From the NCBI GenBank assembly GCA_003213135.1, contig QCNT01000004.1, positions 76,956 through 125,543 on the forward strand: 48,588 bases of DNA. Reading direction: 5' to 3'. This document shows positions 1-48,588 of this stretch, one piece after another. The first letter of the stretch is position 1; each line of letters opens with the position of its first letter. The notes beneath the pieces are model-generated. The model was given only the letters and a program-made list of their open reading frames with translations. It had not been told where the DNA came from and searched no databases. The stretch comes from Pelagibacteraceae bacterium AG-426-I15 (GTDB lineage Bacteria; Pseudomonadota; Alphaproteobacteria; Pelagibacterales; Pelagibacteraceae). The translations under genes and the position numbers were made by a program.

Positions 1-1997
1 TTATCATTCGAATTTTGTTTATCAACAATTATAGCCATTTTTTTTAAAACATTCATAACTTGATCCTTAGTACATATTTTATGATGTAACCAGTTTGCCA
101 TATGTTGTGAAGATATTCTTAGTGTAGCTCTATCTTCCATTAGTCCAACATTTTTTATATCAAGTACTTTTGAACAACCAACCCCTTGATCAATCCATCT
201 CACTACATAACCCAAAATTCCTTGAGCATTATTTTCTAGCTCTTTATTTATGTCATCAATTGACCAGTTCGGTCTATCAGCTTTTGGAATTTCTAAAATA
301 TTATTAATTTTTGCTTTTTCCCTCGAAGTTATTTCAGACTGTTTTTTAAAAACATCAACTTTATGATAATGCGTTGCATGAAGAGTTGCTGCTGTAGGTG
401 ATGGTACCCAAGCACAATTAGCTCCTGATTTTGGGTGTCCAATTTTTTGTTGCATCATATCTGCCATCTTGTCTGGCATTGCCCACATACCCTTTCCTAT
501 TTGAGCTTTCCCAGAGAAGCCACAAGCTAAACCAATATCAACATTCCAATTTTCATAAGTGTTTAGCCAGGTAGATTTTTTCATATCTCCTTTGAAAATC
601 ATTGGACCCGCTTCGAATGAAGTATGCATCTCGTCTCCAGTTCTATCTAGAAATCCAGTGTTAATAAAAACCACTCTATTTTTAACTTTTCTAATACATT
701 CTTTAAGATTAACAGTTGTTCTTCTTTCTTCATCCATGATCCCAACTTTAATAGAATATTTCTTTAAACCTAAAACTTTTTCAACTGTCTCAAAAATATC
801 ATTAGTAAAACCAACCTCATCAGGACCATGCATTTTTGGTTTAACAATATACATTGAGCTTTTTCTTGAATTTTTCTTGTTTTTAAAATCATGAATTGCA
901 CAAAGAGTTGATATAAATGCATCCATTATACCTTCAGGTATTTCAGTTCCATCATTTAGAGTTATTGATGGATTAGTCATTAGATGACCTACATTTCTAT
1001 TTAGCAATAACGCTCTTCCATGCAAAACTATTTTAGATCCATCTATGCTATTATAAACTCTATCAGCATTTAATTTTCTAATAAATTTTTTTCCATTTTT
1101 TTCAACTTCTGCTTTTAAGTCTCCTTTCATCAAACCAAGCCAATTCCTATAACATTTAACTTTATCCTTAGAGTCCACCGCAGCAACTGAGTCCTCATTA
1201 TCAATAATTGTAGAAATTGCAGACTCTATGAAAACATTTGAAATATTTGCTTTATCGCTTTTACCCGCACTGCTATTTGGATCTATTATAATATCAATAT
1301 GTAAATTATTATTTTTTAGTAAAATTGAATTTGGATTTTCTTTATTACCAGTGAAACCTACAAAAAAATTTTGATTTTTAAGTATATAATTTTTGTCCTT
1401 AATTAAAAAACCTAATTGACTCTCATTTATTTTAATTTTCGAAATTTCTTTCCAACTACCCTTATTGATCGGAAAAATCTCATCTAAAAATTCTCTAACA
1501 TAACTTATTACTTTTTTTCCTCTTTCTTCATCGTAAACTTTTCCTATCTCTCCGGGAATTACATCAGTTCCATAAACTGCATCATACAAACTGCCCCAAC
1601 GAGCATTCGCAGCATTCAAAGCATATCTTGCATTATCCACTGGGACAACTAGTTGCGGGCCTGCAATTGATGAAATTTCCTCATCCACATCAGATGTCTC
1701 TATTTTAAAATCTCCACGATCATCTGCAATATACCCAATAGATTTTAAAAAATTAAAATATTCATCCTTATTAAAGTTAGACCCTTTTCTTGAAAGATGC
1801 CATTCATCGATCTTTTTTTGTATTTCATCTCTTTTTTTAAGCAATATTTTATTGATAGGTGCCAATTTATGAACAGCATCATCAAGATCTTTCCAAAATT
1901 TATCTATATCTATGTTTGTTCCAGGTATCGCTTCTTTATTCACAAATTCAACTAGATCTTGGCTTACCTGCAAATTATTAATAGGAACTTTTTTCAT
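1..1997 (-). CDS. glcB: Malate synthase G (3' end cut by window edge)
   Basis: Condenses glyoxylate with acetyl-CoA to malate in the cytoplasm (glyoxylate shunt, glycolate use). The reverse strand reads open for 665 codons from the ATG at 1997 to the window edge. The family is about 720 residues long, so roughly 55-60 C-terminal residues are missing. Visible conserved blocks are RNVGHLMTNP (331-343), GIMDEERRT (419-427), GFLDRTGDEMHTSFEAGPM (448-466), IGHPKSGANCAWVPSP (519-534) and EDRATLRISSQH (621-632). By alignment to the E. coli enzyme, R334, E423, D451 and D622 are the likely catalytic and metal residues. It diverges from accA across 89 bases. No glycine riboswitch precedes it, although SAR11 relatives are reported to carry one at this gene. 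Identity is very secure; only the C-terminus is unseen. Confidence 0.97.
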   Translation of the reverse strand, partial: MKKVPINNLQVSQDLVEFVNKEAIPGTNIDIDKFWKDLDDAVHKLAPINKILLKKRDEIQKKIDEWHLSRKGSNFNKDEYFNFLKSIGYIADDRGDFKIETSDVDEEISSIAGPQLVVPVDNARYALNAANARWGSLYDAVYGTDVIPGEIGKVYDEERGKKVISYVREFLDEIFPINKGSWKEISKIKINESQLGFLIKDKNYILKNQNFFVGFTGNKENPNSILLKNNNLHIDIIIDPNSSAGKSDKANISNVFIESAISTIIDNEDSVAAVDSKDKVKCYRNWLGLMKGDLKAEVEKNGKKFIRKLNADRVYNSIDGSKIVLHGRALLLNRNVGHLMTNPSITLNDGTEIPEGIMDAFISTLCAIHDFKNKKNSRKSSMYIVKPKMHGPDEVGFTNDIFETVEKVLGLKKYSIKVGIMDEERRTTVNLKECIRKVKNRVVFINTGFLDRTGDEMHTSFEAGPMIFKGDMKKSTWLNTYENWNVDIGLACGFSGKAQIGKGMWAMPDKMADMMQQKIGHPKSGANCAWVPSPTAATLHATHYHKVDVFKKQSEITSREKAKINNILEIPKADRPNWSIDDINKELENNAQGILGYVVRWIDQGVGCSKVLDIKNVGLMEDRATLRISSQHMANWLHHKICTKDQVMNVLKKMAIIVDKQNSND

Positions 1998-2033
1998 CAA
2001 ATAATAATAGCCAAATATCAAGTAATTTGACAA
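1998..2033 (-). promoter_or_regulatory. Candidate glcB promoter, apparently leaderless
   Basis: On the reverse strand TTGTCA (2033-2028), an 18-base spacer and TATTAT (2009-2004) are followed by only six bases before the glcB ATG. A start site 6-7 bases after the -10 box would fall on the start codon itself. No Shine-Dalgarno sequence is visible. This is inferred from pattern only. Confidence 0.45.
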
Positions 2034-2049
2034 CAATTTATTGACACAT

Positions 2050-2086
2050 TTGAAATTTATTAAAATTCTTAATAATATAATTAATT
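2050..2086 (+). promoter_or_regulatory. Candidate accA promoter, apparently leaderless
   Basis: TTGAAA (2050-2055), a 17-base spacer and TAATAT (2073-2078) precede the accA ATG at 2087 by eight bases, so transcription would begin at or just before the start codon. Two further TTGACA boxes (2027-2032 and 2041-2046) lie upstream; the first overlaps the glcB -35 box on the other strand. No Shine-Dalgarno sequence is seen. Inferred from pattern only. Confidence 0.4.
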
Positions 2087-3181
2087 ATGAGAAATTATTT
2101 AGATTTTGAGAAAGAAATCAAATATCTCGAAGAAAATCTGGACGCATCAAAAAATCCCTTCGACAAAGATGGAATATCTGAAGTAAACACAGATAAAATT
2201 AAAAAAATTCAAGATGAAATAAATGAAAAACTGAATGGAATTTATTCAAATCTAAATAGTTGGCAGAAAACACTTGTTGCTAGACACGAGGATAGGCCAA
2301 GAGCAAATTTCTATTTAAAAAAAATAGTTTCTGATTTTACTCAACTTTCTGGAGACAGACTTTTTGGCGAAGACAAATCAATTATTGCAGGATTAGGTTT
2401 TATAGAAGATAAATCTGTGATGATACTAGCCCAAGAAAAAGGAGAAGATTTAAATTCAAGGCTAGATAGAAACTTTGGAATGATGAAACCAGAGGGATAT
2501 AGAAAATGCATAAGACTTATGAAGCTTGCTGACAGATTTAAAATTCCCGTAATATCTTTCATTGATACTCCCGGAGCTTATCCAGGTATAGGAGCAGAGC
2601 AGAGAGGACAAGCTGGCGCGATAGCCAGTTCAATAGAGTGCTGCATGTCATTAAAAGTTCCAAATATTTCAATTATAGTTGGAGAAGGAGGGTCAGGAGG
2701 TGCGATCGCATTAGCCTCTTCCAATAAAGTTATTATGTTAGAACATTCAATTTACTCAGTGATATCTCCCGAGGGATGCGCCTCAATATTATGGAGAGAT
2801 CCTAGTAAATCTTTACAAGCAGCGGAAGCAATGAAGCTCACTGCCCAAGAATTAATGAAATTGGGTATTGTTGACGAAGTAATTAAAGAGCCATTAGGAG
2901 GAGCCCACAGAGATAATGAAAGAATGGCAGAGGAAGTTAAAAAATCAATTTTAAATAATTTAAAAAGTTTTCAAAATTTAAGCGGAGAAGAAATTTATAA
3001 TGAGAGAAAAACGAAATTTCTTAAAATTGGAAGAGACCAAGGTTTCAAAACCCCTTCTCAATCAAAAAATTTAGGCCTGAGATTTAGAGAAACAAGCTTA
3101 TTTACGATTCTGAAAGACAAAAAAGCTATACTGTTTGGAGCTATAATTTTTATGGTTTTAGCTATTTTTTTAATGTTTTAA
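2087..3181 (+). CDS. accA: Acetyl-CoA carboxylase carboxyltransferase alpha subunit with C-terminal membrane segment
   Basis: With AccD it transfers the carboxyl group from biotin-BCCP to acetyl-CoA, the first step of fatty acid synthesis. The family core is clear: RPRANFYLKKI near residue 72, DRNFGMMKPEGYRK (127-140), DTPGAYPGIGAEQRGQ, the oxyanion-hole glycine stretch GEGGSGGAIALAS and ISPEGCASILWRD. Typical AccA proteins are about 315-325 residues; this one has 364. The extra C-terminal tail ends in about 18 purely hydrophobic residues (347-364, starting AILFGAIIF), preceded by the charged KDKK, which looks like a tail anchor. The tail is in frame before a TAA stop and a terminator hairpin, so it is not a read-through artefact of an unclosed frame. 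Monocistronic by layout. Confidence 0.95.
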   Translation: MRNYLDFEKEIKYLEENLDASKNPFDKDGISEVNTDKIKKIQDEINEKLNGIYSNLNSWQKTLVARHEDRPRANFYLKKIVSDFTQLSGDRLFGEDKSIIAGLGFIEDKSVMILAQEKGEDLNSRLDRNFGMMKPEGYRKCIRLMKLADRFKIPVISFIDTPGAYPGIGAEQRGQAGAIASSIECCMSLKVPNISIIVGEGGSGGAIALASSNKVIMLEHSIYSVISPEGCASILWRDPSKSLQAAEAMKLTAQELMKLGIVDEVIKEPLGGAHRDNERMAEEVKKSILNNLKSFQNLSGEEIYNERKTKFLKIGRDQGFKTPSQSKNLGLRFRETSLFTILKDKKAILFGAIIFMVLAIFLMF

Positions 3182-3212
3182 TGTAACAGTTAGGTTTTTT
3201 GTTACAATTTTT
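3182..3212 (+). terminator. Rho-independent terminator after accA
   Basis: A 7-bp perfect stem, TGTAACA (3182-3188) with TGTTACA (3200-3206), has an 11-base loop and is followed by ATTTTT. It begins directly after the accA stop codon. Confidence 0.6.
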
Positions 3213-3270
3213 CCTTTAAAAGTTCATCATTAGCTTGACAATCTATACATAAAACTATTTAAAGAGCAAA

Positions 3271-3287
3271 TTAGTGAATTTCACTAA
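3271..3287. promoter_or_regulatory. 17-bp palindrome in the cold-shock gene leader
   Basis: TTAGTGAA (3271-3278) and TTCACTAA (3280-3287) form a perfect 8-bp inverted repeat around a single base, ending 28 bases before the csp ATG. A TTGACA box lies upstream at 3235-3240 with a weak TATTTA at 3256-3261. The palindrome could be a protein operator or, in RNA, a 5' UTR hairpin with a 3-base loop. Its function is unknown. Confidence 0.5.
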
Positions 3288-3315
3288 TATTAAGTAAACT
3301 AAGTAAGGAAGAAAA

Positions 3316-3522
3316 ATGAGTCTAAAAGGTAAAGTAAAATGGTTCAATGGAACTAAAGGATATGGTTTTATTGAAAGAGAAGATAAGGAAAAAGACGTTT
3401 TCGTTCATTCTTCAGCAGTAAGAGCAGCCGGTTTAAAATATTTAAACGAAGGCGATGAGATTACTTTTGATGTGGAAGATGGAGAAAAAGGACTTGCCGC
3501 GGTAAATCTGAAAAAATCTTAA
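3316..3522 (+). CDS. Cold-shock protein (CspA family)
   Basis: A 68-residue single cold-shock domain that binds single-stranded RNA and DNA, probably as an RNA chaperone. The N-terminal [17 protein letters not shown] block contains RNP1 (KGYGFIE, 14-20), and DVFVHSSA (27-34) is RNP2. It has the usual full length for the family. The start is supported by a purine-rich AGGAAG 5-10 bases upstream. It stands alone, with a 134-base leader containing a palindrome and a 240-base downstream spacer with hairpins. A long leader is common for cold-shock genes, where it can control translation by temperature; that is inference here. Csp paralogues are too alike to assign a specific letter. Confidence 0.95.
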
Positions 3523-3546
3523 ATCTTATTTCCAGCACAAATGATA

Positions 3547-3588
3547 ATTGGGGCATTGGTTACCTAAGATTTAGGTCTATGTCCCAAT
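3547..3588 (+). ncRNA. Two-tier hairpin after the cold-shock gene (candidate structured RNA)
   Basis: ATTGGGGCAT (3547-3556) pairs with ATGTCCCAAT (3579-3588) over 10 bp with one G-U. Inside it ACCTAA (3562-3567) pairs with TTAGGT (3571-3576) around the 3-base loop GAT. No T-run follows, so it does not look like an ordinary terminator. It may be a 3' UTR structure of csp or part of a small RNA. It matches no RNA family I recognise. Confidence 0.4.
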
Positions 3589-3668
3589 AATCAAAGCTTG
3601 AAATTAATATTTAATTTGTTAAAAGTTAATAAATGTTGGAAAGAAAAAACATATTTATATCTATCAAA

Positions 3669-3704
3669 CACTCTCACAGAGTGCACGCTAGGCTATTGCT
3701 TAGC
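3669..3704 (+). ncRNA. Tandem hairpins upstream of tRNA-His (candidate structured RNA)
   Basis: CACTCT (3669-3674) pairs with AGAGTG (3678-3683) around a 3-base loop. Three bases later GCTAGGC (3687-3693) pairs with GCTTAGC (3698-3704), with one G-U, around a TATT loop. This GC-richer island sits in otherwise AT-only spacer. No T-run follows. The rest of the 3523-3762 spacer shows nothing else I can name. Family unknown. Confidence 0.35.
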
Positions 3705-3762
3705 TAAATCACTACATATTTAAAATTCAAATTTATAAACAATTAATATAAAAAGGAGTTAT

Positions 3763-3839
3763 GCAGCAGTAGCTCAGTTGGTTAGAGCACTAGTTTGTGG
3801 AACTAGGGGTCGGTGGTTCGAATCCACCCTGCTGTACCA
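3763..3839 (+). tRNA. tRNA-His (GTG anticodon)
   Basis: A full cloverleaf: acceptor GCAGCAG/CTGCTGT, D-arm GCTC...GAGC, anticodon stem CTAGT/ACTAG with loop TTGTGGA (anticodon GTG at 3797-3799), T-arm GGTGG/CCACC with TTCGAAT, discriminator A and an encoded CCA (3837-3839). The first pair is G1-U72. The base before G1 is T, so the G-1 that marks most tRNA-His is not encoded, as known for a clade of alphaproteobacteria. hisS starts only four bases downstream, so the two are probably co-transcribed. Confidence 0.97.
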
Positions 3840-3843
3840 GAAA

Positions 3844-5178
3844 ATGTTAAAAGATAAAAAAACAAAACCTTCTAAGGAATTACCTTTAGGTTTTGTAGAT
3901 AGAGAAGAAAAGGAACTATTAATCCGTGATTTTGTAATTTCTAATATTAAAGAAGTTATGATTAAGTACGGTTTTCAATATCTCGAAACACCAAGCTTCG
4001 AGTATACGGATAGTATTGGAAAGTTTTTGCCTGACAAAGAAAGACCTGACGCTGGAGTATTTTCTTTTAAAGATGAAAACAAATGGTTATCTCTTCGGTA
4101 CGATCTTACCGCCCCATTAGCAAGATATGTTGCAAAAAACTATCTTGAAATTCCCAAACCTTTCAAGCGTTACCAATTAGGTTCGGTCTGGAGAAATGAA
4201 AAGCCGGGTCCTGGAAGATTTAGGGAATTTTTACAATTTGATGCTGACTACGTAGGAACTAAAAATTTACAAGCAGACGCAGAGCTTTGCGTGTTAATTT
4301 CTGAGATATTAGAAAAGTGTGGTTTAGATAAAAAGGATTATACTGTAAAAATTTCTTCTAGAAAACTGACAGATAAATTATTTAAAAAGTTGAAAATTAC
4401 ATCAAGGGATCAAATTTCAACTACGCTGCGAGCCCTAGATAAAATTGACAGACTTGGTTGGAAGGAAGCAAAAAAACTTCTTGGAAAAGGGCGAAAAGAC
4501 AAATCAGGAGATTATACAAAGGGAGCAAACCTTAGTGATGACCAAATTAAAAAAATCGAAACAACCTTGAAGGCTAAAACTTCTGATAGCGAAGACATTA
4601 TAGAAATTATAAAAACCTTTGAGGCTTATAATTTTAAAAATTATAAATTTGATCCATCAGTTATAAGAGGTTTGGAATATTATACCGGACCTATTTTCGA
4701 GGTAAATTTAAATTTTGAAGTAAAAAATTTAAAAGGGCAGACTATTCAATTTGGATCAATAGGAGGAGGAGGGAGGTATGATAATCTTGTTAGTAACTTT
4801 GGAAATTTAGATTGTCCCGCAACCGGAATATCAATTGGTCTAGATAGACTTGTATTTGCTTTGATGCAGAAAAAAGATTTTAAAATAAAGTCTACACGAC
4901 CTGTCATCATATGTGTTTTCGATAAAGATAAAATTAAGGAATATATAGATATACTAAATAAACTTAGAGCCTCGAATATCAGTTCAGAGATTTATCCAGG
5001 AGAGGGCAAGCTAAAAAAACAAATGGAATATGCAAACAAGTTGGGATCCCCAGCTGTTATTTTGTACGGTGACAACGAAATAAAATCAGGAAAAGCGACT
5101 TTAAAAAATTTAGAAAGCGGAAATGAGAGTTCAGTTAAAATTGAGGAACTAGTAGATGAAATCAAAAAATTACTCTGA
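3844..5178 (+). CDS. hisS: Histidyl-tRNA synthetase
   Basis: Charges tRNA-His with histidine; class II synthetase, 444 residues. Visible are SLRYDLTAPLARY (83-95), motif 2 RYQLGSVWRNEKPGPGRFRE (109-128), QFDAD, the histidine-binding RGLEYYTGPIFEV and motif 3-like ATGISIGLDRLV. The motif 2 loop reads KPGPGR where the E. coli type has a Gln that contacts G-1, which fits the G-1-less tRNA next door. A longer open frame runs back through the tRNA gene, so I use the ATG at 3844. That leaves only GAAA between the tRNA CCA and the start codon, no room for a Shine-Dalgarno site, and predicts a near-leaderless mRNA once the tRNA is cut out. The 3' end overlaps hisZ by 23 bases. Confidence 0.97.
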   Translation: MLKDKKTKPSKELPLGFVDREEKELLIRDFVISNIKEVMIKYGFQYLETPSFEYTDSIGKFLPDKERPDAGVFSFKDENKWLSLRYDLTAPLARYVAKNYLEIPKPFKRYQLGSVWRNEKPGPGRFREFLQFDADYVGTKNLQADAELCVLISEILEKCGLDKKDYTVKISSRKLTDKLFKKLKITSRDQISTTLRALDKIDRLGWKEAKKLLGKGRKDKSGDYTKGANLSDDQIKKIETTLKAKTSDSEDIIEIIKTFEAYNFKNYKFDPSVIRGLEYYTGPIFEVNLNFEVKNLKGQTIQFGSIGGGGRYDNLVSNFGNLDCPATGISIGLDRLVFALMQKKDFKIKSTRPVIICVFDKDKIKEYIDILNKLRASNISSEIYPGEGKLKKQMEYANKLGSPAVILYGDNEIKSGKATLKNLESGNESSVKIEELVDEIKKLL

Positions 5179-6205
5179 AAATATAATAAAGGTATTTAAG
5201 AAAGATGGTTTTGTTTTATCAGAACCAGATGTACTTTTAGATTCAGATTATATTATTGAAAGATCTGGCGAGAATTTTAGGAAGATAATGCTTACTTTTG
5301 AGGATGATACTGGGAAAAGCATGTGTTTAAGACCAGATTTGACAGTTGCTTCTTGCATTAAATATTTAAAAGATAACTCTAAAGCAAATTCAAAAATATA
5401 TTATTCAGGTCAAGCTTATAGAAGATCAAAAAGTTTAAACAAAGTTATTAATTATCAATTAGGTTTAGAGATTTTTGGTTCTAAAAATAAATCCATCGAC
5501 GATTTAAAAGTTTTAAAAACAATAACTAATTCGATTAATAAAATAAAAATTAAAAATATATCGATTAAAGTTGGGGATGTAAGTTTATTCAAGCAGTTAA
5601 TCGAGTCTTTAAAAATACCAGAAAGATGGAGAATGAGATTAAAAAGACACTTTTGGCGGCCGCAATATTTTGAAGATTTGCTTAATAGACTTGAAACAAA
5701 TTCTGACGTTGATCCTTCTACAGTTGAATTAGATAAGAAAAAGTTTTTTGAAATGAAGAATATTGATCAAAATAAAGAAGTTGCAAACCGAAAAGTTTCA
5801 GAAATCATTTCTAGATTTGATAGAAAAATTAAAGATCCAAGATCATTTAAAGAAAATAAAAAAACAGTAAAAATTATTAAAGATTTTTTAAAAATTAATT
5901 GTCCGTTAGATAAATTAGAAAAAACGTTAAATAATTTTATTAATAAAAATCAATTAAGTAAAAGTGTTTTTAAAGATCTATCAAGTTTGAAAAATTTATC
6001 AAAGTTAAATTCTAAAATTACTTTTTCCACGAATTTTGGTAGAGATATCGAGTACTATTCTGGAGTAGTATTTGAGATATATAATTCTTCAAAAAAAGAG
6101 ATAGCAAGAGGTGGAAGATATGATGGTTTATTGAAGAGTCTTGGATCTAAGAAAAATATTTCAGCGGTAGGTGCTGCAATTAATTTAAATAATTTAAAGA
6201 CATGA
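5156..6205 (+). CDS. hisZ: ATP phosphoribosyltransferase regulatory subunit (HisS paralogue)
   Basis: HisZ is a catalytically dead HisRS-like protein that forms a hetero-octamer with short HisG and confers histidine feedback. At 349 residues it is shorter than HisS. It keeps the class II fold marks LRPDLTVASC (58-67), YYSGQAYRR (82-90), a final RDIEYYSGVVFEIY and RGGRYDGLL, and it lacks the C-terminal anticodon-binding domain. The start lies inside hisS and the end overlaps hisG by 4 bases (ATGA), so all three are likely translated in a coupled way. The middle (residues 200-280) is Lys-rich and poorly conserved. Identity is supported by both sequence and position. Confidence 0.92.
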   Translation: MKSKNYSENIIKVFKKDGFVLSEPDVLLDSDYIIERSGENFRKIMLTFEDDTGKSMCLRPDLTVASCIKYLKDNSKANSKIYYSGQAYRRSKSLNKVINYQLGLEIFGSKNKSIDDLKVLKTITNSINKIKIKNISIKVGDVSLFKQLIESLKIPERWRMRLKRHFWRPQYFEDLLNRLETNSDVDPSTVELDKKKFFEMKNIDQNKEVANRKVSEIISRFDRKIKDPRSFKENKKTVKIIKDFLKINCPLDKLEKTLNNFINKNQLSKSVFKDLSSLKNLSKLNSKITFSTNFGRDIEYYSGVVFEIYNSSKKEIARGGRYDGLLKSLGSKKNISAVGAAINLNNLKT

Positions 6206-6879
6206 AAAATTTAATAACTATAGGTTTACCTAGCAAAGGCAGATTAAAAGAGGGCTCAATAAATTTTCTTGCTAGAAACAATTTAAAACTAACCTCAAAC
6301 GGAGGAGAGAGAAACTATTTTGCTGAGGTAAAAAATTTTCCCAATATTAAAATCATTTATTTACATGCAAAAGAAATTATTCAAAGAATCGGTGATGGCA
6401 CACTTGATCTAGGAATCTCAGGTTTGGACCTTTTAAACGAGTCGGCTTCAAATCTTAAACAAAAAATTGAAGTAAAGAAAAAATTAGATTTTGGTTCTGC
6501 CAATGTTGTGGTTGCTATTCCCAATGACTGGATTGATGTGCAAACTGTTGCTGATTTAGAGGAAGTATCTTTTGATTTTAGAGATAAAAAAAATACTAGA
6601 TTGAGAGTTGCAACAAAGTACCCAAATTTAACTAATAATTTTTTGGTTTCAAAAGGCGTTACTCAATACAAATTGGTTGCAAGTCTTGGAGCAACTGAAA
6701 CTTATCCTTTTATTGGATCTTCAGAAATTATTACAGATATAACTTCTACAGGAAAAACTTTGAAAGATAATAATTTAAGAATTTTAAAGGATGGTCTAAT
6801 TTTAAAATCTCAAGCTTGTATTTTTTATTCAAAAAAAAAGGCTGCAAAATTGCAGCCTTTTTTAAATTCTTTAAAGTGA
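6202..6879 (+). CDS. hisG: ATP phosphoribosyltransferase, short form catalytic subunit
   Basis: Joins ATP and PRPP to start histidine biosynthesis. At 225 residues it is the short (HisG_S) form, which needs HisZ; the gene sits directly after hisZ with a 4-base overlap. Motifs: LPSKGRLKE (9-17), GDGTLDLGISGLDLL (64-78) and the PRPP loop EIITDITSTGKTL (175-187). The last twelve codons contain a strong terminator-like hairpin, and only six bases separate its stop from the groEL stop on the other strand. Other his genes are not in the window. Confidence 0.95.
   Translation: MKNLITIGLPSKGRLKEGSINFLARNNLKLTSNGGERNYFAEVKNFPNIKIIYLHAKEIIQRIGDGTLDLGISGLDLLNESASNLKQKIEVKKKLDFGSANVVVAIPNDWIDVQTVADLEEVSFDFRDKKNTRLRVATKYPNLTNNFLVSKGVTQYKLVASLGATETYPFIGSSEIITDITSTGKTLKDNNLRILKDGLILKSQACIFYSKKKAAKLQPFLNSLK
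6831..6863. terminator. Bidirectional terminator inside the end of hisG
   Basis: Nine A (6831-6839), then GGCTGCA (6840-6846), loop AAAT, TGCAGCC (6851-6857) and six T (6858-6863). Either strand gives a GC-rich 7-bp stem followed by a U-run, so it can stop both hisG and groEL transcripts. It lies wholly within hisG coding sequence (codons for KKKAAKLQPF). Confidence 0.75.
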
Positions 6880-6885
6880 TTGGGA

Positions 6886-8538
<1,653 letters not shown>

Positions 8539-8556
8539 TTAGATCTCCTTTAAATT

Positions 8557-8850
8557 TTATTTACTTTTTGTAATACCCATAACGTCGGACTCTTTCATTA
8601 TACTGTATTCTTTACCGTCAATTTTAACTTCTGTTCCAGACCACTTTCCAAATAAAACGCGGTCACCGATTTTAACGTCCATTTTGATTATTTTTCCATC
8701 TTCAGTTTTAGCACCATTTCCAACCGCTACAACCTCGCCTTCCTGAGGCTTCTCTTTTGCTGTATCTGGTATAATTATACCGCCTTTAGTTTTTTCTTCA
8801 CTATCAAGGACTTTAATTAGAACTCTGTCGTGTAGTGGCCTAAATTTCAT
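8557..8850 (-). CDS. groES: Co-chaperonin GroES (10 kDa)
   Basis: Forms the seven-subunit lid of the GroEL chamber. At 97 residues it has the normal length. Motifs: [20 protein letters not shown] at the N-terminus, the mobile loop [17 protein letters not shown], and [24 protein letters not shown] good AGGAG Shine-Dalgarno site lies seven bases before the ATG. First gene of the groES-groEL operon. The upstream region has a heat-shock-like promoter and no CIRCE repeat. Confidence 0.99.
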
Positions 8851-8878
8851 GAAAACTCCTATAATTTATAATAATGTG

Positions 8879-8908
8879 GAATATGGTATGTATTTAGAAT
8901 ATTGCAAG
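8879..8908 (-). promoter_or_regulatory. Candidate heat-shock (RpoH-type) promoter of groESL
   Basis: On the reverse strand CTTGCAA (8908-8902) is followed by about 15-16 bases and CCATATT (8886-8880), close to the alphaproteobacterial sigma-32 pattern (CTTG plus a CYTATNT-like -10). It lies 28 bases upstream of the groES ATG. No CIRCE inverted repeat (TTAGCACTC-N9-GAGTGCTAA) is present between 8851 and 8951. Assignment by pattern only. Confidence 0.45.
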
Positions 8909-8951
8909 AGTGTGATAAAAAAAAATTATCGAAAAAAAGCTTGAATTTCCT

Positions 8952-9764
8952 ATGAAAATTAAAAAATTAGATCATCTTTCTACAATTTTTAAAGAATATG
9001 ATGCATTTATAATCGATTTATGGGGAGTAATGCATGATGGAGTTAGACTAAACAGTTCCGCAATGAAAGCAGTAAATGAGCTTCAATTAAATGGGAAAAG
9101 AATTGTTTTCTTATCTAATGCACCTCGACCCACTAAGAAAGTCGTTGAATTTTTAAAGAAAATGAAAATGGAAGATAGATTTTTAAAGAATGTTTTAACA
9201 TCAGGTGAAGCAGCACTTAATTCTCTCAAAAAAAATAAATTTGGTGAAAAATTTTATCATCTAGGTCCGCAAAGAGATGACTCTTTATTTTCTGATATAA
9301 AAAAAAATAAAACTACTTTAGACAAGTGTGACTTTATACTTTGTACAGGACTTTTTGACGATAAGAGCGAAAACTTACAATTCTATAAAGATCTATTAAA
9401 AAACTTTACTAAAAAAAAATTAGTTTGTACCAATCCTGATTTAATTGTTCATAGGGGCGGTGAAGAAGAATATTGCGCAGGAAAAGTAGCTGAAATTTTT
9501 GAAAATCTTGGTGGCAAGGTAGTATACTTTGGTAAACCCCACAAAGAAGTTTATCTATCTTGTTTAAAATCAGACCAAAAAACTCTAGTGATCGGAGACA
9601 ATCTTAAAACTGATATTAAAGGTGCAAACAATATGAATTTAGACTCGATATTTATTACTAGTGGGGTGCATAAATCCAAAACAATTGATGAAAAATTAAT
9701 GGAGAAGTTATTAGTTGAATATAAAGTAAACTCGAATTATTTTCAAAAGGAATTAACCTGGTAG
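8952..9764 (+). CDS. HAD-superfamily class IIA hydrolase (TIGR01459-like)
   Basis: A 270-residue haloacid-dehalogenase-fold hydrolase, probably a phosphatase; the natural substrate is unknown. Motif I is IIDLWGVMHDG with nucleophile D22, motif II is FLSNAPRP (S52), and the C-terminal metal motif is VIGDNLKTDIKGAN. The DLWGVMHDG form is typical of the alphaproteobacterial family next to ribF, and ribF indeed begins directly after its stop codon. Divergent from groES across 101 bases. Function beyond 'HAD phosphatase' would be a guess. Confidence 0.88.
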   Translation: MKIKKLDHLSTIFKEYDAFIIDLWGVMHDGVRLNSSAMKAVNELQLNGKRIVFLSNAPRPTKKVVEFLKKMKMEDRFLKNVLTSGEAALNSLKKNKFGEKFYHLGPQRDDSLFSDIKKNKTTLDKCDFILCTGLFDDKSENLQFYKDLLKNFTKKKLVCTNPDLIVHRGGEEEYCAGKVAEIFENLGGKVVYFGKPHKEVYLSCLKSDQKTLVIGDNLKTDIKGANNMNLDSIFITSGVHKSKTIDEKLMEKLLVEYKVNSNYFQKELTW

Positions 9765-10670
9765 ATGAAAATTTTCAAAAATTTTAATATTTCAAACAAA
9801 TTCAAACACTCAGCTATTGCGATTGGCAATTTCGATGGGTTTCATTTGGGACATCAAAAAGTTATCAAGACCGGAAAAAATTTAGCCAAAAAAAATAAGC
9901 TAAAGTTTGGTTTGCTAGTTTTCCACCCTTTGCCAGTTATGTTCTTTAATAAAAAAATTAAAAGTTTTAGGATAGATACTTTAAAACAAAAAATTGAAAA
10001 TTCTAAAAAATTAGGAATTGATTTTATAATTATCAAAAAATTTGATAAAAGTTTTTCAAAAACTAGCGCTGAGAACTTTATAGATCATATTTTACACAAA
10101 AAATTAAAAGCTAAACTAATTTTTATAAGCCGAAATTTTAAATTTGGCAGAAATAGAGCTGGCAACATAAATCTTTTAAAAAAAAAAGAGAAGATATTTA
10201 ACTACAAAACCAAAACAGTTGATCCTTTAATTAAAAATAAGTCTATTATTTCCTCAACATTAATTAGGAAAAATATTAAATTGGGAAAAATAGCTTTCGT
10301 AAATAAAATGTTAGGAAAACCTTGGACCATTGAAGGAGTTGTCAAGCGTGGAGAAAAACGAGGAAGAAAAATTGGATTTCCAACCTGTAATTTAGAGTTA
10401 GGTGATTATGTTATTCCAAAAACTGGTGTCTATGCATCTAAAATTATTTTAAATAAAAGCCTAAAAAAAAAAGGTATTGTAAATGTAGGTTATAAGCCGA
10501 CTTTTGGAAAAAATAAGCTCCTGTTAGAAGCACATATTTTTGGTTTCAAAAAAAATTTATATGATAAAACTATTAAAATAATGTTACTTAAATTTATTAG
10601 AAAAGAAAAAAAATTTAAAAACATCGTAGAATTAAAAAAACAGATTAGAAAAGATATAAAAGGCGCTTAA
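9765..10670 (+). CDS. ribF: Bifunctional riboflavin kinase / FAD synthetase
   Basis: Phosphorylates riboflavin to FMN and adenylates FMN to FAD. 301 residues, normal length. The N-terminal nucleotidyltransferase domain has GNFDGFHLGH (21-30, HxGH-type) and ISSTLIR (162-168). The C-terminal flavokinase domain starts near 184 (GKPWTIEGVVKRG) and has the GFPTCNL motif (204-210). Its ATG abuts the TAG of the HAD gene, so the two are coupled, and ileS follows after four bases. Lys-rich like most proteins here. Confidence 0.96.
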   Translation: MKIFKNFNISNKFKHSAIAIGNFDGFHLGHQKVIKTGKNLAKKNKLKFGLLVFHPLPVMFFNKKIKSFRIDTLKQKIENSKKLGIDFIIIKKFDKSFSKTSAENFIDHILHKKLKAKLIFISRNFKFGRNRAGNINLLKKKEKIFNYKTKTVDPLIKNKSIISSTLIRKNIKLGKIAFVNKMLGKPWTIEGVVKRGEKRGRKIGFPTCNLELGDYVIPKTGVYASKIILNKSLKKKGIVNVGYKPTFGKNKLLLEAHIFGFKKNLYDKTIKIMLLKFIRKEKKFKNIVELKKQIRKDIKGA

Positions 10671-10674
10671 ATAA

Positions 10675-13401
10675 ATGGCAGAAAATAACCTTAATCTTCC
10701 CCAAACAGCTTTTTCAATGAAGGCAAATCTACCTTCAAAAGAACCAAAAATTTTAGAAAATTGGGACAAAACAAAACTTTATGAGAAACTCAGAAAGAGA
10801 TCTTCTGGAAAAGAAAAGTTCATACTTCATGATGGACCGCCATATGCCAATGGTCATATACATATGGGAACAGCCCTGAATAAAATTCTAAAAGATATTG
10901 TAACCAAGTTTCATCAAATGAATAATAAAGATTCAATATATGTACCAGGATGGGATTGTCATGGCCTACCAATAGAATGGAAAATTGAGGAGCAATATAA
11001 AAAAAAGAAAAAAAATAAAGATGAAATTCCAACTAAGGACTTTAGAAAAGAATGTAGAGAATTTGCACAAAAATGGATCGGTATACATAAAACTGAATTT
11101 AAAAGACTTGGTGTTATAGGTGACTGGGAAAATTATTATTCAACAATGAGTTTCGATGCAGAAGCGCAGATTGTAAGAGAACTAGGAAAATTTTTGCTTG
11201 AGGGAAGTCTTTATAGAGGTTTTAAACCAGTACTATGGTCAACAGTGGAAAAAACTGCATTAGCCGATGCTGAGGTTGAATATAAAGACCATAAATCAAA
11301 TACTATATATGCACAGTTTAAAGTTGAAAAAACTGATCAAAATTTTTTAAAAGACGCTTTTATTATTATATGGACGACGACTCCATGGACGATACCTGCA
11401 AACAAGGCTTTAGCCTTTAATCAAAACTTGAGATATTCTGTTTTACAGATTGATAATAAAAAAATTGTGGTCGCAGAAAAATTAATTAATTCTGTTATTG
11501 AAAATTGTAATCTAAGTAAATTTAAAATTGTGAAATCTTTTGAAGGCAAATTATTTAACAAAACAATTTGTTCCCATCCATTTAAAAATTTAGGTTATAA
11601 CTTTGATGTTCCAATGTTAGAGGCTGATTTTGTAACTCTTGAACAAGGAACTGGAATTGTCCATTGCGCACCCAGTCATGGTCCAGATGACTTTAATTTA
11701 TGTTTGAAACATGGAATAAAGGCTATTGAGACAGTAAATAATGACGGAAGATATACTAAAAATATTCCTATTTTTGAAGGCACACATGTATTTAAAGCAG
11801 ATGATATTATTATCAAAAATTTAGACGAGCAAAAAAACCTTTTAGGAAGTGGTAGTTTAGTTCACAGTTATCCTCATTCTTGGAGATCTAAGGCACCTTT
11901 AGTTCACAGAGCTACACCACAGTGGTTTATTTCAATGGAAAGTCACAAACTAAGAAACAAAGCATTAGAGTCAATTGATCAAACATCTTTTTATCCAGAA
12001 AAAGGAAAAGCAAGAATTAGAGCAATGATTGAAACACGTCCTGACTGGTGTATTTCAAGACAAAGATCTTGGGGTGTTCCTTTGCCCATTTTTGTAAATA
12101 AGAAAACAAACGAACCTTTGAGAGATAAAGGAGTTATTGAAAATATAGCAAAAATTTATGAAAAAGAGGGATCTGATTGTTGGTTTTATGACGATCCTCA
12201 AAGATTCCTTGGAAACAAATATAAAAAAGAAGATTATATAAAATCTAGTGATATCGTTGAGGTTTGGTTTGATAGTGGGTCTACACATTCATTTGTCCTG
12301 GAAAAAAGAAAAGATTTAAAATGGCCAGCATCAATGTATTTAGAGGGTTCTGACCAACACAGAGGTTGGTTTCACTCTTCTCTTTTAGAGTCGTGCGGAA
12401 CTAGGGGCAGAGCTCCATTTGAAAGCATACTTTCACACGGTTTTGTAGTGGATGGAAAAGGGATGAAAATGTCTAAATCCGCCGGCAATATTATTTCACC
12501 TGAAGAAATTTTAAAAAAATATGGTGCAGATATACTTAGACTTTGGGTTGCTTCTTCAGACTATGCGGAGGACCTAAGAATAGATCATACGATATTAGAA
12601 CAGCATGCTGAATCTTATAGAAAAATAAGAAATACTTTCAGATATATTTTGGGAAATTTAAAGGACAATTTCATTCCACAAAATTTCAAATCAATTAAAG
12701 TGATAGAATTACCTGAGTTAGAGCAAGTAATTTTGCATAAACTTTATTTTTTAAGTTTAGAAATTAAAAAGAGTTTAAAAGATTATAACTTCCACAAGCT
12801 TCAAAAAGAGTTGCTAAATTTTTGCACGCTTGATCTATCTTCGTTTTATTTTGATATAAGAAAAGATACATTGTATTGTGACGAAGTAAGTTCGCAAAAA
12901 AGAAAGTCATGTGTAACTTCACTAAATATAATTCTTGAGTGTCTATTAAAATGGTACGCACCAGTTTTATCGTTCACAACTGAGGAAATAACAGACTTAT
13001 CAAATAAAAATAAAAAAATAAGTATTCATGAGGAAACTTTTTCTGACTTACCAAAAAACTGGCAAAATGAAACTCTATATAAAAAATGGGAAAAATTGCT
13101 TTACTTTAGACAGGAAGTTAATATCGCTATAGAGGAAAAAAGGTCAAAAAAAATAATTGGCTCTAGTTTAGAAGCTGATGTAAAAATTTCATTATCCAAA
13201 AAAGACCATGAAGTTCTAAATAGTATAGATGCAGAGGAATTTTTTATTACATCTAATGTTACAAAAACTATAAAGGATGATGTAAAAGATAAATTGTCAA
13301 TATCAGTAAAGAAAGCTGAAGGAACAAAATGTTCAAGATGCTGGAAAATAGTGCCAAGTGTAAAAGATAATAAATGTCCGAGATGTTTGAAAATAAAATA
13401 A
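10675..13401 (+). CDS. ileS: Isoleucyl-tRNA synthetase
   Basis: Charges tRNA-Ile and edits mischarged valine. 908 residues, class Ia. The HIGH-type motif is PYANGHIHMG (56-65) and KMSKS is at 598-602. The editing domain contains TTTPWTIPANKA. The C-terminus carries a four-Cys zinc site (C886, C889, C901, C904), which marks the bacterial type 1 enzyme. It ends inside the start of lspA (28-base overlap), a gene order (ribF-ileS-lspA) widespread in Proteobacteria. Confidence 0.98.
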   Translation: MAENNLNLPQTAFSMKANLPSKEPKILENWDKTKLYEKLRKRSSGKEKFILHDGPPYANGHIHMGTALNKILKDIVTKFHQMNNKDSIYVPGWDCHGLPIEWKIEEQYKKKKKNKDEIPTKDFRKECREFAQKWIGIHKTEFKRLGVIGDWENYYSTMSFDAEAQIVRELGKFLLEGSLYRGFKPVLWSTVEKTALADAEVEYKDHKSNTIYAQFKVEKTDQNFLKDAFIIIWTTTPWTIPANKALAFNQNLRYSVLQIDNKKIVVAEKLINSVIENCNLSKFKIVKSFEGKLFNKTICSHPFKNLGYNFDVPMLEADFVTLEQGTGIVHCAPSHGPDDFNLCLKHGIKAIETVNNDGRYTKNIPIFEGTHVFKADDIIIKNLDEQKNLLGSGSLVHSYPHSWRSKAPLVHRATPQWFISMESHKLRNKALESIDQTSFYPEKGKARIRAMIETRPDWCISRQRSWGVPLPIFVNKKTNEPLRDKGVIENIAKIYEKEGSDCWFYDDPQRFLGNKYKKEDYIKSSDIVEVWFDSGSTHSFVLEKRKDLKWPASMYLEGSDQHRGWFHSSLLESCGTRGRAPFESILSHGFVVDGKGMKMSKSAGNIISPEEILKKYGADILRLWVASSDYAEDLRIDHTILEQHAESYRKIRNTFRYILGNLKDNFIPQNFKSIKVIELPELEQVILHKLYFLSLEIKKSLKDYNFHKLQKELLNFCTLDLSSFYFDIRKDTLYCDEVSSQKRKSCVTSLNIILECLLKWYAPVLSFTTEEITDLSNKNKKISIHEETFSDLPKNWQNETLYKKWEKLLYFRQEVNIAIEEKRSKKIIGSSLEADVKISLSKKDHEVLNSIDAEEFFITSNVTKTIKDDVKDKLSISVKKAEGTKCSRCWKIVPSVKDNKCPRCLKIK

Positions 13402-13874
13402 AAGTAAAAAAATTTGATATATATAGTTTTATAATTATATTTTTAATTTTTATAGCAGACAGGTATTCAAAAATTTATGTAATCGATCTTATCCAATTAA
13501 AAGGAGGAGAAATATATTTGTATGATTATTTGAACTTAACCTTAAACTGGAATACGGGAATCGCCTTCGGTTTACTGAGCTCCAATGCTAATTTTTTCTA
13601 CCATTTAATTTCTGCCTTAATTTTGTTAATAATTATTTATCTAATATATTTAATGGTAATTTCAGATAATTCGGGGAAATTAACTATCTCCTTAATAATC
13701 GGCGGGGCATTAGGAAATTTATTTGATAGGCTTAACTATTATGCTGTTCCTGACTTTATAGATTTTCACATACAAAATTTTCACTGGTTCACTTTTAATG
13801 TTGCAGATATTTTTATATCTATTGGAATTATAATGATGTTATTCAAGGAAGTAATATTTAGAAAAAATAAATAA
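13374..13874 (+). CDS. lspA: Lipoprotein signal peptidase (signal peptidase II)
   Basis: Inner-membrane aspartyl protease that removes signal peptides from prolipoproteins. 166 residues with four membrane segments (about 15-29, 70-95, 102-118, 143-160). Conserved blocks are NWNTGIAFGLL (58-68), GGALGNLFDRL (110-120) and FNVADIF (141-147). The catalytic pair is D127 and D145. The start at 13374 overlaps ileS; an in-frame ATG at 13383 is an equally possible start. A lipoprotein gene, a likely client, follows after two bases. Confidence 0.96.
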   Translation: MSEMFENKIKVKKFDIYSFIIIFLIFIADRYSKIYVIDLIQLKGGEIYLYDYLNLTLNWNTGIAFGLLSSNANFFYHLISALILLIIIYLIYLMVISDNSGKLTISLIIGGALGNLFDRLNYYAVPDFIDFHIQNFHWFTFNVADIFISIGIIMMLFKEVIFRKNK

Positions 13875-13876
13875 AA

Positions 13877-14188
13877 ATGTTAAAAAAGATTTTATTAGTA
13901 TTAATTTTATTTCCCCTAATTTCTTGTGGAGGCGGTTGGGAAAGTTTTGAATCGGCTATAAGTGGAAAAAAGAAAAAAACTACAGATGAATATTTGATAA
14001 AAAAAAAAGATCCATTAATTTTACCCCCAGATTATGAAAAGCTGCCCTTGCCAGATACTAATAAAACTCGCAATCAAAATTCAAACAGAATAGAAGCTAT
14101 TTTAACTAACGAGGAAACATCGAACCAAAACTCAAAAGAAAAATCTTCATTGGAAAAGAGCATAGAACAAGAGTTGAGGAAAAATTAA
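13877..14188 (+). CDS. BamF-like lipoprotein (DUF3035 family)
   Basis: A 103-residue lipoprotein: hydrophobic signal, lipobox LISC with lipidated C17, then a short polar chain. The block KDPLILPPDYEKLPLPD near residues 44-60 matches the DUF3035 family, described in alphaproteobacteria as BamF, a lipoprotein of the outer-membrane beta-barrel assembly complex. The rest is low-complexity Asn/Ser/Glu-rich. It lies directly after lspA, as in many alphaproteobacteria. The family call rests on the short PLxLPPDY motif plus position, so the Bam role is inferred. Confidence 0.7.
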   Translation: MLKKILLVLILFPLISCGGGWESFESAISGKKKKTTDEYLIKKKDPLILPPDYEKLPLPDTNKTRNQNSNRIEAILTNEETSNQNSKEKSSLEKSIEQELRKN

Positions 14189-14192
14189 AAAA

Positions 14193-15314
14193 TTGACTTC
14201 AGCAAATAAAATTATATCTGAACTATCAACAAAAAAAAGAGATCTATTTAAAAGTTTTTTTTTAAAATATAAATATAATTTTAATTTTGAAAAACTAAAA
14301 AAGTTTAAAAAATTTAAAACAATTATAATAATTGGAATGGGTGGATCTATTTTAGGATCGAAAGCTATCTATGATTTTTTAAGGTTTAAAATAAAAAAAA
14401 AGTTTATTTTTATAGATAATTTAGATCAATCTTATTTAGAAGAGGTAAAGAAAAAAAATAATTTGAAGAATTCACTTTTTTTAATTATTTCTAAATCAGG
14501 AAATACGATCGAAACAATAGTTAACGCCAGTTTTTTTCAAAAATTTATCAATAACAAGAATTCAATAATTGTTTCGGAGAATAAAAATAATATTTTAAGA
14601 AACTATGCAATTAAAAAGAAAATATATTTTGTAAAACATAATTCAAAAATTGGAGGAAGGTATTCAGTTTTTTCAGAATCAGGTATTCTTCCAGCCTATT
14701 TTATGGGGCTAAATATAAAAAAATTTAAAAATAGAGTCCTGAGCCTTATCAAGAACAAAAAAATATTAACATCAGAAATAAAAAAAATTAATAAAATTAT
14801 CTCAAAAAGAAATAAAGTTTTGATTTTATTTAATTATGTACCTGAATTAAATAATTTTATGTTTTGGTCTCAACAACTTTTAGCTGAAAGCTTAGGAAAA
14901 AATAAAAAAGGATTTATGACAGTAGTTTCAAACGCTCCAAAAGATCATCATAGTTTGTTACAACTTTATTTAGACGGACCTAGAGATAAAACTTTTTATG
15001 TTTTTAGTTCAAAAGATAAAAAAAAATTAAATGTTAACTCTAAAATGTTTAGTGAGAAAATGAAATTTTTACATAAAAAGAAATATGAGCATGTAAAATT
15101 ATCTCAGAAGAATGCTTTTATTAAAACGTTAAAAGAAAAGAAAATAATTTATAATGAAATTTTGGTTAAAAAATTTGACGAAAGTACTCTTGGGGAATTA
15201 TTTTTCTTATTTATATTTCAAACGCTTGTTTTTAGCAAAATATTAAAAGTAAACGCTTTTAACCAACCTGCAGTCGAGAGAGTGAAGGTTTTAACAAAAA
15301 AATTCTTGGTTTAA
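14193..15314 (+). CDS. pgi: Glucose-6-phosphate isomerase, short form
   Basis: Interconverts glucose-6-phosphate and fructose-6-phosphate. Motifs: IGMGGSILGSKAIYDF (near 48-63), ISKSGNTIET (sugar-phosphate SIS fold), GGRYSVFSESG, QQLLAESLGK, DHHSLLQLYLDGP and the C-terminal NAFNQPAVERVK. At 373 residues it is well below the 430-550 of common Pgi proteins, with the loss mainly at the N-terminus. An in-frame stop at 14175 limits the start; TTG at 14193 has a GAGGA site 12 bases upstream, so TTG is the best start. Its last four bases overlap rsmD, which runs the other way. Confidence 0.92.
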   Translation: MTSANKIISELSTKKRDLFKSFFLKYKYNFNFEKLKKFKKFKTIIIIGMGGSILGSKAIYDFLRFKIKKKFIFIDNLDQSYLEEVKKKNNLKNSLFLIISKSGNTIETIVNASFFQKFINNKNSIIVSENKNNILRNYAIKKKIYFVKHNSKIGGRYSVFSESGILPAYFMGLNIKKFKNRVLSLIKNKKILTSEIKKINKIISKRNKVLILFNYVPELNNFMFWSQQLLAESLGKNKKGFMTVVSNAPKDHHSLLQLYLDGPRDKTFYVFSSKDKKKLNVNSKMFSEKMKFLHKKKYEHVKLSQKNAFIKTLKEKKIIYNEILVKKFDESTLGELFFLFIFQTLVFSKILKVNAFNQPAVERVKVLTKKFLV

Positions 15315-15883
15315 GAGAGTTTTCCAAAAAAGATTTGTGAGCGACCATATATTCTAGTTTCAACAATATTTAAATACTTACCTAAACTTTGATCAGTATT
15401 TGTCTCTCTATGTATTATTAAAATGTGATGTTCACTTAAAATATTTGTTTTTCTAATATCTTTAATCAATTCTAAATAATTTTGATTTTTATAAGGCGGA
15501 TCAAAAAACACTATATCAAATTTTTTATTAAATATCTTTGTGTCCAGATTTTTTATAAAATCAGAAACATTTTTATCAAAAAGAACTGTTTTATTTTCAG
15601 AATTTAAATTTGTAATATTTTTTTTTAAATTCTTTAAGGCTTCAAAATCATTTTCTATAAAAAAAACCTTAGAAGCTTCTCTCGATATACATTCAAGACC
15701 AAAAGAACCCGAGCCTGAATAAAAGTCTAAAACATTAGAATTTTTAATTATTATATTTAAATTATTTGAGTGATCGAGAATATTAAAAATATTTTCTCTC
15801 ACACTATCTTTTAGCGGTCTTGTTTTTAAATTATTTGGAAAGAAAATTTTTTTATTCTTAAATTTTCCGCTTATTATCCTCAT
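15311..15883 (-). CDS. rsmD: 16S rRNA (guanine966-N2)-methyltransferase
   Basis: Methylates G966 of 16S rRNA using SAM. 190 residues. N-terminal RIISGKFKNKKI (2-13), then RPLKDSVRENIFNIL (22-36), the SAM loop VLDFYSGSGSFGLE (51-64) and catalytic DPPY (128-131). All are diagnostic of RsmD. The start overlaps the end of purD by 26 bases, so the two are co-transcribed. The 3' end overlaps convergent pgi by four bases. Confidence 0.94.
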   Translation of the reverse strand: MRIISGKFKNKKIFFPNNLKTRPLKDSVRENIFNILDHSNNLNIIIKNSNVLDFYSGSGSFGLECISREASKVFFIENDFEALKNLKKNITNLNSENKTVLFDKNVSDFIKNLDTKIFNKKFDIVFFDPPYKNQNYLELIKDIRKTNILSEHHILIIHRETNTDQSLGKYLNIVETRIYGRSQIFFGKLS

Positions 15884-17144
15884 TTTTAATAACTCTCCAA
15901 CCTATATCTTTTCTATAAAAACCTTTGCTCCAATTTATTATTTTTAAATGATTTAAACACTTATCTCTCGCTAAAGTAATATTTTTCTCACAGGCTGTTA
16001 TATTTAGTACTCGGCCCCCATTTGAATAAATCTTTTTATTTTTTTCGTAAGTTCCAGCATGAAAAACTTGAGTATTTTCGTCACCAATTAATTTATCAAG
16101 ATTTTTAATTTCACAATTTTTTTCATATTTATCTGGATAACCTTTCGAACACAAAACTATAGTCATACAACTTTTGTCATTCCAATTAATTTTTAAATTT
16201 TCTAAGGAGTTTTCTGCAACAGCTTTTATAATTTGAGCTAAACTTGTTTCTAATTTCATCATTAAGACCTGGCATTCGGGATCTCCCATTCGAATATTAT
16301 ATTCAATCAAATACGGCTCATTTTTTTTAATCATTAAGCCCGTGTATAAAAAACCTTTATACGGATGCCCCATTTCTTTAAGAGCTTTTAACGTAGGTTC
16401 AATAATTTTTTTCTTTATTTTTTCCTCGAGTTCTTTTGTTAAAATATTTGCTGGAGTATAAGCACCCATACCGCCCGTATTAGGACCTGTGTCCATCTCT
16501 CCAACTTTTTTGTGATCTTGAGCAGATCCAAAAAAAGAAAAAGTTTTTTCATCTACAACAGAAAAATAGCTTAATTCTTCACCTTCAATAAATTCCTCAA
16601 GCACTACTTTATTTGAAGATTTAAATTTACCATCGATTATTTCTTTAACTTTTATTTTAGCATCCTCTTTAGAATTGCATATCGACACACCTTTACCAGC
16701 AGCAAGACCGTCAGCTTTAACCACTATTGGCATTTTTGCACTCTTTATAAAAGTTATTGCTTCATCAAAATTCTGAAAAATACCAAAATCTGCAGTAGGT
16801 ATTTTATTCTTTTTACACAAACTTTTCATAAATGCTTTGGAACCCTCAAGTTGTGATGCAAATTTGTCGGGCCCGAATGTTTTAATTTTCTTTTTACTCA
16901 AATAATCAACAATTCCATTAACTAATGGCTCTTCTGGACCAATAACCACAAAATCAATTTTTTTTTCTTTTATAATTTGATAAATTTTATCAAAGTTAGA
17001 AATATCTTCTTTAATATTTTCAGCTAATTTATTTGTTCCTGCATTACCAGGTATACAAAATAATTTTTTTATTTCTTTTGATTTTCTTAATTTATAGCAA
17101 AGGGCGTGCTCTCGACCACCACTTCCTATTACAGCTAAATTCAT
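15858..17144 (-). CDS. purD: Phosphoribosylamine-glycine ligase (GARS)
   Basis: Second step of purine synthesis: ATP-dependent ligation of glycine to phosphoribosylamine. 428 residues from the ATG at 17144, which gives the standard N-terminus MNLAVIGSGGREHAL. An open frame extends upstream to 17243, but that part crosses the divergent DUF2093 gene and lacks conservation, so I reject it. Further motifs: VIGPEEPLVNGIVD, ATP-grasp VVKADGLAAGKGV, DTGPNTGGMGAY and YNIRMGDPECQ. It overlaps rsmD at its 3' end. Confidence 0.96.
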   Translation of the reverse strand: MNLAVIGSGGREHALCYKLRKSKEIKKLFCIPGNAGTNKLAENIKEDISNFDKIYQIIKEKKIDFVVIGPEEPLVNGIVDYLSKKKIKTFGPDKFASQLEGSKAFMKSLCKKNKIPTADFGIFQNFDEAITFIKSAKMPIVVKADGLAAGKGVSICNSKEDAKIKVKEIIDGKFKSSNKVVLEEFIEGEELSYFSVVDEKTFSFFGSAQDHKKVGEMDTGPNTGGMGAYTPANILTKELEEKIKKKIIEPTLKALKEMGHPYKGFLYTGLMIKKNEPYLIEYNIRMGDPECQVLMMKLETSLAQIIKAVAENSLENLKINWNDKSCMTIVLCSKGYPDKYEKNCEIKNLDKLIGDENTQVFHAGTYEKNKKIYSNGGRVLNITACEKNITLARDKCLNHLKIINWSKGFYRKDIGWRVIKNEDNKRKI

Positions 17145-17174
17145 ATAGTATAGATAATTTAAAATTAAATTAGC

Positions 17175-17375
17175 ATGAACCAAAATAAAGCAAAACTTAA
17201 ATTTTATCCAAATAAATTTGAGATTATAGAAGATGGAGATCATGTTGTTTGTGCAATTTCAGGAAAAAATATACCCCTTAACAAACTCAGTTATTGGAGT
17301 GTAGACCTACAAGAGCCTTATTACTCACCCGTAGAGGTAAAAGTTAGAATAAATCAATTAAAAAATAATAAATAA
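17175..17375 (+). CDS. DUF2093 family protein, function unknown
   Basis: 66 residues. The block VVCAISGKNIPLNKLSYWSV (24-43) matches the DUF2093 signature (xCAVTGxxIPLxxLxYWSVxxQE), a small family found mainly in alphaproteobacteria with no known role. The paired Cys seen in zinc ribbons is absent. It begins 30 bases from the divergent purD start and its stop directly abuts the lpxL stop on the other strand (no gap). Recognised by motif only. Confidence 0.8.
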   Translation: MNQNKAKLKFYPNKFEIIEDGDHVVCAISGKNIPLNKLSYWSVDLQEPYYSPVEVKVRINQLKNNK

Positions 17376-18251
17376 TTATTTCCACCTATTGTGTGTCCAG
17401 ATCCATTGTTGGGGATTCTTTAATATCATTTTTTCTAATATTTTATTAATTTTTAATGTTATTTCTTTTTTATTTCTCTCTTGCGCGCTTAAGTTGTTTA
17501 ATTTTATTGGATTTAAAACCTCTAAATTAAAAGTATTATCCAGTTTTCTCTCTAGATAAATAGGAATGATATCACAATTAAATTTTAAAGCTAACTGAGC
17601 AGGCAAAGTAGTTGTGTGTGCTGGTTTACCGAAAAAAGGAAACCTTTCTGACTCACCAAGTCGTTGATCAACCATAAGTGCAATACTTGTATTATTTTTC
17701 ATCAACTCCACAATTTCCCTAGCACCACTCTTTCCTTTTTCCACTTGTTTTTTACATATATATTTTTTTCTTAAAGAAACCATAAATGAATTTAAAAAAA
17801 TATTATTTAGAGGCCGATAAATAGCCGCTAGATCTATTTTACTTTTTTCTAGTTCCATGGCCATAAGCTCAAAGTTTGCTAAATGACCAGAAATAAAAAT
17901 AGCTTGCTTTTTGTCTTTAATTAAATTATCCAATATTTCCTTTCCAAAGACTCTTATTTGTGGACTTGAAAATTTATTAAAACGATATTTATGCAGATAA
18001 ATATATTCTACAAAAGTATATGCATAATTTTTCCACATAGACTTCAATATACTTTTAATTTTATTTTCCTGAATATTTCCAAAGGCATAAAAGATATTTT
18101 TTCTAGTAATTTTGTTTGATTTAAATAAAAAACCTATACTTATAAATAATAATGAAATTATTTTTCTTGAAAATTTTAAACCGATTACTTTTATTAAGAA
18201 AAATAAAAAGTAAATAATGATTGCTTCAAGAATATATTTAATAATTTTCAT
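17376..18251 (-). CDS. lpxL: Lipid A biosynthesis acyltransferase (LpxL/HtrB family)
   Basis: Adds a secondary acyl chain to Kdo-lipid A (or its precursor) at the inner membrane. 291 residues, with an N-terminal membrane anchor (about 8-24). The acyltransferase HX4(D/E) motif is SGHLANFE with H123 and E128; downstream ALMVDQRLGESERFPFFGK is the typical substrate block, and the C-terminus ends QQWIWTHNRWK. It overlaps lpxK by four bases as the last gene of the lipid A operon. LpxL versus LpxM cannot be decided from sequence alone. Confidence 0.9.
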   Translation of the reverse strand: MKIIKYILEAIIIYFLFFLIKVIGLKFSRKIISLLFISIGFLFKSNKITRKNIFYAFGNIQENKIKSILKSMWKNYAYTFVEYIYLHKYRFNKFSSPQIRVFGKEILDNLIKDKKQAIFISGHLANFELMAMELEKSKIDLAAIYRPLNNIFLNSFMVSLRKKYICKKQVEKGKSGAREIVELMKNNTSIALMVDQRLGESERFPFFGKPAHTTTLPAQLALKFNCDIIPIYLERKLDNTFNLEVLNPIKLNNLSAQERNKKEITLKINKILEKMILKNPQQWIWTHNRWK

Positions 18252-19180
18252 TGTATTGTTTCCTGAAGATATTTTTTTAAAAAATTGTTATCCTCAAGTT
18301 CTGCCTCTATAGAAACAAACTCTATATTTGATTGGTATCTAGGCAATATTCTTAAATAGTCTTTTTCAGTTGTAATTAACTTGGCTCCACATGACTTAGC
18401 TGTTTCATTAAGGTATAGGAGATTTTTTTCAGTATAACAGTAATGATCAGGATAGCTGATTTCCTTAACAATATTTAGTTTATTTTCTTTTAGGAAATCA
18501 AAAAAATTTTTTGGGTTTCCTATACCAGCAAAGACAACCAATTTATCATTTTGATACTTATTTAAGTTTTTTGAAGTATATTCAAAATACATATAATTTA
18601 ATTTAGAATTATATTTTTTGAGTTGTTTTTCAAAATAAGAATCTTTTTTTCCATTTAAAAAAATCATTTCAGCATTTTTAAGAGAATTTAAGTTTTGTCT
18701 TAGTGGTCCTGCTGGAATAGTAAAACCATTTCCAATTTTTTGTTTTAAATTAAAGCAAATAAAATTGATTTTTTTTTTTAATTTGAAATCTTGATATCCA
18801 TCATCCAAAATAACCACATTAAATCCTTTTTTTTGCGCTTCAAGTATGCCATCCGATCTGTTACGTGAAACCAATACGTTGCAATATTTCTTTAATAGTA
18901 ATATTTCATCTTTTTGATTTTTGTGATCTTTTTTAATCACTATTGGTTCCATTTTTAATTCTTTTAAAAGTTGAAAAATTTTTATCGATAAAGGAGTTTT
19001 ACCTGTACCGCCAATATAAATATTGCCTACACAGATTATAGGAATTGAAAAATTGATTTCTTTCGTTAAATAAATTTTTATAATAATTAACAATTGATAA
19101 ATTAGGGAAAATGGTAATAAAATTATAGAAAAAAAACTTATTTTATTTATGTCCCAAAACTTAGGTTTTAAAATTTTCAT
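18248..19180 (-). CDS. lpxK: Tetraacyldisaccharide 4'-kinase
   Basis: Phosphorylates the lipid A disaccharide precursor to lipid IVA at the inner membrane. 310 residues with an N-terminal membrane helix (about 14-37), P-loop VGNIYIGGTGKTPLS (51-65), DDGYQDFKLKK and ITTEKDYLRI. These are the standard LpxK blocks. The start lies 20 bases inside the waaA 3' end, the stop overlaps lpxL by four bases. Confidence 0.95.
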   Translation of the reverse strand: MKILKPKFWDINKISFFSIILLPFSLIYQLLIIIKIYLTKEINFSIPIICVGNIYIGGTGKTPLSIKIFQLLKELKMEPIVIKKDHKNQKDEILLLKKYCNVLVSRNRSDGILEAQKKGFNVVILDDGYQDFKLKKKINFICFNLKQKIGNGFTIPAGPLRQNLNSLKNAEMIFLNGKKDSYFEKQLKKYNSKLNYMYFEYTSKNLNKYQNDKLVVFAGIGNPKNFFDFLKENKLNIVKEISYPDHYCYTEKNLLYLNETAKSCGAKLITTEKDYLRILPRYQSNIEFVSIEAELEDNNFLKKYLQETIQ

Positions 19181-20447
19181 TAATTAAAATATCATATTCA
19201 TTTATAGTTTTTTTAAAAATAGAATTACTATAAATTTCTAATTCTTTAAGCTTCTCCCTATCTACTACTTTTTGATTTTTATTGAAATTATTTATTAATT
19301 TATCTGCCAATTCTTCTGGATAATTAATTTGTTCAGAGAATTCTTTTTTGTTCAAATATTCATAAATTTCGGTAAAATTTGAAATAAAAGGACCGTGAAA
19401 TATATAACAACCCATTTTTGCTGCTTCTATTGGATTTTGACCACCGACCTTACTTAGCTTTCTAACTAAAGACTTGCCAATAAATACATTCTTAACTTTA
19501 GAAAGATATAAATTGACAGCACCATAATAATTTACCAAAACAATCTCAGCATCTGGATTAATTGTGTCTTTTTCATTTTTGATTTGTAATTTGAAACCGG
19601 AGTTTTGAAGATTTTGTAGAATTTTTTTGGTTCTATTCACATGTCTTGGAATTATTATACATAAAGAATTTTTTTCAGTTTTACTAATTATTTCATGCAC
19701 TTTAGAACAAAAAATTTCTTCATTATCATGAGTACTTACTGCACACCAAACTTTTTTATTTTTAATTTGCTTAAATTGATATTCAATTTTATCGTTTATA
19801 ATTCCAGCACTAGAACAAAATTTAATATTACCATAATATTTAATTTTCTTTGCATTTAATTCAATTAAATTTTTCTCAGTTTCCCTGCTAGATGCAATAC
19901 AAATATTGAATAGTTCAAACAATGATTTAGAAAATTTCCTGAAAAACATCCATCTTCTAAAAGTTTTTTTCGTAATTCTTGCATTTAAAAGTACAAGAGG
20001 GATATTTTTTTTTTTGATATTAAAAATAAAATTTGGCCAAATCTCTGAGTCAACAAAAGTAGCAAGATTAGGTTTCCATTTATTTAAAAAGTCGTTTGTT
20101 AAAAAATTTAAATCATAAGGTAAAAATTGATGAAAAACTCGTGAATTTGCATTGAACTTTTTTTTAAATTCATTATATGAACTTAATGTAACTGACGTTA
20201 TTAAAAAATTAAACTTTGTATCTTTTTTTGAATAATGACTAATAATAGGTAAAATACTATTGAACTCTCCTAAGCTTGCGACATGAAACCAAAAAAGAAA
20301 ACCATTTGGTCTATTAACTTTATTTACAATTATTTTTTCCTTAAATTTTATCTTATCTTCTTTGTTAAGAAAAACTCTAAAAAAAATTACGATTGAATAA
20401 GGTATGTAGATAATTACTAAAAAAAAACTGTATAAAAATTTTAACAT
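19161..20447 (-). CDS. waaA: 3-deoxy-D-manno-octulosonic acid (Kdo) transferase
   Basis: Transfers Kdo from CMP-Kdo to lipid IVA. 428 residues, GT-B glycosyltransferase with an N-terminal membrane anchor (about 4-25). The catalytic region is FHVASLGEFN, with E61 as the likely base. Further marks: VDSEIWPNFI, NARITKKTFRRW, and the C-terminal GGQNPIEAAKMGCYIFHGP (CMP-Kdo binding). It sits between msbA and lpxK in a lipid A operon, which agrees with its role. Whether one or two Kdo units are added cannot be told. Confidence 0.94.
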   Translation of the reverse strand: MLKFLYSFFLVIIYIPYSIVIFFRVFLNKEDKIKFKEKIIVNKVNRPNGFLFWFHVASLGEFNSILPIISHYSKKDTKFNFLITSVTLSSYNEFKKKFNANSRVFHQFLPYDLNFLTNDFLNKWKPNLATFVDSEIWPNFIFNIKKKNIPLVLLNARITKKTFRRWMFFRKFSKSLFELFNICIASSRETEKNLIELNAKKIKYYGNIKFCSSAGIINDKIEYQFKQIKNKKVWCAVSTHDNEEIFCSKVHEIISKTEKNSLCIIIPRHVNRTKKILQNLQNSGFKLQIKNEKDTINPDAEIVLVNYYGAVNLYLSKVKNVFIGKSLVRKLSKVGGQNPIEAAKMGCYIFHGPFISNFTEIYEYLNKKEFSEQINYPEELADKLINNFNKNQKVVDREKLKELEIYSNSIFKKTINEYDILINENFKT

Positions 20448-20450
20448 AAG

Positions 20451-22193
20451 TTAATAAACTTGTTTTTTATAAAGATTTTCGTAAACCTTAGAATTTTTTA
20501 ATAACTCTTCGTGAGTTCCTCTTTCAATAATATTACCTTTTTCCATCACAACAATTTGATCTGCTTTTTTTATTGTAGACAATCTATGCGCTATCACAAT
20601 TGTCGTTTTATTTTTTGTTAGATTAAATATTGCATTTTGGACTTTTTCTTCTGATTCGGTATCTAAAGATGATGTTGCTTCATCAAGTAAAATAATAGGA
20701 GAATTTTTCAGTATTGCTCTAGCAATTGAAAGTCTTTGTTTTTCACCTCCTGATAATCTAACACCATTTTCCCCAATTAAAGTTTTATATTTTTCAGGTA
20801 AATTCGATATAAAATCCTCCGCAGCAGCTTGTTTACAAGCTTTTCTTATTTCATCATCCGTTGCACTAGCCCTTGCGAATTTGATATTGTTTTCCACTGT
20901 ATCATCAAAAAGTATAGTATCTTGGCTAACTATTGCAATTTTATCTCTTAAAGAATTTAAAGATACGTCTTTTATATTTTGATTATCAATAAAAATTTCT
21001 CCAGATTGAGGCTGATAGAATCTTGGAATAAGATTTATTATAGTACTTTTCCCAGCACCACTATGCCCAACCAGCGCAGTAACTTTTCCTCCTTCTGCAG
21101 AAAAGTTTAAATTTTTAACAGCCTTTTCATTACTTTTTAAATATTTAAAACTTACATTCTCAAAATTTATATTAGAGTCTTTTATAAGTATTGCTGGAGC
21201 GTTTTTGTCATTTTGAATTTTATTTTTTCTATCCATAACCTCAAAAATTCTTTCCAAGGCGGCTGTTCCCTGATATATCGACATATTTAAAGTAGCTAAA
21301 GATCTTACAGGCTGATAAGCAAGCATCATTGCAGCTAAAAATGAGAAAAAATTATTAATTCCTATCTCTCCTTTTGCAATTAGAAATCCAGAAAGATATA
21401 TAAAAGTAGCAATAATAATACCAAGTAAAATTTCCATTACGGGAGTAGCTCTGATCATTATCTTTCCTATTTTAATTTCTTTATCTACCATGTCTTTGAT
21501 TGTGTGAGACGCTCTCTCCATTTCGGCCTTTTCTCTTTGATATATTTTTATTATTTTATATCCTCTTAAAATTTCTGTAAGAAAAGTGGTAAGACGCCCA
21601 GATGCTAATGCTCCTTTTGTTGTTGCCTTACCAATTCTTCTGCCAAGTGATCTTGCCACAAAAGCTGATAGAGGCATCATTATTAATGAGAATAAAGCTA
21701 ACTTCCAATTTTGATAAAACATGACAAACAAAAGAGATATTAATGTTAGAGTATCTTTCATAGCATTTAAAAGTGCGGTACTCGAAAGAGAGTGAACCAA
21801 ACCAACATCATAGGTAAGATGCGAGAGATATTTTCCAGTATGTTTTGATTCTAGGGTTTCTATATCTGATAATAAAATATTACTTGTTAATTCATTTTGT
21901 AATTGTTGTTTTATTCGACCACCTAAAATAATAGTTACTGACCTTGCCAAATATAAAGAAATCCCCTTTGTTGAAAAAGCTAATACAATTAAAAATGGTA
22001 TAACTAATGCATAAGTTTTATCATTATCAATAAAAATTTTTTTTATAGCTGGATCAAGAAGCCATGCGATAGCAGAAGTTGTTCCCGCAACAAGAAAGGA
22101 AAGAAACAAAGCAAAAAAAATATTTTTTAAATATTTTCTTACATAACCTTTGTATAATCTTTTGATATAAAATATAATTTTTTTTATTTCCAT
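20451..22193 (-). CDS. msbA: Lipid A export ATP-binding/permease protein (MsbA-like)
   Basis: ABC half-transporter that probably flips lipid A core across the inner membrane. 580 residues: six membrane segments in the first 310, then an ATPase domain with Walker A GHSGAGKST (376-384), signature LSGGE (480-484), Walker B IILLDE (500-505) and the H-loop VIAHRLSTI. Full length for MsbA. ubiA overlaps its start by one base and waaA begins three bases after its stop. The lipid A context argues for MsbA over a generic multidrug exporter. Confidence 0.9.
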   Translation of the reverse strand: MEIKKIIFYIKRLYKGYVRKYLKNIFFALFLSFLVAGTTSAIAWLLDPAIKKIFIDNDKTYALVIPFLIVLAFSTKGISLYLARSVTIILGGRIKQQLQNELTSNILLSDIETLESKHTGKYLSHLTYDVGLVHSLSSTALLNAMKDTLTLISLLFVMFYQNWKLALFSLIMMPLSAFVARSLGRRIGKATTKGALASGRLTTFLTEILRGYKIIKIYQREKAEMERASHTIKDMVDKEIKIGKIMIRATPVMEILLGIIIATFIYLSGFLIAKGEIGINNFFSFLAAMMLAYQPVRSLATLNMSIYQGTAALERIFEVMDRKNKIQNDKNAPAILIKDSNINFENVSFKYLKSNEKAVKNLNFSAEGGKVTALVGHSGAGKSTIINLIPRFYQPQSGEIFIDNQNIKDVSLNSLRDKIAIVSQDTILFDDTVENNIKFARASATDDEIRKACKQAAAEDFISNLPEKYKTLIGENGVRLSGGEKQRLSIARAILKNSPIILLDEATSSLDTESEEKVQNAIFNLTKNKTTIVIAHRLSTIKKADQIVVMEKGNIIERGTHEELLKNSKVYENLYKKQVY

Positions 22194-23059
22194 TAAATTT
22201 CAATAGTTGACATAAAAAAACCCAAAAAAACAAAAAAACCTGAAATGTTATTTAATTTAAAAGCTTTCAAACAGGAAGAGGGTTTTTTTGTTTTAAAAAC
22301 TTTAATTTGATAAAAGAGACTTAAAATAAAAAGAATTAAGGGAACTAAGCTAAAGTTTATTTTTAAATTTATCATAACAAAGACTATTGCAATAGAACTT
22401 ATAAAATAACAAGACCCAACAAATAAACTGATGTTATCTTTAAACTTAATTGCAGTTGATTTAACTCCTATCACTTCATCGTCCGAAATATCTTGTGTGC
22501 CATAAATCGTGTCATAACCTAGTGTCCAAAATATGGCTCCTAAATAAAGAAGTATCGGCAGGTAAGAAATCTCATTTGTTAAAGATGTCCATGCCATTAT
22601 TATTCCCCAGTTAAATGTAAAACCAAGAAATAATTGTGGCCAGTAAGTAAATCTTTTCATTAAAGGGTAGGAGAAAGCAAATATCATTGAAAACATTCCT
22701 AGAAATATAGTTAGAAAATTAAATTGTATTAAAACAATCAAAGCTAATGAGCAAAGAATTATTACATAAATCCATGCTAATTTTTTATTTAATGCTCCAG
22801 ATGCAATAGGTCTATTTTTTGTTCGTAAAACTTTTTTATCTATTTTTTCATCAATAATATCGTTTACTATACAGCCAGCACTTCTCATTAAAACCGATCC
22901 TAGAAAAAATAAAATCATAAAATATATAAAAGTATTAAAATTTTTATCAAAATAAAAAGCCAAAGATAGCCCCCACGAACATGGCCAAAATAATAAAAGA
23001 AAACCAATTGGTTTGTTGAGTCGTGTTACATTAATGAAGTTTCTTATATGTTTTGACAT
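22193..23059 (-). CDS. ubiA: 4-hydroxybenzoate polyprenyltransferase
   Basis: Prenylates 4-hydroxybenzoate in ubiquinone synthesis, within the inner membrane. 288 residues with about eight membrane segments. The two Asp-rich motifs are present: NDIIDEKID (66-74) followed by RTKNRPIASG, and DISDDEVIGVKSTA (190-203) after YDTIYGTQ. First gene of the leftward envelope operon, overlapping msbA by one base. A clear divergent promoter pair lies before it. Confidence 0.93.
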   Translation of the reverse strand: MSKHIRNFINVTRLNKPIGFLLLFWPCSWGLSLAFYFDKNFNTFIYFMILFFLGSVLMRSAGCIVNDIIDEKIDKKVLRTKNRPIASGALNKKLAWIYVIILCSLALIVLIQFNFLTIFLGMFSMIFAFSYPLMKRFTYWPQLFLGFTFNWGIIMAWTSLTNEISYLPILLYLGAIFWTLGYDTIYGTQDISDDEVIGVKSTAIKFKDNISLFVGSCYFISSIAIVFVMINLKINFSLVPLILFILSLFYQIKVFKTKKPSSCLKAFKLNNISGFFVFLGFFMSTIEI

Positions 23060-23068
23060 TAATAGTTC

Positions 23069-23100
23069 TTGTAAATATCAAACACTAAATACATAATCAA
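23069..23100. promoter_or_regulatory. Overlapping divergent promoters, ubiA / DUF2721
   Basis: Rightward: TTGTAA (23069-23074), 17-base spacer, CATAAT (23092-23097), 14 bases before the DUF2721 ATG. Leftward: TTGATT (23100-23095), 17-base spacer, TATTTA (23077-23072), 12 bases before the ubiA ATG. The two share the same DNA, so polymerase binding should be mutually exclusive. Confidence 0.45.
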
Positions 23101-23111
23101 TCCGATTCGAA

Positions 23112-23516
23112 ATGAACATAGATTATACAGTTACAGCATTAATGTTTCCTGCAATACCTCTTATAATGGCAGTCTATAGTAACAGATTTCATACTTTGAG
23201 CGCTCTTATCAGAAAACTTCATGACGAACATGTATTTGAGAAACACATCCCACCTGAATGGGAGAAACAGCTTAAAAATTTGAGTCAAAGAATAAACTAT
23301 TTAAAATATGCGATTGGAGCAGCTGGGCTAGGTTTTTTATTTAATATGATGACAGTTCTAGGACTATATTTAGATAAAATTTTTGTTGCAAGATTGATAT
23401 TTGCATCTTGCTGCGTATCAATGATTGTATCAATAATATTATTTTTATTTGAAATTTTTCTTTCAACAAATGCGTTAAAATTACATTTGTCAGATATGAA
23501 ATTTGATGGAAAATAG
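23112..23516 (+). CDS. DUF2721 family membrane protein
   Basis: 134 residues, three membrane segments (about 5-20, 68-88, 95-118). The pattern MFPAIPLIMAVYSNRF, then LSALIRKLHDEH, then FEIFLSTNALKLHLSDM, matches the DUF2721 family of unknown function. First of three tightly packed genes that all encode small membrane proteins; the next start lies five bases after its stop. Confidence 0.8.
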   Translation: MNIDYTVTALMFPAIPLIMAVYSNRFHTLSALIRKLHDEHVFEKHIPPEWEKQLKNLSQRINYLKYAIGAAGLGFLFNMMTVLGLYLDKIFVARLIFASCCVSMIVSIILFLFEIFLSTNALKLHLSDMKFDGK

Positions 23517-23521
23517 GCTAT

Positions 23522-23623
23522 ATGAAAATAAATGCTATAAGGGCCTTTATAATTGCTTCTATAATAATAATTCTTTTGTATGCTTTAGGATTATTTTTGC
23601 CTATTATAATAACCTCTAATTAA
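23522..23623 (+). CDS. Single-span membrane mini-protein (33 residues)
   Basis: ATG at 23522 to TAA at 23621-23623. The peptide begins MKINAIRAF and then is nearly all hydrophobic through LLYALGLFLPIIITSN, a single membrane span. It sits exactly between DUF2721 (five bases) and the next small gene (two bases), a spacing that suggests a real member of the operon. No family recognised, no function proposed. It is short enough that chance cannot be excluded. Confidence 0.5.
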   Translation: MKINAIRAFIIASIIIILLYALGLFLPIIITSN

Positions 23624-23625
23624 TT

Positions 23626-23817
23626 ATGTTTGGAAAACCCGTAATACTTATAATTTTACTTGTTTTATTATTAGTATTTTATCTAGTAATAAGAATTGGT
23701 GCCGGTAAAAAAAAAGACATTGATCAATCAAAAAATTTAACAAGATATCTTTTTGGAATAAGGATTCTGATAATTATTCTAGCTATTGTTGGCTTAGGGC
23801 TTTGGTTTGTTCTTTAA
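23626..23817 (+). CDS. Small membrane protein, function unknown
   Basis: 63 residues with two membrane spans (about 5-24 and 44-62) and a short Lys-rich loop (GAGKKKDIDQSKNL) between them. Last of the three-gene membrane set after DUF2721. Its final 24 bases overlap the end of the convergent DUF1289 gene. No family recognised. Confidence 0.6.
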   Translation: MFGKPVILIILLVLLLVFYLVIRIGAGKKKDIDQSKNLTRYLFGIRILIIILAIVGLGLWFVL

Positions 23818-24066
23818 ATTAGTGTTATAAACTAATTTTCCAAACTTAATCTTCTCATCATATGATTGGTTAAACGTTTTCAATTGTGACTGACGCATTC
23901 TTGAAACTAAAATTTTTAAATTATCTTTTTTCCAATCGTTTGTAGTTTCAATATTTTTCCAAATTTTTTTTTCTTCATTAGTTCTTGCACAGCCATAACA
24001 CAAACCAGTTTTGGGATCACTTTTACAAATACTAATGCAGGGACTAATTATTTTATTATTATTCAT
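23794..24066 (-). CDS. DUF1289 Cys-rich protein
   Basis: 90 residues. The N-terminus has the DUF1289 pattern SPCISICKSDPKTGLCYGC followed by ART and then E: C10, C14, C23 and C26, a likely metal or Fe-S site. The family is common in Proteobacteria and its role is unknown. It overlaps the end of the upstream quinone oxidoreductase gene by eight bases, so both share a transcript. The 3' end overlaps a convergent small gene by 24 bases. Confidence 0.85.
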   Translation of the reverse strand: MNNNKIISPCISICKSDPKTGLCYGCARTNEEKKIWKNIETTNDWKKDNLKILVSRMRQSQLKTFNQSYDEKIKFGKLVYNTNLKNKPKP

Positions 24067-25039
24067 TTGGAATTAAAATAGCCGGACCTAAAATTTTTCT
24101 TCCCTCGAGATCTTCGTGAGCTATTTTTGCATCAGATAATTTATATTCTTTAAAAATTTTCACTTTAATTTTACCAAATTTAATTTGTTCGAAAAGTGCA
24201 GCCGTTCCTTCCTCAAGAGCTTTTCTACCTGCTCCATAATCGGCCAGTCCTGGTCTAGTAAAAAACAAACTTTTATGTGCTATATATTTTTTCACATTTA
24301 TAGGATCCAGCGCACCCGAAGCATTTCCAAAAGAAACCATCATTCCCATTGGCTTTAAACAATTTATGGATTTTTCAAAAGTTTTTTTTCCAACCCCATC
24401 GTAAACTACTCCAATGCCTTTATTATCTGTTATCTCCAGAACCTTTCGATCAAAATCTTCCTTATTATAATTAATTACAAATTCGCATCCATTTTCTTTA
24501 GCAATATCAATCTTACTATCTGATCCTACTGTGCCAATCACTTTACATCCTATACTTTTTGCCCACTGACAAAAAACCTGCCCAACTCCCCCTGCAGCAG
24601 CATGAAATAAAATTAGCTCTCCAGCTTTTACTTTATAAGTTTTAAACAAAAGATAATGCGATGTTAAACCTTTTGTCATTATACTCGCTGCAACTTTATC
24701 ACTAACGCCCTCGGGTATTTTTACTGCAATTTTTTCCGGAATAATTCTTTCCTCAGAGTAAGAACCCAAGGGCATTTGAGAGTATGTTACTCTATCACCC
24801 TTGTTAAAATATTTTACTTCAGAACCAGTTTCCAGAACAACCCCAGCACCCTCCATTCCTAAACCCGAAGGTAGATTAAGTTTGTAAAGTCCGGACCTAT
24901 GGTAAGTATCAATGAAATTTAAACCTATAGCTAAATTTTTAATTTTAATTTCGGCGGGACCAGGTGAACCTACGGAAATATCTTTTAATTCTAATACTTC
25001 AGGACCACCATGTTTATTAATAATAATTGATTTTGACAT
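24059..25039 (-). CDS. NADPH:quinone oxidoreductase (zinc-free MDR family)
   Basis: 326 residues, medium-chain dehydrogenase/reductase fold. GHES-type zinc ligands are missing, as in quinone reductases. Seen: GLNFIDTYHRSGLY (39-52), GMEGAGVV (61-68), GDRVTY, and the NADPH loop HAAAGGVGQ (146-154). Likely one-electron or two-electron reduction of quinones or enones; substrate not determined. Located between pirin (one-base overlap) and DUF1289 (eight-base overlap), suggesting a redox-stress unit. Confidence 0.88.
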   Translation of the reverse strand: MSKSIIINKHGGPEVLELKDISVGSPGPAEIKIKNLAIGLNFIDTYHRSGLYKLNLPSGLGMEGAGVVLETGSEVKYFNKGDRVTYSQMPLGSYSEERIIPEKIAVKIPEGVSDKVAASIMTKGLTSHYLLFKTYKVKAGELILFHAAAGGVGQVFCQWAKSIGCKVIGTVGSDSKIDIAKENGCEFVINYNKEDFDRKVLEITDNKGIGVVYDGVGKKTFEKSINCLKPMGMMVSFGNASGALDPINVKKYIAHKSLFFTRPGLADYGAGRKALEEGTAALFEQIKFGKIKVKIFKEYKLSDAKIAHEDLEGRKILGPAILIPNE

Positions 25040-25881
25040 TAATATTTTGCAAAAGTTCCGTTTTGATAATCTTCAATAGCTTGATTAATTTCCTCTTTTG
25101 TATTCATAACAAATGGACCTCCTCTTGCAATTTTCTCACCAATTGGTTTTCCAGCTATAAATAAGAATTCACTTTTTTTGTTGGCTTTAACAACTAACGT
25201 ATTACCTTTTTCAAGTAAAATTAAATTTGAATCGCTAGTTTTTGATTTTTCATCGCTGCCAATTTTTAAATCTCCTACTAATAAATATATGAAAGAATTA
25301 TGCCCAGGTGGCACACTACATTTAAACTCTTTTCCTTTATTTAAAATTATATGAAAATAAATTGGTTCTACATTATGTTTTTTTTCAGGTCCTTCAATAT
25401 TTTTAAATTTACCTGCAATTATTTTCACTTCCATATCTTCATTGTTGTAAAAACCCAAATCTTTTTTTTTAAAATAAAAGTATTCGGGTTTGTTTAATTT
25501 TAATTCCGCAGGCATATTAATCCATAATTGGAAGCCCAGTAATTTTCCGTCGGACATTGCCGGCATTTCAGAATGAATTATTCCTCTCCCAGTTTTCATC
25601 CACTGAACATCGCCCGGTTTCATTATGCCTTTTGCTCCAGTGCTATCTTGATGTTCAAACTTTCCTTCAAGCATATAAGTGACAGTTTCAATGCCTCTAT
25701 GTGGATGGGACGGAAAACCAGAAACGTAATCATCTTTGTTCTCAGAACCAAATTCGTCTAACATGAGAAATGGATCAATATAACTCGCATCTTGTGTGCC
25801 AATACTTCTTTTTAATTTAACTCCAGCGCCATCTGATGTTTCTATAGCTTTTATAATTTTTTTTATTTCTATTGTAGACAT
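25039..25881 (-). CDS. Pirin family protein
   Basis: 280 residues, bicupin fold. The N-terminal cupin holds the metal ligands H59, H61, H103 and E105 in FPSHPHRGIETVTYMLEG and GRGIIHSEMP. C-terminal GGPFVMNTKEEI is typical. Some bacterial pirins are quercetin dioxygenases, others regulate metabolic enzymes; nothing here decides. First gene of a leftward pirin-quinone reductase-DUF1289 unit, diverging from rsmE over 51 bases. Confidence 0.92.
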   Translation of the reverse strand: MSTIEIKKIIKAIETSDGAGVKLKRSIGTQDASYIDPFLMLDEFGSENKDDYVSGFPSHPHRGIETVTYMLEGKFEHQDSTGAKGIMKPGDVQWMKTGRGIIHSEMPAMSDGKLLGFQLWINMPAELKLNKPEYFYFKKKDLGFYNNEDMEVKIIAGKFKNIEGPEKKHNVEPIYFHIILNKGKEFKCSVPPGHNSFIYLLVGDLKIGSDEKSKTSDSNLILLEKGNTLVVKANKKSEFLFIAGKPIGEKIARGGPFVMNTKEEINQAIEDYQNGTFAKY

Positions 25882-25932
25882 TTAGAATTAGACTATCACA
25901 AAATAATATTTAATATAGTTCTTTTTAATCGC

Positions 25933-26652
25933 ATGAGCTCAAAAATAAGATTATATTTTTCTAAAAATTTAACTTCTGGAATAGTTTTAAAACTTCCAAA
26001 AAATCAATCTCATTACATTAAAAATGTAGTACGGTTAAAAAAAGGGGATAAAATTTCTTTATTTAATTCCTTAAGTGGAGAATGGGATGCAATAATATTA
26101 CAACATGGTAGAGATTTTACAGAATTTAAAGTTGAAAAACTATCTAGACCTCAAGAGAAACAAAATAATTTATGGTTAGCTTTTTCGACCATAAAAAAAA
26201 ATCAACAAGACATGATGTTACAAAAAACTACAGAACTTGGCATACAAAAATTTTTCCCTCTACTATGTGAAAGAAGCATAGTAAGAGAAATTAATAACGA
26301 AAGAGCAGAAAAGATTGTTACTGAGGCAAGCGAGCAATCTAATAGAATTTCAGTACCTGAAATTTTACCCATTCAAAATTTAAAAAATTTTATTAAAAAT
26401 TTCCCAACAAAAGGAATTATTATTTTTTGCGATATTAATTGTAGAACCAATAATCTTAGTGAAATTTTATCTTCAAAAAATCCAATTTGTATTTTAATTG
26501 GACCAGAAGGAGATTTTTCAGAAAAAGAAAGACAATTAATAGTTGATAATAAAAAAACAGTCTCCATATCACTTGCTAAGAATATTTTACGAGCTGAGAC
26601 CGCCGCAATTGCAGCAACTACAATTTTAACTCACAATTTAAATTTTAAGTAA
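25933..26652 (+). CDS. rsmE: 16S rRNA (uracil1498-N3)-methyltransferase
   Basis: SPOUT-fold methyltransferase acting on U1498 of 16S rRNA. 239 residues. PUA-like N-terminus (HYIKNVVRLKKGDKI), then KTTELGIQKFFPL, CERSIV, EASEQSNRISVPEI, and the knot region IGPEGDFSEKE and LAKNILRAETAAIAAT. All are standard for RsmE. Stands alone between the pirin unit and the oxidase operon. Confidence 0.93.
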   Translation: MSSKIRLYFSKNLTSGIVLKLPKNQSHYIKNVVRLKKGDKISLFNSLSGEWDAIILQHGRDFTEFKVEKLSRPQEKQNNLWLAFSTIKKNQQDMMLQKTTELGIQKFFPLLCERSIVREINNERAEKIVTEASEQSNRISVPEILPIQNLKNFIKNFPTKGIIIFCDINCRTNNLSEILSSKNPICILIGPEGDFSEKERQLIVDNKKTVSISLAKNILRAETAAIAATTILTHNLNFK

Positions 26653-26749
26653 TTTTACCCTTTAAATTACAGTAGAATTTTACCTTGCAAAAGTGTCGCA
26701 AAACCTTATTAAACATGCATAAAGTATATATATATAGTAAATATTAATT
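26653..26749 (+). promoter_or_regulatory. Leader of the cytochrome oxidase operon
   Basis: 97 AT-rich bases. A TTGCAA (26685-26690), 16-base spacer and TATTAA (26707-26712) is the best promoter candidate; a run of alternating TA lies at 26725-26736. No clear terminator for rsmE and no riboswitch-like structure is seen. Confidence 0.3.
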
Positions 26750-27010
26750 ATGAATACTGCTTACGCATTACTACTTGGATTAGTCATCTTTTTGATCCTT
26801 TTTATTTATTTTGTTTTTTTTTCAGTTTCATTGAGATTAGAAAAAAATGAAAATAAAGCTGAAATCGCAGTTAAAAGAAAATCAGTACCATTTAGATGGA
26901 GAGATTTGATTGACTCTAAAAACAAAAAACTAGGAATGATAGATTTAGGAAATCATATTCTTGTTGCAGGCATTATTCTTATTGGAATTTTTATAATATC
27001 TAACGCATAA
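26750..27010 (+). CDS. Small membrane protein leading the oxidase operon, function unknown
   Basis: 86 residues with two membrane spans (about 4-27 and 66-84) joined by a basic loop (KRKSVPFRWRDLIDSKNKK). Two bases separate it from coxB, so it is the first gene of the oxidase operon. I recognise no family. Its position suggests a small accessory subunit or assembly factor of the oxidase; that is inference. Confidence 0.65.
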   Translation: MNTAYALLLGLVIFLILFIYFVFFSVSLRLEKNENKAEIAVKRKSVPFRWRDLIDSKNKKLGMIDLGNHILVAGIILIGIFIISNA

Positions 27011-27012
27011 AC

Positions 27013-27849
27013 ATGATAGTAGCACTAGCCATATTTCTTATAACTATTGGATCAATCGTATTTCATTTTTGGTCACCTTGGTGGTGGACAGAAGTAGCAT
27101 CTAATTGGGGTAACATGGACGATACAATTCTTTTAACTTTTTGGATAACAGGAGCTGTATTTGTAGCTATATGTTTTTTTGTTGCATATTGTGTTTGGAA
27201 ATATAGTTATAAAAAAGAGAGAAGAGCTGAATATAAACCAGAAGACAAAAAGTTAGAAAGTAGATTAACCTGGGCAACCGCGATTGGAGTTGCAGCTCTG
27301 CTGGCACCTGGTTTAGTTGTCTGGAATCAATATGTTACAGTTCCAAAAGACGCTTACAAAGTAGAGGTGTTCGCTTACCAGTGGGGATGGAAATACAGAT
27401 TGCCAGGCGAAGACGGTAAATTAGGAAAAACTGATATAAGATATATCAATGATGAAAATCCATTTGGATTAATTTTAGAAGACCCGAATGGTAAAGATGA
27501 TCTTTTAGTAGACGCTCAAGAACTACATGTATTGAAGGATCGACCAGTTAAATTTGAATTAAGAACTATCGATGTATTGCATAATTTCTATGTACCTCAA
27601 TTCAGGGGCAAGATGGATATGGTTCCAGGAATAATAACTTATTATTGGCTTACCCCAACTAGAGTAGGAGATTTTGAGGTGTTGTGTGCGGAGTATTGTG
27701 GATCTGGGCATTACGCTATGAGAGGAAGAGTAATAGTTGATGAAGAGAAGGATTATAAGACATGGGAGGCAAAACAAATAACTTTTGAGAAAATGTTGGC
27801 AAAAAACATGAAAAATGACAATTTGCGACTGGTAAAAAAGGATAAATAA
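27013..27849 (+). CDS. coxB: Cytochrome c oxidase subunit II
   Basis: Accepts electrons from cytochrome c through the CuA centre. 278 residues. CuA ligands are visible: H190, C225, E227, C229, H233 and M236 in DVLHNFYVPQF and CAEYCGSGHYAMRG. YQWGWKYR (122-129) is the aromatic electron-entry patch. It has three hydrophobic segments (about 2-18, 41-63, 86-105) rather than a signal peptide plus two spans with a Cys lipobox, and a WSPWWWTEVASNWG block after the first, resembling alternative A-type oxidases. No C-terminal cytochrome c domain. CuA rules out a quinol oxidase. Confidence 0.95.
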   Translation: MIVALAIFLITIGSIVFHFWSPWWWTEVASNWGNMDDTILLTFWITGAVFVAICFFVAYCVWKYSYKKERRAEYKPEDKKLESRLTWATAIGVAALLAPGLVVWNQYVTVPKDAYKVEVFAYQWGWKYRLPGEDGKLGKTDIRYINDENPFGLILEDPNGKDDLLVDAQELHVLKDRPVKFELRTIDVLHNFYVPQFRGKMDMVPGIITYYWLTPTRVGDFEVLCAEYCGSGHYAMRGRVIVDEEKDYKTWEAKQITFEKMLAKNMKNDNLRLVKKDK

Positions 27850-27868
27850 ATTATAAAAACAATTAAAT

Positions 27869-29698
27869 ATGTCAGATGAATACGAACATAAATTAGAAGC
27901 CAAATCAGACTATGTTGCTGATACATCGTCTGTATCGACACCAGATATTGACTCAGTTCCAGATGCTGAACTACCTGATCAAGAACTCTATCATTCGCAT
28001 AGTTGGTGGACTACATATGTTTTTTCGCAAGATGCAAAATATATTGGAATTCAGTATGCATTGACAGCTATTGGAACCGGACTTTTAGGATTAGTCCTAT
28101 CCTGGTTAATGAGAATTCAATTAGCCTTTCCAGGTTTAGGTTGGCTTGATCCTGCATCTTATTATCAATTTGTAACAATGCACGGAATGATAATGGTGGT
28201 GTATTTGCTAACTGCATTATTTCTTGGAGGTTTTGGAAACTTATTAATACCTCTGATGTGTGGTGCAAGAGACATGGCATTTCCATATGTGAACATGCTT
28301 AGCTACTGGGCATTCGTTGTTGCTGTTTTAGTTTTGCTAGCAAGCTTTTTTGTTCCTGGAGGACCGACCGGAGCAGGGTGGACACTTTATCCTCCACAAG
28401 CAATCACAGCCGGGACACCAGGAAGTGATATGGGAATAATACTGATGTTAATTTCACTAATATTATTTGTGGCTGGTTTTACAATGGGCGGATTAAATTA
28501 CATCGTAACTGTTTTACAATTAAGAGCTAGAGGTATGACATTAATGAGATTGCCTTTGACAATTTGGGGAATTTTTACAGCAACTGTACTTGCGATGTTT
28601 GCATTTCCAGCTTTACTAGTTGGCTGTTTAATGATGACACTAGATAGTTTGATCGGAACAAGTTTCTTCATGCCAGCTATGGTGTCTTTAGGGGAAAAGT
28701 TGACCTATGAGGGTGGAAGCCCAATTTTATTCCAACACTTGTTTTGGTTTTTTGGCCATCCCGAAGTATATATCGTTGCTCTACCCGCTTTTGGAATTGT
28801 TTCTGATTTACTTTCAGTACATTCAAGAAAAACTATTTTTGGATACAGAATGATGGTTTGGGCTATCGTAGGAATAGGCGCACTTAGCTTTTTTGTATGG
28901 GCTCACCACATGTACGTAAGTGGAATGAACCCTTGGTTTGGTTTTTTCTTTGCAACAACAACATTAATCATTGCGGTGCCTACAGCTATAAAAGTTTATA
29001 ACTGGATTTTAACTTTATGGAGAGGAAATATAGTATTATCTCTTCCCATGTTATTTTCTCTTGGCTTTATAGTTACTTTTTTAAATGGCGGATTAACCGG
29101 TTTATTTCTAGGAAATGTTACAGTTGACGTTCCTTTATCAGACACTTATTTTGTTGTAGCTCATTTCCATATGGTTATGGGCATTGCTCCTATACTTGTT
29201 GTTTTCGGAGCAATTTATCATTGGTATCCATTAATTACCGGTCGTATGATGAATGAAGCTTTAGGAAAAGTTCATTTTTGGATTACATTTATTGGTTCAT
29301 ACGCAATTTATTTTCCAATGCATTACCAAGGTTTTGTTGGAGTGCCAAGACGATACTTTGAGATTTACGATAGCCCATATATTGATACTTCGACATTGCT
29401 CTTAAATAAATTTATTACAATTGCAGTTTTAATAGTAGGGGCAGCACAATTACTATTTTTATACAATTTATTTGCAAGCGCTAGACTTGGAAAGAAAGCA
29501 GAAAAAAATCCATGGAAAGCAAATTCATTAGAATGGCAAACTCCTCAAATGCCTGCAGAACATGGTAATTGGGGCAAAGAACTTCCAAAAGTTTATAGAT
29601 GGCCTTATGACTTCAGTGTGCCTGGAGCAAAAGAAGATTATATTCCTCAAAACCAACCTCCAAGTGAGATCATAGGAGCGAAAGTTGAGAAGACGTGA
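27869..29698 (+). CDS. coxA: Cytochrome c oxidase subunit I
   Basis: Catalytic heme-copper subunit that reduces oxygen and pumps protons. 609 residues with about twelve spans. Seen: H105 (heme a) in MHGMIMVVY, CuB ligand H297 with Y301 in FGHPEVYIV, H346-H347 in WAHHMYVSG, and H432/H434 in VAHFHMVMG. D135 in ARDMAFP and E299 match the D-channel, K375 in VPTAIKVYNW the K-channel, so this is a pumping A-type oxidase. A polar N-terminal extension of about 55 residues (acidic, Ser-rich) precedes the first span. The stop overlaps the next gene by four bases (GTGA). Confidence 0.97.
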   Translation: MSDEYEHKLEAKSDYVADTSSVSTPDIDSVPDAELPDQELYHSHSWWTTYVFSQDAKYIGIQYALTAIGTGLLGLVLSWLMRIQLAFPGLGWLDPASYYQFVTMHGMIMVVYLLTALFLGGFGNLLIPLMCGARDMAFPYVNMLSYWAFVVAVLVLLASFFVPGGPTGAGWTLYPPQAITAGTPGSDMGIILMLISLILFVAGFTMGGLNYIVTVLQLRARGMTLMRLPLTIWGIFTATVLAMFAFPALLVGCLMMTLDSLIGTSFFMPAMVSLGEKLTYEGGSPILFQHLFWFFGHPEVYIVALPAFGIVSDLLSVHSRKTIFGYRMMVWAIVGIGALSFFVWAHHMYVSGMNPWFGFFFATTTLIIAVPTAIKVYNWILTLWRGNIVLSLPMLFSLGFIVTFLNGGLTGLFLGNVTVDVPLSDTYFVVAHFHMVMGIAPILVVFGAIYHWYPLITGRMMNEALGKVHFWITFIGSYAIYFPMHYQGFVGVPRRYFEIYDSPYIDTSTLLLNKFITIAVLIVGAAQLLFLYNLFASARLGKKAEKNPWKANSLEWQTPQMPAEHGNWGKELPKVYRWPYDFSVPGAKEDYIPQNQPPSEIIGAKVEKT

Positions 29699-30327
29699 GC
29701 GAAAAAAAAAGCATCTTTCAATTACTAACTGAAAAACCTTGGGAAAAAGATCAAATAGAGTCTGATAACAAGCACCAAGGTCAAACACTTAGCTTAACAA
29801 AACAAAAACTCGGCCTAAGAACTGTTATGGCTGCCAGCACAGTTTTGTTTTCACTTTTTGTAGTTGCGTATTCAGATCGAATGCTTGTAAGCGATTGGAG
29901 AAACATGCCAGAGCCTTGGCTTCTTTGGTTGAATACAGGAATTTTAGTAATAAGTAGTTTAGTTTTTCATCAGACGACGAAATACGCTAAGAAAGAAATT
30001 TATGATAAAACAAAAAACAGTCTATATTTTATTGGTTTTCTAGCATACTCTTTTTTAATTGGTCAGCTTATAGTTTGGTATCAACTAATGCATAACGGCT
30101 ATTATGCTACAAGCAATGTTGCTAATGCTTTTTTCTATTTATTTACCACAATTCATGGCCTTCATATTATTGGTGGAATATATTTCTGGGGAAAAACAAC
30201 TTCAAAATTCATTAAAAAAAGTCTTAAAAAAGATGAGATTAACAATTTGATTGATATTTGCGCAGTTTACTGGCATTTCTTATTAGCTGTTTGGTTAGTA
30301 CTTTTCGGATTAATGTTATCAAGTTAA
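29695..30327 (+). CDS. Cytochrome c oxidase subunit III, first copy
   Basis: 210 residues, about five spans, heme-copper oxidase subunit III family. Diagnostic blocks are TTIHGLHIIGGIYFWG and CAVYWHFLLAVWLVLFG near the C-terminus. It starts at GTG overlapping the coxA stop by four bases. It is clearly different from the subunit III encoded directly after it, so the operon has two. Alternative A-type oxidase operons elsewhere also carry tandem subunit III genes. Which copy holds the canonical place in the complex is unknown. Confidence 0.85.
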   Translation: MSEKKSIFQLLTEKPWEKDQIESDNKHQGQTLSLTKQKLGLRTVMAASTVLFSLFVVAYSDRMLVSDWRNMPEPWLLWLNTGILVISSLVFHQTTKYAKKEIYDKTKNSLYFIGFLAYSFLIGQLIVWYQLMHNGYYATSNVANAFFYLFTTIHGLHIIGGIYFWGKTTSKFIKKSLKKDEINNLIDICAVYWHFLLAVWLVLFGLMLSS

Positions 30328-30339
30328 GGAATATTAATT

Positions 30340-31044
30340 ATGTCAGACTCATCATTAGAAAATCTTCCTAAAGGTTGGAAAGGTGTTCCAAGTGATTTAG
30401 GCTCAGACCAAACTGCTTTTAAAGGTGTTCAATGGGGAAAAGCAATGATGTGGATATTTTTATTAAGCGACACATTCATTTTTAGCTGCTTTCTGATTTC
30501 TTATATGAAGGGGAGAGCCTCAACCGTAGTTGATTGGCCTAATACAAGCGAGGTATTCTCACTTGATTTTATGGGAGTTCCTGTACCACTTCTTTTGATA
30601 GCAATAATGACCTTCGTACTTATTACCAGCAGCGGAACTATGGCGTTGGCAGTAAAATATGGTTATGAAAAAAATAAAAAAATGTGCGGCTGGTTTATTT
30701 TTGCAACAGCTATTGGCGGATTAACTTTTGTAGGAATGCAAGCTTATGAATGGTCTAAGTTAATTCACGAAGGAGTAAGGCCATGGTCAAACCCATTTGG
30801 CGCAGGTCAATTTGGATCTTATTTTTTTATGATAACCGGTTTTCATGGCACCCATGTCTCAATAGGTGTAATATTTCTATTTATTTTCGCAAGAAAAGTT
30901 TTCAGAGGAGATTTTGACACAGGTAAACGTGGTTTTTTTACTACCATGAAGTCAGATTATGTTTCAATTGAGATACTGGGGCTTTATTGGCACTTTGTTG
31001 ATTTAGTTTGGGTTTTTATTTTTGCTTTCTTTTATCTGTGGTAG
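30340..31044 (+). CDS. Cytochrome c oxidase subunit III, second copy
   Basis: 234 residues with about five spans. Blocks: KAMMWIFLLSDTFIFSCF, EWSKLIHEG, TGFHGTHVSIGVIF and LYWHFVDLVWVFIFAFFYLW. This is the more canonical subunit III ending. The common Glu of the second helix region (SE) is replaced by SD. Starts 12 bases after the first copy and 8 bases before subunit IV. Confidence 0.9.
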   Translation: MSDSSLENLPKGWKGVPSDLGSDQTAFKGVQWGKAMMWIFLLSDTFIFSCFLISYMKGRASTVVDWPNTSEVFSLDFMGVPVPLLLIAIMTFVLITSSGTMALAVKYGYEKNKKMCGWFIFATAIGGLTFVGMQAYEWSKLIHEGVRPWSNPFGAGQFGSYFFMITGFHGTHVSIGVIFLFIFARKVFRGDFDTGKRGFFTTMKSDYVSIEILGLYWHFVDLVWVFIFAFFYLW

Positions 31045-31052
31045 GATAATTT

Positions 31053-31403
31053 ATGGACCAAAATTCAGAAATTAGTAAAGATAAACAAAAACCAGCGACT
31101 ACGCATAAAATTGGAATTTATCTTTGGATTTGGGGACTGCTCTTTGTTTTAAGTTTTTTTTCTTACATGGTTGACTGGTACCAATTTCAAGGTTTGCTGA
31201 GATGGTCTTTAATTTTATTTTTCATGTTTTTAAAAGCAGGACTCATCATGGCCTTTTTTATGCATCTTTTTTGGGAACGTTATACGCTTGTAAATGTTTT
31301 GTTATGGCCTATGACAGCGATAGCTTGTTTTGTAGGGTTAATGGTTGCAGAGGGAAAATACACTGTATTTACAAGATTAATTTATTTTGTTCTTGGAGAA
31401 TAA
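31053..31403 (+). CDS. Cytochrome c oxidase subunit IV (bacterial COX4/CtaF type)
   Basis: 116 residues with three spans (about 22-40, 51-71, 80-100). The FFMFLKAGLIMAFFMHLFWE stretch is the family hallmark (KaxLi..FFMHL). Small accessory subunit of the oxidase, thought to aid assembly or stability. Position between subunit III and ctaB agrees. Confidence 0.85.
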   Translation: MDQNSEISKDKQKPATTHKIGIYLWIWGLLFVLSFFSYMVDWYQFQGLLRWSLILFFMFLKAGLIMAFFMHLFWERYTLVNVLLWPMTAIACFVGLMVAEGKYTVFTRLIYFVLGE

Positions 31404-31422
31404 TAAAAAATAAGGATCGTAA

Positions 31423-32334
31423 TTGTCTAATACCTACTCAAAAACTAGAGGAATTAAAATAGAAAACTTTCAATATTTAAAGGCTCTTTATGAATTAATG
31501 AAGCCTAGAGTTATGTCACTCTCTATTTTCACATGCGTAGCTGGTCTATTAATAGCCCCAATACAAACCGACCACTTATCTGCAATTATTTCTATTTTAG
31601 CAGTTGCACTTGGGTCAGGTGCAGCCGGAGCTTTAAATTGCTGGTACGAGTCTGATGTAGACTCATTAATGTCCAGAACATGTTTAAGACCTATTCCAAC
31701 TGGAAGATTGACAAGAAGGGAAGCCCTAATTTTTGGTACGATATCTTCCTTTATTTCAATTGGAGTTTTATACTTTTTCTCAAATATAGTTGCAGCTTCT
31801 TTGTTAGCACTAACTATTTCTTTTTATGTTTTTGTTTACACGATTTGGTTAAAAAGAAAAACTCCACAAAATATAGTTATTGGAGGAGCAGCGGGCGCAT
31901 TACCTCCAGTTATTGGTTGGTCTATTGCAACAGGAAGTATTTCAATAGAACCAATTATTTTATTCTTGATTATTTTTATTTGGACACCTTCTCATTTTTG
32001 GGCATTAAGTTTATTTAAATCCGATGACTACAAAAAAGCTAAAATTCCAATGTTGCCAGTAACTTCGGGGATACCAACTACTAAAAAAAATATATTATTA
32101 TATTCCATTTTATTATTTCCTTTTGCCTTAGCGCCATTTTACCTGGGGTTCTCAGGATTAATTTATTTATTTTTTTCATTTCCATTGAGCGCATATTATA
32201 TTTTTATCTGCTTTAAACTTTACAAAGAAAAAAATAATAAATTAGAAAAAGTTATAGCTAAGCAAATATTTGCTTTCTCAATTCTATATTTATTTGCAAT
32301 TTTTATATTAATTTTAGTGGATAAATTTGCTTAA
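31423..32334 (+). CDS. ctaB: Protoheme IX farnesyltransferase (heme O synthase)
   Basis: Attaches the farnesyl tail to heme B to make heme O, the heme A precursor needed by this oxidase. 303 residues with about nine spans, UbiA superfamily. First Asp motif is NCWYESDVDSLMSRT (72-86), where E76 replaces the usual first Asp, then RPIPTGRL. The start is TTG at 31423, with AAGGA seven to eleven bases upstream; no ATG fits the conserved N-terminus. The 3' end overlaps ctaG by eight bases. The ctaA gene is not in the window. Confidence 0.94.
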   Translation: MSNTYSKTRGIKIENFQYLKALYELMKPRVMSLSIFTCVAGLLIAPIQTDHLSAIISILAVALGSGAAGALNCWYESDVDSLMSRTCLRPIPTGRLTRREALIFGTISSFISIGVLYFFSNIVAASLLALTISFYVFVYTIWLKRKTPQNIVIGGAAGALPPVIGWSIATGSISIEPIILFLIIFIWTPSHFWALSLFKSDDYKKAKIPMLPVTSGIPTTKKNILLYSILLFPFALAPFYLGFSGLIYLFFSFPLSAYYIFICFKLYKEKNNKLEKVIAKQIFAFSILYLFAIFILILVDKFA

Positions 32335-32770
32335 AATAAAAAAATTAAATAGTCCAATTTTATTTGTATGTTTTTTTATATTCGTAGTTATTATTGCGGT
32401 TCAACTTTTAAAAAGTGAAAACTTCGAAAAAAAAGAAATAAAAACAAAATTAATTACTAGCGTTCATCAAGATTTACCATTTGAATTTGAAACTAAAAAT
32501 GAAAATATAATTATTGTGCCAGGTGAAATACACACAATAAATTACACTGTAAAAAACTTAAGCGATAAAAGCTTAACGGGACTGGCTACTTTTCAGGTTT
32601 ATCCTGCCGAATTAAAAGATCATTTAACCAAAATGAACTGTTTTTGTTATGAGGAGCAGACCTTAAAAGCGGGTGAGAAAGAAAAATATGCTCTTGTTTT
32701 ATTGGTTGACCCAAAAGTGACAAAGAATATAAAAGAAGCTATAATTCAATTTATTTTTTTTAAAAAATGA
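32327..32770 (+). CDS. ctaG: Cytochrome c oxidase assembly protein CtaG/Cox11, short form
   Basis: Cox11 delivers copper to CuB of subunit I. 147 residues against 180-200 in most bacteria. One N-terminal span (about 9-27), then LPFEFETKNENIIIVPGE, TGLATFQVYPAEL and the copper motif NCFCYEEQTL with C105 and C107. The conserved 'FCxxTG' Cys that normally follows the membrane span is not there; the only other Cys is C15 within the span. Starts at TTG inside ctaB. Overlaps the following mini-gene by four bases (ATGA). Confidence 0.88.
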   Translation: MLKIKKLNSPILFVCFFIFVVIIAVQLLKSENFEKKEIKTKLITSVHQDLPFEFETKNENIIIVPGEIHTINYTVKNLSDKSLTGLATFQVYPAELKDHLTKMNCFCYEEQTLKAGEKEKYALVLLVDPKVTKNIKEAIIQFIFFKK

Positions 32771-32934
32771 TATTAGATACTTTTAGCTCTGAGACTTTAT
32801 ATATGTGTGCGGTTTGTATTTCAGAAAATTCTGGGGGACAAATTGCATTACTTATTATTGTGATGTCATTTATTTTATTGGGGCTATTAAATTCATCTTG
32901 GAAAAAATATTTTAAAAAAGAACAGAAGTCCTAA
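32767..32934 (+). CDS. CxxC membrane mini-protein coupled to ctaG
   Basis: 55 residues from ATG at 32767 to TAA at 32932-32934. N-terminal polar part with CAVC (C14, C17), then one span (about 26-41, IALLIIVMSFILLGLL) and a basic tail (KKYFKKEQK). By the positive-inside rule the CxxC should face the periplasm, where CtaG works. ATGA overlap with ctaG and five bases before thrC argue for a genuine gene. No family recognised; a part in oxidase copper or thiol handling is a hypothesis only. Confidence 0.6.
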   Translation: MILDTFSSETLYMCAVCISENSGGQIALLIIVMSFILLGLLNSSWKKYFKKEQKS

Positions 32935-32939
32935 AAATA

Positions 32940-34316
32940 GTGGAATATTTAAGCACAAGGAATAAAAAGTTAAGCTTTAATTTTAAAGAAATTTTCCTAA
33001 GAGGTTTGGCACCTGAAGGGGGATTGTTTATACCAAAAAATATCAAACGTTATAATAAAAGTGAAATTCAAAAATTAAGCAAATTATCCTATACTGATCT
33101 GGCAATCGAAATAATATTTGAATTTTGTAATCCAGAAATTAATAAAAATATATTAAGAAATTTAATAAAAAAATCTTATAAAGATTTTAATAAAAAAGAA
33201 GTTATTGATATAAAAAAACTGGGAAATATTAATCTAATAGAACTTTACCACGGACCTACGCTTGCATTTAAAGATATTGCAATGCAGGTCCTTGGAAATA
33301 TGTATGATGAACTTAATATTTCTTCAAACAATAAAATAAATATTGTAGTAGCCACTTCAGGCGATACTGGTTCAGCAGCCATAGCTGCATTAAATGATAG
33401 AAAAAATATAAATGTTTTTGTCTTGCATCCACATAATAAAATTTCAAAAATACAAAGAAAAATTATGACAACTATTGGATCTAACAATGTTTATAATATA
33501 GCTATCAAGGGAACATTTGATGATTGTCAAAAAATTGTTAAAGAAATGTTTGCCGATAATACATTTAGAGAAAAAATTAATATGTCAGGCGTAAACTCTA
33601 TTAATTGGGCAAGAATAGTTTGCCAGATTGTTTATTATTTTTACTCTTACTTTAAATTTAATAATAAAAAAGTTAACTTTGTAGTTCCAACTGGAAATTT
33701 CGGGGATGTTTTTGCAGGTTATGTAGCTAAAAAAATGGGATTACCAATTGATAAACTAATAGTTGCTACAAATGAAAATGATATTTTGGAAAGAGTTATA
33801 AATACTGGTGAATATAAGCCTGGCAAAGTAAAACCATCTCTATCACCAAGTATGGATGTACAAATATCAAGTAATTTCGAAAGATTACTTTTTTATGTAT
33901 TAAATGAAGATGATAAAAAAGTATTAAGTTTTATGAATGATTTAAAGTCTAAAGGATCATTTTCATTAAACCAAGAACAGATAGACATTATAAAAGAAGA
34001 TTTTAGTGCAAAAAAAATAAATGACGATGAGACCGTTGAAATAATAAAAAAATTTTCAAATGACTATGGTTTTATTATAGATCCGCATACAGCAACTGCA
34101 GTCGGAGCTTCTAAAGTAATTAAAGATAATTCTGAAATTTTAGTTTTGGGCACAGCTCACCCTTATAAATTTTTGGAAACAGTTAAAATGGCTACATCTC
34201 AAGAGATAGAGACTCCAAAACAAATAGAACATCTGATGGATAAAAAAGAGAAATATGATATTTTGGAAAACAAAACCACAGATATAAAAAATTATATATT
34301 AGAAAAATTATCATGA
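32940..34316 (+). CDS. thrC: Threonine synthase
   Basis: Converts O-phosphohomoserine to threonine with PLP. 458 residues, the longer proteobacterial type. Start is GTG at 32940, giving MEYLSTRNKKLSF; then LRGLAPEGGLFIP (20-32), PLP lysine K111 in GPTLAFKDIAMQ, and SGDTGSAAI and PTGNFGDVFAGY. Five bases after the CxxC mini-gene and overlapping the peroxiredoxin by four bases, so apparently the oxidase transcript continues through it. Homoserine kinase (thrB) is encoded nearby on the other strand. Confidence 0.96.
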   Translation: MEYLSTRNKKLSFNFKEIFLRGLAPEGGLFIPKNIKRYNKSEIQKLSKLSYTDLAIEIIFEFCNPEINKNILRNLIKKSYKDFNKKEVIDIKKLGNINLIELYHGPTLAFKDIAMQVLGNMYDELNISSNNKINIVVATSGDTGSAAIAALNDRKNINVFVLHPHNKISKIQRKIMTTIGSNNVYNIAIKGTFDDCQKIVKEMFADNTFREKINMSGVNSINWARIVCQIVYYFYSYFKFNNKKVNFVVPTGNFGDVFAGYVAKKMGLPIDKLIVATNENDILERVINTGEYKPGKVKPSLSPSMDVQISSNFERLLFYVLNEDDKKVLSFMNDLKSKGSFSLNQEQIDIIKEDFSAKKINDDETVEIIKKFSNDYGFIIDPHTATAVGASKVIKDNSEILVLGTAHPYKFLETVKMATSQEIETPKQIEHLMDKKEKYDILENKTTDIKNYILEKLS

Positions 34317-34801
34317 AAATTAAACTTGGTGAAAAATTACCTCAAAATGATTTTTTTTATTTAGATAAAAATAATGAAGTGAAAAAAATTTCTACAAATG
34401 ATTTATTTAAAACACATAAATCTATAATTTTGGGTATGCCTGGAGCATTTACCAAAACATGTTCGGTAATTCATTTGCCTGGATATATAAAAAATTTCGA
34501 TTTAGCTTTAAAAAAGGGAATAACAAAAATTGTTTGCATCGCTGTTAACGATCCGAATGTGATGAAAGCCTGGGGTCAAAATCAAAACGTTGGAGATAAA
34601 ATATTTATGGCGGGAGATCCTTTTTGCAAATTTACTAAATCTATTGGGGCTGATGTAGATAAGTCTGCAAAAGGTTTAGGAATAAGATCAAGTAGATATA
34701 CAATGTTATTAGAAAACGGTGTTGTAAAAAAAATTGAGGAAGAAAAAGAAACAGCAACCTGTGAATTGTCTGCAGCAGAAAATTTCTTAAATGGAATTTA
34801 A
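34313..34801 (+). CDS. Peroxiredoxin (Prx5-like)
   Basis: 162 residues, cytoplasmic thiol peroxidase that reduces hydrogen peroxide or alkyl peroxides. Peroxidatic C50 lies in LGMPGAFTKTCSVIHLPGY. The NDPNVMKAW and GIRSSRYTMLLENGVV blocks match the Prx5 subfamily. No fused glutaredoxin domain. Starts within the thrC stop (ATGA). Its stop directly abuts the convergent rhodanese stop. Confidence 0.93.
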   Translation: MKIKLGEKLPQNDFFYLDKNNEVKKISTNDLFKTHKSIILGMPGAFTKTCSVIHLPGYIKNFDLALKKGITKIVCIAVNDPNVMKAWGQNQNVGDKIFMAGDPFCKFTKSIGADVDKSAKGLGIRSSRYTMLLENGVVKKIEEEKETATCELSAAENFLNGI

Positions 34802-35182
34802 TTATTTAGTTGGAAGTTGATTATTTTTCCAACCAACTTTTTCTCCACCATCACCACTAAAACCATCAGAAACATTTAGGCATTTAAAATCATTTTTAGT
34901 TAATAATTCTGCCGCTCTTTGGGATCTATTACCTGATCCACACATTAAAAGAATCTCGTAATTTTTATCAATTTTTAAATTTTCAAATTCTTTTACAAAA
35001 TTTTCATTAATAATTCTTCCCTTGAATTGGGATGACAAAAAAAATGTTTTGATTCCTATCTTATCACCATCTGGTTTTCCTATTTGATCCCACTCTTCTT
35101 TTGTTCTTACATCTAGCAAAATACTTTTTGGATTCTCTTTTATAAAGTCTTTGATTTTTTCACTTGGAATTTGTTTAATCAT
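34802..35182 (-). CDS. Rhodanese-like sulfurtransferase
   Basis: 126 residues, one rhodanese domain. LLDVRTKEEW (22-31) is the N-terminal CH2 block and the active-site loop is CGSGNRSQRA with C81. Likely a sulfur or thiol carrier; substrate unknown. Last gene of the long leftward run, starting directly after rnhA. No spacer to the convergent peroxiredoxin gene. Confidence 0.9.
   Translation of the reverse strand: MIKQIPSEKIKDFIKENPKSILLDVRTKEEWDQIGKPDGDKIGIKTFFLSSQFKGRIINENFVKEFENLKIDKNYEILLMCGSGNRSQRAAELLTKNDFKCLNVSDGFSGDGGEKVGWKNNQLPTK
34809..34842 (+). terminator. Possible terminator after the oxidase-thrC-peroxiredoxin run
   Basis: GTTGGAA (34809-34815) pairs with TTCCAAC (34827-34833); alternatively AGTTGG (34808-34813) pairs with CCAACT (34833-34838), which runs directly into a T-run (34838-34842). 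It lies within the end of the convergent rhodanese gene. Weak candidate. Confidence 0.35.
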
Positions 35183-35611
35183 TTATCCTTTTATAGCTCC
35201 TTGCGCAAGTTCATCAACAAGATTATTATATTTATTTTGAGCATGGCCTTTTACCCAAATCCATTTAATGGAATGCTTAGACGACAAATATTTTAATTTT
35301 TTCCACAACTCCTTATTTTTTACAGGTTTTTTTGAAGCAGTTTTCCATCCATTTTTTTCCCATTTTTTTATCCAAGTTGTCATACCTTCTTTTACATAAG
35401 TAGAATCAGTATAAATAAAAATTTCTGATTTTTTTTTAAATTTTTGAATTGCTTTAATAGGGGCTAATAGCTCCATTTTATTGTTTGTAGTATTTTTCTC
35501 ACTTCCCGAAATCTCCTCCATAATTTTATCATCAATTAATATTATAGCAGCCCAACCACCTGGACCTGGATTTCCAGAACACGCACCATCTGTAAATATT
35601 TTATATTTCAT
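35183..35611 (-). CDS. rnhA: Ribonuclease HI
   Basis: Cuts RNA in RNA-DNA hybrids. 142 residues. The carboxylate set is D8 (FTDGACSGNPGPGGW), E47 (NNKMELLA), D69 (YTDSTYV) and D133 (NLVDELA), with H123 in KGHAQN. Complete active site and normal length. The order ispH-thrB-rnhA is common in alphaproteobacteria. Gaps of one base to thrB and zero to the rhodanese gene. Confidence 0.96.
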   Translation of the reverse strand: MKYKIFTDGACSGNPGPGGWAAIILIDDKIMEEISGSEKNTTNNKMELLAPIKAIQKFKKKSEIFIYTDSTYVKEGMTTWIKKWEKNGWKTASKKPVKNKELWKKLKYLSSKHSIKWIWVKGHAQNKYNNLVDELAQGAIKG

Positions 35612-35612
35612 A

Positions 35613-36581
35613 TTAAATTAAATAATCTTCAAAACTTTTTGCGTTTTTATGAAATTCTAATCTTTTTAAATATTCCTCAGGGTCTTTAATCTTAACAACA
35701 GCGTTATCAACTGTATTAATATAATCGAAAACTCTTGTCAGAAGAAATCTTAAAGCGGCGCCTTGAGAAAGAACTTTTATAGCTATTTTTTCATCTTTTG
35801 TTATTTTTCTAACCTCATTGTATCCTTCCATTAACTTTTTTGCTTTTGTAACATTAAAACTTAAATTTTGCTTCATTCCATCAAAGCATAAAGCATTGAA
35901 GCATATTGCAATTTCAAAAGCATAAAAATCATTACAAGAAAAATAAAAATCAATAAATCCTGAGAATTTATTATTTTTAAAAAAAATATTATCACTAAAT
36001 AAATCTGCATGAATGATCCCAGATGGTAAATCCTTTGGCCACTCTTTTTCTATGCTTATTAAATTTGCTTCAATTAATTTTGGTAGTTCAGGATGAATTT
36101 TGTTACACTTATCTTTAACTTGCGAAAATATACTTCTCCAAGATCTTACTGATAAATCATTTTTTCTTACAAATTTAAAATTCTTTGTTATTTGATGTAA
36201 TTTAGCAATTTGACTACCCACGATCTTACACTCTAAAGGAGTAAGATTACTTTTAGAGCTTCCTTCTAAAAAACTAACTATCATAAACTTTTTATTATTT
36301 GTATTTGATATATAATTGTTTTCTTTATTAGATATTGGCTTTGGGCAAACAAAACCATTTTTGCTTAGTTCAACCATTAAATTTGAAAAAAAGGGAAGAT
36401 CAGTCTCTTTAACCCTTCTTTCGTATATGGTTAAAATATATTTACCCTTTTCAGTTTCAATAAAATAATTGGTGTTCTCAATACCTTCTTTTATGCCATT
36501 AAACCTTTTAAGTTTGCCCAATTTATAATTCAATAAAATATTATTGATTTCTTCTTTTTCTAATTTTGTGTAAATAGCCAT
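35613..36581 (-). CDS. thrB: Homoserine kinase (ThrB2, APH fold)
   Basis: Phosphorylates homoserine, giving the substrate for ThrC. 322 residues of the aminoglycoside-phosphotransferase-like type found in alphaproteobacteria, not the GHMP type of E. coli. N-terminal GIKEGIENTNYFIET, and the catalytic loop IIHADLFSDNIFF followed by GFIDFYFS. Placed between ispH and rnhA, as in relatives. Abuts ispH with no gap. Confidence 0.93.
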   Translation of the reverse strand: MAIYTKLEKEEINNILLNYKLGKLKRFNGIKEGIENTNYFIETEKGKYILTIYERRVKETDLPFFSNLMVELSKNGFVCPKPISNKENNYISNTNNKKFMIVSFLEGSSKSNLTPLECKIVGSQIAKLHQITKNFKFVRKNDLSVRSWRSIFSQVKDKCNKIHPELPKLIEANLISIEKEWPKDLPSGIIHADLFSDNIFFKNNKFSGFIDFYFSCNDFYAFEIAICFNALCFDGMKQNLSFNVTKAKKLMEGYNEVRKITKDEKIAIKVLSQGAALRFLLTRVFDYINTVDNAVVKIKDPEEYLKRLEFHKNAKSFEDYLI

Positions 36582-37517
36582 TTAACTTAACTCTTTGGGT
36601 AATTTAAAAACTACCTTTTCATTAGCTGTTACAATTTCTTCAATCGAAACTTTCATATCCTTTTTAATTTCTGATATAAAATTTTGTACCAGCTCCTCAG
36701 GAGCAGATGCACCAGAAGATAAACCAATAGTTTTGCAGTTTTTAATTTTTTCTATTGGCGCTTTTTTCCCAAAGAAAATAAGTTCAGAATTTTGACACCC
36801 CGACTTTTTTGCAACTTCAACTAGCCTTGCAGAATTTGAAGAATTTCTGCTACCAATTACAAAAAACATTTCACAATTTGGCGCGATTTTTTTTACTGCT
36901 GACTGTCTGTTAGTGGTAGCGTAACAGATATCTTCTTTAATTGGCCCTCTTATATCTGGAAATTTAAATTTCAATGCTTTTATAATTTCTTTTGTATCAT
37001 CAACTGAAAGAGTTGTTTGAGTTACATATGCAAGAGGTTTTTTAGTTTTTAAATTTTTAACTTCATCAATAGTTTCAATAAGTTTAATCGATCCTTCAGG
37101 AAGTTGCCCCATAGTGCCAATAACTTCGGGATGATTTTTGTGTCCAATAAGAACAATGTCATAACCCTTTTGATTTAGCTGTTCAGTTTCTCTGTGAACC
37201 TTTGATACTAGAGGGCAGGTAGCATCAACGTAAAAAATTTTCTTCAACTTCGCCTCTTCTGGTACTTTTTTAGGAACACCATGGGCCGAAAAAATTACCG
37301 GCCGTGTTAAATCAGAAATTTCAGATATTTCCTCTACAAAGATAGCTCCAAGTTTTTTTAAAGCTTCAACCACGTTCTTATTGTGAACTATTTCGTGCCT
37401 CACATAAACAGGCGGACCATATTTTTTGAGAGTTTTTTTTACTATTTCTATTGCTCTATCAACTCCAGCACAAAATCCTCTTGGGGCGGCTAGATAGATT
37501 TTAATTTCTTTTTTCAT
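36582..37517 (-). CDS. ispH: 4-hydroxy-3-methylbut-2-enyl diphosphate reductase
   Basis: Last step of the MEP pathway, making IPP and DMAPP; [4Fe-4S] enzyme. 311 residues. Cluster ligands are C16 (APRGFCAGVDRA), C101 (VDATCPLVSKVH) and C198 (EDICYATTNRQ); substrate His and Glu lie in HEIVHN, AHGVPK and HPEVIGT. Its start overlaps blh by 17 bases, so isoprenoid precursor supply is encoded on the same run as the carotenoid genes that use it. Confidence 0.97.
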   Translation of the reverse strand: MKKEIKIYLAAPRGFCAGVDRAIEIVKKTLKKYGPPVYVRHEIVHNKNVVEALKKLGAIFVEEISEISDLTRPVIFSAHGVPKKVPEEAKLKKIFYVDATCPLVSKVHRETEQLNQKGYDIVLIGHKNHPEVIGTMGQLPEGSIKLIETIDEVKNLKTKKPLAYVTQTTLSVDDTKEIIKALKFKFPDIRGPIKEDICYATTNRQSAVKKIAPNCEMFFVIGSRNSSNSARLVEVAKKSGCQNSELIFFGKKAPIEKIKNCKTIGLSSGASAPEELVQNFISEIKKDMKVSIEEIVTANEKVVFKLPKELS

Positions 37518-38442
37518 TTATTTCTAATAAATATTCCAGCAATATATGCGGAAATGTTAGAGACGCCAAACCAATAAATATCACTTTAATAATTACATCA
37601 TTTAAACCATAGAATTTTGATAAAAAAACTGTTGCCAATAAATATAAAATTGCTGTTACCAAGGTTAAAGGCAAAGCTTTCTTAATAAAAAGTTTTACAC
37701 CATTAGAAAAATTATTTTTACTTAACTCATATGATATCGATATAATATGCCTTATAGAGTGAAGGAAGCAAAAATAAATAGTAAAAGCAATTAATGGTAT
37801 AAAAACAATATTTAAAATAATAATTGAAATTAGATCCAAAAGTAAAATTTCAAAATCTTTTAATCTATTTTTAAAAATAAAATATATATAACCTAAAATA
37901 TTTAAAAAAAGACAAATATTAACAATCCAATGTTTATTTTTAAGAAATATTAATAATTCATCACTCATCCATAAAGTTTCAAAAATTTTTAAAGTTTCAT
38001 CCAAATGAAAAAAAAGTGGGGCAAATACTATTAATGAACCTTTAACAAAATAAAATATTTGATCTATATAGGAATTTCCCTGATGTAAAAATGATGTATC
38101 CTCTCGTCCAAAATGATAAGAGGCAACAAATAGAAAACATAACAAAGTATAAGTACTATATAAATTCCAAATAAAAATTACTAAAACAGAGATAAATATA
38201 TAAACTCCAAAAAAAACAGACTTATAATTTATTTTATAAATTGAAAGTAATTTATTTGCCTTATAATTATCTAATGCACCATGAGATATTCCTATTGATA
38301 AAATCAAAAACAGGCAAATAAATAAAATAACAGTTTCATTAGAAAAAGAAGAAATATTTTTGGTCAAAAGAGCAATTGCAGATAGCACCACTGTCAAAAG
38401 TGTAAAATAAAATATATGCTTTCCATAAATTTTTTTTATCAT
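37501..38442 (-). CDS. blh: Beta-carotene 15,15'-dioxygenase (Brp/Blh family)
   Basis: Cleaves beta-carotene to two retinals, the chromophore of proteorhodopsin. 313 residues with about eight spans. The iron-binding histidines of the family are H54 (GISHGALDNY), H110 (SYHFGRED) and H228/H232 (FLHSIRHI). It directly follows crtY by one base, completing the route from phytoene to retinal. No rhodopsin gene is in the window, so retinal use is inferred. Confidence 0.93.
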   Translation of the reverse strand: MIKKIYGKHIFYFTLLTVVLSAIALLTKNISSFSNETVILFICLFLILSIGISHGALDNYKANKLLSIYKINYKSVFFGVYIFISVLVIFIWNLYSTYTLLCFLFVASYHFGREDTSFLHQGNSYIDQIFYFVKGSLIVFAPLFFHLDETLKIFETLWMSDELLIFLKNKHWIVNICLFLNILGYIYFIFKNRLKDFEILLLDLISIIILNIVFIPLIAFTIYFCFLHSIRHIISISYELSKNNFSNGVKLFIKKALPLTLVTAILYLLATVFLSKFYGLNDVIIKVIFIGLASLTFPHILLEYLLEINEKRN

Positions 38443-38443
38443 A

Positions 38444-39532
38444 TTAATTAAAAAGAGATTTTATAAATATCCACTTTGGCATTTTAAAAATAACTATTAT
38501 GTCATCTATCAAATTACTTTTATTTGATAGAAATTTTATAATACTGTTATTAAATATACCAAAAAGATTATAGAATAATTTAGGCATAATTTCAGGATGT
38601 GTATCTAAAACTTTCATAAATATTTTATCAAAAAGGTAGTATTTTTTCTTTATTTGAAATCTTTTAACCTCATTAATATTATCAATATTCATTCTAATAT
38701 ATTTTGAATGTTCTTGAATATTTAAAAATGTATAGCCAGTACTAGCTCTTGTCATTCCACCTGCAGTTCCGATATTTATGAAATTTTTTTTATTTTTTTG
38801 TTGTACAGGAAAAAGTGGTATTGCTCCTTTTTCTGAGTATTTAATTTTATAATCAGACCTTTTTAAACGCATCCATCGCCAAAGCCATTGATCGATTTGT
38901 TTTTGGTAGTCAAATAATTTTTTATCGTATTTTGAAAACCAAGTCGTTTCTACAAGCATACGATTTTTTTTGAACGGCAGAGTATATATAAAGTGCACTG
39001 AATTTCTTTGATCACAATCGAAATTCATCAAATCAAATTTATTAAGGTCATAAGTCGGTTCTTTAGATTTGAATTCTATTTCTATACCGTAAAAGTGTTG
39101 CCAGTAATTTACTTTATCTCTACTAAATTTTTTTATAGATGGTACGCTATTAAAAACGACAGACCCTTTAAACTGGGACTTATTTAATTTTTTTTTGAAA
39201 ATGATATTTTTATTTTTTTTTAATTTTTTAAGTATTTTTTGGTAAAATTTCCCACTATCTATACTTTGGTAGGGATAAGAGCCGCAATCACTTTCACTAT
39301 TTTTTCCTAAAAATTCAGTTACATAAAATCTATCCCAACTCTTTTTTACACAATCATTAAAATTATGATTTATTACTTTCCAATATGACCAAGTTTTATC
39401 CCTTTTATAATTTGTTCTTGGATCAATAATAGCAAGTTTTTTATTTTTTAACTTTTTATGAAGATCTAGTTCATAAGCCAAAGATAATCCCGCACATCCA
39501 CCCCCAATTATTATGAAATCAAATTCTTTCAT
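38444..39532 (-). CDS. crtY: Lycopene beta-cyclase
   Basis: Closes both ends of lycopene to form beta-carotene. 362 residues. FAD-binding start IIIGGGCAGLSLAYEL (8-23), then IDPRTNYKRDKTWSYW, MLVETTWFS (catalytic ET region), and GTAGGMTRASTGYTFLNIQ (flavin region). The family is the CrtY type, not CrtL heterodimers. Overlaps crtB by 14 bases. Confidence 0.93.
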   Translation of the reverse strand: MKEFDFIIIGGGCAGLSLAYELDLHKKLKNKKLAIIDPRTNYKRDKTWSYWKVINHNFNDCVKKSWDRFYVTEFLGKNSESDCGSYPYQSIDSGKFYQKILKKLKKNKNIIFKKKLNKSQFKGSVVFNSVPSIKKFSRDKVNYWQHFYGIEIEFKSKEPTYDLNKFDLMNFDCDQRNSVHFIYTLPFKKNRMLVETTWFSKYDKKLFDYQKQIDQWLWRWMRLKRSDYKIKYSEKGAIPLFPVQQKNKKNFINIGTAGGMTRASTGYTFLNIQEHSKYIRMNIDNINEVKRFQIKKKYYLFDKIFMKVLDTHPEIMPKLFYNLFGIFNNSIIKFLSNKSNLIDDIIVIFKMPKWIFIKSLFN

Positions 39533-40382
39533 TAAGCCTTATATCCTCGTTAATTAAATTGTATTCAATTTCTTTCTCATATTCTTTTGGTCTTATAAAA
39601 AAAAGCTTTACAAAGTCTATAAGGGAAAGAATTGTTTGAATTGTCTTGCTAAAATTTGAAACATAAATTTTCCCAGCTTTTTGATAATCAAAAATATCTT
39701 TTTTTTCCAATATTTTTTTTCCTATATGTCTGTAAACTCTTCTAGCAACAATAATTGAAAAACGACAGCTAAGTGGAATATCTTTTATACCCTCAAAAGA
39801 ACTATCGTAAAAAGTATTAGCTTTTGAAATAGTATTTTTTATATCCAAGAAAATATCTTTAGATTTTTTTATCAAATAAGTTCTGTTTTTTTTTTCATCT
39901 TCAACCACATCTCGCGCTATATTTGTAAGTTGCATCGCAATACCCAAATCAATTGCCCTTTGTAAAGATTCTCTTTTTTTTACTCCAAATATTTTTGCCA
40001 TCATTAAACCCACTGTTCCGGCAACTCTATAAGAGTAAATCAGTAATTCCTTTTCTGTTTTCATTCTTACTTCTTTTTTTAGATCAGAACTCACTCCATC
40101 AAATAAATCGTCAACTATTTTCTTTGAAATATTTATTTCATCCATTAAATCCCACATATTCTTTATTACACTGTTATTTTTATTTTTCCCCTCAAACTTT
40201 TTCTTAAATTCTTCAAGCTCTTTTTTTTTTATTTCTAAGTCTATATTTTGGTCAGCGATATTATCTATTGTTCTACAAAAATCGTATAAAACAGAGCACT
40301 TAAAATAGATTTTTTTTGGTAAAAAGAAACCTGACCAATTAAACGATTTTGCATAAATAGATAAATAATTTTTTGTAGTCAT
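39519..40382 (-). CDS. crtB: Phytoene synthase
   Basis: Joins two geranylgeranyl diphosphates to phytoene. 287 residues, all-helical trans-isoprenyl diphosphate synthase fold. The first Asp-rich motif is DFCRTIDNIAD (34-44) and the second is TNIARDVVED; YSYRVAGTVGLMMAKIFG lies between. Start overlaps the crtI stop by one base. A GGPP synthase gene (crtE) is not in the window. Confidence 0.94.
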   Translation of the reverse strand: MTTKNYLSIYAKSFNWSGFFLPKKIYFKCSVLYDFCRTIDNIADQNIDLEIKKKELEEFKKKFEGKNKNNSVIKNMWDLMDEINISKKIVDDLFDGVSSDLKKEVRMKTEKELLIYSYRVAGTVGLMMAKIFGVKKRESLQRAIDLGIAMQLTNIARDVVEDEKKNRTYLIKKSKDIFLDIKNTISKANTFYDSSFEGIKDIPLSCRFSIIVARRVYRHIGKKILEKKDIFDYQKAGKIYVSNFSKTIQTILSLIDFVKLFFIRPKEYEKEIEYNLINEDIRLNERI

Positions 40383-41848
40383 TATAAAATTTTATCTAGA
40401 ACCTTAGCCGATGAGATAACACCTGGCATTCCCGCACCAGGATGTGTCCCGGCCCCAACAAAATATAAATTATCAAAAATTTCTGATTGATTATGAAATC
40501 TAAAATAAGCCGATTGAGAGAATTTTGGTTGTATAGAAAATCCTGAACCATGTAGAGTAGCTAAATCTTTTTCAAAATAATCTGGTGTGAGGTAAAAATC
40601 GCTAACAACATTTTCTTTAATACCAGGCAAAACTGATTTATTCATTTTATCTAAAACTAAGTTTTTAAATTTCTCACCTTCCTCTGACCAATTAATATTT
40701 GATAAATTATTTGGTACTGGAACAAGTACATAAAAAGCGTCTTGACCATCCGGTGCCATATTAGGATCTGTTGCCGAGGGTCTGTGTAAATAATAACTTA
40801 TGTCATCTGAAAGCTCCTTTTTCTCAAAAATTTTTTCCAAATGCTTCTCATAAGATTTTCCAAATACAATAGTGTGATGCGCAACGTCTTTGTATTGTTT
40901 TTTTGATCCAAAATAATAAACAAAAAGTCCCATTGAGTAATCCATTCTTTTCATTTTTTGTTTAAATAAAAAATTATAATTATTTTTTGATTTAATTAAA
41001 TTTTTATATACGTTAGGTGGATCAGAGTTACAAACAACGTAATCACAATTAATAATTTCTGATTTATTAATTTTTACAGCTTTAATATTTTTTTTATTAG
41101 AAATTATCTCTGTGACTTCTGTATTTTTCATAATCTTGATACCTTCCTCGTTCATTAATTTCTCAAGAGCTTTCACTACATTCCCAGTACCACCCATTGA
41201 GTAATGTATTCCCCATTTTTTTTCTAAAAACAGAATTAGTGTATATATTGAAGTAGTAGTAAAAGGGTTGCCGCCTACCAGAAGAGGGTGCATGCTAAAA
41301 ACTCTTCTTAACTTCTCGTTTGATATATAATTTGAAACTAGCCCATAAACAGATTTATAACTTTTTAAATTTAGCAAAGCAGGTATCTGTTTGAGCATAA
41401 AAGATAAATTATTAAATGGTTTATCTGACAGGTCAGTAAAACCTTTGTCAAAAATTTTTTCTGTAAAATTAACTAACTCATTATATCCTTTAAAGTCTTT
41501 CTCAGAAAATTTTTTAATCTCTTTCTCCATTGACTTTTCATGACCTGAATAATCAAAAGTATCACCGTCGCTAAAAACAAAACGATACCACAAAGACAAT
41601 GGAACTATGTCTACGTAATCAGAAATTTTTTTATTAAATAGTGAAAACAATTCCTCAAAAAGGTAGGGAGCAGTTATAACTGTAGGGCCGCCGTCGTAGA
41701 TAAAACTGCCCTTTTTAAAAACTCTAGCTCGTCCTCCTAAGTCAGGATGTTTTTCGACGAGTATAATATCGAAACCCTTAGCCTTTAATCTAAGAGCTGA
41801 TGCAAGACCCCCAAAACCTGATCCAATAACTATAACCTTTTTAGCCAT
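40382..41848 (-). CDS. crtI: Phytoene desaturase (lycopene-forming, CrtI type)
   Basis: Desaturates phytoene to lycopene with FAD. 488 residues. N-terminal VIVIGSGFGGLASALRL (5-21), DLGGRARVFKKGSF, YDGGPTVITAPYLFEELF, and the C-terminal GAGTHPGAGMPGVISSAK, all typical of CrtI. It starts only 16 bases after the atpF stop, with no terminator or clear promoter between, so read-through from the ATP synthase genes is likely. Confidence 0.96.
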   Translation of the reverse strand: MAKKVIVIGSGFGGLASALRLKAKGFDIILVEKHPDLGGRARVFKKGSFIYDGGPTVITAPYLFEELFSLFNKKISDYVDIVPLSLWYRFVFSDGDTFDYSGHEKSMEKEIKKFSEKDFKGYNELVNFTEKIFDKGFTDLSDKPFNNLSFMLKQIPALLNLKSYKSVYGLVSNYISNEKLRRVFSMHPLLVGGNPFTTTSIYTLILFLEKKWGIHYSMGGTGNVVKALEKLMNEEGIKIMKNTEVTEIISNKKNIKAVKINKSEIINCDYVVCNSDPPNVYKNLIKSKNNYNFLFKQKMKRMDYSMGLFVYYFGSKKQYKDVAHHTIVFGKSYEKHLEKIFEKKELSDDISYYLHRPSATDPNMAPDGQDAFYVLVPVPNNLSNINWSEEGEKFKNLVLDKMNKSVLPGIKENVVSDFYLTPDYFEKDLATLHGSGFSIQPKFSQSAYFRFHNQSEIFDNLYFVGAGTHPGAGMPGVISSAKVLDKIL

Positions 41849-41864
41849 ATGAAAGGATCTTACT

Positions 41865-42362
41865 CTAGATAGATTTGTTTTTTAAAATCTTTTTTGCCTC
41901 TTCAATGCTTGAAATATAAATTTTATCAAGTTTTTTCTTATCAATAGAGTTTTTTATGAGCCTTTCGACCGAGCTAATTGCAATATTGATAGATGTATTT
42001 TTAATATCTTTAATAGCCTGTATCTTCATTTGTTTAATTTTATCTTCTGAAGATTTTTTTCTACTTTCTATGACTTTATGAAAATCCTCGTTTGTCTTAA
42101 TTATATTTTTTTCAGCTTGATTTTTAGCATTAGAAATTAATTTCTCTATTTCCTTTTTAGATCCACTTATTTTATTTTCGTACTCACTCAATATATTTTT
42201 TGCATCATCTTTTAATTTTTCAGCATTGTCCAAATCATTTTTTATTTTCTTAATACTTTCGTTCATAGATTTATCGATTTTTTGTGGTACTTTTAAATAA
42301 ATAATCAAACCAATAAAAATTAAAAAAGATATTGCAACCCAAAATGTAGCATCAATAATCAT
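41865..42362 (-). CDS. atpF: ATP synthase F0 subunit b
   Basis: Peripheral stalk subunit. 165 residues: one N-terminal span (about 8-24), then a long charged coiled coil (30-160). The second of two b-type genes, two bases after b'. Which is b and which is b' follows gene order in alphaproteobacteria (a, c, b', b). F1 genes are not adjacent, as usual in alphaproteobacteria where F0 and F1 operons are separate. Confidence 0.88.
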   Translation of the reverse strand: MIIDATFWVAISFLIFIGLIIYLKVPQKIDKSMNESIKKIKNDLDNAEKLKDDAKNILSEYENKISGSKKEIEKLISNAKNQAEKNIIKTNEDFHKVIESRKKSSEDKIKQMKIQAIKDIKNTSINIAISSVERLIKNSIDKKKLDKIYISSIEEAKKILKNKSI

Positions 42363-42364
42363 AT

Positions 42365-42934
42365 TTATTTCTCAGTCTCTCTTTTTAAAACCTCTGACAC
42401 TGTTGCCTTAATACTGCTTTGGTTTCCATCTTCTCCAAATATATCTTTTAGCAAATAAGAAACAATGTCTTCAGAAATATTTATTATCTTTTTGCCAGAT
42501 TCAGATTTAAATTTTTTTACCTCATTTTCAGCAGCAATTATTTCTTTTTCAATTTCTTTTTGCATTTTAACCTTTTTTGTTTGGATATCTTCGTTTAATC
42601 TTTGTCTATTATCAGAAAGAATTTTCTTGGACTCTAATTTAGCATTTTCAATAAGATCTTGATAAGTTTTAAGTTTCTTTTCTGCTTCCTCTTTAAACGT
42701 TTTTGCTTCTTCTAAATCTTTTCTTATTTTATTTTCTCTTGCATCTAAGTTGTCTTTTATTTTTGGAATAAAAATTTTAGCCATCAATATATAAATTGAT
42801 GAGAAAATAATAATCAACCAAAAAGCTTGAGATGCCCAATATTTTGGGTCGAGCTGAGGCATACCAGCCTCAGCTGCACCAAGATTTCCACCAATAGATG
42901 TGGAAAAAATTAAAAAAATAAAAAAATTTTTCAT
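42365..42934 (-). CDS. atpF': ATP synthase F0 subunit b'
   Basis: Second peripheral stalk subunit, forming a b/b' heterodimer. 189 residues from the ATG at 42934 (MKNFFIFLIF). A TTG twelve bases upstream could also start it. It has an N-terminal hydrophobic stretch resembling a signal sequence, the MPQLDPKYWASQAFWLIIIF block typical of alphaproteobacterial b', then a coiled coil (60-170). Lies between atpE (21 bases) and atpF (2 bases). Confidence 0.88.
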   Translation of the reverse strand: MKNFFIFLIFSTSIGGNLGAAEAGMPQLDPKYWASQAFWLIIIFSSIYILMAKIFIPKIKDNLDARENKIRKDLEEAKTFKEEAEKKLKTYQDLIENAKLESKKILSDNRQRLNEDIQTKKVKMQKEIEKEIIAAENEVKKFKSESGKKIINISEDIVSYLLKDIFGEDGNQSSIKATVSEVLKRETEK

Positions 42935-42955
42935 TCTTCTAATCAAAAACTAAAA

Positions 42956-43183
42956 TTAAAACGCGAAAAGTATTATTAGCGCCACAACCAATCCAAAAAG
43001 ACCAGTTGCCTCAGCTAACGCAAACCCTAAAAGTAGATTAGGGAATTGCTTTTGGGCTGCAGACGGGTTTCGCATTGCTCCAGATAAATAATTTCCGAAG
43101 ATTATTCCAATACCAACACCAGCGCCAGCCAAAGCAATAGCCGCCAAACCTGCTCCTATCATTTTTGCTGCTTCTAGTTCCAT
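42956..43183 (-). CDS. atpE: ATP synthase F0 subunit c
   Basis: Forms the proton-driven rotor ring. 75 residues, two spans, with the Gly/Ala helix GAGLAAIALAGAGVGIGIIF (10-29), the polar loop RNPSAAQKQ and the ion-binding E58 in FALAEATGLF. The residues around E58 are those of proton-type rings; the Gln of sodium-type rings is missing. A strong AGGAGG precedes the start, unlike its neighbours, which fits the need for many copies. Confidence 0.97.
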   Translation of the reverse strand: MELEAAKMIGAGLAAIALAGAGVGIGIIFGNYLSGAMRNPSAAQKQFPNLLLGFALAEATGLFGLVVALIILFAF

Positions 43184-43193
43184 TTTTCCTCCT
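43184..43193 (-). promoter_or_regulatory. Strong ribosome binding site of atpE
   Basis: The reverse strand reads AGGAGG, four A, then the atpE ATG. A perfect six-base Shine-Dalgarno match is exceptional in this window, where most genes have none. It probably raises c-subunit output above the rest of the operon. Confidence 0.7.
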
Positions 43194-43201
43194 TTTTTTT
43201 G

Positions 43202-43936
43202 TTAGTGATGTAAATTTAATGCATCGTTTAAATAAATGCATGTCAAAATTGCAAATACATAGGCTTGTAAAAATGCTACCAATATTTCCAAACCTGTAAG
43301 TGCAACAGAAAAAGTAAGAGGAAGCCATCCTCCAATTAAACCTAAACTAATAACAAATCCCCCAAAAACTTTTAACATTGTATGACCAGCCATCATGTTA
43401 GCAAACAGTCTTACTGATAAACTTATAGGTCTACTTAAATATGAAATAATCTCTATGATACTAATAATTGGTAACAATACTATTGGAACTCCGCTAGGCA
43501 CAAATATTTTTAAATATTTAAAACCATGCATAATAAACCCAAGTATTGTCACTCCAATAAAAATAAATATTGCAAAAGTTAATGTTACAATTATATGGCT
43601 TGTTACAGTGAAAGAATAAGGCAACATTCCAACCATATTGCAAAATAAAATAAAAATAAAAAGACTAAATATAAACGGAAAATAAGGTTTTGCCTTTTTC
43701 CCAGCCGTATCGCTAATCATTTTAGCTATAAAGTTATAAAGCATTTCAGACAGAAGTTGAGCTTTGTTTGGAATTAACTTTTTTTCTCTTGTCCCCAGTA
43801 ATAACAATAAAGCTAATAGCGCAGCACTTATCAGCATGAAGAGACTAGCGTTTGTGAATGATAAATCAACACCAGATATTTCAATTTCCGGTCCAATTCT
43901 GTGTACTTTAAATTGGTGCATTGGATTTGTAGCCAT
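43202..43936 (-). CDS. atpB: ATP synthase F0 subunit a
   Basis: Membrane stator half-channel for protons. 244 residues with about six spans. The essential arginine is R176 in SLSVRLFANMMAGH; the earlier MLYNFIAKMI and NMVGMLPYSFTVTSH blocks are typical. Three bases after atpI and 18 before atpE. Order atpI-a-c-b'-b is the standard alphaproteobacterial F0 operon. Confidence 0.96.
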   Translation of the reverse strand: MATNPMHQFKVHRIGPEIEISGVDLSFTNASLFMLISAALLALLLLLGTREKKLIPNKAQLLSEMLYNFIAKMISDTAGKKAKPYFPFIFSLFIFILFCNMVGMLPYSFTVTSHIIVTLTFAIFIFIGVTILGFIMHGFKYLKIFVPSGVPIVLLPIISIIEIISYLSRPISLSVRLFANMMAGHTMLKVFGGFVISLGLIGGWLPLTFSVALTGLEILVAFLQAYVFAILTCIYLNDALNLHH

Positions 43937-43939
43937 GGT

Positions 43940-44230
43940 CTAATCTTCTTCCTTTTGCATTCTTTTTGCAGCTCTAAAAACATTAATGATCCCTGCAGCG
44001 GCTCCAAAAAGAAAGAATAAAATTATTAATATTGGTTTAGTATCAAACCAGCTATCTAAAATAAACCCAATAATTGTCCCAACTATTACTGCAGCCACCA
44101 GTTCAGTGCCTAACTTAAAAGCATTTCCAAGATAATTACCTTTACCTTTATTGTCTCTAATATTATTTTTACTTGCTAACTTAGATTTTGCAATTTTAAG
44201 GCGAGTTTTAATGTCCTCTAAATCACTCAT
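43940..44230 (-). CDS. atpI: ATP synthase assembly protein AtpI
   Basis: 96 residues. Polar, Lys-rich N-terminus (1-30), then two spans (about 42-60 and 66-84) with Gly-rich packing (VGTIIGFILD, LFGAAAGIINVFR). Matches the AtpI/F0F1-ATPase subunit family that helps assemble the c ring. Starts six bases after the smc stop, so ATP synthase transcription may begin upstream of smc. Confidence 0.85.
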   Translation of the reverse strand: MSDLEDIKTRLKIAKSKLASKNNIRDNKGKGNYLGNAFKLGTELVAAVIVGTIIGFILDSWFDTKPILIILFFLFGAAAGIINVFRAAKRMQKEED

Positions 44231-44236
44231 TTAATT

Positions 44237-46816
44237 CTAGGCTACTAATTCCTCTGCTTTTTGTAAATTGACAGCAACCAATTTACTAATTCCTTTTTCA
44301 GGCATTGTTACACCGTAAAGTCTATTCATTTTAGACATCGTAAGAGCATGGTGGGTTATAATTATAAATTTAGTTTTAGTTACTGAAACTAGCTCATCTA
44401 ATAAAGCACAAAATCTTGTTACGTTTGCATCATCCAAAGGAGCGTCTACCTCATCTAAAACACATATCGGAGATGGATTTGTTAAGAAAATTGCAAATAT
44501 TAATGATAAAGCTGTAAGGGCCTGTTCTCCACCTGATAATAAAGTAATAGACTGCAATCTTTTACCTGGAGGAGAAACCAACATTTCTAAACCAGCTTCT
44601 AATGGATCGTCAGAGTCAACTAATTCAAGTTTTGCATTTCCACCGTTAAATAATTTTGTATAAACCTCATTAAATTTTTTGTTAACCCTCGAAAAAGCCT
44701 CTAGTAATCTTTCCCTACCTCTTTGGTTAAGTTCATTAATACTTGTTTTTAATTTAACTATTCCAGAGACAAGGTCCGATCTGTCATCCTCCATTTTTTT
44801 AATTGTTTCTCTAAATTTTTCAGTTTCTATGTCCGCTCTTAAATTCACTGACCCCATAGCCTCTCTGCTTTTTTTTCTTTTTTCTAACTTTTGCTCTTGT
44901 TCAGATACTGAGGGCACTTTCTCATTTTCAATAATATCAGACATATTTAGTAAGTTGTTTATATTTTCTATTTTTAATTCATTTTTCATCATATAAGTCA
45001 GATCCATTTTTCTCTGATCAATCCCCTCGGTCGTTGCCTCGAGCCTCGCCTTACCTTCTCTAAGAACAGTAAATTTTTCCTGAACAGATTTTAAATCTTG
45101 GTTTATTGCCTCATATTTTTTTTCAATTTTTTCTATTTCCACTTCAATTTCTTCATTATTCTTTTTTGTATTTTCTAAATTTTGAAGATTTTGTCCTTTG
45201 TTTATTGCAATTTTTTCAGGATTTTTTTGATTTTCCTCCAATTCTATTTCTTTATCTTTTTTTCTCACATTCAGTTTAATAAGCATTTTTTCTGAATTTA
45301 ATTTTAGGTCTTTCCAATTTTCTAATTCTTGATCAATACTTTTAATTCTTTCTTTTCTTTTAATAGAGTTTTCGTGGATAGATTCATTTTTTCCAAACAT
45401 CGATGCATATTTTTCTTGCGAGGTTGTTATAGCATCTACCAATTCTTTTAAGTTAATAGTTAGATCATTTATCTCAATCTTTTGGATGTTACTTATTTGA
45501 TTTTGCAAAATATCATTAAGCTTAATATTATTTTTTTTTGCTTCATCGATTCTATTTTCATTGAGCAAAATATTTGTATTCTCACCAATTTCTTTTAATT
45601 CCTCAAGAATTTTTTGCTGACCTTTAAAATCATATGAACTCAGTTTTTTTTCAAAAAAATTATCAAATTTTATTTGTCTGTCTTTTAATTCTTGTTTGGC
45701 AATGTCAAGATTTATTTCTGACTTTTTCTCGATGTCGTGTAATTCCCTTTCTGTTCTTATTAGCTCATTTTTTTCCTCTAAAATTCTTTTTTCATTCAAG
45801 GATGCATCTAATGATATACTCTTCTCTCTTTCTATATCAGAGTCGATAAGCTTTATATTTTCTAAAATTTTTCTATTTAATTCTTTAATATCCTTTTCTC
45901 TCTCATTTAAATTTGAAATTTCTAAATTTAACTTTTGCATCTTTGAAAGATTTTCCATTTTTTTATCTCTTAATGGTTGAATTTTTTTATTTTCTTCTTC
46001 TACTAAAATATTGTTTTGATTTAGATCTTTCTCAACTTGGCCTATTTCATTTTGAATTTCATCTGTCTTTTTTTTAATTTCATTTTTTTCTTGATCAATT
46101 TCTTGTATTTTAAGATAATATAAACCTGCTTCAATAGACCTAATTTCTTGAGAGATCTCTTTATACTTACTAGCTTCTTGAGCTTGCTTTTCTAAATTTT
46201 CTAATTGCTTCTCCTGTTGACGCTTAAGTTCATCTGCTCTTTTAAGATTATTTTCAGCTGCACCCAATCTAGTTTCTGCTTCGTGTCTTCTTAAATGTAT
46301 GCCGGAGATTCCAGCTGCTTCTTCTAAAACAGACTTTCTTTCGGAAGGTTTCGCTGTAACAATCATTCCGATTCTTCCCTGACTTATCATTGATGGAGAA
46401 TGCGCTCCTGTCGACAAATCTGCAAAAAAAGTTTGTGCATCTCTTGCCCTTACTTCTTTATTGTTAATGTAGTATTTCGAACCTTTCTCTCTCTCGATCT
46501 TTCTTTTTATAATCACCTCATCCAAATCAAGGTACTGACCCTGACCTTCTTTTTCTGAGTTATCTATCATTATAGATACTTCCGAAATATTTTTAGCGGG
46601 CCTGTTAGATGTTCCTGAAAAAATTACATCTTCCATTCCAGAGCCTCGCATACTCTTCGCCGATGTTTCGCCCATGCACCACCTTAAAGCTTCAACTATA
46701 TTGGACTTACCACAACCATTAGGACCAACAATTCCAGTTAATCCCTCTTCAATAAAAAAATTAGTTTTATCAAAAAAAGATTTAAAACCCGATATTTCTA
46801 TTTTTTTAAATTTCAT
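44237..46816 (-). CDS. smc: Chromosome segregation protein SMC, short and apparently hinge-less
   Basis: ATP-driven chromosome organiser. Heads are clear: Walker A GPNGCGKSN (31-39), Q-loop region and SQGRIGMIV (145-153), EEAAGISG (165-172); C-terminal signature LLSGGEQALTALSL (759-772), Walker B ICVLDEVDAPLDD (784-796) and D-loop region, ITHH switch (820-823). The whole protein is 859 residues against about 1150-1190 normally. Residues 175-650 read as continuous Lys/Glu-rich coiled coil. I find no hinge domain (no Gly-rich GVxGxLxDL or similar) and no CxxC zinc hook. The least coil-like part is 390-480. No frameshift or stop is seen. A single base separates it from the thioredoxin gene upstream. 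Confidence 0.93.
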   Translation of the reverse strand: MKFKKIEISGFKSFFDKTNFFIEEGLTGIVGPNGCGKSNIVEALRWCMGETSAKSMRGSGMEDVIFSGTSNRPAKNISEVSIMIDNSEKEGQGQYLDLDEVIIKRKIEREKGSKYYINNKEVRARDAQTFFADLSTGAHSPSMISQGRIGMIVTAKPSERKSVLEEAAGISGIHLRRHEAETRLGAAENNLKRADELKRQQEKQLENLEKQAQEASKYKEISQEIRSIEAGLYYLKIQEIDQEKNEIKKKTDEIQNEIGQVEKDLNQNNILVEEENKKIQPLRDKKMENLSKMQKLNLEISNLNEREKDIKELNRKILENIKLIDSDIEREKSISLDASLNEKRILEEKNELIRTERELHDIEKKSEINLDIAKQELKDRQIKFDNFFEKKLSSYDFKGQQKILEELKEIGENTNILLNENRIDEAKKNNIKLNDILQNQISNIQKIEINDLTINLKELVDAITTSQEKYASMFGKNESIHENSIKRKERIKSIDQELENWKDLKLNSEKMLIKLNVRKKDKEIELEENQKNPEKIAINKGQNLQNLENTKKNNEEIEVEIEKIEKKYEAINQDLKSVQEKFTVLREGKARLEATTEGIDQRKMDLTYMMKNELKIENINNLLNMSDIIENEKVPSVSEQEQKLEKRKKSREAMGSVNLRADIETEKFRETIKKMEDDRSDLVSGIVKLKTSINELNQRGRERLLEAFSRVNKKFNEVYTKLFNGGNAKLELVDSDDPLEAGLEMLVSPPGKRLQSITLLSGGEQALTALSLIFAIFLTNPSPICVLDEVDAPLDDANVTRFCALLDELVSVTKTKFIIITHHALTMSKMNRLYGVTMPEKGISKLVAVNLQKAEELVA

Positions 46817-46817
46817 A

Positions 46818-47417
46818 TTATAAAATTTTTTCTATTATTTTTTTAAAATCATTATAACTATGTTTTCCATCATATTTTTTCTCGTTTATAAAAATAGTTG
46901 GGGTAGACTCGATCGAATATTTTTTTTGCGCCATTATTCTTTCATTTAAAATTTCATTTTCGATATTTTCATCTTTTAAACAATTATTAATTCTATCATT
47001 GTTCAAACCATGTTTCTTTGCAATTTTACTTAAATTAGAATTTATATTGTTAATATCTGAGCCGCTGGCCCAATCATCCTGCTTATCATAAATCTCATTT
47101 AATAATTCGATTCTTTTTTTACCATTTTGAACACAATTTAAAATTTTTTCACCATTCAAAGCGGCTAAATCTAAGGGAAACCCATGATGCTCATATCTAA
47201 CAATATTTGTATCAATAAAATCTTGTTTTAATTTTTTGAAGATTTTTTTGTGAAAATTTGCACAATGCGGACATGTAAGGGAGGAAAAAACTTTAATAAT
47301 TACTTTAGAGTCTTTATTTCCCAAAGAAGTTAATTCAACTTTTTCATCTGAAAAAACTATGCCAGAGGCTGAAAAAAAAATTAAAACAAATAATGATAAA
47401 ATTTTTTTTACGGTCAT
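46818..47417 (-). CDS. DsbA-like periplasmic thioredoxin-fold protein
   Basis: 199 residues with a signal peptide (about 1-23, cleavage near FSDEK). The redox motif is CPHC (C49, C52) in SSLTCPHCANFH, and the cis-proline loop is STPTIFI. Belongs to the thioredoxin_4/DsbA group of oxidoreductases that oxidise or isomerise exported thiols. Its placement directly before smc also occurs in other alphaproteobacteria. Two more Cys (94 and 146 approx.) may form an internal disulfide. Confidence 0.88.
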   Translation of the reverse strand: MTVKKILSLFVLIFFSASGIVFSDEKVELTSLGNKDSKVIIKVFSSLTCPHCANFHKKIFKKLKQDFIDTNIVRYEHHGFPLDLAALNGEKILNCVQNGKKRIELLNEIYDKQDDWASGSDINNINSNLSKIAKKHGLNNDRINNCLKDENIENEILNERIMAQKKYSIESTPTIFINEKKYDGKHSYNDFKKIIEKIL

Positions 47418-47421
47418 AATA

Positions 47422-47916
47422 TCACTTCAATTTTTTGTTTATAAATTGTGTTGCTAACTTATTTAGTTTTTTCTTAAGACCTAAATTTTCTATCTCATTA
47501 ATTTTTTTATTATAGTTTTTATTTTCTTTATAATTAAGAAAATTTTTGTCTTTAATATTTATTTTATCATCTAATAAAATTATTTTTATCTGATTAATAA
47601 AAGTATAACCAAAAAATGAATTAATTTTATCCTTAATATCTTTTTTCGAATATTCTACTTCAAGTTGGTCACCATGACCAACATTAAGGAAAAGAATACC
47701 ATCAGCGAATTCTTTATTAGTTTTTATAGATTTTGGATAGCAAATTTTTGAGATTTTTTTGCCCACAATTTCAGTCCAATTATTTAATATTGAGGAATAA
47801 TTGTGACCTCCTTTTTTTAGGATTTTATTAACTGCTCTAGGCAAGGAGTTACCAACAGTCCTAAGGCCTTGAATAGAATACATTGATTTATTAATATATT
47901 TTTTTTTCTTATGCAT
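47422..47916 (-). CDS. DUF721/DciA-like protein
   Basis: 164 residues. The N-terminal part with VNKILKKGGHNYSSILNNWTEIVG (about 29-52), then LFLNVGHGDQLEVEYSKKDI, matches the DUF721 family, which includes DciA, a loader or partner of the DnaB helicase. The C-terminal 60 residues are Lys/Asn-rich and unconserved. The ATG at 47916 abuts the mutY ATG on the other strand (ATGCAT). An in-frame ATG at 47883 would leave a 27-base leader and still keep the whole domain, so the start is uncertain. Confidence 0.72.
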   Translation of the reverse strand: MHKKKKYINKSMYSIQGLRTVGNSLPRAVNKILKKGGHNYSSILNNWTEIVGKKISKICYPKSIKTNKEFADGILFLNVGHGDQLEVEYSKKDIKDKINSFFGYTFINQIKIILLDDKINIKDKNFLNYKENKNYNKKINEIENLGLKKKLNKLATQFINKKLK

Positions 47917-48588
47917 ATTAATAACAACTTATCAAAAATAATAATCAGTTGGTACGATAATAATAAACGCAGTTTACCTTGGAGAGTAAAATTTAATTCA
48001 CCTGATAAGTTGTATTATAGACTATTGAGCGAGTTTATGCTTCAGCAAACTCAAGTTAAAACTGTGATACCCTATTTTTTAAGATTTACAAAAGAAATAA
48101 AAAATTTAAAAAAACTTTCTACAACTAGTGAAAGAAAAATTTTAAAACTCTGGGAGGGCCTTGGTTACTATCGGAGAGCAAAAAATTTAATAAAAACTGC
48201 GAAAATTATTATAAAAGAAAAAAAATCAGTTTTACCAAACAATATAAATGAAATAAAAAAACTTCCTGGCATCGGTGAATATACTGGAAATGTATTATTG
48301 GCCCTAGTTTATGATCAACCAAGATTAGGTCTTGATGGGAATGTAAAAAGAGTTCTATCTAGGATATTTAATAAGAATGAAAAAAATTTAGATTTTGAAG
48401 CAATTATAATTAAAAATAAAAAAAAATTATTACATCTTAAAAGAAATTCTGATTATGCTGAAGCAATGATGGAGTTCGGGGCTTTAGTTTGCAAGCCCAA
48501 GGAACCAAATTGTAATATTTGTCCAATTAGAAAAAATTGTAAATTTCACAGGTCTGGTAAAACTCTAAAGCTAAATAATTCAGTGAAA
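47911..48588 (+). CDS. mutY: A/G-specific adenine glycosylase (3' end cut by window edge)
   Basis: Removes adenine mispaired with 8-oxoguanine. 226 codons are visible of about 340-360. LPWR (22-25), catalytic E41 in LSEFMLQQTQVKTVIPYF, GLGYYRRAKNL, helix-hairpin-helix LPGIGEYTG (118-126), catalytic D142 in LDGNVKRVLSR, and the [4Fe-4S] set C194-x6-C201-x2-C204-x5-C210. The C-terminal MutT-like domain lies beyond the edge. Diverges from the DUF721 gene with touching start codons. Confidence 0.96.
   Translation, partial: MHINNNLSKIIISWYDNNKRSLPWRVKFNSPDKLYYRLLSEFMLQQTQVKTVIPYFLRFTKEIKNLKKLSTTSERKILKLWEGLGYYRRAKNLIKTAKIIIKEKKSVLPNNINEIKKLPGIGEYTGNVLLALVYDQPRLGLDGNVKRVLSRIFNKNEKNLDFEAIIIKNKKKLLHLKRNSDYAEAMMEFGALVCKPKEPNCNICPIRKNCKFHRSGKTLKLNNSVK

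Follow-up and report, generated by a model that had tools for sequence, protein, structure and literature searches.

The SMC protein of SAR11 is almost certainly an orthologue of bacterial SMC from which the hinge has been deleted, with the two arms joined as a hairpin and each arm shortened; this reading draws on sequence, structure models and genome context. The gene in question lies in a window of 48,588 nucleotides (the whole stretch of DNA analysed) from Pelagibacteraceae bacterium AG-426-I15 and encodes an 859-aa SMC, hereafter P0001, whose open reading frame (Table 1) contains no internal stops on translation. The hinge is regarded as the part that holds two SMCs together, according to passages of PMC10512200. 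Its deletion probably took place in the ancestor of the order. SAR11 are among the most abundant marine bacteria, and their cells may fold the chromosome with a condensin that is open at the tip.

The SMC_prok_B profile (TIGR02168) matches P0001 with 659 bits against a curated cut-off of 567.35, the better of the two matched stretches being residues 3-500, and Pfam SMC_N spans residues 4-844. The nearest solved chains by sequence are SMC heads (3zgx, 5xg3), and a Foldseek search with the P0001 model returns SMC heads and SMC or condensin chains as best matches. The ATPase heads are intact, with Walker A (31-39), signature (759-772) and Walker B (784-796) exactly at the residues given in an earlier note on this DNA. 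The key residues of what we take to be the Walker A, Q-loop, signature, Walker B, D-loop and H-loop motifs show no variation across 21 members of the order. On profile score and gene order, P0001 is therefore identified as SAR11's orthologue of bacterial SMC, which serves as ATPase in the SMC-ScpAB condensin.

Table 1. Position and basis of the smc gene, its parts and its conserved neighbours in the window.
Feature	Coordinates	Strand	Basis
smc, hingeless SMC (P0001), 859 aa	44237..46816	-	ORF; TIGR02168 659 bits vs cut-off 567
N-terminal half of ATPase head, residues 1-170	46307..46816	-	profile match, alignment, AlphaFold
Walker A, residues 31-39 (GPNGCGKSN)	46700..46726	-	sequence; invariant in 21 order members
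N-terminal arm helix, residues 171-419, kink at 395-396	45560..46306	-	AlphaFold/DSSP
Apex turn, residues 420-422; site of the ~136-aa hinge in other alphaproteobacteria	45551..45559	-	alignment, AlphaFold, lengths
C-terminal arm, residues 423-688, break at ~614-660	44753..45550	-	AlphaFold/DSSP; end set by head motif
C-terminal half of ATPase head, residues 689-859	44240..44752	-	alignment, AlphaFold
ABC signature region, residues 759-772 (LLSGGEQALTALSL)	44501..44542	-	sequence, alignment
Walker B and D-loop, residues 784-796 (ICVLDEVDAPLDD)	44429..44467	-	sequence, alignment
DsbA-like thioredoxin gene, directly upstream of smc, conserved neighbour	46818..47417	-	Pfam Thioredoxin_4
dciA, conserved neighbour upstream of smc	47422..47916	-	Pfam DciA

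The gene order in the window is dciA-dsbA-smc. In each of the five further loci scanned (L119, L163, L083, L185, and L074), a DsbA-like thioredoxin gene lies upstream of smc, and in L163 both genes closest to smc are thioredoxins. dciA is recognised near smc in L083 (SAR11 family f2) and L185 (family f25), and its match lies just below the cut-off in L119 (Devosia, long SMC). The one candidate neighbour scanned in L074 is not recognised as dciA. Because dciA and a thioredoxin gene precede smc in SAR11, f25 and the long-SMC Devosia, the window gene very probably sits at the orthologous smc locus. The genome of the window (976,624 bases, 88% complete) gives a single SMC match, and among the order matches listed, paired rows of one genome are adjoining pieces of one gene. 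A full-length second SMC, which the earlier note had raised as the finding to look for, is thus seen neither in this genome nor among those order matches.

Pfam SMC_hinge (PF06470) has no match in P0001 at E<=1 and finds nothing in the window's own genome or in the 147 SAR11 genomes of the order. This model is weak for the class, in which it matches only 58 of 190 alphaproteobacterial genomes, and therefore a class-specific hinge profile of 136 positions was built from an alignment of 63 long alphaproteobacterial SMCs. A reduced profile, made without nine divergent training rows, was applied to those nine and to the SMCs of L073, L074, and L106, and the 12 held-out hinges scored 67-138 bits. 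In contrast, the first profile reports only 19 of 64 hingeless SMCs at all, with a top score of 1.7 bits, whereas shuffled copies score up to 4.6. These 64 are the collected full-length proteins of 780-900 aa, with L073, L074, and L106 excluded, and some genomes are possibly represented in two collections. In P0001, no significant match to the hinge profile lies inside residues 380-490, where the earlier note had asked for one to be sought, and a MAFFT alignment places a deletion across the entire hinge block of other alphaproteobacteria. The class-specific profile, the held-out controls and the shuffles together rule out a hidden, diverged hinge of known type.

A hinge of known type encoded as a separate gene is likewise ruled out. 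A genome-wide search with A2, a 19-row alphaproteobacterial hinge alignment, finds a hinge in 119 of the 190 class genomes (six of the 119 contributed rows to A2) and in none of the 147 order genomes at E<=1, separate genes included. An SMC match is present in 128 class genomes, nine of which have no hinge match: G000 and G001 belong to the order, G169 and G300 to family f25, and the remaining five (G162, G190, G210, G282, and G332) have partial SMC frames only, of 274-541 aa. As for a zinc hook, the CxxC motif is absent from the arms of all 64 hingeless SMCs, 52 of which have some cysteine there; the cysteines of P0001 are at positions 35, 47, 785, and 803. The absence of both a recognisable hinge and a zinc hook, reported for one protein in the earlier note, therefore stands, and at the sequence level the loss of the hinge is confirmed in P0001 and across the order, beyond a single gene.

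Structure models were obtained with AlphaFold for P0001 as a monomer, using 21 order sequences (mean pLDDT 75.6, pTM 0.44), and for L080, a 798-aa relative (mean pLDDT 73.0, pTM 0.38); neither model is highly confident. The P0001 model has helices at 171-394, 397-419, 423-446, 449-530, and 532-613, and shows no strands where the two arms meet. The L080 model consists of a helix at 173-389, a three-residue turn, and helices at 393-470 and 472-553. By a loop motif, 220 residues precede and 236 follow the turn in 798-aa proteins (six of seven), against 249 and 266 in 857-aa proteins (three of 35, the pattern being unmatched in the others) and 250 and 267 in 859-aa proteins (one of two). Relative to the 798-aa class, the 857-aa class therefore has 29 more residues before the apex turn and 30 more after it, and this matched change in length argues for an antiparallel hairpin. 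As modelled, the arms form an antiparallel helical hairpin whose apex is a turn of three residues.

Long hinge-bearing alphaproteobacterial SMCs have median arms of 325 and 348 residues around a 136-residue hinge (42 of 63 were measurable), whereas the SAR11 arms reach the turn after 220-250 and 236-267 residues, and with the turn taken as apex the hingeless arms average ~228 and ~258. In passages of PMC5344682, Bürmann et al. describe natural arm-length modes of 238, 341, and 515 and an engineered Bacillus Smc that is functional in an arm window of 253-267. The hingeless arms agree roughly with the 238 mode and the 253-267 window, the boundaries used being not exactly the same. The spacing from head to head in 63 hingeless SMCs falls into discrete classes of 457-474, 516-521, and 541-542 residues, which recall the length periodicity reported for SMC arms.

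A search of the order with P0001 gives an SMC match in 136 of 147 genomes and in 100 of the 105 good ones. Among the matches listed, no open frame exceeds 891 aa and a single one is interrupted by a stop within the matched region; ten of the listed genomes consist of one contig. Named Pelagibacteraceae records, many of which are presumably single-cell genomes, have SMC forms of 798, 809-814, 857, and 863 aa. An assembly artefact is an unlikely source of the missing hinge, because the matches recur in 136 of 147 genomes, single-contig genomes are among those listed, and the named records have the same lengths.

Hingeless SMCs are also present in f25, a family outside the order of the window (L185, 817 aa; L186, 803 aa). 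These two form one hingeless clade with L105 (817 aa), whose record is titled Pelagibacteraceae. A tree of heads was made from 44 proteins chosen from those collected, over 431 columns, the C-terminal head of L082 being cut by position and not by motif. The tree sets SAR11 apart from f25 and requires two changes of the hinge label, whereas an AU test does not reject a tree in which SAR11 and f25 are joined as one clade (p 0.271). The f25 branch is long, and the letter composition of this family is unusual; the sequences fit either one loss of the hinge in SAR11 and f25 or two. L073, L074, and L106, which we assume to be of HIMB59 type, come from a small-genome alphaproteobacterial lineage and have SMCs of 869-881 aa that keep the hinge on arms of ~205 residues. 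As hingeless relatives they are ruled out by hinge scores of 80-102 bits (72-97 with the reduced profile), and joining them to SAR11 gives an AU p value of 0.0367. Since these SMCs are short-armed and hinge-bearing, short arms alone do not mean hinge loss, and arm shortening and hinge loss are separable.

Selection was estimated from 106 non-independent pairs drawn from 35 proteins of 857 aa (28 coded genus g3 and seven named records). Median omega rises from the head halves (0.015 and 0.000) through the arms (0.045 each) to the apex (0.091), consistent with an SMC that is maintained by selection. The claim of a clean frame without decay in the earlier note is borne out by these values and by the lack of internal stops. 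In the same set, most of the heads have a mean pairwise identity of >=0.85 and the least conserved stretch is residues 381-460, at 0.37-0.52, unlike what a conserved apex interface would show. In the 798-aa set (seven proteins), the apex window is at 0.52 and three other windows are lower, and in the f2 (six) and f25 (three) sets the lowest-identity windows lie elsewhere than the apex; a conserved apex interface is possible in these three sets. Large hydrophobic residues near the apex stay within two SD of the arm mean.

The partner proteins are retained in most of the order. The search for scpA and scpB proposed in the earlier note finds ScpA in 124 and ScpB in 125 of 147 order genomes, and the two matches adjoin in the genomes compared by eye. 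Neither is found in the window's own genome (G000, 88% complete) or in G090 of the same genus (95%), which hints at a loss of scpAB in this genus. Against such a loss, scpB, the partner gene searched for across the genus, scores above its cut-off in 18 of the 31 genomes there, and because of these matches an incomplete assembly is the likelier reason.

Hinge loss without a substitute is unexpected, because Bacillus Smc is described in PMC5344682 as non-functional once dimerisation at the hinge is abrogated. Two SMCs would still pair via ATP-dependent engagement of the heads, and the bridge that ScpA forms from neck to cap, together with ScpB, would help to hold the pair. Contacts between arms lying side by side would also hold it. 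At its far end the complex would lack a permanently closed ring, and it would act on DNA as a kleisin-tethered clamp or tweezer. An SMC-ScpAB held by its kleisin, by head engagement and by arm contacts, and open at the tip, is the favoured mechanism among those weighed here, at about even odds. The earlier note, having correctly seen a hinge lost without decay, offered two routes to dimerisation, namely a reduced element at residues 390-480 or heads plus partner proteins. The second route, in which the dimerisation itself is presumed, is the better fit, since most genomes of the order retain scpA and scpB. The first finds no positive support: in the P0001 model the region holds the helices 397-419 and 423-446 with a three-residue turn and no strands, the 798-aa relative has a bare turn, and in the 857-aa set the lowest conservation coincides with it.

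The hairpin apex may still be a minimal dimerisation element, with apices packed end to end or side by side and the ring closed. Two short helices flank the apex of P0001 at a pLDDT of ~71-85, apex and arms are conserved to a similar degree in the f2, f25, and 798-aa sets, large hydrophobic residues just after the turn rise up to 1.8 SD over the arm mean, and PMC5344682 indicates that in Bacillus it is not critical which kind of dimerisation domain is present. Against this stand the 798-aa model, with nothing but its three-residue turn, the 857-aa set, in which the apex combines the lowest identity with the highest omega, and the lack of CxxC; closure of the ring at the apex is considered unlikely. 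Alternatively, the apices could be bridged by a partner protein or by a hinge-like protein too diverged to detect. The searches covered SMC, ScpA, ScpB, and hinges only, which leaves room for such a partner, whereas the alphaproteobacterial hinge profile finds none in 147 order genomes at E<=1, and the strongly variable apex of the 857-aa set is ill-suited to a conserved binding site. A bridging protein is thus improbable.

A domain-swapped dimer, in which the turn opens and the N-terminal arm of one chain pairs with the C-terminal arm of the other to give a rod with composite heads at both ends, is very unlikely. A two-helix chain with a short turn could swap in principle, and the matched length changes fit a swap as well as a hairpin. 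Both monomer models, on the other hand, are helix-turn-helix, although a monomer prediction cannot discriminate a swap. For the gene itself, decay or frameshift is ruled out by the open frame and omega. The wider proposal that chromosome organisation is dispensable in streamlined cells, and that SMC is losing function under relaxed constraint, is scarcely credible. It can appeal to the variable apex of the 857-aa set, to small genomes (~1-1.5 Mb for the nearly complete ones listed) and to the 11 of 147 order genomes, including five of the 105 good ones, that give no SMC match. However, the median omega is low in all regions (0.000-0.091), the frames among the matches listed are open except for one with a stop inside the match, the catalytic residues are invariant, and the partners are kept in most genomes.

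A hingeless SMC as a kind is already in print, since Sussfeld et al. 2025 report 'hinge-less' SMCs in an abundant marine actinobacterial clade (Actinomycetes; PMC12153180). According to the passages of that paper drawn on here, the protein is not found alongside a regular SMC. It shares with the SAR11 SMC a head and coiled coil, the lack of a hinge and of a zinc-hook motif, and an origin in ocean bacteria. The SAR11 SMC, with a head, a predicted hairpin coil, no hinge and no CxxC, agrees with the 'hinge-less' marine description; the likeness is one of description, the actinobacterial protein being assigned to Actinomycetes. The words 'pelagibacter' and 'sar11' have 0 occurrences in the main text of PMC12153180, and ScpAB and arm lengths are treated here for the SAR11 SMC and not in the passages of that paper used. 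No published report of a hingeless SMC in SAR11 was found in a literature search that named SAR11 or Pelagibacter in part of its queries.

Compared with the bacterial SMC of SMC-ScpAB (TIGR02168), the SAR11 SMC is alike in its head halves, signature, Walker motifs and coiled-coil arms, in its gene neighbourhood, and in the presence of ScpA and ScpB in most genomes of the order. It differs in having no hinge, in arms that are each ~60-110 residues shorter by the boundaries used here, and in an apex predicted to be a helical turn. Rad50/SbcC and the archaeal ASRP/ClsN proteins likewise combine an ATPase head with a coiled coil and lack an SMC hinge. However, passages of PMC12153180 and PMC9389158 give the CxxC zinc hook to Rad50/SbcC and to the vast majority of ASRPs, respectively, whereas it is missing from the hingeless SMC arms. 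Engineered proteins provide a precedent for the proposed mechanism: in the parts of PMC5344682 cited, Bacillus with a Rad50 zinc hook in place of the Smc hinge shows normal growth on rich medium, and Mini-Smc and Smc(zinc hook) resemble the SAR11 SMC in that shortened arms are tolerated in certain length ranges and the hinge fold is replaceable. Unlike the SAR11 SMC, they are engineered and keep a dimerisation domain. Hingeless SMCs were probably filtered out of the natural-sequence survey of that paper, because it demanded an alignable dimerisation domain. The mechanism finds further published support in yeast, where the MukB hinge can stand in for the Rad50 hook (PMC6969161). SMCL-1 of Caenorhabditis is likewise an SMC-like head protein without a hinge, but in the account of PMC5373644 it also lacks the coils and conserved ATPase residues and is a condensin-binding regulator.

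What is new here is a hingeless SMC spread across an order of Alphaproteobacteria, most of whose genomes also encode ScpAB. Added to this are controls by which a hidden or separately encoded hinge of known type is excluded, a hairpin anatomy in which the lengths of the two arms change in step, the short-armed hinge-bearing comparators and a second hingeless family (f25). Ring models of DNA entrapment depend on the hinge, and a hingeless lineage with constrained heads and ScpAB mostly kept is a natural experiment on the need for a closed ring. It is conceivable, if slightly doubtful, that an entire order runs its chromosome organisation on a condensin without any dimerisation domain, that ring closure at the hinge is dispensable for SMC-ScpAB and its motor is an open-tipped clamp, and that the hinge has been lost more than once in marine lineages (SAR11, perhaps f25, and the actinobacterial clade). 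In practical terms, SAR11 SMCs are short, naturally hingeless condensins for reconstitution.

Directly downstream of smc on the same strand, the window contains the ATP synthase F0 genes atpI, atpB and two b-type subunits (41865-44230). Next to a flavin amine-oxidase-like gene lies a squalene/phytoene synthase-like gene (39519-41848), and this pair appears to belong to an isoprenoid or carotenoid cluster.
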